From Thermodesulfovibrio sp. (GTDB lineage: Bacteria > Nitrospirota > Thermodesulfovibrionia > Thermodesulfovibrionales > Thermodesulfovibrionaceae): a stretch of DNA of 64,000 nucleotides. The notes under the pieces were generated by a model. The model saw only the letters and a list, made by a program, of their open reading frames with translations. It had not been told where the DNA came from and did no database searches. Of this stretch, positions 1-64,000 are shown piece after piece (the first letter of the stretch is position 1; each line of letters opens with the position of its first letter). The translations under genes and the position numbers were made by a program. The stretch lies in NCBI GenBank assembly GCA_020725335.1, contig DYFF01000001.1, positions 1 to 64,000 on the forward strand, given 5' to 3'.

Positions 1-567
1 GTTAAAGCAAACTTAAGCTTTGCATCTATTGCACTGATGAAATATTCCTTAACTCCATCTATTACTGTCTGAACTGTATCTGATACTATATGACCAAAAT
101 CTTTTGGCTTTATGGGATGTTTTATTTTTGTCCTCCTTTGCCTCTTTGTGGAATCCTTTGCCCACTTACTGTTTGGGTCATGATAAATTCTACCAGTTTT
201 CTGATAAAACAATTTATGCCTTTTTATTATATTCCCTATGGTTGCCTCTGAAATAGTTTTTAAGTTTTTCCTTTCACAATATTTATCAAGCAAAGGCTTT
301 AGTTTTTATTTGCCTATTCTGGGATATTTCTGTCTCATAGCTTTGATAACTTTTACGCCATTTGCTTATGAGTTTTCTGTCTACTGCAAAAGCTTCCTTC
401 GTTGCCTTCTCTCCCCATTTCTCATAAAATTTAATTATTCTCAATCTCTCTTTTGCTACTTCACTTCCAGAAAATCTCCTCAGACTCTCAAGCATATCCT
501 GAAACCTCCTGCTATAAAATCCTCTTATTCTACTGAAAACAGGATATGCTATTGCAAAGTGATTCAT
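1..567 (-). pseudogene. Frameshifted IS transposase (IS481/rve integrase-like), running off the window start
   Basis: The minus strand encodes an N-terminal helix-turn-helix type region (start 567, ribosome site AAGGGG just upstream; EKWGEKATKEAFAVDRKLIS segment) that stops at 286. Reading shifted by one base, the protein continues (KPLLDKYCERKNLKTISEAT and onward) to the window edge. It then shows the beginning of an integrase catalytic core around DFGHIVSDTVQ and GVKEYFISAIDAK, the usual place of the first catalytic Asp. The shift lies at a homopolymer, five T at 303-307 on the plus strand, and removing one base restores a single frame. The element is therefore a broken transposase, or one base is wrong in the assembly. 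The needed shift is +1, not the -1 used by IS3-type elements, so programmed frameshifting is less likely. The end of the IS should lie about 570-605, next to the hsdR fragment. Confidence 0.7.
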
Positions 568-603
568 TACCCCTTAATGTCGCTTATCTTTATTATCTTT
601 TTC

Positions 604-1709
604 AAAAGAGTAAACAGAGTTTTATGGATAAGCCTGGTGGGCTTATAGTTGACTATATTGGTATTGCTGACAATCTTAGAAAGTCTCTTGGTCTGTATGC
701 AGTTCAAAGTATTACATCTGTGTTAAGTAGCATTAATGAGATTATAAATCTTCTTAAGGAGAAGTATGATATTGTCTGCTCAATGTTACAGGAATTAGCT
801 TTCAAAGACTGGAGAGGACTTTCAGCAGATGATTTATCAAGACTTACTGTTTTGGTTTATGAGAAGATTTCAAGTGATGAAGAGACTAAAAAGAAATTTA
901 TCAAGCATTTTATAGAGCTAAAGAGGCTTTATGCTCTTGCCAGTCCCCATCCTGAGACTATAAAGATTAAAGATGACATGAGATTTCTTGAGATGATAAA
1001 AAAGATGCTCATTAAATATACAATGAGAGATGTGAGGGAACTTTCAAGAACCCTTGAATATGAGATGAATCAGCTTATCTCAAAGAGTATCTCTGCTCAA
1101 GAGCCTGTGGATATTCTCTCTTTGATGGGTAAAGAAAAGCCCGATATTTCAGTGCTTGATGAGAAGTTTTTGTCTCGCCTGAAAGACATAGAGTTCAAAA
1201 ACTATGCCATAGAAGTTCTCACAAAAATAGTAAAAGACCAGCTCAGAGTAAAATTAAGAAAAAATCCTTTCAGATACAGGTCGCTTTATGAGACTTTGAA
1301 TAAGATAATTGAAAGTTACAACAACAAACTAATTACTGTAACGGAAATAATAGAACAACTCATAGCCATAGCAAAGGATTTAAAAAAGCAGCATGAGGAA
1401 GGCAGAAACCTAAACCTTTCGGAGGAGGAACTTGCCTTTTATGACTATCTGCTTTCACAGAGAAATATTTTTAATCCCGCGATAGACACACGAGAGATTG
1501 CAAGGGAGATTATTAATTTGATAGGCCCTTATGTAAAAATTGCAGACTGGAATAAAAAGGAGATGCTCAAAGCTAAGATTCGTTCTTCGGTAAAACGGAT
1601 TTTGCCTAAATACATTAAGATAGAAGCTTTAACTAACTATGGAATCCTAAATAAAATATCCGAAGAGATAGTTGAACAGGCTGAGTGCTTGTATGCAATT
1701 GCGGCTTAG
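604..1709 (+). pseudogene. hsdR: C-terminal fragment of type I restriction enzyme HsdR, truncated by IS
   Basis: This is the C-terminal third of the restriction/translocase subunit of a type I restriction-modification system. The frame from 627 begins with DKPGGLIVDYIGIADNLRKS, which matches the end of the HsdR helicase region, and it is followed by a long helical C-terminal domain of the DUF3387 kind. The four preceding residues of the family motif (VNRV, 610-621) are present but in another frame. The run of four T at 620-623 needs a fifth T to join them. Everything upstream is replaced by the IS transposase, so nuclease and helicase motifs are missing and no HsdM or HsdS gene lies within the window downstream. 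The fragment is a non-functional remnant, although its long open frame could still be translated from an internal start. Confidence 0.75.
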
Positions 1710-1797
1710 AGGGAAGAAAAGCACTTGAGGAAGCCTCCCAGAGCCAGTTTTCAAGGGTTTTTATTTCTAAAACATTGTTTGGCATTAAATGTCCCGA

Positions 1798-1850
1798 TCA
1801 CTCCTTAACTCTCCAACTCTATAAACTCTCAACTCCTTAACCCCTCTGAA
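1798..1850. repeat. Degenerate AACTC/GAGTT-rich repeat, copy 1
   Basis: This intergenic stretch is made of imperfect units such as TTAACTCTCC, AACTCTATAAACTCTC and AACTCCTTAACCCCTC. The same word family reappears at 2517-2600. Read on the minus strand it is a purine-rich GAGTT/GAGAGTT series. I see no gene in the rest of 1710-1895. Confidence 0.5.
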
Positions 1851-1895
1851 TCTAAAATTTTTATTAACCCCTATAGGCATAGCCCGATATAAAAT

Positions 1896-2129
1896 CTAAA
1901 TTACCTCTGCTATTTCTCTGACATGCAAAATTTCCCTGTTTTTCATCAATCTTATATCTTTGGAGGTAAGAGTAAGAACAGCTACTGTTTTGCCATCAGC
2001 GGTTACAAACTCCACTTCATAACTGTCTCTGTCCTTGTAAGAATAAACTACCACTCCTATATCTCCACTTGCCAAACCGTGCTCTTTGATATCACGAATT
2101 AGAACTACGGTATCTAATTCTTTTATCAT
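1896..2129 (-). CDS. DUF4926 domain protein
   Basis: A 77-residue beta-rich small protein with the pattern of the DUF4926 family: an ELDTVVLIRDIKEHGLASGD N-terminus, GVVVYSYKDRDSYEVEF in the middle, and a C-terminal strand ending in hydrophobic residues. The start at 2129 is preceded by a strong AAAGGAGGTGG ribosome site. It lies 16 bases downstream of a DUF6883 gene on the same strand, the usual partner arrangement. The molecular function of both families is not established as far as I know. A toxin-antitoxin or immunity role has to be called speculation. The gene itself looks intact although its partner is broken. Confidence 0.7.
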   Translation of the reverse strand: MIKELDTVVLIRDIKEHGLASGDIGVVVYSYKDRDSYEVEFVTADGKTVAVLTLTSKDIRLMKNREILHVREIAEVI

Positions 2130-2145
2130 CTTTTCACCACCTCCT

Positions 2146-2477
2146 TTATTTAGGATAAGCAGTTACAAAACGAGGAATTTTCTCATCTCTTTCAATTATC
2201 CAAACTGTTATTATGTTAACAGATTTTCCCACTGGTGTAGGTAAACATCCTTCTATAATGTATTTTACTCCGAATGGAGTATTTATAGTCTCTGTAATAG
2301 TTCCTTCGCAGGCTATTTGCAATAAACCATTTTTAAGTAAATCCGCATTATTGGCATTAAAACCTAATGAGCGAAGAATTTTGCCTTAAACTTACCAACT
2401 GGATGGGTATCTGAGAGCAAATAATTTAAGATTTTTTCATTATCTATTAATGCTTTATCATAGTTTGGTAACTTCAC
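2146..2477 (-). pseudogene. Frameshifted DUF6883 family gene
   Basis: From a GTG at 2477 the minus strand reads KLPNYDKALIDNEKILNYLL, then DTHPVGKFKAKFF, and hits a stop. Shifting one base near 2373-2379 continues RSLGFNANNADLLKNGLLQ, GVKYIIEGCLPTPVGKS and VWIIERDEKIPRFVTAYPK to a stop at 2146. The combined 110-residue product has the length and motifs of DUF6883 proteins (KAxFFRSLGF; PRFVTAYP). The gap between start and stop is 332 bases, one short of a whole number of codons, consistent with one lost T in the TTC-TTT/CGC segment. It is upstream of and co-oriented with the DUF4926 gene. Either a genuine pseudogene or a one-base sequencing error. Confidence 0.7.
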
Positions 2478-2516
2478 AAATTTCCTCAAAGATTTTTTTA
2501 GATTATATCAAATTAC

Positions 2517-2600
2517 TCACCTCAACTCACTAACTCTATGAACTCCCACTATATGAACTCTATCAACTCTCCACTTCATTAACTCTCTCAATCACTCTCC
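2517..2600. repeat. Degenerate AACTC/GAGTT-rich repeat, copy 2
   Basis: Units such as CAACTCACTAACTCTATG, AACTCCCACTATATG and AACTCTATCAACTCTCC follow one another and run into the 3' end of the neighbouring phosphotransferase/kinase gene, where they encode its last residues. The words are shared with 1798-1850. Confidence 0.5.
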
Positions 2601-4113
2601 CAACCAAATCTACCCCTTCTGAGGTATCAAGCTTAATAAGTTTTTGAGGGTCAACTTCATCGGGAGCTTCAAACTTTTCTTTCTGGGCAAGGTATATCTC
2701 CCAGCGGGCATCGGAGATGTCTTCTGATTCTTTTCGCTTCATGAATCTTTCTCTTACAACACTATCATCGGCAACACACCAGAGCCAGTAAATATCTACA
2801 AAACTTAGCTCACGGGTAACTCTTTCCCGATAGGCTCTATCTCGGAATGTGGCATCAAGTATTACATCCCTGCCTTTTAAAAGTGACTCCTTTGCAAGTT
2901 CAACCATCTTTGCATAGGTTTTCTCAGTATATTCTCTGCTATAAATCCCCTTTTCAAAGGGTTCATAATGATGCTCTGTTGGTGCAATGCCTACAAGGCT
3001 TTTTCTTACAATATCTGAAGGAATCCATTCCGCAAGGGTTTCTTTAGCCAATGCTCTGGCAAGGGTTGATTTGCCTGTGCCTGAAAGTCCAAAAACTACA
3101 AAAACTCTGGGTTTGCCTTCTGCATAGAGATAGGCAAGGTCAAAGTATTTTCGGGCTGCCTCAAGTGCTTCTTTTCTTTTTTCCTCTGATAAAGCAGGGT
3201 CATCAGAGGTAAAACAGCCAATTTTCCCTCTTACATAGGCACGGTAGCATTTGTAAAAGTCCAAAACTTTCAATAATTCCCTATCATCAGACTTTTCCAC
3301 ATAGGAATTGACAAAATACTCTGAAAGCTCTCTAAGTCCGTGAAAATCTAAATCCATGCTTAAAAAGGCGATGTCACTTGCCACATCTCCTGAGCGGAAT
3401 CTTTCATTGAACTCTATGCAGTCAAAGATATAGACTTTTTTGAGGTCATCAAAGCATATATTGGCAGAATAGAGGTCTCCGTGTCCTTCACGGATATAAC
3501 CTCCATTAATACGGGATTCAAAAAGGGCTTTCTTATCCCTCAAAAAATCCCTCGTCCAATTCACAATTTCATCATATCTCCATCTGTTTATTGCCCGTCC
3601 CACGTATTCCTTTGTTTGAGTAAAGTTTTCCTCGGTGTTAAAAGAGACTGTTTCAATTGAGCCATATTCGTTAACTCCCTTTCCTGTCTTAGCATTTTTA
3701 AAGAAGGGAACAAGAACATTTACAATAAGGTCTATGTGTTTTTTTGTAAGTGCTTTATGCTCTATGAGTTTTGCCATCATTCCTTCAATGGGTAACTTTC
3801 TCATTTTAACTGCATATTCAACGATATTCTCCCCACTCTCTAACTCGTAACCCCCTTCTGTCTCAGATATGGGGATAACGCCAAGATAGACCTCTGGACA
3901 GAGTCTTCTGTTAAGCTCAACTTCTTTTTCACAATAAAGTTTTCTTAGCTCAAGAGTTGTAAAATCAAGAAAACCAAAATTTACAGGCTTTTTGATTTTG
4001 TAGACCATGTCATCAGCAATAAAAACATAAGAAATATGAGTCTGGACAATCTCTAAACTCTCAGGCTTATTCGGAAAAGACTCTTTTTTAAGTTCCTTTG
4101 CCCAGTTTATCAT
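2563..4113 (-). CDS. Two-domain APH-like phosphotransferase / P-loop kinase
   Basis: A 516-residue fusion. Residues 1 to about 330 have the aminoglycoside phosphotransferase fold pattern. The catalytic loop is REGHGDLYSANICF (HGDLxxxN) and the metal-binding segment is IFDCIEFNERFRSGD. Residues about 335-516 are an AAA_33-type P-loop domain with Walker A GLSGTGKST and a later ILDATFRDRAYRER segment typical of small-molecule kinases. This architecture is known as bifunctional aminoglycoside phosphotransferase/ATP-binding protein. The real substrate is unknown and drug resistance should not be assumed. The start codon overlaps the stop of the L-2-hydroxyglutarate oxidase-like gene by ATGA, so it is the last gene of a coupled operon with cstA. 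Confidence 0.8.
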   Translation of the reverse strand: MINWAKELKKESFPNKPESLEIVQTHISYVFIADDMVYKIKKPVNFGFLDFTTLELRKLYCEKEVELNRRLCPEVYLGVIPISETEGGYELESGENIVEYAVKMRKLPIEGMMAKLIEHKALTKKHIDLIVNVLVPFFKNAKTGKGVNEYGSIETVSFNTEENFTQTKEYVGRAINRWRYDEIVNWTRDFLRDKKALFESRINGGYIREGHGDLYSANICFDDLKKVYIFDCIEFNERFRSGDVASDIAFLSMDLDFHGLRELSEYFVNSYVEKSDDRELLKVLDFYKCYRAYVRGKIGCFTSDDPALSEEKRKEALEAARKYFDLAYLYAEGKPRVFVVFGLSGTGKSTLARALAKETLAEWIPSDIVRKSLVGIAPTEHHYEPFEKGIYSREYTEKTYAKMVELAKESLLKGRDVILDATFRDRAYRERVTRELSFVDIYWLWCVADDSVVRERFMKRKESEDISDARWEIYLAQKEKFEAPDEVDPQKLIKLDTSEGVDLVGRVIERVNEVES

Positions 4114-5294
4114 CGACTGACTCCTAAAATGTATTCCTTGGCCACATACTCAGCAAAGGCAAAGGCAGAAGTAAAGGCAGGGGAGATTGCATTGAGTATG
4201 TGAAGGGTGTTTGCATCTTTTATAACTAAAAAATCCATGACAAGCTCCTTTCTGTCAATATCTATTAATTGAGGTCTGATGCCAACTTTTTTTGAAGGTA
4301 AAAGGTCTATTGGCTCAACTCCATCAATCATCTCTTTTACATCTTTGTAGAAATTTGCTTTTAAGTATTTCTTCAACTCTGTAAAGGCAGTATTTCTGAA
4401 CTTTTTATTGCTTAGAAAGAGAGAGAAATCTCTCCATAAAATCTTGATGGTTTCCATACCTATGTCATCAAGCAGACGGTAATTTTCTCTTCCAAAGGCT
4501 GGTGTGGCAGTTGGTCCCACATATACAGTGCCATCATGCACCTTTGTAAAATGTATGCCAAGAAAGGGATTTTTAATATCAGGCACTGGATAAATATTGC
4601 CCTTAACTAAGTATGACTTTTCCTTCTTCAATTTTTTATAAAGTCCCTTAAATGGAACAATTCTATATTGCTTTGCCAGAACAAAAAGATGGGCAATTCT
4701 GTCTGCATGTGCACCTGCTGCATTTATGAAAAGCTCATAAGAGAATGTGCCTTTATTTGTAAGAAGGCTACCTCCCTTAACTCCTCTCAGTGCAACTCCT
4801 TTTTCCACTCTAACTCCTGCGCTCGTTAACTCTTTCTCTAAACTGTTAAGTATCTCCTGCGGATTTATTACTGCTGTAAGGGGTGAATACAAAGCCTGCT
4901 CATATGTTTTAGCATAGGGCTCTATTTCTTTCAATGTCTTTTCATCTATAAGCTCAACCTCTGAACCATTTGCCTTTGCTCTTCTGTAAAGCTCGTGAAG
5001 TACAGGGATTTCACTTTCGCTCTTTGTAACTATAACCTTGCCACTTTCAATCAGTGTGAGTCCCTTTCCCTTGCAGTACTGCCTCATGAGGAGATTTCCC
5101 TTAAGACAAAACTTTGCCTTAAGGGAGTCTGGAGTGTAATAAATTCCTGCATGTAGCACTCCGCTGTTTCTTCCAGAGGCGTGTCTGCCAAGGGATGTTT
5201 CCTTTTCTATGATTGTTATATCCCTAATCCCTTGACTTATAAGCTCTCTTGCAATTGAAAGTCCTGTAATTCCTGCACCACAAATAATTATCAT
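4110..5294 (-). CDS. lhgO: L-2-hydroxyglutarate oxidase-like FAD enzyme
   Basis: A 394-residue FAD-dependent oxidoreductase of the DAO/LhgO family. The N-terminus has the dinucleotide-binding motif GAGITGLSIAREL and an acidic residue after the second strand (IIEKETSLGRHASGRNSG). The RNSGVLHAGIYY segment is typical of LhgO. The central INAAGAHADRIAH segment is the second FAD contact, and PFLGIHFTKVHDGTVYVGPT is a family signature near the substrate pocket. Members oxidise L-2-hydroxyglutarate to 2-oxoglutarate and pass electrons to the quinone pool. Its start overlaps the cstA stop (ATGA) and its stop overlaps the next gene, so it is translated in a coupled operon. Substrate assignment is from family similarity only. 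Confidence 0.85.
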   Translation of the reverse strand: MIIICGAGITGLSIARELISQGIRDITIIEKETSLGRHASGRNSGVLHAGIYYTPDSLKAKFCLKGNLLMRQYCKGKGLTLIESGKVIVTKSESEIPVLHELYRRAKANGSEVELIDEKTLKEIEPYAKTYEQALYSPLTAVINPQEILNSLEKELTSAGVRVEKGVALRGVKGGSLLTNKGTFSYELFINAAGAHADRIAHLFVLAKQYRIVPFKGLYKKLKKEKSYLVKGNIYPVPDIKNPFLGIHFTKVHDGTVYVGPTATPAFGRENYRLLDDIGMETIKILWRDFSLFLSNKKFRNTAFTELKKYLKANFYKDVKEMIDGVEPIDLLPSKKVGIRPQLIDIDRKELVMDFLVIKDANTLHILNAISPAFTSAFAFAEYVAKEYILGVSR

Positions 5295-7051
5295 ACCTTA
5301 ACCATTACCTCTCTGTTTTTTCTGTATTCGTTGAATTTTCTCAATGATATAGCAAAAACAAACCAAGCAAGAAGAAAGAGAATTATGGTGATGCCAATAA
5401 GGGGAAAGTTTCCTGAGGGAATAAATTTTTTTATCAAAAGAAATCCCAAGGAATAAATTGTTGTGGCAAGCATGAATAAGGCAGGAAGGATTGTAAAAAG
5501 TCTTTTTTTCTGCATCATTGTAAGCCAGAGGGATATAGCTATCAAAGCAAGTGCTGCCATAAGTTGATTTGCTGAGCCAAAAACAGGCCAAACTATGGCA
5601 AAGCCGTTTTTATATGCAAGTAGAAACATAGACACAATTATTATTGTAGAGTTAAAAAAACGGGAAAAGATTAATTTCGGTGGTTTCTTAAAAAGCGTCC
5701 TCCAAAACTCTTGTAAAATCAATCTTCCAAGCCTTACTGCTGTATCAAGAGTTGTTATAACAAAGCCTTCTATCATAAGAATTCCCAAAATAATCCCCAC
5801 ATAGGAAGGAATACCTAAAGCATTTTCCATGAATAGTCCTGAACCAAGAGCAAAGGCAAGGACAGGATTAGATTTTCCACCCTGAGGAAAAACAATTTCT
5901 TTATATGAAACATAGGCAAGCCCTGCACCAATAGCAACAATAACTCCAACAGAAAGAATACTTTCCACAAGCATTGCTCCATAGCCTATTTTTCTTGCTT
6001 CAGACTCACGGGACAACTGTTTTACAGTTGTGCCTGTGCCAACAAGTGTATGAAATCCACTTATTGCACCACAGGCAACAGTAATAAACAGAATGGGCCA
6101 AATCGGACCCAGTTTTGCTGTGCCTTCTGCAATATTTAATGGTGGGGTGGTAACTTCTATTCCCTTTAAACCTCCAACAATAGCTGAAATAATAAAAGCA
6201 ATAATGCCTCCGTAGAGGAAGAATGAGTTAATAAAGTCTCTCGGCTGAAGCACTATCCAAACAGGGATTGCTGAAGCAATAAAACAGTATATGGAGACAA
6301 GAATCATCCATGTTTCACGGGAAAATCTTACGGGCAAGGCAAAACCGATGATAACTGATAGGGCAATTATAATTAGGGAAAGTATCACAGCATAAAAAAC
6401 TCTCATATGCCTTCTATAAAGAAGATATCCTATCAAAGGAGCAAAAGCAGTGATGATAATCACAGAGGTTGAGGCAATTCCACCAACTACTGCTTGAGAC
6501 TCACCTGTTTTTGCATCACTTATGATTCTAAATAGGGTCTGAGATTCTGGAAGATTAAGCAGATTGAGTTTAACTACAGAAGTTAAAGCTACACACGTAA
6601 GGTCTAAAAAAGCAGCGCATACAAGCAAAAGCATGAAAAAAACAAAAACAATAAGAAGTGTAAAACCCCATCTTCCCATTGTTTTCCTTGCTATTTCAAC
6701 AATAGAGCTGCCTTTTTCTCTGAGACTAACAAATATAGATGCACTATCATGAACAGCACCAATAAAAATAGCACCCAAAATTATCCATAGCCATGTGGGA
6801 TAAAAACCATAAAGCAGTGCAACAGTAGGTCCTACTATAGGTCCTGCACCTGCTATAGAGGAAAAATGATGAGAAAAGACAACTGAGGCTTTTGAAGGAA
6901 CATAGTCCACACCATCATTTATTGTCTTGGCAGGTGTAGGATTTTTATCATTTTCGCTAAAAACTCGGGAGATGTATTTACCATATAATTTAAAAGCAAA
7001 GAAAAAAATTATAAAAGAAAGCATGACCACTAAAAGTGTATTCATGGTCAA
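5291..7051 (-). CDS. cstA: Carbon starvation protein CstA family carrier
   Basis: A 586-residue polytopic inner-membrane protein with many hydrophobic segments. It carries the CstA signatures GVDYVPSKASVVFSHHFSSI, GAGPIVGPTVALLYGF and FHTLVGTGTTVKQL. CstA proteins are implicated in peptide and pyruvate uptake during carbon limitation; the substrate here is not known. The next codon ATG (7045) is an alternative start. It is the first gene of a coupled operon with lhgO and the phosphotransferase/kinase, divergent from the acyltransferase at 7140. No clear ribosome site is visible at either ATG. Confidence 0.9.
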   Translation of the reverse strand: MTMNTLLVVMLSFIIFFFAFKLYGKYISRVFSENDKNPTPAKTINDGVDYVPSKASVVFSHHFSSIAGAGPIVGPTVALLYGFYPTWLWIILGAIFIGAVHDSASIFVSLREKGSSIVEIARKTMGRWGFTLLIVFVFFMLLLVCAAFLDLTCVALTSVVKLNLLNLPESQTLFRIISDAKTGESQAVVGGIASTSVIIITAFAPLIGYLLYRRHMRVFYAVILSLIIIALSVIIGFALPVRFSRETWMILVSIYCFIASAIPVWIVLQPRDFINSFFLYGGIIAFIISAIVGGLKGIEVTTPPLNIAEGTAKLGPIWPILFITVACGAISGFHTLVGTGTTVKQLSRESEARKIGYGAMLVESILSVGVIVAIGAGLAYVSYKEIVFPQGGKSNPVLAFALGSGLFMENALGIPSYVGIILGILMIEGFVITTLDTAVRLGRLILQEFWRTLFKKPPKLIFSRFFNSTIIIVSMFLLAYKNGFAIVWPVFGSANQLMAALALIAISLWLTMMQKKRLFTILPALFMLATTIYSLGFLLIKKFIPSGNFPLIGITIILFLLAWFVFAISLRKFNEYRKNREVMVKV

Positions 7052-7139
7052 TATTTTATCTCATTATGAGAAGGAATTGAAAATAACAATTTTGGATTTA
7101 TTTAGGTAGCCAATATTATAATTACTTTTTGGAGACATT

Positions 7140-8039
7140 ATGGATAAAGCTATAAAGAAAATATTTTTCAAATTAATGTTAACCCTGTTCTGGAAGTTAG
7201 GAAAAGTTTTGAAAAAAAATCAATTACCTGCTATTTCCAGAATCTTAGGGAATATTTTCTTTGTCATTCCTTGGAAGAGAAAATATATAGCATTAGAAAA
7301 TCTTAAAATAGCCCTCGGAGAAGAAGTTTCAGAAAAGGAATTAAAAAAAATTCTAAAAAATTTCTTCCACTCGATAATGTTAATGATTTTTGAAATATCT
7401 CACAATGTAATACACAGAGAAAGTATAATTCCTTGGGTTGAAGTTTCTGGTTTTGAATATCTTGATGAGGCGTTAAAGAAAGGTAAAGGTGTAATTGCCC
7501 TAAGTGGACATTTAAGCAATGTTCCTGCTATGGTTGCATGGCTTGCTGAAAAGGGTTATCCTGTGGCAGTTCTCTTTAAAGAAGGCAAGTATTTACCCAA
7601 GGATTTTTTATTTAACCTGATTAAATCCTATAACATCCATCCAATTCCTTTTTATTCTGATAAAGATGTTCCAAAAGAGATAATAAAAGCTTTAAATAAA
7701 GGTATGATTGTATTCATTCTCGCAGACCAAGCAAGACATGGGGTTTATGCAAGGTTTTTTGGGAAGTATGTTCAATGCCAGAAAGGTGCTTTTGTAATAG
7801 CTCGTCGCAAAGACTCACCTATTGTCCCAGTTTTTATAGTAAGAGAAAAAGAAAAATACAGATTAATAATTTATCCAGAATTAACAATTGAGAACAATGA
7901 GTCAGATAAAAGTCTTTCTGATAGAAATATTACAATTTTAATTGAAAAATATAATGCTTTGCTGGAAAACTTAATCAGACAGTATCCTGAGCAGTATTAC
8001 TGGTTTCATAGGAGATTTAAGAAGATGAAGACTCACTAA
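7140..8039 (+). CDS. Lysophospholipid acyltransferase family (LpxL/HtrB-like)
   Basis: A 299-residue protein of the lipid A late acyltransferase family. A membrane-anchor N-terminus (about residues 1-50) is followed by GVIALSGHLSNVPAMVAWLA. The LpxL-type catalytic HX4-D/E element appears there as SGHLSN, with the acidic residue replaced. A later FILADQARHGVYARFFGK segment contains the family DQ motif. It faces the msbA gene and its last 23 bases overlap the msbA 3' end tail to tail. Neighbouring msbA and a glycosyltransferase support a role in lipid A or LPS acylation. The HX4 acidic position needs alignment before activity is claimed. Confidence 0.75.
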   Translation: MDKAIKKIFFKLMLTLFWKLGKVLKKNQLPAISRILGNIFFVIPWKRKYIALENLKIALGEEVSEKELKKILKNFFHSIMLMIFEISHNVIHRESIIPWVEVSGFEYLDEALKKGKGVIALSGHLSNVPAMVAWLAEKGYPVAVLFKEGKYLPKDFLFNLIKSYNIHPIPFYSDKDVPKEIIKALNKGMIVFILADQARHGVYARFFGKYVQCQKGAFVIARRKDSPIVPVFIVREKEKYRLIIYPELTIENNESDKSLSDRNITILIEKYNALLENLIRQYPEQYYWFHRRFKKMKTH

Positions 8040-9798
8040 ACTGTAAGTTCCAAAGTTCACTGTAAAGTCCTCCTTTTTGGAGAAGCTCTTCATGAGAACC
8101 CTGCTCAATAATCTGTCCTTTGTCCATAACAATAATTTTGTCAGCTCTTTTAATTGTTGAAAGCCTGTGAGCAATAATTATGGTTGTTCTCCCCTTTCTC
8201 ATTTCCTCAAGGGCTTTCTGAATCTTTTCTTCTGATTCTGTATCAAGGCTTGCTGTTGCCTCATCAAATATCAAAATCTTAGGTTCTCTTAAAATTGCTC
8301 TTGCTATGGTAATTCTTTGTTTCTGACCTCCGGAAAGTAAAACTCCTCTTTCTCCAACCATGGAATCATAACCCTCTGGTAAATTAATTATAAAATCATG
8401 GGCATCTGCCATTTTAGCAGCTTTTTCAACTTCTTCTTTTGTAGATGTTATATTCCCAAATTTTATATTATTGATTACTGAGTCATTGAATAACACAATG
8501 TCCTGTGTAACAAGAGCAATTTGAGATCGTAAACTATTAAGGGAAAAATCCTTGATGCTTAATCCATCAATTAATATGTCTCCATCTGTTGGATACCAAA
8601 AACCAGCAATAAGGTCTGCTACGGTGCTTTTACCAGCACCAGAAGGACCTACAATGGCAACTGTTTCACCTGGCTTAATCTCAAAGTTTATATTATTTAA
8701 GGCATAATCTTTTGAAAGCGGATACTTAAAGGAAACATTTTTAAAAACTATGTGACCGCTTATTTCCTTTTTTTGCCCCTTTTCAGGTTCATGCTCAACA
8801 AATATAATCTCTCTCAGTCGTTCTATTACATTTCTACCTTTCTGAAATGATGCATTAGCTCGGCTAAGCCTCCTCAGAGGTGTATACATAAGAATTACTG
8901 CAGTAGCAAAAGAGAAAAAGTCTCCTGATGAAATTTTATCGCTTACAACAAGATAGCCACCATAGAATATAATCAAAGCAACTCCTACACCTGCAATAGT
9001 CTCTGTCAGAAGATTTGCAAATTCTTCTGTTCTAACCTCTCGCATTATGTTTCTGTAATGTTCTTGAAGGGCATTTTTATATCTCTTAATCATGTCACTT
9101 TCCATTGTGAACGCCTTAATTATCTTTATTCCACTGAGTGTTTCATGTATTAAGGTTGTAACCTTTGCTATTCTTAAACGAGTTTTCATCCCAAGCTCTT
9201 TTAACTTTTTCCCAATTTTTGCTATGGCATAAATCATAACAGGAAGAACAATGAAAGAAAGTAAAGCTAAATCCCATCTACGATAGAAGGCAACGCCTGC
9301 AAGAACAATTACAGTAAGGCCTTCAACAAAAAAATCCTTTATTGTATATGAAACGGTTCTATTCAATAAATCAACATCATTTAATACTTTAGAAATTACA
9401 TTGCCTGAACTGTCTCTACAGAAAAAAGACATTGGCAGTTTTAAAAGTTTTCTGTAGACAGCATCTCTGACAGTTCGAACAATTTTTGCTCCAATTGAAC
9501 TCATTAAATAATTATTAATAAACGTAAAAGTGCCTCTAAGAGTAAATAATGCGATAACACCAAAAGGGATGAGATACAAAAATTCAGATGATTTTTTTAA
9601 AAAGATTTCATCCATTGCAGGTTTAACAGACCATGCAATAGCTCCATTTATTCCTGAAATTGCTAAACTGCAAATTAATGCAAAAAGCAATCTTAATTTA
9701 TGTGCTTTAATAAGTCTCCAGAAAACAGCCAGGTCATCTATAAAAGATTTTTTAAATTTCAATTTAAACTGCTTTTCTATTTCCACATTCGTTCCCAT
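8017..9798 (-). CDS. msbA: Lipid A/phospholipid exporter-type ABC transporter MsbA
   Basis: A 593-residue half-transporter. Residues about 20-330 form a six-helix ABC exporter membrane domain, and residues about 345-590 form an ATPase. The ATPase has Walker A GPSGAGKST, ABC signature LSGGQKQR, Walker B KILIFDEAT and the H-loop IIIAHRLST. The size and the placement beside LPS glycosyl- and acyltransferase genes favour MsbA, which flips lipid A-core across the inner membrane. It is the last gene of a minus-strand run and its start overlaps the upstream glycosyltransferase by 22 bases. Other ABCB-type exporters look similar, so the substrate is inferred. Confidence 0.85.
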   Translation of the reverse strand: MGTNVEIEKQFKLKFKKSFIDDLAVFWRLIKAHKLRLLFALICSLAISGINGAIAWSVKPAMDEIFLKKSSEFLYLIPFGVIALFTLRGTFTFINNYLMSSIGAKIVRTVRDAVYRKLLKLPMSFFCRDSSGNVISKVLNDVDLLNRTVSYTIKDFFVEGLTVIVLAGVAFYRRWDLALLSFIVLPVMIYAIAKIGKKLKELGMKTRLRIAKVTTLIHETLSGIKIIKAFTMESDMIKRYKNALQEHYRNIMREVRTEEFANLLTETIAGVGVALIIFYGGYLVVSDKISSGDFFSFATAVILMYTPLRRLSRANASFQKGRNVIERLREIIFVEHEPEKGQKKEISGHIVFKNVSFKYPLSKDYALNNINFEIKPGETVAIVGPSGAGKSTVADLIAGFWYPTDGDILIDGLSIKDFSLNSLRSQIALVTQDIVLFNDSVINNIKFGNITSTKEEVEKAAKMADAHDFIINLPEGYDSMVGERGVLLSGGQKQRITIARAILREPKILIFDEATASLDTESEEKIQKALEEMRKGRTTIIIAHRLSTIKRADKIIVMDKGQIIEQGSHEELLQKGGLYSELWNLQFSESSSS

Positions 9799-10529
9799 GA
9801 TTTAGCATATTTTAAAAAGGAATAAAAACTATAAAATACTGCAAGAATAAAACCCCTTATACCATCAAGAAATCCTAATCTTAAGATAAACATCTTAAAA
9901 AATGTAAATACAGGAGCGAAAATCATCTTTATCAATATCATATATTTTGAGGGATTTTTTCTAAGAAATTCCATCGCAGAAAGAGTAGAGTATCTCTGCA
10001 TTTTTCTTATAAACTCCTCAATGCTCTGATACGTATAATGTAATATTGGTTCTTTAAGATAATCTGCTCTTCCATCTATGACAATTTTTTCATGAACTTC
10101 TCTTTCCTCCATTTTCCCTTTATCTCTTTTAAAAAGCCTCAAAGTATAATCGGGCCACCAACCACTGTGTTTTATCCACTTTCCTAAGAAAAAATTTTTT
10201 CTTGGAATAAAATATCCATCAATATCTTTAGCCATAATTGCTTCAACTATCTCCCTTTTCAATGACTCTGTAACTCTCTCATCTGCATCAAGCACTAAAA
10301 CCCAGGGAAGTGTTACTTTGTCAATGGCAAACTGCTTTTGCTTTGCAAACCCCTTCCATTCAATCTGAAAAATCTTATCCGTGTATTCACGGCATAGTTC
10401 AACTGTTCTGTCATCGCTAAAAGAGTCAACTATCACAATCTCTTCAAAATCTTTCACTGATTCAAGGGCGTCACGAATGTTTTTTTCTTCATTTTTAGTA
10501 ATTATTGCTACTGAGACAGGAATTTTCAA
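9777..10529 (-). CDS. Family 2 glycosyltransferase (LPS core type, WaaE/KdtX-like)
   Basis: A 250-residue GT-A glycosyltransferase. It opens with the GT2 N-terminal signature SVAIITKNEEKNIRDALESV, then IVIVDSFSDDRTVELC and the metal/nucleotide motif VLVLDADERVTE. A C-terminal hydrophobic region (about 205-240) suggests membrane association. The pattern is that of the WaaE/KdtX group that adds sugars to the LPS inner core. It sits 6 bases after moaA and overlaps msbA, so it is part of an operon running from pal towards msbA. Acceptor and sugar donor cannot be read from the sequence. Confidence 0.85.
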   Translation of the reverse strand: MKIPVSVAIITKNEEKNIRDALESVKDFEEIVIVDSFSDDRTVELCREYTDKIFQIEWKGFAKQKQFAIDKVTLPWVLVLDADERVTESLKREIVEAIMAKDIDGYFIPRKNFFLGKWIKHSGWWPDYTLRLFKRDKGKMEEREVHEKIVIDGRADYLKEPILHYTYQSIEEFIRKMQRYSTLSAMEFLRKNPSKYMILIKMIFAPVFTFFKMFILRLGFLDGIRGFILAVFYSFYSFLKYAKSWERMWK

Positions 10530-10535
10530 AAAAAC

Positions 10536-11504
10536 TTAGCCTCCTATTGTAGACATAGGCCTTAAGGGTTTTGCTCTTTCTGACAAGCTCTGAGGTTTTA
10601 GGTGAATTGTCTTGATAATCAGTGCTTTTATTTCTTCCTCAGAAGCACCGCTTCGTAGGAGTTGCTTTAAATCAACCTCTTTATCTGAAAAAAGACAAGG
10701 CCTTAGTTTTCCTTCTGCTGTAAGTCTTAATCTGTTACATCTTACACATATATGAGTAGTTATAGGACTTATAAAACCAAGAAGCCCTTTTGCTCCTTCA
10801 AGCATAAAGTATTCTGCCGGACCTGCTTTCTTCATCTGAACAGTTATGAGATTGCCTACTTTATTTTCTATCTTCGCTTTTATCTCATCTTTTGATAGGA
10901 ACAATTCTTTTTTCCATGCATTAGGACCTATGGGCATAAACTCTATAAATCTAATCTGATATTCTACGTCTTTGCTCCAAAGGGCAAACTTTTCTATTTC
11001 ATCATCATTGATACCTTTCATTACAACAACATTTATCTTTACCGGCTGCAGGCCAACTCTATAGGCTTCTTCAATACCATCAAGAACTTCGTATATGGAA
11101 CCTATTCTGGTTATTGCCTTGAATTTATCTGCATCAAGGGAATCAAGACTTACATTTACTCTTTTTAATCCTGCATTATATAAATCCTTAGCAAACTTTT
11201 TAAGAAGAACTCCGTTTGTTGTAATTCCGATGTCTCTTATCTGTTCTATTCCTGCGAGTTTTTCAATAAAACTAACAATTCCCTTTCTTAACAAAGGCTC
11301 TCCACCTGTAATTCTTATTTTTTTTATGCCTAAGTCTATGCCTATTTCAATAATTTTTAATATTTCTTCATAGGTCAATATCTCATGATGAGGTAATAGA
11401 TTACTGATTCCCTCTTCAGGCATGCAGTAAATACATCTGAGATTGCATCTATCTATAACTGAAATTCTTAAATAATCTATATCTCTGTTAAAATTATCCT
11501 TCAT
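10536..11504 (-). CDS. moaA: GTP 3',8-cyclase MoaA (molybdopterin biosynthesis)
   Basis: A 322-residue radical SAM enzyme that performs the first step of molybdenum cofactor synthesis, converting GTP to 3',8-cyclo-7,8-dihydro-GTP. The N-terminal cluster motif is DRCNLRCIYCMP, followed by RITGGEPLLRKG. The C-terminal second cluster is CVRCNRLRLTAEGKLRPCLF. The chain ends in the diagnostic Gly-Gly tail (STIGG). The start overlaps the stop of the cpoB/ybgF gene by ATGA. No other moa genes are nearby, so it is a lone cofactor gene coupled to Tol-Pal genes. Confidence 0.95.
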   Translation of the reverse strand: MKDNFNRDIDYLRISVIDRCNLRCIYCMPEEGISNLLPHHEILTYEEILKIIEIGIDLGIKKIRITGGEPLLRKGIVSFIEKLAGIEQIRDIGITTNGVLLKKFAKDLYNAGLKRVNVSLDSLDADKFKAITRIGSIYEVLDGIEEAYRVGLQPVKINVVVMKGINDDEIEKFALWSKDVEYQIRFIEFMPIGPNAWKKELFLSKDEIKAKIENKVGNLITVQMKKAGPAEYFMLEGAKGLLGFISPITTHICVRCNRLRLTAEGKLRPCLFSDKEVDLKQLLRSGASEEEIKALIIKTIHLKPQSLSERAKPLRPMSTIGG

Positions 11505-12364
11505 TGTTTAGGTTTAGTTTTTGTTTTAGATTTTGTTTTTGTAGACTTTGTTGCTGAATTCTGACTTTTAAGAATTTCGCCTATCTTTTGCTGAGCAATT
11601 TCTGCTTCCTTTGATTTAGGAAACCTTTCAATAACTCTCTCAAAAACCACTTTTGCGGTTTTCTTATCCTTTAATTCTAAAAAAGCCATGCCCTCTTTAA
11701 GAAGAGCACCTGGTGCTTTTTCATGTTTTGGATATTTTTTAAGAAATTCTTCATAAGATAAAATAGCCTCTTCATATTTTTTTTCATTGTAATAAGTCTC
11801 GCCGATCCAGAAATAAGAGTTTGGAATAAGCTCAAATTCAGGATAATTCTTTATAATTTCCTCAAATTTAGTTCTGGCAGAAGCATACTTTTTCTCTTTT
11901 ATGTCTACATGTGCAGAGTCATAAATTTCCTTTGGATTTTTTAAGGGTTCAGAGATAGTTTTTTTCTGTTCTGCTTCTTTTGGTGTAACAGGTTGGGCAG
12001 GTTGAGCTATTTTAGTCTGTAATTCTAAAATTTTGTCATTCAATTCCTTAAACTTTTTATCATTATTGTATGAGTTTTCCTCAAATCTTCCTTTAAGCAG
12101 CTGGAGTTCCTTTACATAATCCTGAGTCTGGGCAATCAATGTAAGTTGTCCTTCTTTTAAAGCTGTTGCAGTGTTTAAATCGGATGACATTTTGTCAACT
12201 CTTGTTTTTAAATCTGTAACTTCCTTTCTTATCTGACTGTTTTCCACATAAAGCCTTGCAATGTCTGCTCTCATCTGTTCCATATCACCTGTAGTAACAC
12301 AACCTGATAAAAATATTATGGAGGCTATTCCAATAAAGGTTAATTTAATCTTGCTAATTTTCAT
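11501..12364 (-). CDS. cpoB: Tol-Pal system coordinator CpoB/YbgF-like lipoprotein
   Basis: A 287-residue envelope protein. The signal peptide ends in a lipobox (LSGC, about residue 22), followed by a coiled-coil segment (about 30-115). A linker rich in Pro/Gln comes next, then three tetratricopeptide repeats (from about IYDSAHVDIKEKKYASART to KSKEAEIAQQKI) that match the YbgF C-terminal domain. A basic Lys/Thr tail ends the protein. CpoB links peptidoglycan synthesis with outer-membrane constriction. Unlike E. coli CpoB it appears to be a lipoprotein. Its start overlaps the pal stop (ATGA). Confidence 0.88.
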   Translation of the reverse strand: MKISKIKLTFIGIASIIFLSGCVTTGDMEQMRADIARLYVENSQIRKEVTDLKTRVDKMSSDLNTATALKEGQLTLIAQTQDYVKELQLLKGRFEENSYNNDKKFKELNDKILELQTKIAQPAQPVTPKEAEQKKTISEPLKNPKEIYDSAHVDIKEKKYASARTKFEEIIKNYPEFELIPNSYFWIGETYYNEKKYEEAILSYEEFLKKYPKHEKAPGALLKEGMAFLELKDKKTAKVVFERVIERFPKSKEAEIAQQKIGEILKSQNSATKSTKTKSKTKTKPKQ

Positions 12365-12915
12365 TTCCCCTCCTCAATAAATACAAAATGTGCTCTTCTA
12401 TTTCTCTGCCAACAAGTCTCATTCTGTTCAGTACATAAAGGTTTTTCTTCGCCGTAGCTTATAATCTCTATTTTTGTAGATGGTATACCAAGACTAACTA
12501 AATACTGTTTTGCTGCATTAGCTCTTTTTTGTCCTAAAGCAAAATTATATTCATTTGTCCCTCTGTCATCACAATGACCTTCCACAATCACCCTTAGTTT
12601 TGGATATTTTTGCAAAGCTGAAGCAACTTTTTTCAGGGTGGGAATATCATTCTGTCTTATGTCATATTTATCATAGTCAAAATGTATATCACCAATCTCT
12701 TCACTAAGCTTTTTTATAATCCGTTCAAACTCTGAAGATGTGAAGTCCTCTTTATCTAATGTTTTTAACTCTTCTGCAGGTATTTTCCCCTCCATTGAAA
12801 CTCCTTCCTTTGTATCTTTCATATCCTTTCCATCAGGCAAATAGACTCTTCTTTCCACGCAAGCAATGAGTAAAAAAATACAAAAAAAGGTTAAAAATAT
12901 GAATTTAATTTTCAT
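12361..12915 (-). CDS. pal: Peptidoglycan-associated lipoprotein Pal
   Basis: A 184-residue OmpA-like lipoprotein. A signal peptide with lipobox LLIAC (Cys about residue 19) is followed by a short acidic/Lys linker. The OmpA_C domain (about 75-180) includes IHFDYDKYDIR, VIVEGHCDDRGTNEYNFALG and AKQYLVSLGI, which contain the diaminopimelate-binding Asp and Arg. It anchors the outer membrane to the cell wall. First gene of the minus-strand run pal-cpoB-moaA-GT-msbA. No tolQRAB genes are in the window. Confidence 0.95.
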   Translation of the reverse strand: MKIKFIFLTFFCIFLLIACVERRVYLPDGKDMKDTKEGVSMEGKIPAEELKTLDKEDFTSSEFERIIKKLSEEIGDIHFDYDKYDIRQNDIPTLKKVASALQKYPKLRVIVEGHCDDRGTNEYNFALGQKRANAAKQYLVSLGIPSTKIEIISYGEEKPLCTEQNETCWQRNRRAHFVFIEEGK

Positions 12916-12966
12916 TTTAATCCTCCAGAAAAGTTTTGGAAAGCCGCCTTGAAGATTTTTTTCATA

Positions 12967-12994
12967 AATATATAATACAACAAATAAATATCAA
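12967..12994 (-). promoter_or_regulatory. Candidate sigma-70 type promoter for pal operon
   Basis: On the minus strand a TTGATA -35 box (12994-12989) and a TATATT -10 box (12972-12967) are 16 bases apart. They lie about 50 bases before the pal start, in an AT-rich 165-base gap after glyS. By sequence only; AT-rich background makes chance matches possible. Confidence 0.4.
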
Positions 12995-13080
12995 AATGCT
13001 GATTAAAGGCTGAAATTTAAATAAAATTTAGCCGAATTTAGCGATAAAGCGAAAAGTCTCCAATTTTTATTACATAGTTT

Positions 13081-15120
13081 TTAGTAAAGCCTTGATATAT
13101 CCGCAACAGATTTTAACAAATCGGAAAGTTCCTGCAAAAGAGCGAGTCTGTTTCGTTTAATTTGTTCATCTTTATCCATTACAAGGACTTTATCAAAAAA
13201 ATTATTTATAAAAGGTGTAAGATTATCCAAATAATTCAAAGCCTTAAAAAATTCTCTATTTTTTATATAATCTTTGAGATTTGCTCCTACCTCTTCCATT
13301 TTTAAATAAAGTTCCTCCTCCTCAGGAGCAACAAAAAGCGACCTGTTTATAGGCATTTTTTCATAATTTTTTATAATATTTGACACTCTCTTTACAGCAA
13401 GAAAATATCTCTCAAAATTATCAGACTCCTTAAAGTCTTTAACCGCTTTAAGTCTCTCTTCAATTTCAAAGGGAGGAAGAACCGCCATAAGATCGCTTAC
13501 TGTTTTAATTAAATTTGGACTATAATCTGATGATTCAAGGAAACTTTCCAATCTCTGAATTATGAAGTTTAGTAATTGTTCCTTTATATTTTCAGAAGCT
13601 AATTCTTCAGAAATCTCTAAAATATCCTCTATGCTCAGAGGATATTTATTTTTAAAAAGTATTGCAATAATTCCATTTGCTGCCCTTCTTAATCCAAAAG
13701 GGTCTTCTGTGCCTGAAGGTATTTCTCCAAGATAGAAAAAGGAGTGAAGATGATCAAGTTTGTCAGCAATACTAATAATGCATCCAATTTCATTAGATGG
13801 TAGTTCATCACTGAAACCTTTAGGGAGATAATGCTCCCTTATTGCTTGAGCTACTTCATTGGGAAAACCTGCATGTTTTGAATAGTATCCTCCCATGATT
13901 CCCTGTAGTTCAGGAAACTCACCTACAACACCGCTTGCAAGGTCTGCCTTGCAATAAAGTGATGCAAGATTTATTAATTCAAGCTTATCGGGTAAAAGAA
14001 GCTTTCCAAGCTTATTTGCTATTTTATTAATCCTTAAAGCCTTATCATGTAGACTTCCCAGCTTTTTATGATAGATAATTCCTTTTGTAAGTTCAAGAAG
14101 ACGTTCAAGCCCTTTTTTAAGGTCTTCTTCATAGTAAAATTTTGCATCTTCAAACCTTGCCTTTATAACTCTCTCAGCACCTTTTCTTATATTTACTTCA
14201 TTTTCTGACTTAGTGTTGCTTACCACAACAAAGTATTCCTTAAGCTTGCCTTCACTGTCAGTTATAGCAAAATATCTCTGATGATCCTTCATTACCGTTA
14301 TTAGCAATTCCTTAGGTAAACTCAAATAACTTTCTGAAAAACTACATAAAAAAGCCTCTGGATATTCAACAAGATAGGTAACTTCCTCAAGCAATTCCTC
14401 GTCCCATAATATCTTTCCATTTATTGTATCAGCAAGCCTCTGTACCTGTTCACAAATTAGCTTTTTTCTTTTTTCTTGATCTATTATTACAAAGCTTCTT
14501 TCAAGAATCCTTTCATAATCCTCTATTCTATCTATTTTTATTGGATTAACAGCGAGAAACCTATGCCCCTGAGTATAATCTCCTGCCTTTATACCTTCTA
14601 TTTCAAAGGGAATAATATTATCATCATAAATAGCTACGAACCATCTTACAGGTCTTACAAATCTGAGATTTCCATCACCCCATCGCATCATTTTAGGGAA
14701 ACTTAACGAGAAGAATAAATTCTTTAAAATCTCAGGTAAAATTTCCTCTGTTTGCCTTCCCCTTTCTTTCAATAGAGCACAAACATAATTGCCCTTACCC
14801 TTTGGCTTAATTTGTAGGTCATTTACATCAATGCCTTGAGCTTTAGCAAATGCAAAGGCTGGTTCTTTAGGAGCTCCTTTTTCATCAAAGGAAACATGAG
14901 CAGGAGGTCCCCAAACTATTTTTTCTTCACTTTCCTGCTCCTTTGACAACTGGGCTATTAAAGCAAGCCTTCTTGGTGTTATAAAAACCTTAAGAAAATG
15001 TAATCCTATCCTGTATTCAGCAGTAATCTTTGAGAAGTTTTGTTCAATCTGCTCTTTTGCGGAAGGTAAAAATCTTGCAGGAATCTCTTCAACGCCTATC
15101 TCAAAAAGTAGATTACCCAT
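13081..15120 (-). CDS. glyS: Glycyl-tRNA synthetase beta subunit
   Basis: A 679-residue protein of the expected GlyS length. It begins [20 protein letters not shown], the family N-terminus, with [20 protein letters not shown] further in, an HD-like domain ([15 protein letters not shown] region) and a DALR-type anticodon domain at the C-terminus. It pairs with GlyQ as the heterotetrameric bacterial glycyl-tRNA synthetase. The start overlaps the glyQ stop by 8 bases, so the two are translationally coupled. Confidence 0.97.
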
Positions 15121-15970
15121 TAACTTCTCCGTATCTCTTTTTCATATAAGCCTCAGCACAACCTTTTGCAAGGGCTCTGACTCTTGCTATGTAATTAGTT
15201 CTTTCTGCTACAGAAAGAACTCCTCTTGCATCTAAAAGATTAAAAAGATGAGAGCATTTAAGACAAAATTCATAGGCTGGAAAAATTAAATCTAATTCTC
15301 TAAGCCGAGTTGACTCTTTCTCATATTCATCAAAGTGTTTCCTTATGAGAGCTGGCTCTGAATGGTCAAAATTAAAATAAGAGAATTCAATTTCTCCTTG
15401 CCTGTGAACATCTCCATAGGTCATTTCCTTATTCCACTTTATATCAAAAACATTTTCCACTTCCTGAAGATACATAGCTATTCTTTCAAGTCCGTAGGTA
15501 ATCTCTACAGATACAGGTTTTAAATCAATTCCCCCAACCTGCTGGAAATATGTAAACTGTGTGATTTCCATTCCATCAAGCCATACCTCCCATCCAAGTC
15601 CCCAAGCACCAAGTGTTGGGCTTTCCCAGTCATCTTCTACAAACCTAATGTCATGTTTTTTAGGGTCTTCTCCAAGAGCTTTAAGACTCTCTATGTAAAT
15701 TTCCTGAGAATTCTCTGGAGAAGGCTTCAATATAACCTGATATTGATAGTACTGTCCAAGTCTGTTAGGGTTTTCTCCATATCGTCCATCAGTAGGACGC
15801 CTGCAAGGCTGAACATAGCCCGTATTCCAATGCTCAGGGCCCAAAACTCTGAAAAATGTGGCTGTATGAAAAGTTCCTGCTCCTACTTCAATGTCGTAGG
15901 GTTGAAGGATTACACATCCACGGTCTGCCCAATATTTGTTGAGTGTAAAAATTATTTCTTGAAAATACAT
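15113..15970 (-). CDS. glyQ: Glycyl-tRNA synthetase alpha subunit
   Basis: A 285-residue catalytic subunit with class II motifs. [20 protein letters not shown] is the usual N-terminus, [20 protein letters not shown] covers motif 2, and [10 protein letters not shown] corresponds to motif 3. It charges tRNA-Gly together with the beta subunit encoded immediately downstream. It diverges from the dsrN-type gene, with only 38 bases between the two starts. A shared short promoter region must therefore lie in or upstream of those genes. Confidence 0.97.
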
Positions 15971-16008
15971 AGATTTTCATGATACTTTAGCTTAGAGGCT
16001 TCTGTCAA

Positions 16009-17382
16009 ATGTTTCCAAGGGTTCTCATAGCAGGTGTTCGCGGTGGTGCAGGAAAAACTACTGTCACTCTTGCAGTTATTTCAATTCTGAGAAAAATGGG
16101 CATGAAGGTTCTCGCTTTTAAAAAAGGACCTGACTACATTGACAGCGGTTGGCTAAGTCTTTTTTCCGGCAATCCTTGCTATAATCTCGACTCATTTATG
16201 ATGCCAAAGAATAAAGTAATTCAATCCTTTATAGAAAGAGCAAAGGGATACGTATCAATAATAGAGGGAAACAGAGGACTTTTTGATGGACTTGATGCAG
16301 AGGGTTCGGTAAGTTCTGCAGAGATTGCTAAATTGATTAAAGCACCTGTAATTTTAGTGGTGGACTGCACAAAAATTACTCGCTCAGTTGCAGCTTTAGT
16401 CAATGGCTTTACTAACTTTGATAGGGACGTAGAAATAAAAGGTGTGGTATTAAATCAGTTGGCAAACTCAAGACACGAAAAAATAATAAGGGACTCCATA
16501 GAAAAATACTGTTCTGTAGAGGTAGTTGGTGCTATTCCAAGATTCAAAGGCATAAAAATGCCCGAAAGACATATGGGACTTTTACCCTATCAAGAGCATG
16601 AAATGCAACAAGAAGCTGAAGAATTTATAGGTAAAGTCTCTGAACACTTAGACCAAAATAAAATATTGGAGATTCTGAAAAATTCTCCTCATATAAACAT
16701 TCCCAAAAGAGCAAAAAAAATTATTCCCATTGGTGAGGGATTAAAAATTGGCGTTATAAGAGATAGAGTTTTTCAGTTTTATTATGAAGAAAATCTTGAA
16801 GAATTGAAAAAACATGGTGTTGAAATTATACTTATAAACTCTCTTGAGGATAAAACTGTCCCAGAAATTGATGCTCTTTATATTGGAGGAGGATTTCCCG
16901 AAACAAATGTGAAAGATTTAAGTAATAATCAAGAACTTATGGAAGATATAAAAGCTAATGCTGACAAGGGACTTCCCATATATGCAGAATGTGGCGGATT
17001 GATGTATTTATGCAAAAGCCTTGTAACCGATGAAGGTGAATTTCCGATGACGGGAATTTTCCCATTCAAACTTAAAATGTTCAAAAAACCGCAAGCGCAT
17101 GGATATGTTATAGCCAAGATAAATGGTAATAATCCTTTTTATGAAAGGGGAGTAGAATTGAAGGGACACGAGTTTCACTATTCAAAGGTAATTGAATATG
17201 AAAGCCTTCCTCCCATGAGTTTTCAAATGATAAGGGGGGAAGGGATAATAGAAAACTTAGATGGTGCTGTATACCAAAATACTTTAGGAACTTATGTTCA
17301 TATTCATGCACTCGGAACTGAAGAATGGGTAAAAGGAATGTTAAAAAAAGCGAGAGAGTACAAGGAGAGTAAGAATGGCTAA
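16009..17382 (+). CDS. dsrN: DsrN / CbiA-type a,c-diamide synthase (siroheme amidase)
   Basis: A 457-residue ATP- and glutamine-dependent amidotransferase of the cobyrinate a,c-diamide synthase family. The N-terminal dethiobiotin synthetase-like domain has P-loop GVRGGAGKTTVTL and KKGPDYIDSGWLS. The C-terminal type 1 glutaminase domain has the nucleophile in YAECGGLMYL (Cys about 328) and a His in LKGHEFHYS. No other cobalamin genes are near, and it is the first gene of the dsr cluster. It is therefore best read as DsrN, which amidates siroheme for dissimilatory sulfite reductase; a cobalamin role (CbiA) is the alternative. It overlaps the next gene by 8 bases. Confidence 0.85.
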   Translation: MFPRVLIAGVRGGAGKTTVTLAVISILRKMGMKVLAFKKGPDYIDSGWLSLFSGNPCYNLDSFMMPKNKVIQSFIERAKGYVSIIEGNRGLFDGLDAEGSVSSAEIAKLIKAPVILVVDCTKITRSVAALVNGFTNFDRDVEIKGVVLNQLANSRHEKIIRDSIEKYCSVEVVGAIPRFKGIKMPERHMGLLPYQEHEMQQEAEEFIGKVSEHLDQNKILEILKNSPHINIPKRAKKIIPIGEGLKIGVIRDRVFQFYYEENLEELKKHGVEIILINSLEDKTVPEIDALYIGGGFPETNVKDLSNNQELMEDIKANADKGLPIYAECGGLMYLCKSLVTDEGEFPMTGIFPFKLKMFKKPQAHGYVIAKINGNNPFYERGVELKGHEFHYSKVIEYESLPPMSFQMIRGEGIIENLDGAVYQNTLGTYVHIHALGTEEWVKGMLKKAREYKESKNG

Positions 17383-18349
17383 GAGAGAATTACCAACTTG
17401 TCTTTTCTGTGGTAGGATCATCGATCCTCCAGAAGAAAAACAAACTGATTATGGAGAGATATGTTTTGGGAAATGCACATGTGGAGCTCTCTATGTTTGT
17501 GAACCTACAGGACATAATCAGGGAGAGGCTTTAGTAGATGCGATGATGCTTACAGCTCCAGAAGGAATTGACAATATAGAACTTGGAGTAAATTATGAAT
17601 TAAGAGACAAAGCATACGACTTTAGAACACATCAGTATGTTTATTTAAAAAATCAAATTTTTTCCGGGAGACTTTTTTTTATAAAACCTATGACCGAAAG
17701 CGTTAAAAGAGCATTAAGAGAAAACACAAAAATATCAAAAAAGGATTTTCTTTGTCTATTAGAAGAAGAAAGTTTTGAACAGATTGAAAAGGTGTCATTA
17801 AATAATCTTAATGTGTTTGGATGGTTAATTTCTCTTTCCTACGACAAAGAAAATCCTATATCATGGAAAGCAATACAAGCAATGGGACATGTTGCAAAAG
17901 CTTATGTAGAAGCAGAAGAAATAGAACCATTGAGGAATACAATTAGAAAACTTCTTTGGTCAATGACTGATGAATCAGGAGGAGTTGGCTGGAGAGCTGC
18001 AGAGTTAATTGGAGAGATTATCTATGCATCACCAGCCCTATTTAAAGACATAATTCCTATTCTATGGTCACAAAGAGAAGAAGACAGTTTTGTAGAAAGT
18101 GTTCTAAGAAGCATTATTAAGCTATCAAATAAAATTAATCTTTTGGACTATATAAAAATTGATGAAACAGAGTTAAAAAATCTTCTAAATCATAAAAATG
18201 ATGAAATAAAGGCTCTTACTGCCATATTAATCTCTAAAATAAATAGTAAAGTACCTGTATCTGAAAACATTAAAGACACTCTCCTATCTGTGTATAGTAG
18301 AGGGAATGTAATAAAAATCAGAACATCAAAAGCTGAAAAATATTTATAA
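17375..18349 (+). CDS. Zinc-ribbon plus HEAT-like protein of the dsr locus
   Basis: A 324-residue protein of no established function. The N-terminus holds two cysteine pairs, TCLFCGR (Cys 9 and 12) and GKCTCGALYVC, that look like a zinc ribbon. Residues about 125-310 are alpha-helical and contain HEAT-like repeats (WKAIQAMGHVAKAYVEA; VGWRAAELIGEIIYAS; NDEIKALTAILISK). I recall a family named after a Desulfovibrio protein (DVU0298) with this look, but that is memory and needs a search. The start overlaps dsrN by 8 bases and dsrC follows 120 bases later, so expression with the sulfite-reduction locus is likely. No signal peptide is seen, so it is probably cytoplasmic. Confidence 0.75.
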   Translation: MAKRELPTCLFCGRIIDPPEEKQTDYGEICFGKCTCGALYVCEPTGHNQGEALVDAMMLTAPEGIDNIELGVNYELRDKAYDFRTHQYVYLKNQIFSGRLFFIKPMTESVKRALRENTKISKKDFLCLLEEESFEQIEKVSLNNLNVFGWLISLSYDKENPISWKAIQAMGHVAKAYVEAEEIEPLRNTIRKLLWSMTDESGGVGWRAAELIGEIIYASPALFKDIIPILWSQREEDSFVESVLRSIIKLSNKINLLDYIKIDETELKNLLNHKNDEIKALTAILISKINSKVPVSENIKDTLLSVYSRGNVIKIRTSKAEKYL

Positions 18350-18381
18350 GTTTATAAGCTAAATTTATTTGACTTTGAAAC

Positions 18382-18409
18382 AGAGTATACTTTAGAGTTA
18401 ATATACTCT
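18382..18409. promoter_or_regulatory. Inverted repeat upstream of dsrC (candidate operator)
   Basis: Arms AGAGTATA (18382-18389) and TATACTCT (18402-18409) are perfect complements separated by 12 bases. They lie about 60 bases before the dsrC start. No T-run follows, so it is unlikely to be a terminator. It could bind a dimeric regulator or fold in the 5' leader. Confidence 0.5.
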
Positions 18410-18469
18410 TGAAGTGAATTTATTGAAGATGTTAAAATTTTTTTAAAAAACTAAAAGGAGGTTGACAAG

Positions 18470-18805
18470 ATGGCAACTATTGAATTTAAGGGAAAACAGA
18501 TCGAGCTGGATGAAGACGGCTACATTCAGAATCTCGATGACTGGTCACCAGAGCTTGCAGAGTTCTTGGCACAGGGAGATGGAATTACACTAACTGAACA
18601 GCACTGGGAAGTTATTAACTTTTTAAGAGACTATTATCAGAAATACCAAATTGCTCCTATGATTAAAATCCTTGTTAAAGAAATGGCAAAAGCATTTGGT
18701 CCTGATAAAGGAAACACCAAATATCTCTATGCATTGTTCCCAGATGGACCGGCAAAACAGGCCTGTAGATACGCAGGATTGCCAAAGCCAACTGGATGCG
18801 TATAA
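18470..18805 (+). CDS. dsrC: DsrC, sulfur-carrier protein of dissimilatory sulfite reduction
   Basis: A 111-residue DsrC/TusE family protein. It has the conserved swinging C-terminal arm with two redox cysteines, Cys 99 in QACRYAGLP and the penultimate Cys 110 in PKPTGCV. Both cysteines mark true DsrC rather than TusE-type variants lacking one. DsrAB reduces sulfite to a DsrC trisulfide that is then reduced by DsrMKJOP, so this is the link between the soluble reductase and the membrane complex downstream. A near-perfect ribosome site AAGGAGGT (18455-18462) and an own terminator predict strong, partly independent expression. No dsrAB is in the window. Confidence 0.97.
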   Translation: MATIEFKGKQIELDEDGYIQNLDDWSPELAEFLAQGDGITLTEQHWEVINFLRDYYQKYQIAPMIKILVKEMAKAFGPDKGNTKYLYALFPDGPAKQACRYAGLPKPTGCV

Positions 18806-18815
18806 GTTATAGTGA

Positions 18816-18839
18816 GGGGCAGGGAACTGCCCCTTTTTT
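18816..18839 (+). terminator. Intrinsic terminator after dsrC
   Basis: Perfect 7-bp GC-rich stem GGGGCAG / CTGCCCC with GGAA tetraloop, followed by six T (18834-18839). It lies 10 bases after the dsrC stop and would end or attenuate transcription before the downstream dsrM group. Confidence 0.9.
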
Positions 18840-18915
18840 CTTTTGGGAAAAAAGAATCGCTTTGCTAATATTTATTCAAGGTTCCTAACCAAAAATATTA
18901 TTCTAAGGGAGAAAG

Positions 18916-19434
18916 ATGAGTATTAATAATCTCCTTTCAAAAAAGAGAGAGAACATAATTAACAAGGCGTTTGATTTAATTATTTCAACATATCCTGAAC
19001 AGAGCCGGATTTTTTTGAAAGGAAAGAATAAAAAATTCACAAACCCTATAGGTTATACGACAAATCTATCTGTTGAGCAGATAATTGATAATATCATTGC
19101 AGATGCTGACATTGAAAACTTTATTTCACCCTTAGAAAATATTATTCAAATCAGAGCGGTACAAGATTTTACACCATCTCAAGCTGTTGGCTTTATTTTC
19201 TTAATCAAAAAAGCTATATATAGTACGCTCCATAAAGAAGCGGATTCAAATGATTTAATGGAATTAATGTCAAGGATTGATTCTTTAGCTCTGGTAGCAT
19301 TTGATATTTTCATGAAGTACAGAGAGAGGATTTATGATATCAAAGCTAAGGAACTCATGGACAGAACATGGTGGCTACTGAAAAAGTGGAATATCGTATC
19401 AGAAATTGACGATAAAATTTTGGAAACTAAATAA
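18916..19434 (+). CDS. RsbRD N-terminal-like domain protein of the dsr operon
   Basis: A 172-residue all-helical protein matching the look of the RsbT co-antagonist RsbRD N-terminal domain: LLSKKRENIINKAFDLIIST at the start, NPIGYTTNLSVEQIIDNII in the middle, a QAVGFIFLIKKAI helix and an ALVAFDIFMKYRERIYDIK C-terminus. It lacks the STAS domain of true RsbR regulators. Genes of this kind are found directly upstream of dsrMKJOP in sulfate reducers. It sits 26 bases before dsrM with a ribosome site (AAGGGAGAAAG) at its own start. A sensory or complex-assembly role is a guess. Confidence 0.75.
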   Translation: MSINNLLSKKRENIINKAFDLIISTYPEQSRIFLKGKNKKFTNPIGYTTNLSVEQIIDNIIADADIENFISPLENIIQIRAVQDFTPSQAVGFIFLIKKAIYSTLHKEADSNDLMELMSRIDSLALVAFDIFMKYRERIYDIKAKELMDRTWWLLKKWNIVSEIDDKILETK

Positions 19435-19460
19435 AAAACCATAAAGAGAGGTAGGGTGAG

Positions 19461-20456
19461 ATGGGCATAGGATTAGCTTTAATATCAGTCTTAGGATTAA
19501 TATTATTTGCCTATGTGGGAACAACTATTGGCTTGAATGCCTTATTTGGTGTTGTATTTCCGTATGCTGCTTTCATCATATTTGTAATTGGATTTATTTA
19601 TCGAGTGGTTAAATGGGGTAAATCTCCTGTACCATTCAGAATCCCGACTACTGCTGGACAACATTATTCTTCACTTTGGTTCAAACAAAACAAAATTGAC
19701 AATCCTTCAACTGCATGGGGTGTTGCCTTAAGAATGTTCTTCGAAATATTTACTTTCAGAAGTCTTTTCAGAAATACAAAAGCTGAAATTCTACAAGGCA
19801 GGCTTTATGTAGGTTCAAGCAAATGGCTCTGGCTTGGTGCTTTAGCATTTCATTATTCCTTCTTGATTATATTTATCAGACATTTAAGGTTTTTTACTCC
19901 AGAAACTCCTTGGGTTATATCAATTGCAGAATCATTAGACTCATTCTTGCAGGTTCATATCCTTGGTTCACCTCTTCTTTATATAACAAATATTAGTATA
20001 GCAGTTGCGCTACTTTACTTACTTGGCAGAAGAATTCTTGATCCGAAAATAAAGTATATTTCTCTGCCATCAGATTATTTCCCCTTGTTTTTAATTTTAG
20101 GCATTATTTCAACTGGAGTGTTAATGAGATACTTCTTTAAGGTTGATGTAACAGCTATAAAAGAACTTACACTCGGATTAGTTTATTTTAAACCAGTAGT
20201 GCCTGAGGGAGTTGGAAGTCTATTCTATATTCATTTATTCCTGGTAAGCATTCTTTTTGCATATTTCCCATTCAGTAAACTCATGCATATGGGCGGTGTG
20301 TTTTTAAGCCCTACACGAAATTTGGCTAATAACAATAGAATGGAAAGGCATATCAATCCATGGGATTATCCGGTTAAACATCGTCATTATGAAGAATATG
20401 AAGATGAATTTAGAGAAAAAATGAAAAAAGCTGGAATACCAGTAGAAAAGGAGTGA
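19461..20456 (+). CDS. dsrM: DsrM, b-type cytochrome subunit of the Dsr membrane complex
   Basis: A 331-residue integral membrane protein of the NarI/HdrE-like cytochrome b family. Hydrophobic segments occur near residues 3-25, 30-48, 120-140, 165-188, 208-225 and 255-275, with several His (AFHYSFLIIFIRHLRF; IHLFLVSILFAYF) placed as candidate heme b ligands. It takes electrons from menaquinol and passes them to DsrK. A GAGAGGTAGGGTGAG ribosome site precedes the ATG. dsrK follows 4 bases later, typical of the dsrMK module. Confidence 0.93.
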   Translation: MGIGLALISVLGLILFAYVGTTIGLNALFGVVFPYAAFIIFVIGFIYRVVKWGKSPVPFRIPTTAGQHYSSLWFKQNKIDNPSTAWGVALRMFFEIFTFRSLFRNTKAEILQGRLYVGSSKWLWLGALAFHYSFLIIFIRHLRFFTPETPWVISIAESLDSFLQVHILGSPLLYITNISIAVALLYLLGRRILDPKIKYISLPSDYFPLFLILGIISTGVLMRYFFKVDVTAIKELTLGLVYFKPVVPEGVGSLFYIHLFLVSILFAYFPFSKLMHMGGVFLSPTRNLANNNRMERHINPWDYPVKHRHYEEYEDEFREKMKKAGIPVEKE

Positions 20457-20460
20457 GAAT

Positions 20461-22074
20461 ATGGGACTTCCAAGACCAGAAGAATTAATTTCAGATGTTA
20501 ATTTAAAGAAAATGCCATCCAAAGCTTGGATGGATACTTTACCAGTAGAGTTTAAACCCGGCTTTTACTGTTATGGAGCAAAAGGGAAAAATTTGGAATA
20601 TGTCGGATTTCCTAATGCAAGAGATTTTCATGTTACTGATCCTGACTGGAAACTTCCAGAGGACTGGAAAAAGACAGTAATTGAGGGAATTAAACAGAGA
20701 ATTGAAAGATTTAGAACATTCCATGTATTTATGGATATCTGTGTTCGTTGCGGTGCCTGTGCTGATAAGTGTCATTTCTTTATTGGAACTGGAGACCCAA
20801 AAAACATGCCGGTTTTAAGAGCAGAGCTTCTAAGATCAGTATACAGAAAATATTTCACATCAAGTGGAAAAATTTTTGGAAGAAATGGTGGAGCAAGAGA
20901 CCTTGATCTTGATGTTTTAAAGGAACTTTGGTATTACTTCTATCAGTGTACAGAATGTAGACGTTGCTCTCTCTTCTGTCCTTATGGAATTGATACAGCA
21001 GAGATAACCATAATTGCAAGGGAACTTTTAAATCTCTTGGGGTTAAATACAGACTGGATATCAGGACCTGTAGCAAACTGTTATAGAACAGGAAATCACC
21101 TTGGCATTGAACCTCATACCATGAAATCAACCCTTGAATTTATGTGTAATGATATTGAAGATATAACAGGAATTAGAATAGAGCCTCCTATAAATAAAAA
21201 AGGTGCTGAGATTCTCTTTGTAACCCCTTCTGGTGACCTCTTTGCAGACCCAGGTATTTATAACTGTATGGGTTATCTGATGCTATTCCATGAACTTGGT
21301 TTGGATTACACTTGGAGTACTTTTGCATCAGAAGGTGGAAACTTTGGATTTTTCACATCTTTAGAAATGGCGAAGAGATTGCACTCTAAAATTTATGAAG
21401 AAGCCAAAAGATTAGGGGTTAAATGGATACTTGGTGGAGAATGTGGACACATGTGGAGAGTATGGCATCAGTATCATAACACTTGGTTTGGTCCTGTAGA
21501 TTTTCTTGAAGAACCTGTTTCTCCAATTACAGGAACAAAATTTGAACATGCTAAATCAAATAAGATCGTCCATATAAGTGAATTTACTGCAGACCTCATC
21601 AAGCACGGAATTCTTAAATTTGATAAAAGCAGAAATGACAATTTAATCGTAACATTTCATGACTCTTGTAATGTTTCAAGAGGCATGGGCATGTTTGAAG
21701 AGCCAAGATATATAATTAAAAATGTCTGTAATCATTTCTATGAAATGCCTGATGAAACAATAAGAGAACAAACTTTCTGCTGTGGTAGCGGTTCTGGATT
21801 AAATGCTGGTGAAATAATGGAACAGAGAATGAGAGGAGGTTTCCCCAGAGCAAATGCAGTAAGATATGTCCATGAGAAATTTGGAGTTAACCTTCTTGCA
21901 AACATTTGTGCAATAGACAGAGCAGCCTTACCACCATTAATGAATTATTGGGTACCGGGAGTCAGAGTCTCTGGAGTTACAGAACTTGTTGCCAATGCAA
22001 TGATAATGAAAGGTGAAAAAGAAAGAGAAATGAACTTAAGAATGGAACCACTGCCAGGAAAGGAGGTAGAGTAA
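20461..22074 (+). CDS. dsrK: DsrK, HdrD-like Fe-S subunit acting on DsrC
   Basis: A 537-residue cytoplasmic Fe-S protein. The N-terminal half has two ferredoxin-like clusters (CVRCGACADKCHFF and CTECRRCSLFCPYGID). The C-terminal half has two CCG-type modules (LGGECGHMW; FHDSCNVSRG followed by TFCCGSGSGLNAG and NICAIDRAALPP) that form the noncubane [4Fe-4S] centre of the HdrD family. This centre is thought to reduce the DsrC trisulfide/disulfide. The length fits the family. It is 4 bases from dsrM and 1 base from dsrJ. Confidence 0.95.
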   Translation: MGLPRPEELISDVNLKKMPSKAWMDTLPVEFKPGFYCYGAKGKNLEYVGFPNARDFHVTDPDWKLPEDWKKTVIEGIKQRIERFRTFHVFMDICVRCGACADKCHFFIGTGDPKNMPVLRAELLRSVYRKYFTSSGKIFGRNGGARDLDLDVLKELWYYFYQCTECRRCSLFCPYGIDTAEITIIARELLNLLGLNTDWISGPVANCYRTGNHLGIEPHTMKSTLEFMCNDIEDITGIRIEPPINKKGAEILFVTPSGDLFADPGIYNCMGYLMLFHELGLDYTWSTFASEGGNFGFFTSLEMAKRLHSKIYEEAKRLGVKWILGGECGHMWRVWHQYHNTWFGPVDFLEEPVSPITGTKFEHAKSNKIVHISEFTADLIKHGILKFDKSRNDNLIVTFHDSCNVSRGMGMFEEPRYIIKNVCNHFYEMPDETIREQTFCCGSGSGLNAGEIMEQRMRGGFPRANAVRYVHEKFGVNLLANICAIDRAALPPLMNYWVPGVRVSGVTELVANAMIMKGEKEREMNLRMEPLPGKEVE

Positions 22075-22075
22075 G

Positions 22076-22495
22076 ATGTATGATGGAGGAAAAATAATTT
22101 TTGGATTGATTATATTTATTGCTTTAGTTACTCTACCCTTCACATTAGGGATAGGGAAAGAGTACATAAAAGCTAATCCCAAGATTGATACTCCTGAAAT
22201 AATGAAACTTCCTGAAGCTGAAAGAAAATGTGTTGAATCTAAAGATTTCATGAGAAAAGAGCATATGAAGATGCTTATTGAATGGAGAGATGCAGTGGTA
22301 AGAGATGGAAAAACTCTCTATGTAAACAGTCAAGGTAAAACTTTTAATATGAGTCTACAGAATACATGTATGCAGTGCCATTCAAATAAGTCAAAGTTCT
22401 GCGATGAATGTCATAATTATGTAAAGGTGAAGCCATACTGCTGGGATTGCCACCTTGAGCCTAAGGAGAATATCAAGAAGGAGGCAGGATTATGA
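22076..22495 (+). CDS. dsrJ: DsrJ, periplasmic triheme cytochrome c
   Basis: A 139-residue membrane-anchored cytochrome. An uncleaved-looking N-terminal hydrophobic segment (residues 7-25) precedes three CXXCH heme motifs: CMQCH (98-102), CDECH (109-113) and CWDCH (122-126). A fourth cysteine, Cys 52 in KCVESKDFMRKEHMK, sits in the context of the Cys that ligates one DsrJ heme in purple sulfur bacteria. It is the periplasmic part of DsrMKJOP. The stop overlaps the dsrO start by 4 bases (ATGA-type). Confidence 0.95.
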   Translation: MYDGGKIIFGLIIFIALVTLPFTLGIGKEYIKANPKIDTPEIMKLPEAERKCVESKDFMRKEHMKMLIEWRDAVVRDGKTLYVNSQGKTFNMSLQNTCMQCHSNKSKFCDECHNYVKVKPYCWDCHLEPKENIKKEAGL

Positions 22496-23277
22496 GCAAT
22501 ATCAATAGAAGAGAGTTCCTAAAAATATTAGGTATAGGCACCTTTATGGGAATTGGTGGCTGGTCAATGTTTGAGGTAGTAGGTAAAGGAGAGATAGAAG
22601 CATTTGCTGAAAAATATAAAAAAGTTCCTGGGGCTCTACAGGCTAAAAGATGGGCAATGGTTATAGACCTAAAGAAACTCGATCAACAAATAATAAATGA
22701 TTGCACAGAAGTATGCCACCGAATTCACAACGTGCCAAAAATATTAAACCCTAAAGAAGAAATAAAATGGATATGGGATGAAAAATTCAAGAACGCCTTT
22801 CCTGAATTGAAAGATGATTATATGTCTTCTGAAATTAAAAATATGCATGTTTTAGTACTATGCAATCACTGTGAAAATCCTCCTTGTGTAAGAGTTTGTC
22901 CTACAAAAGCAACCTTCAAAAGAAAAGATGGCATTGTAATGATGGATATGCATAGATGTATCGGTTGTAGATTCTGCATGGCTGGATGTCCTTATGGAGC
23001 AAGAAGTTTTAACTGGAGAGACCCAAAGGATTATATAAAAAATGAAAATCCAGAATTTCCATTAAGAATGAGAGGCGTTGTTGAGAAATGTACATTTTGC
23101 TATGAGAGACTTGACAGAGGGCTTCCTCCAGCATGTGTAGAAGCTTCAAAGGGTGCTATAATGTATGGAGACATAACAGATCCTAACTCGGAAATCAGAA
23201 AAATTCTCTCTTCTAATTTTGCTATTAGACGAAAAGCTAAACTCGGAACAAAACCGAGTGTATATTACCTACTATAG
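22492..23277 (+). CDS. dsrO: DsrO, Tat-exported ferredoxin-like subunit
   Basis: A 261-residue periplasmic Fe-S protein. It begins with a twin-arginine signal (NRREFLKILGIGTFMG). It then shows ferredoxin-type cysteine sets in CNHCENPPCVRVCPTK, CIGCRFCMAGCPYG and CTFCYERLDRGLPPACVEA, plus a more N-terminal CTEVCHRIHN, enough for four clusters. It transfers electrons between DsrJ and DsrP on the outer face of the membrane. The chain overlaps dsrJ by 4 bases and ends 11 bases before dsrP. Confidence 0.95.
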   Translation: MSNINRREFLKILGIGTFMGIGGWSMFEVVGKGEIEAFAEKYKKVPGALQAKRWAMVIDLKKLDQQIINDCTEVCHRIHNVPKILNPKEEIKWIWDEKFKNAFPELKDDYMSSEIKNMHVLVLCNHCENPPCVRVCPTKATFKRKDGIVMMDMHRCIGCRFCMAGCPYGARSFNWRDPKDYIKNENPEFPLRMRGVVEKCTFCYERLDRGLPPACVEASKGAIMYGDITDPNSEIRKILSSNFAIRRKAKLGTKPSVYYLL

Positions 23278-23288
23278 GAGGATGAAAA

Positions 23289-24476
23289 ATGCTTGAAATT
23301 GCGTTAAAAGGAAGTCCAAGATACTGGGGATGGCTATTCTTCTTAGCAACACTAATTGGTGCTGGTGTCATCACTTATTTATATCAGTTTCAAATCGGAT
23401 TAGGAATTACCGGCATGAGCAGAGATGTATCTTGGGGTTTATATATTGGCCAGTTTACTTTTCTTGTTGGAGTTGCAGCCTCTGCCGTAACGATTGTATT
23501 ACCCTATTATCTTCATAATTATAAAAAATATGGAAGAATTGCGATTATTGGTGAATTTCTCGCAATACCTGCTATCTTAATGTGTATGCTTTTTATTTTT
23601 GTTGATCTCGGACAACCAATGAGAGTTCTTAATGTTCTTTTACATCCTACACCTAACTCTGTCATGTTTTACGATATGATTGTTTTGAGCGGTTATCTTA
23701 TCCTAAATCTTCTCTGTGGATGGGTAATTCTTATGTCTGAGAAAAAAGGAGCACCACCTCCAAAATGGATTAAACCATTTCTTTATATTGCTATATGCTG
23801 GGCGCCTTCAATCCATATTGTCACAGCCTTTTTGTACCAAGGTTTACCAGGTAGAGATTATTGGATGACTGCTATAATGGCAGCAAAATTTTTATCTTCA
23901 GCATTTGCATCAGGTCCTTCTCTTCTAATAATTCTATGCATGCTTATTAGAAAGTTTACCAATTTTGATCCTGGAAAAGAAGCCATACAAAGTCTTGCAA
24001 AAACAGCAGCCTATTTCTTGTTAGTCACTATAGCATTCTATCTATTTGAAGTCTTCACTGCTTTTTACAGCGGAATAACAAGCCATCAGTACTCCATTAT
24101 ATATCTGTTTAGCGGGTTAGAAGGATACTCAAAACTTGTTCCTGTGATGAGTATTTGTGTACTACTTGCAGCAATAGGTGTTCTTATTTTAGTTACCCCT
24201 CCATTAAGAAAGTGGGAGGTTACTCTTGCTATAGGAGCTGCAAGTACTTTTCTCTGCATGTGGCTTGAAAAAGGAATCACACTTGTTGTAGGTGGTTTTA
24301 TTCCAAATGCATTTGATAGGGTTTTCGAATATTGGCCTACTCTACCAGAGACAATAATAACTATTGGAGTTTGGTCTTTCGGTTTCTTTGTTCTAACTAT
24401 ACTCTATAAAATTGCATCTTCAGTCAAAGAAAAGGCTATCTTTGACAAATATGGAGAAAAACAGATAAAAGCTTAA
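23289..24476 (+). CDS. dsrP: DsrP, NrfD-like integral membrane subunit
   Basis: A 395-residue polytopic protein of the NrfD/PsrC family with about ten hydrophobic segments spread over the whole length. The N-terminal SRDVSWGLYIGQFTFLVGVA region is typical of DsrP. It interacts with quinone and with DsrO. The TAGGAGGATGAAAA ribosome site is strong. It is the last gene of the dsr operon and is closed by a terminator at 24500, consistent with dsrMKJOP as one unit. Confidence 0.94.
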   Translation: MLEIALKGSPRYWGWLFFLATLIGAGVITYLYQFQIGLGITGMSRDVSWGLYIGQFTFLVGVAASAVTIVLPYYLHNYKKYGRIAIIGEFLAIPAILMCMLFIFVDLGQPMRVLNVLLHPTPNSVMFYDMIVLSGYLILNLLCGWVILMSEKKGAPPPKWIKPFLYIAICWAPSIHIVTAFLYQGLPGRDYWMTAIMAAKFLSSAFASGPSLLIILCMLIRKFTNFDPGKEAIQSLAKTAAYFLLVTIAFYLFEVFTAFYSGITSHQYSIIYLFSGLEGYSKLVPVMSICVLLAAIGVLILVTPPLRKWEVTLAIGAASTFLCMWLEKGITLVVGGFIPNAFDRVFEYWPTLPETIITIGVWSFGFFVLTILYKIASSVKEKAIFDKYGEKQIKA

Positions 24477-24499
24477 TTAAAAATTTTGAGCGAGTTGAA

Positions 24500-24528
24500 G
24501 GGGTGTCTTTTAAAAGACACCCCTTTTT
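24500..24528 (+). terminator. Intrinsic terminator after dsrP
   Basis: A perfect 24-base palindrome, GGGGTGTCTTTT followed by its complement AAAAGACACCCC, then five T (24524-24528). It lies about 24 bases after the dsrP stop. The pyrG stop codon on the other strand falls inside its T-run. On the minus strand no T-run follows, so it acts mainly for dsr. Confidence 0.92.
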
Positions 24529-26170
24529 ATTTAAAAAGTAATCTTTTCTCTTGTAATGATGCTTTGATAAATGCTTTAAATAAAGGATGAGGTTTAAAAG
24601 GTTTTGATTTAAATTCTGGATGAAACTGACATCCTAAAAACCACGGATGTTCCTTTAATTCAATAATCTCTACAAGTTGACCATCAGGAGAAGTACCACT
24701 AAAAATAACCCCCTTTTCTTCAAGGAGAGGAATGTATTTGTTGTTAAATTCATATCTGTGTCTATGTCTTTCAGAAATCTCTTTTGTTTTATAAGCATCG
24801 AAGGCTTTTGTTCCTTCCTTAATGGTGCAAGGATATGCACCAAGTCTCATAGTCCCACCCTTTTGAGACTCTATTGAACGAATTTCATATTTTCCAGTTC
24901 TTGGATTAAACCATCTTTCCATTAAATAAATAACAGGATTTTCTGTGTCAGGGTCGAATTCGGTTGAGTTAGCATTAAGTTTCGCAAGATTTCTGCTTAC
25001 TTCTATGACAGCGCACTGCATTCCAAGACATATCCCAAAAAAGGGAATTTTATTTTCTCTTGCATATCTAATGGCTTCAATTTTTCCTTCAATTCCTCTA
25101 ATTCCAAAGCCTCCAGGAATTAAAATGCCATGAGCGTCAGCAAGATATGGTTTTGCTCCATCTTTTTCTATTTCCTCTGAATTTACCCAGATTATCTCTA
25201 CCTTTGCATTATTAGCTATTCCACCATGCAGTAAAGCTTCTGTAAGACTCTTATAGGAATCTCTTAATCCAACATATTTACCTACAACTGCAATATTAAC
25301 TTCGGTTTCTGGATTTTTAATTTTTTTAACCACATCTTCCCAGAGTGTTAAATCTTCTACTCTATGAGGCAAAGAAAGTTTCTTTTCTATGAGAAGATCA
25401 AGCCCCTCATTTTTAAAAGTTAGTGGAACCTCATAAACGGTCTCTACATCATGAGCTGATATGACAGAGTCAAAGTCAAGATTGCAATGCAAGGCTATTT
25501 TTTTCTTGAGTCCATGTGGAAGCGGTCTATCTGCCCTGCAAATCAAAATATCAGGCTGTATTCCTATCGCTCTTAGACTATTTACACTATGCTGAGTTGG
25601 TTTTGTCTTTAATTCTCCAGCGCTTTTTACATATGGAACAAGCGTTAAATGAATATATAAAACATTTTCTCTTCCTACATCATATCTGAATTGTCTTATC
25701 CCCTCAAGAAAAGGAAGTCCCTCAATGTCCCCTACTGTACCACCAACTTCAACAATTACAACATCATATTTATTATCTCCTGCTGCAGACTTAATTGCCT
25801 CTTTTATTTCATCAGTAACATGAGGGACAACTTGCACAGTATGACCAAGATAATCACCCCTTCTTTCCTTGGAAATTACATTAAAATAAATTTTCCCAGA
25901 TGTATAGTTGTTAACATGGGAAGTAGATAAATTGGTAAATCTTTCATAATGACCAAGGTCTAAATCTGTCTCGCAGCCATCATCAGTTACATAAACCTCT
26001 CCATGTTCAAAAGGACTTAAGGTTCCTGGGTCAACATTTATATAGGGGTCAAGTTTTTGAATTGTAACCTTAAATCCTTTTGCTTCAAGTAGGGCACCAA
26101 TTGCAGATGCTGCAATCCCTTTGCCAAGAGCAGAAACTACTCCACCAGTTATAAATATATATTTCGGCAT
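24527..26170 (-). CDS. pyrG: CTP synthase
   Basis: A 547-residue enzyme that aminates UTP to CTP with glutamine. The N-terminal synthetase domain begins [20 protein letters not shown], with [20 protein letters not shown] following. The C-terminal glutaminase domain has [12 protein letters not shown] (nucleophile Cys) and [12 protein letters not shown] (catalytic His and Glu). The length is standard. It converges on the dsr operon and is monocistronic as far as the window shows. Confidence 0.98.
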
Positions 26171-26574
26171 TTTCTGTTAATTTTAACATGATATTGTCCT
26201 AAATTGCCATAGATTATTACTAATACAATGAAAATTTTTCCAATGTAATATTTTATAAACATGCAACATTTTATTGCGGTTAATTTAGATTGAGTTTATA
26301 AAAATCGTTTATTGTAGCAATCATTTTAAAATCAAAGAAAAATTTAAGATTATACAATGCATCATTATGAAACAAATTAATTCTAATGTTATTTTCATTT
26401 AAGATATTACCTATACTTTCATACAGGCATGGATATTGCAATACATTTTTAGGGTTTTACAAAATTGCAATTTGTCTTTATTATTATTTATAATTTTTCA
26501 CAATTGAAGGGAGGTGAGGCTAAAGAAATAATTTATTTGGAAAAGAAGTTCAAAAATTTCTTAAGGAGGATTGT
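26171..26574. other. Non-coding AT-rich gap between divergent pyrG and uspA
   Basis: A 404-base AT-rich region. It should hold the pyrG promoter (minus) and the uspA promoter (plus, see 26465-26494). I see no tRNA, riboswitch or convincing gene. A GAAGGGAGGTGAGG ribosome-site-like word at about 26506-26519 is followed only by a five-codon reading frame. Confidence 0.6.
26465..26494 (+). promoter_or_regulatory. Candidate promoter of the uspA-tauE operon
   Basis: TTGCAA (26465-26470) and TATAAT (26489-26494) are 18 bases apart. This would give a leader of roughly 75 bases before the uspA start. Sequence match only. Confidence 0.4.
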
Positions 26575-26988
26575 ATGAAAATATTAGTACCTACGGATGG
26601 TTCAGAGTATGCCATGAAAGCTGTAAACAAAGCAGCTGAAATGGCAGAAAAGGAAAAGGCAGAAGTAACGATTATGTCAGTTGCTATTTATGCAGGGTTG
26701 GCAGACATTGAATATCCTGGTGATATTAGAGAAAAATTGGATGCTGAAGCACAGAAAGCTATCAACAAAGCAAAAGAGGTTTTTGACAAAAAGGGAATTT
26801 CTGTTAAAACAATTCTTGAGAGAGGTGTTTTCCCAGCTGATAATGTAATAAGAAAGGCAAAAGAAGACAAATTTGATTTAATAATTATGGGACACAGAGG
26901 CTCAGGAGAATTCCCAGGCACAGGTATAGGAAGCACTGCTACCAAAATTGTATCTCTTACTCCATGCAGTGTTTTAATTGTTAAATAA
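26575..26988 (+). CDS. Universal stress protein UspA family
   Basis: A 137-residue single-domain Usp. It begins KILVPTDGSEYAMKAVNKA, and the ATP-binding C-terminal motif appears as IIMGHRGSGEFPGTGIGSTA, closing with SLTPCSVLIVK. A very good AAGGAGG ribosome site precedes the ATG. It is the first gene of an apparent operon with a small membrane protein and a TauE/SafE permease, so it may be a regulator or stress partner of that transport unit. Confidence 0.93.
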   Translation: MKILVPTDGSEYAMKAVNKAAEMAEKEKAEVTIMSVAIYAGLADIEYPGDIREKLDAEAQKAINKAKEVFDKKGISVKTILERGVFPADNVIRKAKEDKFDLIIMGHRGSGEFPGTGIGSTATKIVSLTPCSVLIVK

Positions 26989-27010
26989 AAATAATAAGGA
27001 GGGTGAATGT

Positions 27011-27304
27011 ATGAAAAAATTGTTTGCTATTATTTTCTCAGTAATTGGTTTGGTCTCCATGGTTCCTAATATTGCATTAGCAGCAGGTCAGAAAGCCCCA
27101 CCTCTTGTTGTTGTGGCTTATACAAAAGGTCTTTCAGGGTTAAGCTTATGGTGGGCAAATCTTTACAATGACAATATGTTACTTTTCACTATTCTCACTG
27201 GTTGTGTAACACCTGTCGCTGGCATTTTAATTGGATTTGTTGCTGACTTTTTATTAAGTTTAACTGGTATTGACCTTACAAAGAGAGAACTTGCTGAACA
27301 CTAA
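27011..27304 (+). CDS. Small exported/membrane protein preceding TauE permease
   Basis: A 97-residue protein, unrecognised. The start is taken at 27011 because an AAGGAGGG ribosome site precedes this ATG; the longer frame would overlap uspA. It has a signal-like N-terminus (KKLFAIIFSVIGLVSMVPN, cleavage near ALAAG). A conserved-looking SGLSLWWANLYNDNMLLF segment and one hydrophobic helix (about 52-78) follow. It sits between uspA and the TauE/SafE permease with 31 bases to the latter, which suggests an accessory subunit of the transporter. Function is unknown. Confidence 0.7.
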   Translation: MKKLFAIIFSVIGLVSMVPNIALAAGQKAPPLVVVAYTKGLSGLSLWWANLYNDNMLLFTILTGCVTPVAGILIGFVADFLLSLTGIDLTKRELAEH

Positions 27305-27335
27305 TTCTTAAAAAAACTAAAAAGGAGGGTAATAT

Positions 27336-28391
27336 ATGGAATGGTTATATTTGCATATGCCAATTTCAGGAGTTGATCTTTTCTGGCCTGGATTAGTCAT
27401 ATTGGGTTTAGGAGTTGGAATTTTAGGCGGCTTTTATGGAATGGGTGGAGCCTGGATGATAACTCCAGGACTTAATATTTTAGGCTTTCCAATGGCTTTT
27501 GCAATCGGAACAGATATTGCTCATATGGCTGGAAAATCGATTGTTTCTACTATAAGGCACGCTAAATTTGGAAATGTTGACTATCCTCTTGGTATTGCTA
27601 TGATGCTTGGAACAATGATAGGATTCGAAGTTGGTGCTCAGATAGTTATGTTCCTTGAGAGAATAGGTAAGGTTGACTTATATCTGCGTATTATATATCT
27701 TATTCTTCTTGCTTTTATTTTTGCAACGGTCTTACTTGATTATGCAAAAATAAAGAAAAAAGAGAGAATTGCAAAAGAGAGAGGTGAGCAATTAGATAAG
27801 TTAGCAAGTGGTGTTACATGGTATAAAACCCTTCATAAAATCAAAATTCCTCCAGTTATGAACTTTAAAGAAGCTCAAATTAGAGTTTCCATATGGTTAC
27901 CAATGATTGTAGGTTTTGCCACAGGAGTTATAGCAGGTCTTCTCGGAATTGGTGGTGGTTTAATAAGAATGCCTGCCTTAATATATCTTGTTGGCTGTCC
28001 AACTCACGTTGCCGTAGGAACAGACCTTTTTGAAGTTATGATATCAGGTCTTTATGGTACCTTTACCTATACATGGAAAGGTAGGACAGAACTTTTAGCT
28101 GTCTTTGTAATGCTTATTGGAGCTGGTATAGGTGCACAGTTTGGTGCTGTTGCAACAAAATACTTTAAAGGAATCATAATAAGAGTGCTCTTTGGTTCCG
28201 CAGTTTGTATTGCTGCCTTATCAATTGGACAAAAACTCATTGCAAGAGTATACGATATAAAATGGTTAGATGATGTTTCTACGGTTACAATTCTTGGCGG
28301 TCTGTCAATCTTAATGGTTATAATTGTTGTTAAAGCAATTATTGGAATGAGACAAGAAGTTCAGATGAAGAAAATGGGACAATCATCATAA
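27336..28391 (+). CDS. TauE/SafE family sulfite exporter-like permease
   Basis: A 351-residue polytopic protein of the TauE/SafE family. It has two homologous halves, each with a Gly-rich signature: GILGGFYGMGGAWMITPGL near the N-terminus and GVIAGLLGIGGGLIRMPAL in the middle. A cytoplasmic Lys-rich loop (about 130-170) divides the halves. The ribosome site AAAGGAGGGTAATAT is strong. The family exports or imports sulfite, sulfoacetate and related anions. In a sulfite-metabolising genome 3 kb from dsrP, a sulfur-anion role is attractive but not shown. Confidence 0.88.
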   Translation: MEWLYLHMPISGVDLFWPGLVILGLGVGILGGFYGMGGAWMITPGLNILGFPMAFAIGTDIAHMAGKSIVSTIRHAKFGNVDYPLGIAMMLGTMIGFEVGAQIVMFLERIGKVDLYLRIIYLILLAFIFATVLLDYAKIKKKERIAKERGEQLDKLASGVTWYKTLHKIKIPPVMNFKEAQIRVSIWLPMIVGFATGVIAGLLGIGGGLIRMPALIYLVGCPTHVAVGTDLFEVMISGLYGTFTYTWKGRTELLAVFVMLIGAGIGAQFGAVATKYFKGIIIRVLFGSAVCIAALSIGQKLIARVYDIKWLDDVSTVTILGGLSILMVIIVVKAIIGMRQEVQMKKMGQSS

Positions 28392-28407
28392 TTAAGGAGG
28401 GAAAGAT

Positions 28408-29040
28408 ATGGCTATATCATGGAAACACGCAACAGGTATAGAAAAAGTTTTGTATATCTATTTTGTTCTCACATTTATTGGTGCAATAATAGCGTTATTA
28501 GCTCTGCATCCTAAAGAGTTTGGAAAGGTAGACCAGGGTAGAGTTATTGCTTATGACAAACAAAAAGGATTGGTAACCTTAATCTCTGACTCAAAACAAG
28601 ATTTTAGAAATCCTGATTATAACACTTTACCCCCACATGTATATAAAGTTCCTGATGACCCCGACCATATGGGACCTGAACCTACAGTAGGAAAGAGAAT
28701 GAAACTTGATCTTGAAAAAAATTTAATTGTTATTTTTGATGATGCAACCCAAAACTTCCTAAATATTCCTATTGAAGTAGTGGAAAAGAAAACAGGTATA
28801 AAGAGAGATAATCCTTTGGTTGCTGGGAAAAAATTCCCCATTATTGACAAAGAGAAAAAGACTGTAACCGTTTACTCAGCAAGGCAACAACTTCTTGCAA
28901 CATTTAAAGTTCCTGAGGAACATATTAATCGTCCACCTGAAACATGGATTGCAGGTGATGAAGTTCGTATTTACTACAGAGAACCTGGTAAGGCTCACAA
29001 ATTTATGAATATATCTAAAACAGATATATACAAAAAATAG
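28408..29040 (+). CDS. Membrane-anchored protein of unknown function, TauE operon
   Basis: A 210-residue protein. One transmembrane helix near the N-terminus (about 14-34, YIYFVLTFIGAIIALLAL) is followed by a soluble, probably periplasmic part. That part has two beta-rich segments, GRVIAYDKQKGLVTLISDS and FPIIDKEKKTVTVYSARQQL. I do not recognise a characterised family. It lies 17 bases after the permease with its own AAGGAGGG ribosome site and is closed by a terminator, so it is the last gene of the uspA operon and a likely partner of the permease. Confidence 0.7.
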   Translation: MAISWKHATGIEKVLYIYFVLTFIGAIIALLALHPKEFGKVDQGRVIAYDKQKGLVTLISDSKQDFRNPDYNTLPPHVYKVPDDPDHMGPEPTVGKRMKLDLEKNLIVIFDDATQNFLNIPIEVVEKKTGIKRDNPLVAGKKFPIIDKEKKTVTVYSARQQLLATFKVPEEHINRPPETWIAGDEVRIYYREPGKAHKFMNISKTDIYKK

Positions 29041-29047
29041 CCTTCTA

Positions 29048-29077
29048 TAAGCCCCCATTAAAAATGATGGGGGCTTA
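29048..29077 (+). terminator. Intrinsic terminator after the uspA-tauE operon
   Basis: Stem TAAGCCCCCAT (29048-29058) pairs perfectly with ATGGGGGCTTA (29067-29077) around an 8-base loop. It is followed by a T-rich TTCTTCATTTTAT tail. It lies 8 bases after the preceding stop codon. Confidence 0.85.
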
Positions 29078-29112
29078 TTCTTCATTTTATCGGAAAGGGG
29101 AAACACTAAGGC

Positions 29113-30204
29113 GTGAACCGTAGAAATATTATTATTCTTGTTATTTTTAACCTTATAATTCTTGCAGAGTTAATCTTTAGTCTCTATCAAGCAAGCAAAG
29201 ACCCTGAAAATGTAACTTTAATTTTTGTTCAGTATTTTATACTTTTAATAATTCCAACATTTATATTCGGAAGAATTATTCTTAAAAAGCTCGTTAAAAG
29301 ACAGGTTGAGGATTCTTCACAACTAATTACTCCAGAGTCAGAAGAACAAAAGGCACTATATGCTCAACTTAATGAAAAGGAAGAATTATTTAAAGATTCA
29401 GCAGTATTACAAAAACCATCAAGCATTAAAAGTATAATCCGAAAAAGAGCTCTTTTAGGTAAATTAGGATTATTATTTATTATCATGATGGCTGTTTCTT
29501 TTCTTGACGGATGTGTTAATAGACTTTTACATCCTATGAATTTAGTAAATATTTTACCTGGACAATCTATTAATGTTAATGCCCCCTTAGAAAAGAAAGT
29601 AAGCGATGTAAAGGATCTTTCTTATACTTCTACATCAGACATGGTCAAACTTCAATTTGACTCAATTTATTCAGGCTTTTGGGTAGGAGGAACGGAATGG
29701 AGAGGTGTATTAACAGTTGATTCTAATATTAAACCAGGTGAATATAAGTTAACAATCAATATTAAAGGAAGTGATTCTAAAAAACCTTTTGTATTTATTG
29801 TTAGAGTGCACGAAAATATGACAGATTTAAATAAAAGCTCTATGTCACTAATTACAAGAGCTACAGGGATTTCACCATGGATAGTTTTTGGATCTTCTAT
29901 TTTATTAATAGTTATGGTAATTATTATTATGCTAAAGCTTTCAAATAAAATAGAGTTTATTTTGCTTCAAAATGGACAAGCTGAAGTTTTCTTTGTCAGA
30001 AAAAATGAATTTGTAACAGAAATAGCCTTTGGTTTAGGCAAAAAAAATAATATTAAGCCAGGAGACGTTTTAAATATTTATACAGAGAAAGGAACACCAG
30101 TAGGAAAAGTTATTGTTCAAAAGTCAACAGAAGAAAATTCAATTGGCATTGTAAAGGCAGAATATAATGTTAAACCCGGATTTATTGTTGCTGTACAAAG
30201 ATAG
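29113..30204 (+). CDS. Multi-pass membrane protein of unknown function
   Basis: A 363-residue protein starting with GTG after a GGAAAGGGG ribosome site. It has two N-terminal hydrophobic helices (about 5-25 and 35-58), then a charged cytoplasmic stretch. A third helix (about 118-140) is followed by an extracytoplasmic beta-rich domain (about 145-245; SGFWVGGTEWRGVLTVDS). A fourth helix (about 252-274) leads into a C-terminal domain (FVTEIAFGLGKKNNIKPGDV) with a beta-barrel-like look. No family recognised. Its 3' end overlaps kdsB tail to tail by 23 bases. Confidence 0.65.
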   Translation: MNRRNIIILVIFNLIILAELIFSLYQASKDPENVTLIFVQYFILLIIPTFIFGRIILKKLVKRQVEDSSQLITPESEEQKALYAQLNEKEELFKDSAVLQKPSSIKSIIRKRALLGKLGLLFIIMMAVSFLDGCVNRLLHPMNLVNILPGQSINVNAPLEKKVSDVKDLSYTSTSDMVKLQFDSIYSGFWVGGTEWRGVLTVDSNIKPGEYKLTINIKGSDSKKPFVFIVRVHENMTDLNKSSMSLITRATGISPWIVFGSSILLIVMVIIIMLKLSNKIEFILLQNGQAEVFFVRKNEFVTEIAFGLGKKNNIKPGDVLNIYTEKGTPVGKVIVQKSTEENSIGIVKAEYNVKPGFIVAVQR

Positions 30205-30958
30205 AGAACAGTTTCTCCGCAGTATTTAGATCTTCTGGTGTATCTATTCCAAAAGAATCAAATTTAGTTATACCTACTTTAATTTTTATACCGTTTTCAA
30301 GAGCTCTTAATTGCTCTAAAGCTTCTATTTTTTCAAGTGTTGACTGAGGAAGATTGACAAAATTTTTAAGAATTTTTAATGTATAGCCATAAATTCCAAT
30401 ATGTTTATACATAAAGTTATGATGAGAAAAACCCTTTATGAACTTTTCTCTGTCAAAGGGAATAGGACTACGTGAAAAATAAAGAGCATATCCATTTGTA
30501 TCAAAAACTACCTTAACAATGTTAGGATTTAAAAAATCTTCTTCTTTTTCAATCTGCTTTGAAAGAGTACCTATTAAGTTATCTTCACTTTTCATTAAAT
30601 TTATTAGTTGATCAATCATTTCACCTTTAATGAGAGGTTCATCTCCTTGTAGATTTATTATGATTGAGCTTTCTTGTAAATTATATCCTTCCTTTAATAA
30701 CTTATCAACTGCCTCAGCAATTCTGTCTGTTCCAGAAGGATGATTAGAAGATGTCATTATAGCTTTTCCACCAAAGGATTCTACAGTATGTAAAATTCTA
30801 CTGTCATCAGTAGCTACAAAAACATCATCTATTAATTTCGAGGATTTTGCTCTTTCATAAACATGTTGAATTATTGGTTTATTTTTAAGAATAGCAAGAG
30901 GTTTTCCAGGAAATCTTGTAGAACCATATCTTGCAGGAATTAGACAGATAGTAACCAT
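30182..30958 (-). CDS. kdsB: 3-deoxy-manno-octulosonate cytidylyltransferase (CMP-Kdo synthetase)
   Basis: A 258-residue nucleotidyltransferase that activates Kdo for LPS inner-core synthesis. The N-terminal signature is LIPARYGSTRFPGKPLA, followed by NLQGDEPLI (metal-binding Asp) and YKHIGIYGYTLKIL. The length fits KdsB. It diverges from lnt with 32 bases between starts. Together with msbA and lpxL-like genes it confirms a Kdo-containing outer membrane. Confidence 0.96.
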   Translation of the reverse strand: MVTICLIPARYGSTRFPGKPLAILKNKPIIQHVYERAKSSKLIDDVFVATDDSRILHTVESFGGKAIMTSSNHPSGTDRIAEAVDKLLKEGYNLQESSIIINLQGDEPLIKGEMIDQLINLMKSEDNLIGTLSKQIEKEEDFLNPNIVKVVFDTNGYALYFSRSPIPFDREKFIKGFSHHNFMYKHIGIYGYTLKILKNFVNLPQSTLEKIEALEQLRALENGIKIKVGITKFDSFGIDTPEDLNTAEKLFSIFVQQQ

Positions 30959-30990
30959 AACATTGACAATTATGATAACATAAATATCTA

Positions 30991-32580
30991 ATGCTTTTAC
31001 CAGATTTTATAAAAGAAGCTCCAAATTATATTTTTAATATTATAAAAAAATATTTCCTTTGTTTTTTATCATCAATTTTATTAATACTCAGCTTCGCTCC
31101 TTTTGATTTTTTTTTCCTCTCTTGGGTAAGTTTTTTACCATTTTTCTTTTTCCTATATAATGCGAAAGATTATAAAACTGTTGTAAAAGGCGGATTTCTT
31201 TTCGGTTTTATATATTTTTTAGGTAATACTTATTGGATTTATCATTCTCTTTACTTTTACGGCTCTGTCCCTCTACTGGTGAGTTACTCAGTTGTAATTC
31301 TTTTAGCAATTTATCTTGCCCTTTATCCTCTTACTTTTTCACTTCTTTATAAGAATTTACTTAAAAATAATCTTCCAACCTCTCTTTATGCTCCTTTTCT
31401 GTGGGTTTCTCTTGAGGTTTTAAGAACTTATCTTTTAACTGGATTTCCATGGGCATTGATAGGATATAGTCAATATAAATTTATTTTAATATCTCAAATT
31501 GCTGATATAACAGGAATTTACGGAGTTTCTTATTTAATTATCCTTTTTAACTGTTTTATTTTCGATATTTTAATTTTTAGAAGGCAAAAACTTATTTATC
31601 CCCTTTTACCTTACTATACAATAATTTCGAGCACTATTTTAGTTTTAATAATTTTTACTATTTCAATTCTTTATGGATTTAAAAAATTAAATGAAGATGA
31701 AATTAATAATAATGTAAATGTGGCAATAGTTCAAGGAAGCATACCTCAAAATGAAAAATGGGATTATAAAAAAGTTGAAGAAATTTTTAATATCTACAAA
31801 AATCTCACATTACAAAGTAAGCAATATAATCCAAATCTTATTGTATGGCCAGAAACTGCTTTGCCTTTTGTTTTTGAAAAAAATAAATATTTTACATCAG
31901 AACTTATCAATTTTATTAAGGAAGAAAGTATATATCTTCTTTTTGGAAGTATAATGGAAAGAAATAAAGATAAATATACTAATAGTGCATTACTAATTGA
32001 TCCAAATGGAGTTACCGCCTATTATTATGATAAAATACATTTAGTACCTTTTGGTGAATATGTACCTTTACGAAAAATTCTATTTTTCATTGACAAACTG
32101 ACAGTTGGCATCGGAGATTACCAAGAAGGTGAAGGTTATAATGTGGCAATTACTCCTTTTGGAAGATTTGCTACTTTAATATGCTATGAAAGTATTTTCC
32201 CTGGACAAGTAAGAAAATTTTATCAAAAAGGTGGTAATTTTATTGTAAATATTACTAATGATGGATGGTTTGGAAATACATCAGGACCCTATCAGCATTT
32301 TTCAATGTCTGTTTTTCGAGCAATAGAAAATAGAAAACCCTTAGTAAGAGCTGCTAATTCAGGTATTTCAGGTTTTATAGATAGTAAAGGTAGAATTATA
32401 AGAAAAACAAAATTATTTGAGAGGACTTACTTAATAGAAAATATAAAAATTAATGATAAGATGAGCTTTTATACCAAATATGGCGACATATTTGCATATA
32501 TATGTGTTGTAATTTCATTAATATTTATATTTGGAAATATAAATATTGGAGGTAAAAGATGGTTACATCTGAGGATTTAA
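30991..32580 (+). CDS. lnt: Apolipoprotein N-acyltransferase
   Basis: A 529-residue inner-membrane enzyme that adds the third acyl chain to lipoproteins. The N-terminal half has several transmembrane helices. The periplasmic nitrilase-like domain holds the catalytic triad Glu in IVWPETALPF, Lys in YDKIHLVPFGEY and Cys in LICYESIFPG, and a C-terminal helix re-enters the membrane. Substrates in this window would include Pal, CpoB and FlgH. The last 22 bases overlap the start of prfB. Confidence 0.95.
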   Translation: MLLPDFIKEAPNYIFNIIKKYFLCFLSSILLILSFAPFDFFFLSWVSFLPFFFFLYNAKDYKTVVKGGFLFGFIYFLGNTYWIYHSLYFYGSVPLLVSYSVVILLAIYLALYPLTFSLLYKNLLKNNLPTSLYAPFLWVSLEVLRTYLLTGFPWALIGYSQYKFILISQIADITGIYGVSYLIILFNCFIFDILIFRRQKLIYPLLPYYTIISSTILVLIIFTISILYGFKKLNEDEINNNVNVAIVQGSIPQNEKWDYKKVEEIFNIYKNLTLQSKQYNPNLIVWPETALPFVFEKNKYFTSELINFIKEESIYLLFGSIMERNKDKYTNSALLIDPNGVTAYYYDKIHLVPFGEYVPLRKILFFIDKLTVGIGDYQEGEGYNVAITPFGRFATLICYESIFPGQVRKFYQKGGNFIVNITNDGWFGNTSGPYQHFSMSVFRAIENRKPLVRAANSGISGFIDSKGRIIRKTKLFERTYLIENIKINDKMSFYTKYGDIFAYICVVISLIFIFGNINIGGKRWLHLRI

Positions 32581-33672
32581 AGGTAAATTTAAAGGATTTA
32601 AGAGAAAAAATATTCTCCTTAAGAGGTTGTCTTTGAAATAGACAATCTAAAGGATAGATTGCGTGTTTTGGAGGAAGAACTACAAAAAGAAGAGATATGG
32701 CAAGATTTAGAAAAAATAAAGGAGATACAAAAGGAAAAAAATAAAATTTTAGAAATTATAGAGCCTATTGAAGACATAACAAATCATTTTTTATATCTTG
32801 AACAAGCTTTCGAAATTGCAGAATCAGAAGATGAAGGTTATCTTCTTTTAAAGGATTTAGAGACAGATTTAGATAAAATAAAAAATCAATTTGAAAAGCT
32901 TGAGCTTAAACTTCTTCTGAATGGTGAGCATGATAAAAATAATGCGATAGTTTCAATTCATCCAGGAGCAGGAGGTACAGAGAGTCAAGACTGGGCAGAA
33001 ATTCTTATGCGTATGTATTTTAGATGGGCAGAAAAAAAAGGTTATAAAGTTCAGATTATTGATTTACAATCAGGAGAAGAAGCTGGGATTAAAGATGTTA
33101 CTTTTACTGTTGAAGGTCCTTATGCTTACGGATATCTTAAATCTGAGGCAGGAGTTCATAGACTTGTGAGAGTTTCACCTTTTGATGCTAATAAAAGAAG
33201 ACATACTTCCTTTGCTGCTGTTCATATTTGTCCTGAAATAGAAGATAATATTCAAATTGATATTAAAGAAGAAGATTTAAGAGTAGATACGTTTAGAGCA
33301 TCTGGAGCAGGAGGACAGCATGTTAATAAAGTTTCATCAGCTGTAAGAATTGTTCACATTCCTACAGGAATAGTAGTTAGTTGCCAAACAGAGAGGTCTC
33401 AACATAGAAATAGAGAACTTGCAATGAAGATACTAAAGTCTAAACTTTATGCTTTAATTGAAAAAGAAAAAGAAGAAAAGATGAAAGCTTTAACAGGAGA
33501 TAAGAAAAATATTGCTTGGGGTAGTCAGATTAGGTCTTATATTTTACATCCTTATAGATTGATTAAAGATCATCGTACAGAAATAGAAGTTTTTAATGTA
33601 GAACAAGTTTTAGATGGAGATATAGATATTTTTATTGAAGCTTATTTAAAAAAATACAATACTTTGTCTTAA
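32559..33672 (+). CDS. prfB: Peptide chain release factor 2 with programmed +1 frameshift
   Basis: Frame 0 starts at ATG 32559 behind GGAGGT (32548-32553) and reads 25 codons ending GCL. It then meets TGA at 32634-32636 in the classic CTT-TGA slippery site, with AGAGGT (32622-32627) as upstream stimulatory Shine-Dalgarno element. Skipping T 32634 continues EIDNLKDRLRVLEEEL and onward, giving about 370 residues, the normal RF2 length. The product has the stop-decoding SPF tripeptide (VSPFDANKRRH) and the catalytic GGQ (ASGAGGQHVNKV). It therefore terminates at UGA/UAA and controls its own synthesis through the shift. It overlaps lnt by 22 bases. Confidence 0.97.
32622..32636 (+). promoter_or_regulatory. 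prfB recoding signal
   Basis: AGAGGT Shine-Dalgarno-like element (32622-32627), slippery CTT (32631-32633) and in-frame TGA (32634-32636), in the spacing of the E. coli prfB autoregulatory site. The downstream frame is restored exactly by one-base skipping. Confidence 0.95.
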
Positions 33673-34003
33673 ATTTTTATATTTATTAGAAGTATTATTT
33701 GTGTTGTATTTTTTGTTAAATTGTCAAAAATTATTTGTTTTATAAAGAGTTATACTGTTAATTTTTTTAGTTAATTATTTACAGATTTTACATTTAAGTT
33801 AGCTTTGAAATTTTTAATGTAGAAAATTTCTTAATTATTTACAACTTTTTAACAGTTTATTGCTGAGTTTATTAGTTATGGTTTATAATGAGATGGTTAA
33901 TTTTAATATCTTTATTTTTATCTTATTGAAAAATATAGATTTTTTGATTTAACAAGGTTTTAACAGAAAAGTTTTTAACAAATGTTTAAAAGTTGTTGAA
34001 AAA
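33673..34003. other. Extremely AT-rich gap before dnaA, candidate oriC
   Basis: A 331-base non-coding stretch, almost all A/T. The 13-base word TTAATTATTTACA occurs twice in direct orientation (33771-33783, 33831-33843), exactly 60 bases apart. Each includes TTATTTACA, one mismatch from the DnaA box TTATCCACA. Several TTTAACA words (for example near 33950-33980) lie closer to dnaA. Adjacency to dnaA-dnaN-gyrB and the AT content fit an origin, but no exact DnaA box is present. dnaA has no evident ribosome site here. Confidence 0.5.
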
Positions 34004-35323
34004 ATGGAAGAATTAAATAAAATGTGGCAAAAAGTTTTAGAAATAATACAGCAAAAAGTGGGGGAGTCTACTTTTAATCTATGGTTTGCTCCTATTAAAC
34101 TTATAAGCATAAAAGGTTCTGAAGTTTTTATTGAAATTCCAAACAGATTTTTTAAAGATTGGATAGAAGATAATTTTCCATCGCTTATAAGAGATTCTTT
34201 TCAAGAAATAATGGGTACTCAATATATCGTGAATTATGTTATAAGTGGAAAAGAGCCAGAGCAGTTTTTTATTGAAGAGAAGAGAAAAATTGTAAAAAGA
34301 GGTAATCTCAACCCTAAATATACTTTTGATACCTTTGTAGTTGGACCGTCAAACCAGTTTGCCCATGCTGCAGCTTTTAGAGTTGCAGAAAATCCAGGCT
34401 TTGCATACAATCCTCTTTTTATTTATGGGGGGGTTGGTTTAGGTAAAACTCATCTTATAAATGCTATAGGTAATTTTATTTTGGATAAAAAACCTGAGTT
34501 AAATGTTTGCTATATCTCTTCAGAACAGTTTACTGGAGAATTTGTTTCTGCAATAAGACATGAAAAAATGCCTGAATTTAGAGCAAAATACAGAAATGTT
34601 GATGTTTTTTTAGTAGATGACATTCAATTTATAGCAGGCAAAGACTCTACCCAAGAGGAGTTTTTTCACACTTTTAATGAGCTTTATACCAAACAAAAGC
34701 AGATAGTAGTATCAAGCGATAGACCTCCAATGGAAATTTCCGATATAACTGACAGGCTTCGTTCAAGATTTGGAATGGGATTAATAGCAGATATCCAGCC
34801 TCCTGAAATTGAGACAAGATTGGCAATTTTATATAAAAAGGCAGAAAGAGAGGGAATAATTCTACCTGAAGATGTGGCATATTTTATAGCTTCTCGTGTA
34901 AAGTCAAACGTAAGAGAGTTAGAAGGCTCGCTAATTAAGCTTTGTGCATATGTTTCCCTGACCAAAACTCCCATAAATCTCGAAGTTGCTCAACATGTTT
35001 TAAAAGATTTACTTCCCGATGAAAATAAGCCTATTACAATAGATATTGTTCAGAAAATAGTATCTGAAACATTAGGAATTAAGGTACAAGACATTAGATC
35101 AAAAAAACGCACTAAAGAGATTTCAAATGCAAGAAAAATTGCTATGTATATTACTAAAAAACTCACAAATCTTTCCCTTACAGAAATAGGAAATGCCTTC
35201 GGAGGTAAAGATCATGCAACAGTAATTTATGCATGTAAACAAATTGATAAGGAAAAAGAGAAGGATGAGAATTTAAGCAGACTGATAGATAGTATTATAA
35301 GAAAATTACAGGGTAATAAATAA
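34004..35323 (+). CDS. dnaA: Chromosomal replication initiator DnaA
   Basis: A 439-residue AAA+ initiator. The N-terminal domain (about 1-90) is followed by the ATPase domain with Walker A GGVGLGKTHL and Walker B VFLVDDIQFIAGK. A long helix leads to the C-terminal DNA-binding domain bearing the DnaA signature FGGKDHATVIYACKQI. It melts oriC and loads the replicative helicase. The start at 34004 lacks a good ribosome site, and no alternative in-frame start is visible just upstream. It is followed 17 bases later by dnaN. Confidence 0.97.
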   Translation: MEELNKMWQKVLEIIQQKVGESTFNLWFAPIKLISIKGSEVFIEIPNRFFKDWIEDNFPSLIRDSFQEIMGTQYIVNYVISGKEPEQFFIEEKRKIVKRGNLNPKYTFDTFVVGPSNQFAHAAAFRVAENPGFAYNPLFIYGGVGLGKTHLINAIGNFILDKKPELNVCYISSEQFTGEFVSAIRHEKMPEFRAKYRNVDVFLVDDIQFIAGKDSTQEEFFHTFNELYTKQKQIVVSSDRPPMEISDITDRLRSRFGMGLIADIQPPEIETRLAILYKKAEREGIILPEDVAYFIASRVKSNVRELEGSLIKLCAYVSLTKTPINLEVAQHVLKDLLPDENKPITIDIVQKIVSETLGIKVQDIRSKKRTKEISNARKIAMYITKKLTNLSLTEIGNAFGGKDHATVIYACKQIDKEKEKDENLSRLIDSIIRKLQGNK

Positions 35324-35340
35324 AATTTAAGGAGGCAAAG

Positions 35341-36447
35341 ATGCACATAAGGCTAAAGAAAGAAATAATACAGCAAAAACTCTCAAAAATTCAAAATATT
35401 GTTGAAAAAAAAGGAATTATGCCTGTATTAAATCATTTTTTACTTGAAACAGATACTAATAGAGGATATATACTCGCAACAGACTTAGAAACCGCTGTAA
35501 AGCAGCCTTTGGAAATGGAGGTTTTAAGTTCAGGTAAGGCTTGTATAAATGCACGAAAATTTTATGAGATTGTAAAAGAATTAGAAGAGGAAATAGAGAT
35601 TCAATTATTGGATAACTGGATATTGATAAAAAGCGGAAGAACTAACTATAAATTAGCCACACTTAATCCAGATGAATTTCCTGTATGGCCTAAGATCGGT
35701 GATTCAACAAAGTTAAATTTATCAAGAGATTTCTTATTAACTGCTATAGAGAAAACTATTTATGCAGCTGGAGAGGCAGACGCGAGATATGTTCTAAATA
35801 GTTTACTTTTTCATATAAAAGACGGCAATGATTTTAGAGTAGTAGGTACAGATGGACACAGGTTAGCTGTATTCAAGGCAAAATTAGATGGAATAGAAGC
35901 ACTTGAAGAAAAGAAGGTAATTTTATCTAAGAAGTCATTGAATGAATTGAAAAAATTTCTTATCGATGCAGACTCTGTTATTTTTAACATTGGAAAAACA
36001 CATGTAATGTTTGAAATAGACGGAATAATTTTTCTTACAAGAATGATAGAAGGCAATTATCCTGATTACGAAGTTGTAATTCCTAAGCATAATGATAAAG
36101 TTGCTATTTTTGATAAAAGATTAATGATTTCCTCTCTCAGAAGAGTTTCTGTTTTAAGTAAAGAGAATCAAAATGCAGTAAAAATGGATTTTTCTGAAGA
36201 TTTAGTAATTTTGTCAGCTTCTGACCCTGAGATTGGAGAAGCAAAGGATGAGCTAACAATTGATTATCAATCTTCACCAATTCAGATAGGATTTAATGCT
36301 AAGTATTTGATGGAGGCATTTAGTGAAATAAGTTCTGATAGAGGAAAAATAACTATGAGTGAACCAGATAGGGCAGTTTATATTACTGATGCTGACGGTT
36401 CAGAACAGTTCAAGTATGAGTGCATTGTAATGCCTCTAAGATTATAG
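35341..36447 (+). CDS. dnaN: DNA polymerase III beta subunit (sliding clamp)
   Basis: A 368-residue clamp. Three repeated clamp domains of about 120 residues are visible, with GTDGHRLAV in domain 2 and the hydrophobic C-terminal CIVMPLRL end that closes the clamp. An AAGGAGGCAAAG ribosome site precedes the ATG. It follows dnaA in the common order, but recF, which usually comes next, is absent, and gyrB is the next gene 30 bases on. Confidence 0.96.
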   Translation: MHIRLKKEIIQQKLSKIQNIVEKKGIMPVLNHFLLETDTNRGYILATDLETAVKQPLEMEVLSSGKACINARKFYEIVKELEEEIEIQLLDNWILIKSGRTNYKLATLNPDEFPVWPKIGDSTKLNLSRDFLLTAIEKTIYAAGEADARYVLNSLLFHIKDGNDFRVVGTDGHRLAVFKAKLDGIEALEEKKVILSKKSLNELKKFLIDADSVIFNIGKTHVMFEIDGIIFLTRMIEGNYPDYEVVIPKHNDKVAIFDKRLMISSLRRVSVLSKENQNAVKMDFSEDLVILSASDPEIGEAKDELTIDYQSSPIQIGFNAKYLMEAFSEISSDRGKITMSEPDRAVYITDADGSEQFKYECIVMPLRL

Positions 36448-36474
36448 CCTTTAATTATAACGAAGAAAAGGTGA

Positions 36475-41181
<4,707 letters not shown>

Positions 41182-41185
<4 letters not shown>

Positions 41186-41448
41186 AGGAAGACAGTAAAA
41201 AAGCTATTGCATTGAAGTATGAACCTCAAAAAGACAAGGCACCTAAAATTGTAGCAAAGGGTAGAGGCTATATTGCTGATAAAATAGTAGAAATTGCAAA
41301 ACAGCACGGAGTTCCCTTAAAGGAAGACGAAGCACTTGTAGAAGTTTTATCAAAGCTGGATATATATGAAGAAATTCCTGTTGAGTTATATAAAGCAGTA
41401 GCGGAAATACTTGTATTTGTCTATAAAATTAAGAACAAGGTTATATAG
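41182..41448 (+). CDS. FlhB C-terminal paralogue (FlhX/YlqH, EscU-type switch fragment)
   Basis: An 88-residue protein matching only the cytoplasmic C-terminal domain of FlhB (AIALKYEPQKDKAPKIVAKG; PLKEDEALVEVLSKLDIYEE; AVAEILVFVYKI). It lacks the membrane region and the N-P-x-H autocleavage segment, beginning where cleaved FlhB would begin. The start at 41182 overlaps the FliK-like stop (ATGA), favouring it over the upstream start at 41146. Such paralogues can substitute for the FlhB C-domain in substrate switching. The gene overlaps trpC by one base. Confidence 0.85.
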
Positions 41449-42254
41449 TGGATATTTTGAATAGAATAATAGAGAGAAAAAGGTTAAGAGTTGAAGAGAG
41501 CAAAAAAAGAAATTCCTTAGAGAGTCTCAAAAGACAAATTGAAGAGACAAAAGAAGGTATTTCTAATAGTAAGTTTTCAAAGGCAATCAATAGACTTCCA
41601 GAGGAATCTATAAAAATAATTGCAGAAATAAAAAAGGCTTCTCCAGTCAAAGGAATTTTAAAAGATTATAATGTAATAGAGATGTCAGATATATATTCCA
41701 TAAATGGAGTAGATGCTATTTCAGTTATTACAGAGGAAGATTTCTTTTTGGGAAGCCCTCAGTATTTAATTGATATAAAAAAAAGACATCCCAAAATTCC
41801 AGTATTAAGAAAGGATTTTATTTTTGATGAATACCAGATATACGAGACAAAAATTCTCGGGGCAGATGCTTTACTTCTAATTGCTGCTATACTCCCCTTA
41901 GAAATAGCTAAATATTTATATGAAATAGCAAGAAAATTAGGGTTAGAAGTTTTATTTGAAATTCATGATGAAGATGACCTTAAAAAAGCTTTAGCTTTGG
42001 ATGTTCCCATTATTGGAATAAACAATAGAAATCTTAAAACAATGCAAATAGATATTAATAATACCCTCATATTAAAAAGACTTATACCTCAGACTAAAAT
42101 TATTGTAAGTGAAAGTGGAATAAGTGAGCCTTTTCATGTAGAAAAGTTGCTTCAAGCTGGGGTAGACGCTATATTAGTAGGAACATCAATTGTACTATCA
42201 AAAAATCCTGCTGAGAAAATAAGAGAACTTAAGATAAGTCTGTCAAAAAAATAA
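41448..42254 (+). CDS. trpC: Indole-3-glycerol phosphate synthase
   Basis: A 268-residue TIM-barrel enzyme of tryptophan synthesis. It has IIAEIKKASPVKGILK (phosphate/substrate Lys), VLRKDFIFDEYQIYE, GINNRNLKTMQID and IVSESGISEPFHVE. The start is a GTG overlapping the preceding stop by one base. No other trp genes are nearby, so it is an isolated biosynthesis gene between flagellar genes. The catalytic Glu and Lys appear to be kept. Confidence 0.95.
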   Translation: MDILNRIIERKRLRVEESKKRNSLESLKRQIEETKEGISNSKFSKAINRLPEESIKIIAEIKKASPVKGILKDYNVIEMSDIYSINGVDAISVITEEDFFLGSPQYLIDIKKRHPKIPVLRKDFIFDEYQIYETKILGADALLLIAAILPLEIAKYLYEIARKLGLEVLFEIHDEDDLKKALALDVPIIGINNRNLKTMQIDINNTLILKRLIPQTKIIVSESGISEPFHVEKLLQAGVDAILVGTSIVLSKNPAEKIRELKISLSKK

Positions 42255-42326
42255 GAAATAGTCAAAAAATTGTCGCCTAAAAATTAAATCTAATAAAAAA
42301 ATTCAGTAAACTACTGTAATTGGTCT

Positions 42327-42344
42327 TTGGCATGATATGTGCTT
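42327..42344 (+). promoter_or_regulatory. Sigma-54 type promoter before fliL
   Basis: TTGGCATGATATGTGCTT: GG (42329-42330) and GC (42341-42342) are separated by exactly 10 bases, as in -24/-12 sigma-54 promoters, in a 132-base gap. The fliL start is 43 bases downstream. Confidence 0.75.
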
Positions 42345-42386
42345 TAAGTATTAAATTTTAGAAAACTCTTTTATAAGGAGGATAAA

Positions 42387-42884
42387 ATGGCAAAAGAAAA
42401 CGTTGAAAAGGAGACCACAGAGGTTCCTGAAGAGGCACCTAAAAAGAAAAAGGGTAAGTTGTTAGTTATCATAATAGCGGCTATTGTTTTATTAGCTGGA
42501 GGTGCGGGAGCTTACTTTTTCCTTTTTGGTAAAAAACAGGAAGGTGGAAAAGGTGAGTCCTCTAAGCAAGTTCAGGAGGCTTCAGGAGTTAATTTTTCTT
42601 TTGAACCTTTTGTTGTAAATTTGATGGATTCCGGAGGGACAAAATATTTAAAGGTATCTATCCAAATTGAATTAGCTGATTCAAAACTTATGGAAAAGGC
42701 AAAAAGCAGAACACCTCAACTAAGAGATGCCATAATAACTTTGATCACTAACAAAACATCAGAAGAATTAATAACAGCAGAGGGAAAGATAATGTTAAAA
42801 GATGAGATTAAACAGAGAGCCAATCAGATTCTCGGTGAAGGGACAGTTTTAAATGTATATTTAACAGATTTTGTAATGCAATAA
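42387..42884 (+). CDS. fliL: Flagellar basal body protein FliL
   Basis: A 165-residue bitopic protein. A charged cytoplasmic N-terminus (1-25) is followed by one transmembrane helix (about 26-48, LLVIIIAAIVLLAGGAGAYF) and a periplasmic domain with FEPFVVNLMDSGGTKYLKVS, the FliL signature. It surrounds the stator of the motor. It is the first gene after the sigma-54 promoter and has an AAGGAGG ribosome site. Confidence 0.93.
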   Translation: MAKENVEKETTEVPEEAPKKKKGKLLVIIIAAIVLLAGGAGAYFFLFGKKQEGGKGESSKQVQEASGVNFSFEPFVVNLMDSGGTKYLKVSIQIELADSKLMEKAKSRTPQLRDAIITLITNKTSEELITAEGKIMLKDEIKQRANQILGEGTVLNVYLTDFVMQ

Positions 42885-42888
42885 AGCC

Positions 42889-43854
42889 ATGACAGACGAT
42901 ATTCTATCTCAAAACGAAATAGATGCTTTATTAAGAGGAATTGAAGGGGGTGAAGTAGAGACTGAGACTGCGGAAGCTCCTTCAGGGATTAGACCCTATG
43001 ATTTTACCTCTCAGGAAAAGATTGTTCGTGGCAAGATGCCTTCCCTTGACATTATTAATGAGAGACTTGCGAGAAGCTTCCGAGTAAGCCTTGCTTCTGA
43101 TATAAGAAAAATAGTAGACATAGTAAATGTAAACGTGAGTATAACTAAATTTTATGATTTTCTTCGGTCAGTACCTTTTCCTTCAAGTCTTAATATAATA
43201 AAGCTTGACCCACTAAGAGGCTTTAGCCTTGTAGTTTTTGATGCATCGATGATTTTCAGCCTTATAGAGTTTTATTTTGGAGGCTCAGGAAAGGGGCATT
43301 ATAAACCTGAAGGAAGAGAGTTTACCCCAATTGAACAAAGGATAATCAATAAAGTATTAATGATGTTTCTTGAGAGTATGGAAGAGGCTTGGAAACCTAT
43401 CTTTCCTATAAAAGCTCAGTATGTCAGAACAGAAATGAATCCTCAATTTGTAACTATTGTAACGCCTGTTGATGTAGTAATAGAAATAGAATTTACTCTC
43501 GAGATCGAGACAAGAGAATGTAAAATTATGATTTGCATTCCCTATGCAAGTGTAGAGCCCATAAAAGAAAAACTATACAGTGCCTTTATGGTAGACAGAG
43601 ATGAAATGGATATGAAATGGTTTGGAAGGATAAAGGAACAGATTAAAAGAACCACCGTTGAGATTGAAGCTATACTTGGAAAAACAAGTATAGATTTTAA
43701 GACATTAATTGATCTAAAAAAAGGTGACATTATTGGACTTCAAAGAAGAACCGATGAAGATATTGATTTGATGGTTGAGGGAATTCCTAAGTTCAGAGGA
43801 AAGTTAGGGACATTTAAAGGTAATTATGCGGTAAAAATAACAAGGGAGGCATAA
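42889..43854 (+). CDS. fliM: Flagellar motor switch protein FliM
   Basis: A 321-residue C-ring protein. It starts with the CheY-P binding peptide ILSQNEIDALLRGI, followed by a CheC-like middle domain (FDASMIFSLIEFYFGGSGKG) and a C-terminal SpoA domain. The intact EIDALL motif indicates that phospho-CheY steers rotation in this organism. It lies 4 bases after fliL and 1 base before fliN. Confidence 0.96.
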   Translation: MTDDILSQNEIDALLRGIEGGEVETETAEAPSGIRPYDFTSQEKIVRGKMPSLDIINERLARSFRVSLASDIRKIVDIVNVNVSITKFYDFLRSVPFPSSLNIIKLDPLRGFSLVVFDASMIFSLIEFYFGGSGKGHYKPEGREFTPIEQRIINKVLMMFLESMEEAWKPIFPIKAQYVRTEMNPQFVTIVTPVDVVIEIEFTLEIETRECKIMICIPYASVEPIKEKLYSAFMVDRDEMDMKWFGRIKEQIKRTTVEIEAILGKTSIDFKTLIDLKKGDIIGLQRRTDEDIDLMVEGIPKFRGKLGTFKGNYAVKITREA

Positions 43855-43855
43855 A

Positions 43856-44278
43856 ATGGAAGAAAAGGAGATTCAGGAACAGCAAAATATTGAGGAAATA
43901 ATTGAAGAAGAGCTTGATATGGCAAAGGCTCTTGAAATGGAAAGAGCGATGAAGGCACAACAGGAAGCTCAATCTCCCCATATAGACGAATTTAAGGTGA
44001 CAGAGGAAAAACCAAAGGTTAGAGATATTGATTTCATACTCGATATTCCTCTTGAACTAACAGTTATGATAGGTAGAACAAGAATTTTAGTTCAAGAACT
44101 TCTTCAGCTAACCCAGGGGTCTGTGGTTGCTTTAGATAAATTAGCAGGTGAGCCAATGGACGTTTATGTTAATGGAAAGCTTATAGGAAGAGGAGAAGTT
44201 GTCGTAGTAAATGAAAAATTTGGAATAAGAATAACTGACATAATAAGCCCACAGGAAAGAGTAAAACAGCTGGCATAG
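43856..44278 (+). CDS. fliN: Flagellar motor switch protein FliN
   Basis: A 140-residue protein. An acidic N-terminal extension (about 1-55) precedes the SpoA domain, with LDIPLELTVMIGRTRILVQE, GSVVALDKLAGEPMDVYVNG and EVVVVNEKFGIRITDI. It forms the lower C-ring with FliM. It is tightly packed between fliM and the fliO-fliP fusion. Confidence 0.95.
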   Translation: MEEKEIQEQQNIEEIIEEELDMAKALEMERAMKAQQEAQSPHIDEFKVTEEKPKVRDIDFILDIPLELTVMIGRTRILVQELLQLTQGSVVALDKLAGEPMDVYVNGKLIGRGEVVVVNEKFGIRITDIISPQERVKQLA

Positions 44279-44286
44279 GTGAGAAA

Positions 44287-45294
44287 ATGGAATATTTAAA
44301 AGTTATACTTTCTCTTCTATTTATCATAGCTGCATTATACTTTATCCTAAGGATAATGAAAAATAAAATTAATCCTGGAAAGGGATTAATTCAGATAATT
44401 TATTACCAACCTATTGGTTATAAAAAGGGAATTGGTGTAGTAAAAGCTTTCGATGAATATCTGCTTCTTGGCTTATCGGAAAATGGCATTAATCTCATAA
44501 CAAAACTGGATGCTTCAAAGATAGAAGCTATCTTTGATGAACAAAGAGTGGAAGGAAAATTGAATTGGAAGAGAATATTTAAATTTGGTTTGTTTTTTAT
44601 CTTTACTTTTTTACCTACTCTTTCCTATGCAGCACCGCAAGCAGGTGCAGGAGGGGGGCTTTTTGGTTTTACATCAGCCATTGACCTTCTTGCATTTATA
44701 ACCCTTCTTAGCTTCTTACCTGCTATTTTAATTATGATGAGCTCTTTTACGAGAATTGTAATTGTTCTTTCTTTATTAAGACAGGCACTTGGAACGCCTG
44801 CTGTTCCCCCAAATCAGGTAATCATAGGAATTGCTTTATTTCTAACTCTTTTCATAATGTCTCCAACTGTTGATAGAGTTTATAATGAAGCCTATGTGCC
44901 GCTTTCTAAGAAAGAGATAAAAATGGAAGAAGCAATTAACAGAGCTTCAGTTCCTTTTAAGGAATTTATGCTTAAACAGACAAGAGAAAAGGACCTTGCT
45001 CTTTTTCTAAAACTTTCAAAAACAGAGATAAAACCAGCTACTCCTATGGACTTACCAATGAAAATAGTGGTGCCTGCCTTTGCCCTTGGAGAGCTTAAGA
45101 GAGCTTTTGAAATAGGATTTCTGATTTTTCTCCCCTTTCTGGTTATTGACATAGTCGTAGCAAGCATATTGCTCTCAATGGGAATGTTTATGGTGCCACC
45201 AGTTATGATTTCAATGCCCTTTAAACTTTTGCTTTTTGTTCTGGTAGATGGATGGCAGTTAATAATTGGCTCTTTAGCAGGAGGTTTTAAATGA
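44287..45294 (+). CDS. fliP: Fused FliO-FliP flagellar export gate protein
   Basis: A continuous 335-residue frame. Residues 1 to about 90 match FliO: an N-terminal membrane helix, then IIYYQPIGYKKGIGVVKAFD and EYLLLGLSENGINLITKL. Residues about 95-335 match full-length FliP including its own signal peptide (FKFGLFFIFTFLPTLSYAAP). The FliP core has FTRIVIVLSLLRQALGTPA and GWQLIIGSLAGGFK. Normally these are two genes. Topology allows the internal signal peptide to be cut after SYA, freeing FliP, but a second translation start within the frame is also possible. It overlaps fliQ by ATGA. Confidence 0.88.
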   Translation: MEYLKVILSLLFIIAALYFILRIMKNKINPGKGLIQIIYYQPIGYKKGIGVVKAFDEYLLLGLSENGINLITKLDASKIEAIFDEQRVEGKLNWKRIFKFGLFFIFTFLPTLSYAAPQAGAGGGLFGFTSAIDLLAFITLLSFLPAILIMMSSFTRIVIVLSLLRQALGTPAVPPNQVIIGIALFLTLFIMSPTVDRVYNEAYVPLSKKEIKMEEAINRASVPFKEFMLKQTREKDLALFLKLSKTEIKPATPMDLPMKIVVPAFALGELKRAFEIGFLIFLPFLVIDIVVASILLSMGMFMVPPVMISMPFKLLLFVLVDGWQLIIGSLAGGFK

Positions 45295-45560
45295 CTGTAG
45301 AATTATTAAATTACGTATCAAAACAAACTTTTGAAACAATTTTACTTGTTGGCGGACCTGTTTTATTTGTAAGCCTTCTTGTAGGACTTCTTATAGGTCT
45401 TTTTCAAGCAATAACCCAACTTCAGGAGATGACAATAAGCTTTGTGCCAAAGGTTATTGCTGTATTTCTAACTTTGCTTCTTACAATTCCTTGGATGGTC
45501 AATATAATGACTAAATTTACAAGAGGAATTTTTGAAAATCTTCCTATGTATGTAAAATGA
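45291..45560 (+). CDS. fliQ: Flagellar export protein FliQ
   Basis: An 89-residue protein with two transmembrane helices and the family motif LIGLFQAITQLQEMTISFVP. It is part of the FliPQR export gate. It overlaps both neighbours by ATGA-type junctions, so it is translated in coupling with fliO-fliP and fliR. Confidence 0.96.
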   Translation: MTVELLNYVSKQTFETILLVGGPVLFVSLLVGLLIGLFQAITQLQEMTISFVPKVIAVFLTLLLTIPWMVNIMTKFTRGIFENLPMYVK

Positions 45561-46288
45561 ACTACCTGGAGCTTCTTACAAATAATTTTTACCAATTTAT
45601 ACCTGTATTTATAAGGGTTTCTATAATTCTTTTTTTTCTTCCTTATATTGGTAGTAAAACTGTACCGATAATTTTTAGATTTTTTTTTGCTTTATCCCTA
45701 TCTTTTGCTGTAATGCCTTTTTTATCGGGGAAGGAGCAAAATTTTCTCCTTTCTCTTTTTAATGCTATAGTCTTTGGTCTGACAATAGGCCTTATGATAA
45801 GAATTATAATTGCTGCAGTTGAAATAGCCTCTCACTGGATGAGTTTACAGGTAGGCTTTGCAGTTGCCAATGTCTTTAATCCTCAATTTGGTGAGCTGAT
45901 GGGGCCATTAACAGTTTTTTATGAAATGTTTACTATAGCTCTCTTTTTTTCCCTTGATTTACATCTAAGTCTTGTGGAATTAATGATAAGAAGCTTTGAT
46001 TTCCCAACTAAATTTTCCTTTGCAGGAAATATTATGGAATTTTCCTATCTTATGTTTCCCCTTGCCTTAAAACTTGCTGCTCCCGTGCTTCTTGTACAGG
46101 TACTTATGAATGTGGGATTAGGATTTCTTTCAAGGATAATGCCTCAGGCAAATGTTTTTTTTGTTGGATTTCCTCTTTTACTTGCTACAGGAATTGCAGT
46201 TATGTGGCTTAGTATACCTATTTTTACTATGGTGCTTTCAAAGGCTTTTATAAATCTTAAAGATTCCTTAATAGGACTATTGAGGTAA
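45557..46288 (+). CDS. fliR: Flagellar export protein FliR
   Basis: A 243-residue polytopic protein with about six membrane segments and FliR motifs RVSIILFFLPYIGSKTVPI, GFAVANVFNPQFGELMGPL and FLSRIMPQANVFFVGFPL. It completes the FliPQR gate. The start overlaps fliQ by 4 bases. flhB follows 3 bases after its stop. Confidence 0.95.
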   Translation: MNYLELLTNNFYQFIPVFIRVSIILFFLPYIGSKTVPIIFRFFFALSLSFAVMPFLSGKEQNFLLSLFNAIVFGLTIGLMIRIIIAAVEIASHWMSLQVGFAVANVFNPQFGELMGPLTVFYEMFTIALFFSLDLHLSLVELMIRSFDFPTKFSFAGNIMEFSYLMFPLALKLAAPVLLVQVLMNVGLGFLSRIMPQANVFFVGFPLLLATGIAVMWLSIPIFTMVLSKAFINLKDSLIGLLR

Positions 46289-46291
46289 AAA

Positions 46292-47353
46292 ATGCCGGAG
46301 CAACTACAGGAAAGAACAGAACAGGCTACTCCGCGAAGGCGGGAAAAGGCGCGTCAGAAAGGTGAGGTTCCCCGAAGTAGAGAGTTAACGGGAATTGTGG
46401 GAACATGGATGGTTTTTCTTTATTTTGTTTTTTCAGGAGCTTTTTTGCTTTCCCTGATGAATCATATGAAAGAGGCATTTATAAGGATAAAATCTCCTGA
46501 ATTCGCGGGAAGTGCTATTATTGCTTTTGCTAAAGAAGAAATAAAATGGTTTATGTTTAATTTTATGCCAATTGGAGGAGTCCTACTTTTCGCTGTCTTG
46601 CTTGTTCACTTTATTCAAACAGGCTTTCTTTTTACTGGAGCTCCCTTAGTGCCGGATCTTTCAAAGATAAGTCCTTTAAAAGGGATTAAGAGACTTTTTT
46701 CTCTTAATGCAATTTTTGAGACAGTAAAAGGTATTCTTAAATTAACAGCTCTTGGAATTATCATTTATTTAATTTTGAAAAAGGATGTCAATATTCTGCC
46801 GCTTTTGATAGACATGGATGTAAGAGCAATTGCTGCAGTTACCTTTGATAAAGTTTATGAGCTTGTTTTAGCTTGTTTGATAATGCTTACAGTTTTTGCA
46901 GGTATGGATTTTGCATATCAAAGATGGCAGTATGAAAAGAATTTGAGAATGACAAAGCAAGAAGTTAAAGAAGAGTTTAAGGAGACAGAAGGTTCACCAA
47001 TGGTAAGAGCAAGACTAAGAAGTTTACAAAGAGAAATGGCAAGAAAAAGAATGATGCAGGAAGTTCCGAAAGCAGATGTGGTCATAACCAACCCATTACA
47101 TTTGGCAGTTTGTATAAAATACGATTCAAAAAATATGAATGCACCTCAAATTGTTGCAAAGGGAGCCAATCTTCTTGCTGAAAGAATAAAAGAATTAGCA
47201 AGAGCTGCAGGAGTTCCAATTTATGAAAATAAACCTCTTGCAAGAACTCTATACAGAATTCCTGTAGGAGGAGAGATTCCTCAGGCACTTTATAAAGCTG
47301 TTGCTGAAATTTTAGCGCAAGTATACAAAATTAAGGGAAGGAAGATTGCGTGA
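46292..47353 (+). CDS. flhB: Flagellar export switch protein FlhB (NPLH variant)
   Basis: A 353-residue protein with four membrane helices and a cytoplasmic C-terminal domain. The N-terminus is RTEQATPRRREKARQKGEVP, and the export-switch region reads VVITNPLHLAVCIKYD. The autocleavage site, usually N-P-T-H, is N267-P268-L269-H270 here (47090-47101). The catalytic Asn and Pro are kept. It switches export from rod/hook to filament subunits. A separate FlhB C-domain paralogue exists at 41182. Its stop overlaps the flhA start. Confidence 0.95.
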   Translation: MPEQLQERTEQATPRRREKARQKGEVPRSRELTGIVGTWMVFLYFVFSGAFLLSLMNHMKEAFIRIKSPEFAGSAIIAFAKEEIKWFMFNFMPIGGVLLFAVLLVHFIQTGFLFTGAPLVPDLSKISPLKGIKRLFSLNAIFETVKGILKLTALGIIIYLILKKDVNILPLLIDMDVRAIAAVTFDKVYELVLACLIMLTVFAGMDFAYQRWQYEKNLRMTKQEVKEEFKETEGSPMVRARLRSLQREMARKRMMQEVPKADVVITNPLHLAVCIKYDSKNMNAPQIVAKGANLLAERIKELARAAGVPIYENKPLARTLYRIPVGGEIPQALYKAVAEILAQVYKIKGRKIA

Positions 47354-49398
47354 ATATCTTATCTTATATAAGAAGTGATGTGCTTGTGGCAGTAGGAATT
47401 ATACTTATACTCATATTCATGATTGTTCCTATTCCGCCATTCATGCTTGATTTATCTCTAACGATGAGCATAACTCTTTCAATACTGATAATACTTGTCT
47501 CTTCCTATGTAAGAAAACCTCTTGATTTTTCGGTTTTTCCATCAGTTCTCCTTATAGCAACGCTTATGAGACTATCTTTGAATATTGCCTCGACAAGGTT
47601 GATTCTAACAAGAGGAGAGGAGGGAACAGAGGCAGCTGGAAAGGTTATTAAAGCCTTTGGAGAGTTCGTAGTAAGCGGAAACTTTGTGGTTGGACTTATT
47701 GTATTTTTAATACTTGTAATTATCAATTTCATAGTAATTACTAAAGGTGCAGGAAGAATTGCAGAAGTATCAGCTCGTTTTACCTTGGATGCTATGCCTG
47801 GAAAACAGATGAGCATAGATGCAGATTTGAATGCAGGACTTATTGATGAAAAGGAAGCAAGACGCAGAAGAGAAGAAATTAGTAAAGAAGCGGACTTCTA
47901 TGGAGCCATGGATGGTGCAAGCAAATTCATAAGAGGAGACGCTATTGCTGCAATAATAATCATGCTTATAAACATTATTGGAGGCATACTTATTGGAGTG
48001 CTGCAGAAGGGAATGCCTATAGGAGATGCTGTACAGACTTATGTGATATTGACAATCGGTGATGGACTTGCAGCTCAGATTCCTGCCCTTATTACCTCCA
48101 CAGCAGCAGGTATTGTTGTAAGCAGGGCAGCAACGGAGTCAAATCTCGGACAGGATATCCTTCAGCAACTTTTTAAAAATCCTAAGACCCTTGCTACAGC
48201 TTCGGGAGTATTGCTTTTGCTTGGGCTAATTCCTGGATTGCCTCATTTACCCTTTATTTTGATAGCCATTGTCTCTGGAGCAGTAGCTTATTTGATGTTA
48301 GCTAAGGAGAAAAAGCAAAAAGAAATTGCACCACCTCCTCCACCTGAAGAAAAACCTCTTTCATTACAAGAACAGCTTGAAAGTCTGCTTAAAGTAGACC
48401 CTATATCTCTTGAGATAGGCTATAATCTTATTCCTCTTGTGGAGGGCGAAAGCTCTCTTGTAGAGAGAATTCGTTCTCTTAGAAAGCAGATTGCTATGGA
48501 AATGGGTTACATTGTTCCCTCTATTCACATAAAGGATAATCTTATGCTGAAACCCACCCAGTACAGTATTCTTATAAAGGGAGTGGAAATAGCCACTTCA
48601 GAAATAATTCCTGGTAGATTTCTTGCTATTGGAGCAAAGGTTGGTCAGGATATAGATGGAATACCTACAAAAGACCCTGCTTTTGGAGTAGATGCTTTGT
48701 GGATTGAAGAAAAGGACTTATCCCGTGCTCAGATGCTTGGATTTACTGTTGTAGATGCTCCCTCTGTAATTGTTACCCATTTAAGAGAAATACTAAAAAA
48801 TTATGGATATGAACTTCTTGGTAAACAGGAAACCCAAAGACTTTTAGATAATCTTGCAAAAACCCATCCAAGAGTAATAGATGACTTGATTCCTAATTTA
48901 TTGAATCTCTCTCAGGTTCAGAAGGTTCTTCAGAATCTTCTAAGAGAGAGAGTACCTATAAAAGATTTACAGACTATACTTGAGACTCTTGCTGAGTATG
49001 CAAATGTAACTAAGGACCCCGATATTCTTACAGAATATGTTAGACAGGCACTGTCAAGACAGATAACAAAGAGTGTTCAAAATCCTGACAGTTCTATATC
49101 TGCTATATTACTTGAACCATCTTTAGAGAGGACACTTATAGAGGCATTACAAACAACACCACAAGGCATAAATTTTGCACCAGACCCATTAATGATGGAA
49201 AAAATTATAGAGAAAATAAAATTAACCTCTGATGAAGCTACCATAAAAGGTTATCAGCCAGTCTTGATATGTTCACAGGCAATAAGAAGATTTTTAAAGA
49301 GAACAGTTGAAAGGGCTATACCTTCTCTTCCTGTTCTTTCACCTCAGGAATTAGCATCTGGAGTAAAAATTTATATGCTTGCGACGGTAAAAATATGA
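47350..49398 (+). CDS. flhA: Flagellar export protein FlhA
   Basis: A 682-residue protein, GTG start overlapping flhB by 4 bases. The N-terminal half holds eight membrane helices. The cytoplasmic FHIPEP region reads RIAEVSARFTLDAMPGKQMS, followed by DADLNAGLIDEKEARRRR. The soluble C-terminal domain (about 325-682) forms the docking ring for chaperone-substrate complexes. A Pro-rich linker (APPPPPEEKP) lies at about 326-336. Confidence 0.97.
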   Translation: MNILSYIRSDVLVAVGIILILIFMIVPIPPFMLDLSLTMSITLSILIILVSSYVRKPLDFSVFPSVLLIATLMRLSLNIASTRLILTRGEEGTEAAGKVIKAFGEFVVSGNFVVGLIVFLILVIINFIVITKGAGRIAEVSARFTLDAMPGKQMSIDADLNAGLIDEKEARRRREEISKEADFYGAMDGASKFIRGDAIAAIIIMLINIIGGILIGVLQKGMPIGDAVQTYVILTIGDGLAAQIPALITSTAAGIVVSRAATESNLGQDILQQLFKNPKTLATASGVLLLLGLIPGLPHLPFILIAIVSGAVAYLMLAKEKKQKEIAPPPPPEEKPLSLQEQLESLLKVDPISLEIGYNLIPLVEGESSLVERIRSLRKQIAMEMGYIVPSIHIKDNLMLKPTQYSILIKGVEIATSEIIPGRFLAIGAKVGQDIDGIPTKDPAFGVDALWIEEKDLSRAQMLGFTVVDAPSVIVTHLREILKNYGYELLGKQETQRLLDNLAKTHPRVIDDLIPNLLNLSQVQKVLQNLLRERVPIKDLQTILETLAEYANVTKDPDILTEYVRQALSRQITKSVQNPDSSISAILLEPSLERTLIEALQTTPQGINFAPDPLMMEKIIEKIKLTSDEATIKGYQPVLICSQAIRRFLKRTVERAIPSLPVLSPQELASGVKIYMLATVKI

Positions 49399-49417
49399 TT
49401 TTTTGGGGAGGTAGAGG

Positions 49418-50437
49418 ATGAAAATAAAAAAGTTTCAGGGTAAAACTTTTAAAGAAGTGTTAGAACTTGTAAAAAATGACCTCGGACCTGATGCAGTTAT
49501 TATATCAAGCACTACGAAAAAAGACCCTTTATCAAATCTCTCCTGTATAGAGCTGACAGCTGCATTAGATGACAGTAAAGAAACAAGTTTTAATAATATT
49601 TCGTTTGAAAATTTTGATAAGCCTCTACAAAAGGAAATAGAGAAAATAAAAATAGAACTTGCTCTCTTAAGAGAGAGTGTAACAAAACTTTTCCCTACAG
49701 TAAATGATAATTCAAAGGTTAGCCTCTATAATTTTATGATAAAAAGCGGGATAGAACCTCACCTTGCACTATTACTTTTAGAAAAGGTTTCAGATATAAA
49801 TGGATTAAGAGAACTTTTAGATAGAGAAATAAGAATAATGGATGGAGAAGTTCAAAACAGTAAAGGCTTCATATTTTTTGGTTTACCTGGTGTAGGTAAA
49901 ACAACCTCTTTATTTAAATTGGGTAAACTTATTAAGAATAGAAATGAAAAATTAATGCTTCTTTCCCTCGACCAGAGAATAAGTTCTGTTGCCTACATAA
50001 AAGAAATGGCAATAAAATTAAAATGTGAGGCTAAAATAATAAAAGACACGAAAGACCTTTATAAAATTGTTCACAAAGAAATTGACAGAACTAAAATCTT
50101 GATTGATACTCCTGGAGATGAAAAAATAACCTTTGCATCAGAATTAAAAAATTTACTTAAAGATATTCCTATAAGAAAATGTTTACTTATAGATGCCTCT
50201 ATGACAACTGGTTCGTCTATTAGAACGATTAAAAATGTTGATTCTAAGATGATTGACTGCATTGCCTTTTCAAAGATAGATATTGCGTATAATTATGGTA
50301 ATATCTATAATCTTCATATTTACTCTGGAAAGCCGATAAGTTTTTTAACCTCAGGTGGCTATGAAGATGAAAAAGCAACTATTTATCCTCCCCGTAATGT
50401 TTCAAATCTTATTATAGGAGGGCTCTGTGAAAACTAA
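49418..50437 (+). CDS. flhF: Flagellar GTPase FlhF (divergent)
   Basis: A 339-residue SRP-type GTPase. The N-terminus is KIKKFQGKTFKEVLELVKND, typical of FlhF. The P-loop is GLPGVGKTTSLFKL, the G3 region is DTPGDEK, and the G4-like segment is FSKIDIAYNYG. The conserved DTYR-type segment after the P-loop is altered to SLDQRISSVAYIKEM, so nucleotide handling may differ from well-studied members. It sets the place of flagellum assembly. A GGGGAGGTAGAGG ribosome site precedes it and flhG overlaps its end by 11 bases. Confidence 0.85.
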   Translation: MKIKKFQGKTFKEVLELVKNDLGPDAVIISSTTKKDPLSNLSCIELTAALDDSKETSFNNISFENFDKPLQKEIEKIKIELALLRESVTKLFPTVNDNSKVSLYNFMIKSGIEPHLALLLLEKVSDINGLRELLDREIRIMDGEVQNSKGFIFFGLPGVGKTTSLFKLGKLIKNRNEKLMLLSLDQRISSVAYIKEMAIKLKCEAKIIKDTKDLYKIVHKEIDRTKILIDTPGDEKITFASELKNLLKDIPIRKCLLIDASMTTGSSIRTIKNVDSKMIDCIAFSKIDIAYNYGNIYNLHIYSGKPISFLTSGGYEDEKATIYPPRNVSNLIIGGLCEN

Positions 50438-51236
50438 GGTTCCAAGAATAATAGCTGTATCAAGTGGTAAAGGCGGAGTTGGTAAAACAAACTTTGTTAC
50501 GAATATAGCCTTAATTTTTAAAAGTATGCAAAAAAGGGTTTTATTAATGGATGCAGATGTGGGATTAAGTAATATTGATATAATGTTTGGAGTTGCACCT
50601 AAATACAATATAAAACATTTACTCTTAGGTGAAAAGTCAATTAAAGATATCATTGTCAATTCTATGCAGGGAGTAGATATTATACCCGCAAGTTCTGGTA
50701 TAAGAGAATTAACTCAACTAACATTAGACCAAAAAATGAAAATAATAACAGAACTTGAAAGTCTTGACGAGAACTATGATATTTTCCTTATTGATACAGG
50801 AGCGGGAATTTCAGATAATGTAACATTTTTCTGTTCAGCTGCTCATGATAATGTTATAATTTTAAATTCTGAACCTACGTCTATAGCTGATGCCTATGCA
50901 TTGATAAAAGTTTTACATAAGGAATATGGAGAGAAGAATTTTCGAATTGTTATTAATTCTGTGAAAAATTCAAAAGAAGCAAAGGATACTTTCAGAAAAA
51001 TCTCTCTTGTCAGTGAGAGATTTTTAGGTTTATCTCTCGATTATCTTGGTGCTCTTCCTTTTGATGATAAAATCAAGGATGCTATCATATCACAGAAGCC
51101 CTATGTAAGCTTATTTCCTACCTCTGATTTTTCAAAAAAATTAAGAGATATTGCGAAAGAACTTTTAAACAGAGAGGTAAATTTCTTAAAGGGAGGAATG
51201 CAGTTTTTTTTAAAAAGAGCGCTTCAGGTAGGATAA
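50427..51236 (+). CDS. flhG: Flagellar number regulator FlhG (MinD-like ATPase)
   Basis: A 269-residue MinD/ParA-type ATPase. The deviant Walker A is SSGKGGVGKTNFVTNIA, followed by LLMDADVGLSNIDIMFG and DIFLIDTGAGISDNV. It starts with GTG inside flhF. A short C-terminal hydrophobic/basic tail (FFLKRALQVG) may act as membrane anchor. It counters FlhF to control flagellar number. fliA follows 6 bases later. Confidence 0.94.
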   Translation: MKTKVPRIIAVSSGKGGVGKTNFVTNIALIFKSMQKRVLLMDADVGLSNIDIMFGVAPKYNIKHLLLGEKSIKDIIVNSMQGVDIIPASSGIRELTQLTLDQKMKIITELESLDENYDIFLIDTGAGISDNVTFFCSAAHDNVIILNSEPTSIADAYALIKVLHKEYGEKNFRIVINSVKNSKEAKDTFRKISLVSERFLGLSLDYLGALPFDDKIKDAIISQKPYVSLFPTSDFSKKLRDIAKELLNREVNFLKGGMQFFLKRALQVG

Positions 51237-51242
51237 ATTTAT

Positions 51243-51947
51243 ATGTTCTATACAGAGACAGAAAAGGAAAGGCTAATTGAGCAGTTTTTGCCTAAAATTA
51301 AACATTATGCATTAAAATATTTTTTTATAGTTCAATCTTTTCTTGAAGTTGAAGACCTAATATCTGCAGGAGTTAGAGGATTACTTGAGGCATTAAATAA
51401 GTATAATCCTTCCTTGAATGTTCCACTTGCTTCTTTCATAGATTATCGAATAAGAGGAGCGATTCTTGATGAAATTCGCTCAGTTGATGTTTTTTCAAAG
51501 GAATTTAGAAAAAAGATTGAAGATGTAAAAAAAGCCTATAAAGATCTTAAAAAACAAGGACAAGAACCAACAGATGAAGAGTTGGCAATAAAACTTAATA
51601 TGTCTCAAAACGAACTGCAGGAAGTTTACCAGAGCATTACTGCTTCAGATTTAATAAGTTTAGACGATTACATAGTAGGACAGAATGGAGATAAGTTAAA
51701 TATTCTCAATATTATTGCTGATAAAACAGACCTGTTTGAAGAAATAAAAATGAGGGAGATAAAAGAAAAATTAGCTGAAGGAATAGACAAACTTTCGAAG
51801 CAGGAAAAACTTGTTATTTCTCTATATTATTATGAAGAGATGAATATGAAAGAAATTGCAAACATTCTTGATGTTTCACTTTCACGAGTAAGTCAGATTC
51901 ATGGCAAAGCTATTGTGAAATTAAAAAATTTTTTAGAAACCCGTTGA
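51243..51947 (+). CDS. fliA: Flagellar sigma factor FliA (sigma-28)
   Basis: A 234-residue sigma factor lacking region 1. Region 2 has DLISAGVRGLLEALNKYN and SFIDYRIRGAILDEIRSVD, region 3 has ATDEELAIKLNMS-like text (QEPTDEELAIKLNMSQNEL), and region 4 has MNMKEIANILDVSLSRVSQI. It drives late flagellar and chemotaxis genes. No flgM is in the window. It directly follows flhG. Confidence 0.94.
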   Translation: MFYTETEKERLIEQFLPKIKHYALKYFFIVQSFLEVEDLISAGVRGLLEALNKYNPSLNVPLASFIDYRIRGAILDEIRSVDVFSKEFRKKIEDVKKAYKDLKKQGQEPTDEELAIKLNMSQNELQEVYQSITASDLISLDDYIVGQNGDKLNILNIIADKTDLFEEIKMREIKEKLAEGIDKLSKQEKLVISLYYYEEMNMKEIANILDVSLSRVSQIHGKAIVKLKNFLETR

Positions 51948-51971
51948 TTAATAAAATATATTTGTTATAAT
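51944..51971 (+). promoter_or_regulatory. Candidate sigma-70 type promoter before the HEAT-repeat gene
   Basis: TTGATT (51944-51949) and TATAAT (51966-51971) with a 16-base spacer. It starts inside the fliA stop region and lies about 29 bases before the next start codon. It would uncouple the chemotaxis genes from the upstream flagellar operon. Confidence 0.5.
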
Positions 51972-51999
51972 AGATTTAATTTAAATAGGGGGTTTTTTT

Positions 52000-53892
52000 A
52001 TGAAAAAGAACATAAAAAAGCTTATTTATCTATTACTTAATGACAAAGATTCTTCTCAAAGAAGATATGCTGCTGAAGAATTATCCCAATATGATGAAAG
52101 AGTTATATATCCACTTATTAAGGCATTGAAAGATGAAAGCCCTGCTGTACAGGATGCAGCGACACAGTCATTAATTGCAGTTGGAACATCTGAGGATGAA
52201 GATAGATTTCTTACTAATCCGGGAGAGCTTGTTACTTATATGGTTATACCTCTTCTCAAAGAAGAGGAGGCTTATTTGAGAAATACCGCTTTGCTTATTC
52301 TTACAGAAATAGGGAGTAAAGCTCCTGAACTTATTTATCAACTTCTTAAAGACAAAGACCCTGATGTTAGAAAGTTCAGCCTTGACCTTATAGCTGATAT
52401 AAAAACAGGGTTTGACGGAGAAAGAATCGTTCCACTTCTTAAAGATTCAAATGCCAATGTAAGAGCTGCAGCAGCAAGAGCAATAGGAGAATTAAGATAT
52501 GAAGGAGCTGTTTCAGCATTAATTGAGAGTCTCAATGATGAAGAATGGGTTGCTTTTTATGTGCTTCAAGCTTTAGCATCTTTACAAGCAGAAGAGGCTT
52601 CCGATGCTATAGGAGAATTACTTCTCAGTTCAGATTCCTTATTAGTAAAGGCAGAAGCAATAGAAACTCTTGGCAAAATTGGAACACAAAAGGTTATTGC
52701 ACCTTTATTAAAATATTATCCAGTAGCCACAAAGGATGAAAAAAAAGAAATAATCAAGGCATTAATAAGGGTTGAGGCTATTCCAAAAGAAGCAGATATT
52801 AAGGATGAATTGATTTCTTTACTTAAAGACGGAGACTGGGATGAGAAAACGTTAGCACTTAAAGGCATAAAAATAACTAATTTAACAGAAGCCGTTCCTT
52901 TTATGGTTGAGGAAGCTGGCAAGCTTGATCCTTCATGCTTTGATTATGATGAAAAAATAGATATTATTCAAGATACGATTTTAAATATTGACTCAGAAGA
53001 TGAATTAATATTTTTAATTGAAAAAGACAAACTAAAGTACAGAGCAAAGGCATTTGTTATTAATACTCTTGGAAAAATGAGAAGTAATAAAGCCATACCA
53101 ATTCTATTAAGATTTCTTGAGGATATAAAAAGAGATGTTAGAATAGCTTCTGCAAGAGCTCTTGGTAATATAGGTGATAGAGAAACAATACAACCTCTTG
53201 TTAATCGCAGTGTTGAAGATGCTGATGTTAATGTTCGCAAGGCTGCTATAGTGGCACTTGGAATGATTAAAGTCAAAGAAGCTTATAATCCGCTATTAAA
53301 TCTTCTTGAAAAAGAAACATATCCTGATGTTCTTGAGGCTATAGTTAATTCTTTAATTGAAATAGATGAGGGAAAATTTTTAAGCAATCTTAAATCTTAT
53401 AAAACCGAAGTAAAACAGGCTCTTGCTAATATTACCTATTCGATGGATATTTTAAATATGCTACTTCAATGTGACAGCACAGAGGTAAGAAAATCTGCTG
53501 TAATGGCTCTTGGAAGGATTACAACAGATGATGCTATTTCCAAACTAATAGAGCTTTTATCTTCAGAGGACAAAGAAATAAAGAAATCAGCTATTTCAGC
53601 ATTAGGAGAAGCACAGCTTTGTTCAGATATACTCTTTGACTGTTTGAAGGACGAAGACCCGTGGATAAGATATTATGCTGTAAAGGCAGTTAAAAAAGGT
53701 AGCGATCCAGAAATTTTAATTGAAAAATTAACTCCTTTACTTGATGATCCTTTCCCTCCAGTAGTCATAGCCGTTATAGAGGCTTTAGGCACAACAGGTG
53801 GTGGTGAGGTATATGAAATCCTTTACTCTAAAAAAGACCACCCCGATAAAAAGATAAGAGAGAAAATTGAGGAGGTGTTAAGTAGAATATGA
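52000..53892 (+). CDS. HEAT-repeat protein in the chemotaxis operon
   Basis: A 630-residue protein made almost entirely of HEAT/PBS-lyase type helical repeats, for example DGERIVPLLKDSNANVRAAA, ARALGNIGDRETIQPLVNRS and VRKSAVMALGRITTDDAIS. About 15-18 units can be discerned. There is no signal peptide or membrane segment, so it is cytoplasmic, and no catalytic residues are recognised. It starts behind its own promoter and overlaps cheR by ATGA, so it is translated together with the chemotaxis genes. A scaffold role at the array or motor is a guess from context. Confidence 0.85.
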   Translation: MKKNIKKLIYLLLNDKDSSQRRYAAEELSQYDERVIYPLIKALKDESPAVQDAATQSLIAVGTSEDEDRFLTNPGELVTYMVIPLLKEEEAYLRNTALLILTEIGSKAPELIYQLLKDKDPDVRKFSLDLIADIKTGFDGERIVPLLKDSNANVRAAAARAIGELRYEGAVSALIESLNDEEWVAFYVLQALASLQAEEASDAIGELLLSSDSLLVKAEAIETLGKIGTQKVIAPLLKYYPVATKDEKKEIIKALIRVEAIPKEADIKDELISLLKDGDWDEKTLALKGIKITNLTEAVPFMVEEAGKLDPSCFDYDEKIDIIQDTILNIDSEDELIFLIEKDKLKYRAKAFVINTLGKMRSNKAIPILLRFLEDIKRDVRIASARALGNIGDRETIQPLVNRSVEDADVNVRKAAIVALGMIKVKEAYNPLLNLLEKETYPDVLEAIVNSLIEIDEGKFLSNLKSYKTEVKQALANITYSMDILNMLLQCDSTEVRKSAVMALGRITTDDAISKLIELLSSEDKEIKKSAISALGEAQLCSDILFDCLKDEDPWIRYYAVKAVKKGSDPEILIEKLTPLLDDPFPPVVIAVIEALGTTGGGEVYEILYSKKDHPDKKIREKIEEVLSRI

Positions 53893-54737
53893 GCACCTTA
53901 ACAGCAACTGCTTCAGTAATAGGTGAAGACACCTTTAGACAGCTTAGGGATTTTATTTATGAAAAAACAGGCATATATGTTCCTGATAACAAGAAATATT
54001 TTCTTGAAAACAGGCTCAGCAGAATTATTAAAGAGAAAAATTTTCGTAATTATGAAGATTATCTATATTATTTGAAATACAGTTCAAATAAACAGGACAT
54101 AGCGAGACTTTTTGATGCTGTAACTACAAATGAAACTTTTTTCTTTAGAGAACCTCAACAATTTGAAGTATTAACAAATAATCTGATCCCTCAGATTGTC
54201 AAAGAAAATTCACAGATGGGACGAAAAGATATAAAAATTTGGTCTGCTGCTTGTTCTACAGGAGAAGAACCCTATACAATAGCCATGATTTTACTTGAAA
54301 AACCAGAACTTGTCAGCATAAGAAAAGAGATTTATGCTTCAGATATAAGTGAGTCTGTCCTTATGTCTGCAAAAAGGGCAATGTATGGAGGCTATTCTGT
54401 GAGAAATATCCCTCCTCAATACATGGCAAAGTATTTTAAAGACTCAGGAGGAATTTATGCTCTCTCAGACATGGTGAAATCTATAGTAAAATTTATGAAT
54501 ATAAACCTTATTGAAGAAAGAGAAGTAAAACAATTAAAAGGTATGGATGTGGTATTTTGTAGGAATGTTTTAATATATTTCGATGACAAGGCAAAGAAAA
54601 GAGCAGTATCATTAATATATGATGTGCTTAGACCAAAGGGATATCTATTCGTAGGTACTTCAGAGAGTTTGCACAATGTAACAAGAGCTTTTAGACCTGT
54701 GATAATAAACAAAGTAATTGCATATCAAAAAGTTTAA
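53889..54737 (+). CDS. cheR: Chemotaxis methyltransferase CheR
   Basis: A 282-residue SAM-dependent glutamate methyltransferase. The N-terminal helical domain is followed by TTNETFFFREPQQFEVL and the SAM-binding WSAACSTGEEPYTIAMI, with DVVFCRNVLIYFDDKAKK in the catalytic fold. It methylates receptor glutamates and opposes CheB. No C-terminal TPR is present. It overlaps the HEAT-repeat gene. No receptor gene is in the window. Confidence 0.96.
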   Translation: MSTLTATASVIGEDTFRQLRDFIYEKTGIYVPDNKKYFLENRLSRIIKEKNFRNYEDYLYYLKYSSNKQDIARLFDAVTTNETFFFREPQQFEVLTNNLIPQIVKENSQMGRKDIKIWSAACSTGEEPYTIAMILLEKPELVSIRKEIYASDISESVLMSAKRAMYGGYSVRNIPPQYMAKYFKDSGGIYALSDMVKSIVKFMNINLIEEREVKQLKGMDVVFCRNVLIYFDDKAKKRAVSLIYDVLRPKGYLFVGTSESLHNVTRAFRPVIINKVIAYQKV

Positions 54738-54750
54738 TTGGAGGGAAAGC

Positions 54751-55131
54751 ATGAAGGTTCTCGTAGTAGATGATGATAAAACAACAAGGAAAATGCTCTC
54801 TCTTATCTTGAAAAGTAAAGGTTATGAAGTGGTAACTGCTGAAAATGGCATGGATGGACTTCAAAAATTAGGAATTGAACAGATAAACCTTATTCTTACA
54901 GACATGAATATGCCATACATGGACGGCATAGAGTTTATAAAGCAAGTAAGAGCAAATCCTGAAATATCACATATTCCAATTGTAATGCTTACCACAGAAG
55001 CAGATGAGGAGGAAAAACAGAGAGCATACAAAGCAGGTGTTGATGATTATCTTGTTAAACCTGCTACAGGAGAACAGATTGTGGAAAGTATGAAAAGAAT
55101 TATAAAGAAAATTTTTGGTAAAAAGGAATAG
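54751..55131 (+). CDS. CheY-like single-domain response regulator (first copy)
   Basis: A 126-residue receiver. The acidic pocket is VVDDD, the phospho-acceptor Asp is in LILTDMNMPYMDGIEF, and the signalling residues are in VMLTTEADEEE and DDYLVKPATGEQIVE. The start at 54751 is chosen for its GGAGGGAAAG ribosome site; a longer frame would overlap cheR. It resembles CheY but has TTEAD rather than a VTA segment. It may be a phosphate sink or a second output beside the CheY at 55141. Confidence 0.9.
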   Translation: MKVLVVDDDKTTRKMLSLILKSKGYEVVTAENGMDGLQKLGIEQINLILTDMNMPYMDGIEFIKQVRANPEISHIPIVMLTTEADEEEKQRAYKAGVDDYLVKPATGEQIVESMKRIIKKIFGKKE

Positions 55132-55140
55132 GAGGCAAAG

Positions 55141-55545
55141 ATGTTTAATTTTAAGATAAGAGTTCTTGTGGTAGATGATTTTCCAACAATGCGAAGAATA
55201 ATAAAAAATCTACTGAAACAGCTTGGATTTGAAAATATTGATGAAGCTGAAAATGGTGAGGATGCTCTAAATAAATTAAAGAGTGGTGAGTATGGACTTG
55301 TTGTTTCTGATTGGAACATGCCTGTTATGGAAGGAATAGAACTCTTAAAAAGCATTAGAAATGACCCTCAATTAAAAGACATTCCCTTTTTAATGGTTAC
55401 AGCAGAGGCGGAAAAGGAAAAGGTTATTGAGGCAATAAAAGCAGGCGTGGATAATTACGTAGTTAAGCCATTTACAGGTGAGGTTCTTAAGGAAAAGCTC
55501 GAAAAAATTGCTCAAAAGAAACCTTCTCTTAAAGGAGGACAATGA
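55141..55545 (+). CDS. cheY: Chemotaxis response regulator CheY (second copy)
   Basis: A 134-residue receiver very close to classical Che[21 protein letters not shown], the acceptor Asp in [31 protein letters not shown] and [16 protein letters not shown]. The DWNMP and KPFT signatures match enterobacterial CheY, so this is the best candidate for binding FliM and CheZ. Its stop overlaps the cheA start. Confidence 0.94.
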
Positions 55546-57260
55546 TGACTGATGAAATGGATGAAATAATAAATGAATTCATTATCGAAGCAGAGGAAAT
55601 CCTTGAAGGACTTGATCCCCTTTTTGTAGAACTTGAGCAAAGAGGACAGGATGCGGAAATAATAAATGAAATTTTTAGAGGAATGCACACCATTAAAGGA
55701 GCAGCAGGTTTTTTAGGTTTTCAGAACTTAGTAGATGTAGCACACAGAGCAGAGACTATTCTTAAAAAACTAAGAGAAGGAGAGATGATAATCTCTCCAG
55801 AAATAACCGATGCAATTCTCAAAGCTACAGATGTCCTTCGTATGCTTATTTATCACATTAAGACAAAAGAAGAAGTAAAAGAAGATATAAATCCTATTCT
55901 AAATCTTTTAGATAGCGTTCTTTCGCAAGCTTCAATACCCCAGGTAGAGGAACCGAAAGTAGCGACAGAGAAAATCGAAGAAATAAAGGAAGGAATAAAG
56001 CCTGAACAAGAGGAAAAAGTTATTAAACCAGAGGAGACAGTTTCACAAATTCCTAAAGAGAAGGAAAAAGAGGTAGCAACCCTTAGAGTTGATGTATCAA
56101 GGATTGATAAGGTTATGGATTTAGCAGGTGAGATTGTTCTTGCTCGTAATAGACTCCTTAATCTTGCCAACAAACTGGAAGCAAAATATAGCGGCGATGA
56201 AAACGTGGAAAGCCTTATTGAAACAACAGCTTTTCTTGACAGAGTAACATCAGATCTTCAACTTGCTGTAATGAAGATGAGGATGCAGCCCCTTCAAAAG
56301 GTTTTTGTTAAATTCCCAAGGATGGTAAGAGACCTCGCAAGAAGTCTTGGAAAAGATATAGAGCTTGAGATAAGGGGTGAGGATACGGAAGTTGATAAAT
56401 CCGTTATAGAGAATATTGGTGATCCGCTTGTTCACATAATACGAAACTCTATAGACCATGGTATAGAGTCTCCTGATGAAAGACTTGCTAAAGGAAAACC
56501 TGAGAAAGGGAAAATTTTAATAGATGCCTATCAAAAGGGTACTCAGATAGTTATTGACATAATAGATGATGGTAAAGGAATAGATGTAGAAGTTGTTAAA
56601 GCAAAAGCTATTACAAAGGGACTTATAACCCTTGAAGAAGCAGAAAAGATGTCTGATGATGCCATAATAAATTTAATCTTTTTACCTGGTTTTTCAACAA
56701 AGGATGTCTCCACAGAAGTAAGTGGTAGAGGAGTAGGAATGGATGTAGTTAAGTCTAATGTGGCAAAGCTAAATGGATATGTTGAGATATTTACAGAAAA
56801 AGACAAGGGTACAACTTTTAGAATAAGTCTACCGCTTACTCTTGCCATAATTCAGGCAATGATGATACAGGTAGCGGAGGAAATATACGCAGTTCCTCAA
56901 TCTATGATAGAAGAAACTTTAAGAGTTAAGGTATCACAATTAAAAGAAGTATCAGGGCAGAAAGTGCTTACAATAAGAGAAAAAGTTTTACCTGTTTTTA
57001 TTCTTAATGAGCTTCTTGGAGTTTTTGGGCAAAGTGATTCAGATAAAAAATATATACTTGTAGCAAGCGTAGGTGATAGAAGATTTTGTATTGCTGTAGA
57101 TGCTGTGCTCGGCCAGGAAGAAATTGTTATAAAGACAATTAATGGTATCGATTCTGAAGCCTGTGGAATTATGGGAGCTACAATAACAGGTGATGGAAAG
57201 GTTGTTTTAATACTTGATCTTGCTTTGATTTCAAGGAAAGTTTTTTCAGTGAAAGGATAA
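55542..57260 (+). CDS. cheA: Chemotaxis histidine kinase CheA lacking a P2 domain
   Basis: A 572-residue kinase. P1 (1-128) has the phosphorylated His 49 in [15 protein letters not shown] short Glu/Lys/Pro linker (about 129-178) replaces the CheY/CheB-binding P2 domain. P3 dimerisation follows ([20 protein letters not shown]), then the P4 ATPase ([35 protein letters not shown]) and the P5 CheW-like domain to the end. It transfers phosphate to CheY and CheB. ATGATG at the start allows either ATG. Expected to bind CheW, here encoded as a CheW-CheZ fusion 25 bases downstream. Confidence 0.95.
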
Positions 57261-57285
57261 ACAAAAAGGGAAGGAGATATAAAAG

Positions 57286-58470
57286 ATGCGACAGTGCATA
57301 GGTTTTCTTTTAAATGAAAATGAGTATATTATTCCTATTCTAAAGGTGCAAGAGATAATAAAAATACCACAGATTACTAAAATTCCAGGAGTTCCCTATT
57401 ATGTGGAAGGAGTTACTAATTTAAGAGGTAGAGTTATTCCTGTATTAAATTTAAAAAGAATTTTAAATCTTGCAGAAGAAACTCAAGGTAACAAAGTTGT
57501 TGTCATCTCAACGGGTAAAATAACTTTTGGAGTCTTAGTTGATAACATAACTGGTGTTGTAAACATTGATGAAAATAATGTGGAACCTGCAGAGGAATTT
57601 TTACAGCATGGAGACAATCATATAGAAGGTGTGGCAAGAATAAACGATAGATTACTGATTTTGATAGATATAAAAAAGATAATACCTACAGAAGATCAAG
57701 CTCTCTTTGAAGAAGAAATCCTTGATATTCATGAAGAAGAAGATAAAGTTGAAGTAGTTAAAAAGGTAACAAGCATGGGTGGTGAAATTACAGTAAAAGA
57801 ATTAGTAGACCCGGTAAAATTTTATGAAGACAAGGGAATGACAAGAGATGACCCGAAATATTCGCTCTTAGAGGAGATTGTTAATTTTATGAATACAGTC
57901 TCTCAAGGTGATTATGCAAAAGCAGATCAAATAATGAGTAGCATTATTCAAAAAAGCCAGAGTGATTTATTTAAAGAAGTTGGTAAAGTTGCGAGAAAGC
58001 TTCATGATTCTCTAAAAAGTTTCAGAGAAGCCTTTGACCCTCGTTTAAAAGAAATGGCAACAGAACAGATGCCAAGGGCAGTTGATCAACTGCAGATGGT
58101 GATAAACAAAACAGAGGAAGCAGCCAATAAAACAATGGAAATAGTTGAAAAATATATTCTTAAGATGGATGACCTTGCAAATCATATTAGGGAAATTCAA
58201 GGACCTGAAGCTTCAGTAAAATACTTGAAAGAGTTCAAAAACTCTCTTGAAGATGACTTGACAGAAATTCTTACAACCCAGTCTTTTCAGGACTTAACTG
58301 GGCAGGTTTTAAAGAAAGTTATCAAACTCGTGGGAGATCTTGAGGTAGAGCTTTTAAAGCTTATTACAACTTTCGGATTAAAATTTGAAGAGAAGAAAAC
58401 ATTAACCAAAGAAGTGGAAAAGGTAACTCAAGAAGATGTAGACGATTTGCTAAAGGAATTTGGTTTTTAA
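57286..58470 (+). CDS. CheW-CheZ fusion: array coupling protein with CheY-P phosphatase
   Basis: A single 394-residue frame. Residues 1 to about 140 form a CheW domain (CIGFLLNENEYIIPILKVQE; GVTNLRGRVIPVLNLKRIL). After an acidic linker (about 141-175), residues about 185-394 match CheZ: VGKVARKLHDSLKSF at 232-246, a long helical hairpin, and the catalytic segment SFQDLTGQVLKKV (333-345). There Asp 336 and Gln 340 correspond to the CheZ Asp143 and Gln147 of E. coli. The CheY-binding tail QEDVDDLLKEFGF closes the chain (382-394). Between cheA and cheB in one operon. Both halves look complete, so it should tether phosphatase activity to the CheA-receptor array. Confidence 0.93.
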   Translation: MRQCIGFLLNENEYIIPILKVQEIIKIPQITKIPGVPYYVEGVTNLRGRVIPVLNLKRILNLAEETQGNKVVVISTGKITFGVLVDNITGVVNIDENNVEPAEEFLQHGDNHIEGVARINDRLLILIDIKKIIPTEDQALFEEEILDIHEEEDKVEVVKKVTSMGGEITVKELVDPVKFYEDKGMTRDDPKYSLLEEIVNFMNTVSQGDYAKADQIMSSIIQKSQSDLFKEVGKVARKLHDSLKSFREAFDPRLKEMATEQMPRAVDQLQMVINKTEEAANKTMEIVEKYILKMDDLANHIREIQGPEASVKYLKEFKNSLEDDLTEILTTQSFQDLTGQVLKKVIKLVGDLEVELLKLITTFGLKFEEKKTLTKEVEKVTQEDVDDLLKEFGF

Positions 58471-58484
58471 GGAGATATAAAAAT

Positions 58485-59540
58485 ATGATAAAAGTACTCG
58501 TTGTTGATGATTCTGCATTCATGAGAAAAGCTTTATCATCCATGCTTCAAGAAGACCCAGAGATAAAGGTTGTAGGAACTGCAAGGGATGGGGTTGAAGC
58601 TATACAGATGATTCAGGATTTAAGACCCGATGTTGTTACAATGGATGTGGAAATGCCAAGGATGGATGGAATAACAGCTCTTAAAGAAATAATGCAAAAA
58701 TGTCCTGTCCCTGTAATCATGGTGAGTTCTCTAACAACTGAAGGAGCAAAAGTTACTATTGAAGCTCTTGAGCTGGGTGCAATTGATTTTATTCCTAAAA
58801 ATCTTTCTGAACTTTCTGTTAATATTGTAAAAATAAAGGGAATGCTTCTTGAAAAGATAAAGACTATTGGGAAAAGAGGACTTATAAGAAGAAAACCAAT
58901 CATTAAAACACAAGAGCCAAAAATTGAAACTCCAAAGATTGAACCTCCTCTAAAAAGAATATCTACAGAAAGGAAAGTGGGGATTGTATCTATTGGGACA
59001 TCTACAGGAGGACCAAAGGCTTTACAAGAGATAATTCCAAAACTTCCAAAGGATTTTCCAGTACCAATCGTGATTGCTCAGCATATGCCGCCTAATTTTA
59101 CAAAACCTTTTGCTGAAAGACTTGACCAGTTGAGTCAACTTTCTGTTAAAGAAGCAGAAGAAGGAGAAGCTATCAAGCCTGGAACTGTTTATATTGCTCC
59201 AGGAAGAGGACATATGAGACTAAAAAGAAGGGCTATTGAAACATTAGTCTCAATATCTGAAGATAAAGAGGATTTTATATATCGACCGAGTGTAGATGCT
59301 TTAATGCTATCAGTCGCAGATTGTTTCCCTGGCAGAAGTCTTGGGATAATTTTAACAGGAATGGGAAATGATGGAGCAAAGGGATGTAAAAAAATAAAAG
59401 AAACAGGTGGAAGAGTATTTGCTCAAAATGAGGAAACATGTGTAGTATATGGTATGCCAAGGGCAGTTGTTGAGGCAGGTATAGCTGATAAAGTAGTGCC
59501 TCTTGAGGAAATAGCAGGTGAAATAATAAATGCAGTTTAG
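58485..59540 (+). CDS. cheB: Chemotaxis glutamate methylesterase/deamidase CheB
   Basis: A 351-residue two-domain protein. The N-terminal receiver has VVDDSAFMRK and the acceptor in DVVTMDVEMPRMDG. The methylesterase domain (about 165-351) has the catalytic Ser in SIGTSTGGPKALQE, His in IVIAQHMPPNFTKPFAERL and Asp in LTGMGNDGAKG. It removes methyl groups from receptors after phosphorylation by CheA. It follows the CheW-CheZ fusion by 14 bases with its own AAGGAGATAT ribosome site. Confidence 0.97.
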   Translation: MIKVLVVDDSAFMRKALSSMLQEDPEIKVVGTARDGVEAIQMIQDLRPDVVTMDVEMPRMDGITALKEIMQKCPVPVIMVSSLTTEGAKVTIEALELGAIDFIPKNLSELSVNIVKIKGMLLEKIKTIGKRGLIRRKPIIKTQEPKIETPKIEPPLKRISTERKVGIVSIGTSTGGPKALQEIIPKLPKDFPVPIVIAQHMPPNFTKPFAERLDQLSQLSVKEAEEGEAIKPGTVYIAPGRGHMRLKRRAIETLVSISEDKEDFIYRPSVDALMLSVADCFPGRSLGIILTGMGNDGAKGCKKIKETGGRVFAQNEETCVVYGMPRAVVEAGIADKVVPLEEIAGEIINAV

Positions 59541-59549
59541 GAGGGCTTA

Positions 59550-60389
59550 ATGGAAGAACATATAATAGAAAATATAATTTTAAAAACAGTTGATATCCCT
59601 ACACTTCCTCCTATAGCAATGAAAGTCATGAATTTAATAAAGGATGATTTTGCCTCTCTAAGTGTTATGGAAGAGACCATTTCTCGAGATCAAGGATTTG
59701 TGACCAGATTATTGAGAATAGCTAATTCACCATACTATGGTCAAGACAGAAAGATTGAGGATATTAAACAAGCATTACTTCTAATAGGATTTGAAACTCT
59801 TAAGTCTCTTGTGATAGCCACTGCCTTAAGAGACCTTCATAGAAAATTCGGAGTATTTGAACAAAGACTTTGGGAGCATAGTCTTGGAGTGGGACTATGC
59901 TCAAGTCTTTTAGCGATAATAACTCGCATGGCTAAACCAGATGAGGCATTAGTATGCGGACTTATTCATGATGTGGGAAAAACTATAATAAATAATTCAA
60001 TGCCGGAAATATATCCTCAGCTTTATGATAAGCTCTATGAAAATGGGGGAACAATAAAGGATTTAGAAAGTGAAACTTTTGGGTTTGATCACACTATTAT
60101 AGGTTCTCTCATATCAAAAAAATGGAAATTACCAGAAAAGCTTGAAATGGTTATAACCTATCATCATACATATCCTTATCCTGACTATGAGGATGTTGCC
60201 TATGCGGATATTTGTAACATAGTCAGGGTTGCAGATCAAATTTGTAATAGTATTGGAATAGGCTTAAAGAAGCCTTTGGAGATAACAGTAGATTATGAGA
60301 GTTTAGACTTATCAGAAGATGCCTATACTGAATTAGTAGGTTTATTCAAAATACAGTTTGAAAAACAGAAGGATAATCTCTTAGGCTAA
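59550..60389 (+). CDS. HDOD domain signalling protein
   Basis: A 279-residue protein of the HDOD family, which resembles HD phosphohydrolases. Signature segments are LPPIAMKVMNLIKDDFASLS, FVTRLLRIANSPYYGQDRKI, ALLLIGFETLKSLVIATAL and GLIHDVGKTIINNSMPEIYP. Here the HD pair (HD in IHDVGK) is kept. No other domain is attached. Members in chemotaxis or motility loci are thought to act in nucleotide signalling, but the activity is unknown. It follows cheB by 9 bases in the same operon and has a TAGGAGGGC ribosome site. Confidence 0.85.
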   Translation: MEEHIIENIILKTVDIPTLPPIAMKVMNLIKDDFASLSVMEETISRDQGFVTRLLRIANSPYYGQDRKIEDIKQALLLIGFETLKSLVIATALRDLHRKFGVFEQRLWEHSLGVGLCSSLLAIITRMAKPDEALVCGLIHDVGKTIINNSMPEIYPQLYDKLYENGGTIKDLESETFGFDHTIIGSLISKKWKLPEKLEMVITYHHTYPYPDYEDVAYADICNIVRVADQICNSIGIGLKKPLEITVDYESLDLSEDAYTELVGLFKIQFEKQKDNLLG

Positions 60390-60390
60390 A

Positions 60391-60576
60391 ATGGTAGCAG
60401 ATGATAAAATAGATCCTTTAGGTCCATACAGAGGCATTAGACCTCTCAAGGAAGGAACAGTTTTTGCTAAGTTCAAGGTTAAGAAAAAATTTTCAAAAAA
60501 AGAAGAAAAACCAGAAGAGGAAAAGCCATTATCAGAGAAAGGCTCTGGAGAACACAGAATTGATATTGAAGCATAA
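60391..60576 (+). CDS. Small charged orphan protein after HDOD gene
   Basis: A 61-residue protein, unrecognised. The N-terminus DKIDPLGPYRGIRPLKEGTV looks structured. The C-terminal half is a Lys/Glu-rich low-complexity stretch. It starts 1 base after the HDOD stop, which suggests translational coupling, though no ribosome site is evident, so its reality rests on context. It is followed by a 154-base gap before flgF. Confidence 0.5.
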   Translation: MVADDKIDPLGPYRGIRPLKEGTVFAKFKVKKKFSKKEEKPEEEKPLSEKGSGEHRIDIEA

Positions 60577-60673
60577 TTTGGCGTAAAAAGGAAAAAATTT
60601 CCTACCCCTTAAATTTTTTCTATATATTTCATAAACCAAAATTAAAATTTTTCAATATTTTCAATGATTTATT

Positions 60674-60693
60674 TATGGCATGAGTCTTGCTTT
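60674..60693 (+). promoter_or_regulatory. Sigma-54 type promoter before flgF
   Basis: TATGGCATGAGTCTTGCTTT: GG (60677-60678) and GC (60689-60690) are exactly 10 bases apart, and TTGC matches the -12 consensus. It is about 40 bases before the flgF start and starts with the same TGGCATGA word as the fliL promoter. The rest of the gap 60577-60730 shows an imperfect hairpin but no clear terminator. Confidence 0.8.
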
Positions 60694-60730
60694 TGAAAAT
60701 GGGCAGTATATTAAATAGGAGGTAGGATTA

Positions 60731-61450
60731 ATGTATAAAGGAATTTATATAGCAATGACTGGCATGAGCATGAGAGAAAACGAATTATCTTCCATATCAA
60801 ATAATCTTGCCAATGTTAATACAACAGGATATAAAAGACAAAGCTTTGCAAGCATGCTCTATCCCTTATTATCGGGAAAACCTTCTGACAAAAAAGCAAT
60901 ATACAATGATGCAAGGGCACAAACTTTCTTTGGTACTCAGTATATAGATACCTCTCAAGGAAATCTAAAAAAGACAGGAAATTCTCTTGATATTGCTATT
61001 CAAGGAGAAGGTTTTTTTGCTGTTCAAAGGGGACAAAAAATTTTTTATACAAGAGAAGGTTCTTTTACAAAGGATAGTGAAAATTATCTTGTCACTCAAT
61101 CGGGGCTAAGAGTTCTTGACCAGAATAATAATGCCATATTAATTGACGGTAAAACAATCGAAATAGGACAGGATGGAAATATATATGTTGATGGCAACTT
61201 AGTCTCTAAAATTAAAATTGCAAAGGTTGAAGGGTTAACACATGTAGGAAGTTCTCTTTATGAAGGAATAGAAAAAGGAGAGGCAACTGGTCAGATACTT
61301 CAGGGATGGATTGAAGGTTCAAATGTAAATCCAATGAATGAACTTGTTCAGATGATTCAGGCAATTAGAAACTTTGAATTTGCCCAAAGAGTAACAATGA
61401 ATTTTGACCAGCTTGCTCAGCGTGCAGTAAGCGAAATAGCAAGAATATAA
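60731..61450 (+). CDS. flgF: Flagellar proximal rod protein FlgF
   Basis: A 239-residue rod protein. It begins YKGIYIAMTGMSMRENELS, followed by the family motif [17 protein letters not shown] and, near the end, MNELVQMIQAIRNFEFAQR. It shares the flagellar basal-body rod N- and C-terminal domains with FlgG next door, from which it differs by a shorter middle part. The ribosome site is TAGGAGGTAGG. First gene after a sigma-54 type promoter. Confidence 0.93.
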   Translation: MYKGIYIAMTGMSMRENELSSISNNLANVNTTGYKRQSFASMLYPLLSGKPSDKKAIYNDARAQTFFGTQYIDTSQGNLKKTGNSLDIAIQGEGFFAVQRGQKIFYTREGSFTKDSENYLVTQSGLRVLDQNNNAILIDGKTIEIGQDGNIYVDGNLVSKIKIAKVEGLTHVGSSLYEGIEKGEATGQILQGWIEGSNVNPMNELVQMIQAIRNFEFAQRVTMNFDQLAQRAVSEIARI

Positions 61451-61462
61451 AGGAGGTAAAAT

Positions 61463-62251
61463 ATGTTAAGGTCACTTTTTACTGCAGCAACAGGAATGTA
61501 TGCTCAGCAGCTTAATGTAGACGTGATTTCACATAACCTTGCCAATGTTAATACCACAGGTTTTAAAAAAGGTAGAGCTGAATTCCAGGATTTAATTTAT
61601 CAGACAATGATTCAGCCAGGAGCACCCTCTGATGACGGGACTCAGTATCCTTCAGGAATTCAGGTTGGGCTTGGTGTTAGACCTGTTGCAGTTGCCAAAT
61701 TTTTTACAACTGGCGATCTTGTGAACACAGGCAATAGTTTAGATTTAGCAATTGATGGAGAAGGTTTTTTTCAAGTCACTCTTCCAGATGGCACAATTGC
61801 TTATACAAGAGCTGGTAATTTAAGGATAGATAGAGATGGAAGAATTGTTACCAATGATGGATATCCAATCGAACCTGGAATAACTGTTCCAGCAGATGCT
61901 ACCAGTATCACAGTAGGAGGAGACGGTAGAGTAACGGTAACACAGCCAGGAACTGTAGCACCAGTTGAGATTGGAACCATTGAACTTGCGAGGTTTATAA
62001 ATCCAGGTGGATTAAGAGCAATAGGAAAGAACCTTTTTCTGGAGAGTGATGCTTCAGGTGCTCCTACTACAGGAACACCAGGCACAGAGGGAAGAGGTAC
62101 GATTGTTCAGGGATTTCTTGAAATGTCAAATGTAAATATTGTAGAGGAACTGGCTAATTTAATTATAGCCCAAAGAGCCTTTGATATTAACTCAAAAGCC
62201 GTTCAGACTTCTGATGAGATGTTACAAACTGTATCAGCTCTTAAGAGGTAA
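61463..62251 (+). CDS. flgG: Flagellar distal rod protein FlgG
   Basis: A 262-residue rod protein of normal length. The N-terminus is [20 protein letters not shown], followed by [19 protein letters not shown] and the C-terminal [21 protein letters not shown] strong AAAGGAGGTAAAAT ribosome site precedes it. It follows flgF by 12 bases. Confidence 0.97.
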
Positions 62252-62253
62252 AG

Positions 62254-62937
62254 ATGAGAAGTTTGAGGTTTAATACTATACTTTTACTTTCTATTGTTTT
62301 TATCTTTTTAATTCCATCAAATATTTTTGCTTTTGATGGGGATATTCTTGCGAGACTTCTTAAGGAAGAAATTAGGAAATCATCTATTAATAAAGAGGTA
62401 AATATTGGAGATATTAAATTTATAGGTTTTTCACCAAATGGAAACTGCTTACCTGAAAAGTTAAAGATAAGGGAGATAAAAAGACCTAATTCCGTGGAAT
62501 TTACTTTTTATTGTGGAACAAGACAATACAGAGCCATTGCCACTTATGAAATTCTTCTAACGCTCTATATCTCTCAAAGAAATCTGAAACGAGGAGATGT
62601 GATTGCAGAGGAAGACATATTAGAAATTAAGAAACCCTCAGATAAAATGCCTTCTGGTGCCATACGGAATAAAAATGAATTAATTGGTAAGGTAGTGAAA
62701 AGAAGCATTTCTCAGGGAATAATTTTAAAGCAAGATCATCTGTACTCAGGAGTTCCAGTTAAGAGAGGTAGTCATGTGCAAGTTTTAATTACCTCTGGCA
62801 AAGTCACTATAATGACAGATGGTGTTCTTAAATCTGACACTACCGTAGGAGAAATGGCTAAAGTACAATGTTTTCAAACTGGCAAGGAAATTGTAGGAGA
62901 ACTTGTAGATAAAGATAAAGTGAGGATATTACTATGA
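62254..62937 (+). CDS. flgA: P-ring assembly chaperone FlgA
   Basis: A 227-residue periplasmic protein. A signal peptide (about 1-25, ending NIFAFDGD) is followed by a C-terminal SAF-type beta-clip domain (LKRGDVIAEEDILEIKKPSD; VKRSISQGIILKQDHLYSG). It assists FlgI in forming the P-ring. The start is 2 bases after flgG and the stop overlaps flgH by ATGA. Confidence 0.9.
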   Translation: MRSLRFNTILLLSIVFIFLIPSNIFAFDGDILARLLKEEIRKSSINKEVNIGDIKFIGFSPNGNCLPEKLKIREIKRPNSVEFTFYCGTRQYRAIATYEILLTLYISQRNLKRGDVIAEEDILEIKKPSDKMPSGAIRNKNELIGKVVKRSISQGIILKQDHLYSGVPVKRGSHVQVLITSGKVTIMTDGVLKSDTTVGEMAKVQCFQTGKEIVGELVDKDKVRILL

Positions 62938-63710
62938 GAAAAATTGCAAGAAAGTATAACTCTATGGATTCTTTATATGGTCAAAGGCATTTGATAGTTA
63001 AACTCCTTTTGCTAAGTATTTTTACCCTGCTAATCTCAGCCTGCTCAGAACTTAAAGAGGTAAGAGATATCAAAAATGCGGGAATGCCACCTAAGTATTA
63101 CCCAGAAGAACCTAAGCAAGTTATCACAAATGAAGGTTCTCTATGGAGGAATAAAGCTTCCCTCTATGAAGATAAAAAAGCACGTAGAGTAAACGATCTG
63201 GTAACAATAATAATAAATGAAACAACAACTGCCCAGAAAAAGGCATCTACGTCATCTTCAAGGGATTCTTCTACAAATTATGGTCTTGATACATTTTTTG
63301 GTATGAATACTGATTTTAATATTCAAAATCTTCCCTTAATAAACGGGTTTTATAAGGCAGGAAATGTTTTTTCTCCCGCTGTTAAAGGCTCAGCTAAGAG
63401 TGATTTTAAAGGAGATGGGGATACCGCAAGAACAGGAAAAATAGCTGGAACAATCACTGCTAAGGTAGTAGAAGTTCTTCCTAATGGAAATCTTGTCATT
63501 GAGTCAAGAAAAGAGATTTTTGTGAATAATGAAAAGGAGATACTCGTTTTAAGAGGTATCATAAGGCCTGATGATATAAGTCAGAGCAATACAATTTTAA
63601 GTCAGTATGTGGCAGATGCACAGATATATCTTGTGGGCGAGGGAACCCTTGGGGATAAACAATCTCAGGGCTGGCTGGTAAGAATTCTTGATAAAATTTG
63701 GCCCTTTTAG
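62934..63710 (+). CDS. flgH: Flagellar L-ring lipoprotein FlgH
   Basis: A 258-residue outer-membrane ring protein. Lipobox LLISAC (Cys about residue 37), then the FlgH signature RRVNDLVTIIINETTTAQKK and GTITAKVVEVLPNGNLVIES, closing with RGIIRPDDISQSNTI. The n-region before the hydrophobic core is long (about 22 residues), so an internal ATG at 62964 might be used. Overlap with flgA favours the first ATG. Confidence 0.94.
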   Translation: MRKIARKYNSMDSLYGQRHLIVKLLLLSIFTLLISACSELKEVRDIKNAGMPPKYYPEEPKQVITNEGSLWRNKASLYEDKKARRVNDLVTIIINETTTAQKKASTSSSRDSSTNYGLDTFFGMNTDFNIQNLPLINGFYKAGNVFSPAVKGSAKSDFKGDGDTARTGKIAGTITAKVVEVLPNGNLVIESRKEIFVNNEKEILVLRGIIRPDDISQSNTILSQYVADAQIYLVGEGTLGDKQSQGWLVRILDKIWPF

Positions 63711-63722
63711 AGGAGGTTGAAG

Positions 63723-64000
63723 ATGAAAATTTATAAAAATGTCATTCTGAGCTCAGGGAAGAATCTCCTCCTTATCGTTTTAATTATTATCACTTTTTTC
63801 ACGAACTCCTATGGTGAGAGAATAAAGGACATAGCTAATTGGTCAGGGATAAGAGAAAACCAACTTATTGGTTATGGCCTTGTAGTAGGCTTAAACGGTA
63901 CAGGTGATAAGGATGGAACATATCTTTATCAACCAATAGCTAATATGTTAAGCAGAATGGGAATCACTGTTAATGTGAAAGACCTTAAAGGAAAGGTTAA
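63723..64000 (+). CDS. flgI: Flagellar P-ring protein FlgI (N-terminal part, cut by window end)
   Basis: The frame from ATG 63723 runs to the window end. It has a signal peptide (about 1-34, hydrophobic [17 protein letters not shown]). The mature part starts [20 protein letters not shown], followed by [17 protein letters not shown] and [15 protein letters not shown], which is the FlgI family start. A GAGGAGGTTGAAG ribosome site lies just upstream, and flgH ends 12 bases before. The signal peptide n-region is encoded by a dispersed-repeat-like sequence (63740-63767). Confidence 0.93.
63740..63767. repeat. Dispersed-repeat-like element inside the flgI signal sequence
   Basis: TGTCATTCTGAG followed by CTCAGGGAAGAATCTC. 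It resembles the palindromic repeat family beginning GTCATTCTGAGC and ending GAAGAATCTC that I recall as widespread in bacterial genomes. ATTCT and AGAAT are complementary arms. Here it is read in frame as part of FlgI (residues about 6-15). Confidence 0.45.

Follow-up and report, generated by a model that had tools for sequence, protein, structure and literature searches.

We analysed a window of 64,000 nt (contig DYFF01000001.1 of GCA_020725335.1, Thermodesulfovibrio sp., positions 1–64,000 of the forward strand). Its plus strand carries, in this order, a HEAT-repeat gene, cheR, two receiver genes, cheA, a gene termed here cheWZ, cheB and an HDOD gene (Table 1). Genes resembling flhA, flhF, flhG and fliA lie before this run and flgF/G-, flgA- and flgH-like genes after it, the flagellar names being assigned by Pfam families together with position. 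Because flagellar genes flank it on both sides, we take the run to be the flagellar chemotaxis cluster. The che clusters of L070, L071, L072 and L074, from several families of the order and class, likewise begin with a HEAT-repeat gene. In the window CheA, the CheY-docking P2 domain was not detected, and about 80 Glu/Lys/Pro-rich residues lie between the Hpt and dimerisation domains. An internal cheA start at codon 82 was considered as a source of CheA-short, but the purine-rich sequence there is just two bases 5′ of the ATG.

Table 1. Features of the chemotaxis cluster and of related loci; positions refer to the window unless another locus is named.
Feature	Position	Strand	Basis
HEAT-repeat protein gene, 630 aa, directly upstream of cheR	52000–53892	+	
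cheR	53889–54737	+	Pfam
Second receiver (cheY-like) gene	54754–55131	+	Pfam Response_reg
cheY, probable substrate of the fused CheZ	55141–55545	+	Pfam Response_reg
cheA: Hpt, dimerisation, ATPase, CheW-like P5	55542–57260	+	Pfam
AAGGAG, likely ribosome-binding site of cheWZ	57271–57276	+	Sequence
cheWZ, CheW-CheZ fusion gene, 394 aa	57286–58470	+	Open frame, Pfam, kept in 61 genomes
CheW domain, residues 3–134	57292–57687	+	Pfam PF01584; fold match to CheW in 6s1k
Interdomain linker and extra helices, residues 135–226	57688–57963	+	AlphaFold2 model
CheZ helical hairpin core with shortened tip, residues 227–362	57964–58371	+	Pfam PF04344, models, span count
DLTGQ, catalytic Asp 336 and Gln 340	58291–58305	+	Alignment position
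C-terminal helix QEDVDDLLKEFGF region, residues 382–394, CheY-binding tail by homology	58429–58467	+	E. coli CheZ alignment, model
cheB	58485–59540	+	Pfam
Second CheWZ copy, L180	6903–8081 (locus coordinates)	–	
Second CheWZ copy, L181	6627–7817 (locus coordinates)	+	
Three-CheW protein	G007:C29:5266–6696		
Three-CheW protein	G012:C1:107012–108439		
Three-CheW protein	G015:C121:6660–8087		

An earlier note on this DNA had read a single uninterrupted CheW-CheZ frame between cheA and cheB. This was borne out: the ATG, nine bases downstream of AAGGAG, opens 394 codons, and both Pfam domains score above their cut-offs. The CheW profile matches residues 3–134 with 119.9 bits (cut-off 23.5), and the CheZ profile matches two stretches, 227–305 and about 313–394, with 113.2 bits together (cut-off 30.7). 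The earlier claim that CheZ is complete has to be qualified: profile positions 78–105, around the hairpin tip, are unmatched. Within residues 185–394, where the earlier note had placed CheZ, the profile covers 227–394. No Response_reg match was found within CheWZ.

An AlphaFold2 model, built from an alignment of 34 sequences, predicts the CheW domain with confidence, and fold comparison matched this part to the CheW chain in the core signalling unit of E. coli (6s1k_C, E 7e-13). In the linker, the model places a weakly predicted small beta sheet (144–174) and two helices (190–206 and 210–224); confidence here is in the 60s, and no other part of the protein is less conserved. We claim no strict linker motif, because the regular expression GGE..VKE matched just 28 of 55 proteins. 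The CheZ half is modelled as a hairpin of helices 252–303 and 308–362 followed by a C-terminal helix (382–391), and gave the same hairpin when modelled alone. Its comparison with PDB folds listed generic helical hairpins only, 1kmi not among them.

Conserved residues and the hairpin tip

Four residues of E. coli CheW known as coupling-mutation sites, V36, G57, R62 and V108, have equivalents that do not vary among 55 fusion CheWs. In the CheZ half, D336 and Q340 correspond to D143 and Q147 of E. coli CheZ; the phosphatase site had been placed correctly, and the Asp-Gln pair is invariant across 35 CheZ sequences. Likewise, the C-terminal tail QEDVDDLLKEFGF, proposed earlier as CheY-binding, aligns with QDQVDDLLDSLGF of E. 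coli CheZ and contains the modelled C-terminal helix.

The hairpin, in contrast, is 21 residues shorter than that of E. coli CheZ. Measured from the conserved TEEAA motif to the FQD motif, it spans 58 residues in CheWZ; E. coli CheZ and the majority of gammaproteobacterial homologues have 79. The tip tryptophan was found in none of the 52 fusions measured versus 60 of 66 other CheZ proteins. In E. coli the hairpin tip is the CheA-short binding site (PMC7750401); the enterobacterial-type CheA-short-binding tip, D(D/E)WF, is absent from CheWZ, and this tip trait is not CheZ family-wide. The shortening is graded: in the fusions of families f3, f7, f11 and f14, this span measures 68–75 residues. 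A short tip alone is no proof of a replaced tether, because the CheZ of alphaproteobacteria is likewise short in the hairpin and devoid of the CheA-short site, yet is not fused to CheW (PMC7750401). The proposal in the earlier note that CheZ reaches the array by another route fits the conserved fusion taken together with the loss of the CheA-short-binding tip.

Two genomes of family f12 (G171 and G295) carry a second CheWZ copy in which the active site reads FQDLTGR, the catalytic Gln being replaced by Arg; in G171 this copy is located away from the che cluster. Possibly the second copy is an adaptor whose phosphatase is dead.

Distribution and ancestry of the fusion

The search for the same architecture in other Nitrospirota, as the earlier note had proposed, recovered it in 61 of 296 sampled genomes, with both halves matched at 34–86% identity. 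All but one of these (G091) belong to the class of the window, and in the relatives no stop or frameshift separates the domains, the fusion frame being intact. Compared with the closest congener, amino acid identity of the CheW, linker and CheZ parts is 0.89, 0.67 and 0.89, and dN/dS is 0.05, 0.20 and 0.03 respectively, values good only to an order of magnitude because dS is near saturation. By these ratios, the CheW and CheZ halves are under strong purifying selection.

Full CheZ matches in the order and class lie in frames of about 390–480 aa; the ones examined carry CheW as well. Two exceptions were viewed: the CheZ of G192 is of a different type and has no CheW, and the G293 match is a fragment located where a contig ends. 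Several genomes of the window's order have no CheZ of any kind, so CheZ is dispensable in some relatives. A window-type fusion was also present, among the matches listed, in MAG SKS1.bin8, which is named Deltaproteobacteria (L095, 1–1056, plus strand, at a contig end); this reflects either mis-binning or transfer, the two being indistinguishable.

CheW-CheZ proteins also occur in two further Nitrospirota families, f20 and f26. The f26 fusions (L193, L195, L196, L199 and L204) comprise 375–386 aa, and the nearest relative of their CheZ is the stand-alone CheZ found in f24. In family f28 (L081–L084, L198, L206, L209 and L212), CheZ follows a very worn CheW-like N-terminus, which in two members falls just under the Pfam cut-off; the active site is FQDLVGQ in those read. 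The f28 fusion may have lost array binding. Stand-alone CheZ is found in families f24, f27, f30, f32 and f33, and in f27 CheV adjoins cheA alongside the stand-alone CheZ.

In the CheZ tree, no single clade unites the CheZ domains of the window-type fusions with those of f20 and f26. Specifically, the CheZ domains reject a single origin of window-type and f20 fusions (p-AU 8e-6), as they do a single origin with f26 added (p-AU about 1e-119, a value not to be taken literally), and the f20 and f26 CheZ domains do not group either (p-AU 2e-4). A tree with the window-type fusion CheZ as one clade and gammaproteobacterial CheZ outside it was allowed (p-AU 0.57). In the CheW tree, window-type fusions form one clade (95/99) apart from stand-alone CheW, and f20 and f26 group apart from them (89/82); one clade of all fusion CheWs was not rejected (p-AU 0.245). 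An earlier CheW tree without f26 had placed f20 with the window-type fusions at 82%, a grouping that we consider unreliable because adding f26 moved f20. Two readings of these trees remain: either CheW was joined to at least three CheZ lineages, or an old fusion was followed by splits and domain exchange.

CheW, phosphatase and receptor genes of the genome

The window genome (assembly of 1.80 Mb, 99.9% complete) has five chemoreceptor genes and five CheW domains: in CheWZ, in the adjacent CheA, in a stand-alone CheW on contig C20, and in a CheA and a short CheW on contig C2. The latter two belong to a second chemosensory system (G000:C2; L068, 9022–12028), which comprises a CheA with a C-terminal receiver, the short CheW-like protein and a receiver-like gene. 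Congeners encode a single-frame protein, about 500 aa long, that contains three CheW domains (Table 1). By Pfam, the only CheZ in the genome is the fused copy; CheX, CheC and a second CheZ were not found in it. The fused CheZ is therefore the only recognisable CheY-P phosphatase of the genome.

That there is no separate cheW, as had been noted, is true of the window and not of the genome, in which a stand-alone cheW lies beside a chemoreceptor gene on another contig (G000:C20:110433). In relatives, stand-alone cheW is often inside the che cluster, adjoining cheWZ or after cheB (L070, L071, L074 and L096–L100), and the stand-alone CheW of the window genome groups with these cluster CheWs in the CheW tree. 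Since a stand-alone CheW coexists with it, CheWZ would work beside a CheW, as CheV does, and is probably an extra, CheV-like adaptor that brings a phosphatase into the array. Alternatively, CheWZ could be the main CheW of the flagellar array and place phosphatase on most CheW positions, leaving the stand-alone CheW to serve other receptors. The absence of any other cheW from the window genome's flagellar cluster, and the location of the stand-alone gene on a different contig next to a chemoreceptor gene, favour this alternative; however, we regard it as unlikely, given that the orthologous cheW of relatives shares a cluster with cheWZ and that the window's CheW groups there.

CheWZ as a candidate array phosphatase

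We consider it likely that CheWZ is an array adaptor carrying its own CheY-P phosphatase, in which the covalent CheW-CheZ link substitutes for the enterobacterial contact between CheA-short and the hairpin tip. Judged by domain content and conserved residues, CheWZ would localize to the array: its CheW domain would enter the CheW/CheA-P5 ring under the chemoreceptors, beside ordinary stand-alone CheW, and the linker and helical stalk would keep the CheZ dimer near CheA, the site of CheY-P production. The C-terminal helix of CheZ would capture CheY-P, and the Asp-Gln chemistry would remove the phosphate. Because E. coli CheZ is dimeric, a CheWZ dimer would by analogy contribute two CheW domains and could link positions within the ring. 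Collectively, the repeated joining of CheW and CheZ, the retained coupling, catalytic and CheY-binding residues and the lost tip are most likely to reflect tethering. Co-location of kinase and phosphatase would result in even CheY-P along the cell and in a fast, steep response. In published E. coli models and experiments, CheZ at the receptor cluster lowers the CheY-P gradient, whereas cytoplasmic CheZ makes one (PMC1447658, PMC2673030), and CheZ at the cluster sharpens the response (PMC2673030). A local CheY-P sink, as suggested earlier, is a fair description; these models predict the reverse of the spatial gradient that was suggested along with it.

The CheW domain might do more than place the phosphatase, namely relay the receptor state and switch CheZ activity. 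One signal would then drive kinase and phosphatase in opposite directions, and such useful control would be a reason for at least three CheW-CheZ unions in one phylum. This agrees with the repeated evolution or persistence of the union and with a partly conserved linker (dN/dS about 0.05–0.2), but seems improbable for a linker that is the least conserved part, is modelled with such low confidence and gives no sign of a rigid coupling path. It is very improbable that an internal start yields free CheZ as well and makes the tether partial: the window gene has GAGGAG 12 bases upstream of an ATG at codon 202, but this Shine-Dalgarno-like sequence reads GAAGAG or GAAGAA in congeners and is also changed elsewhere in the order, several of these relatives lack the Met, and the candidate was rejected for this lack of conservation. 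An assembly or sequencing artefact merging two genes is ruled out, to near certainty, by the intact fusion frames of relatives, the identical junction being present in the 61 sampled genomes and, among the matches listed, in named records of another collection.

The proposed tethered phosphatase combines features of several known systems. CheWZ shares the catalytic Asp/Gln, helical hairpin and C-terminal CheY-binding tail with E. coli CheZ (PF04344, 1kmi), which is, however, a stand-alone protein of 214 aa whose tip binds CheA-short, whereas CheWZ adds CheW and a linker before CheZ. It resembles the CheW adaptor (PF01584) in fold and conserved coupling residues but runs on into CheZ, and the fusion CheWs form their own clade. 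As in CheV, its CheW domain is coupled to a module that affects how far CheY is phosphorylated, and both proteins occur alongside a stand-alone CheW (PMC4742279); the partner is a receiver domain in CheV and the CheZ phosphatase in CheWZ, and we rejected membership of CheV because CheWZ has no receiver domain. CheA-short in enterobacteria and ChePep in Campylobacterota also recruit CheZ to the pole or array (PMC7750401), but as non-covalent partners, whereas the link in CheWZ is covalent and runs via the adaptor. We found no description of a CheW-CheZ protein, or of a CheZ fused in such a way, in the open-access literature searched. The architecture is probably listed in domain databases. Its parts are known; their union, undescribed there, is recurrent in one phylum.

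It has long been asked why CheZ is kept at the receptor array; in E. coli, the question has been approached through CheA-short and hairpin-tip mutants. CheWZ offers a modular natural case, in which the phosphatase is joined to an adaptor, the contact with CheA-short has been lost and the genome yielded no further known CheY-P phosphatase. As its linker can be cut or lengthened, the effect of placement becomes accessible. Whether there were several fusions or several splits, array placement of the phosphatase looks like a recurring target of selection.
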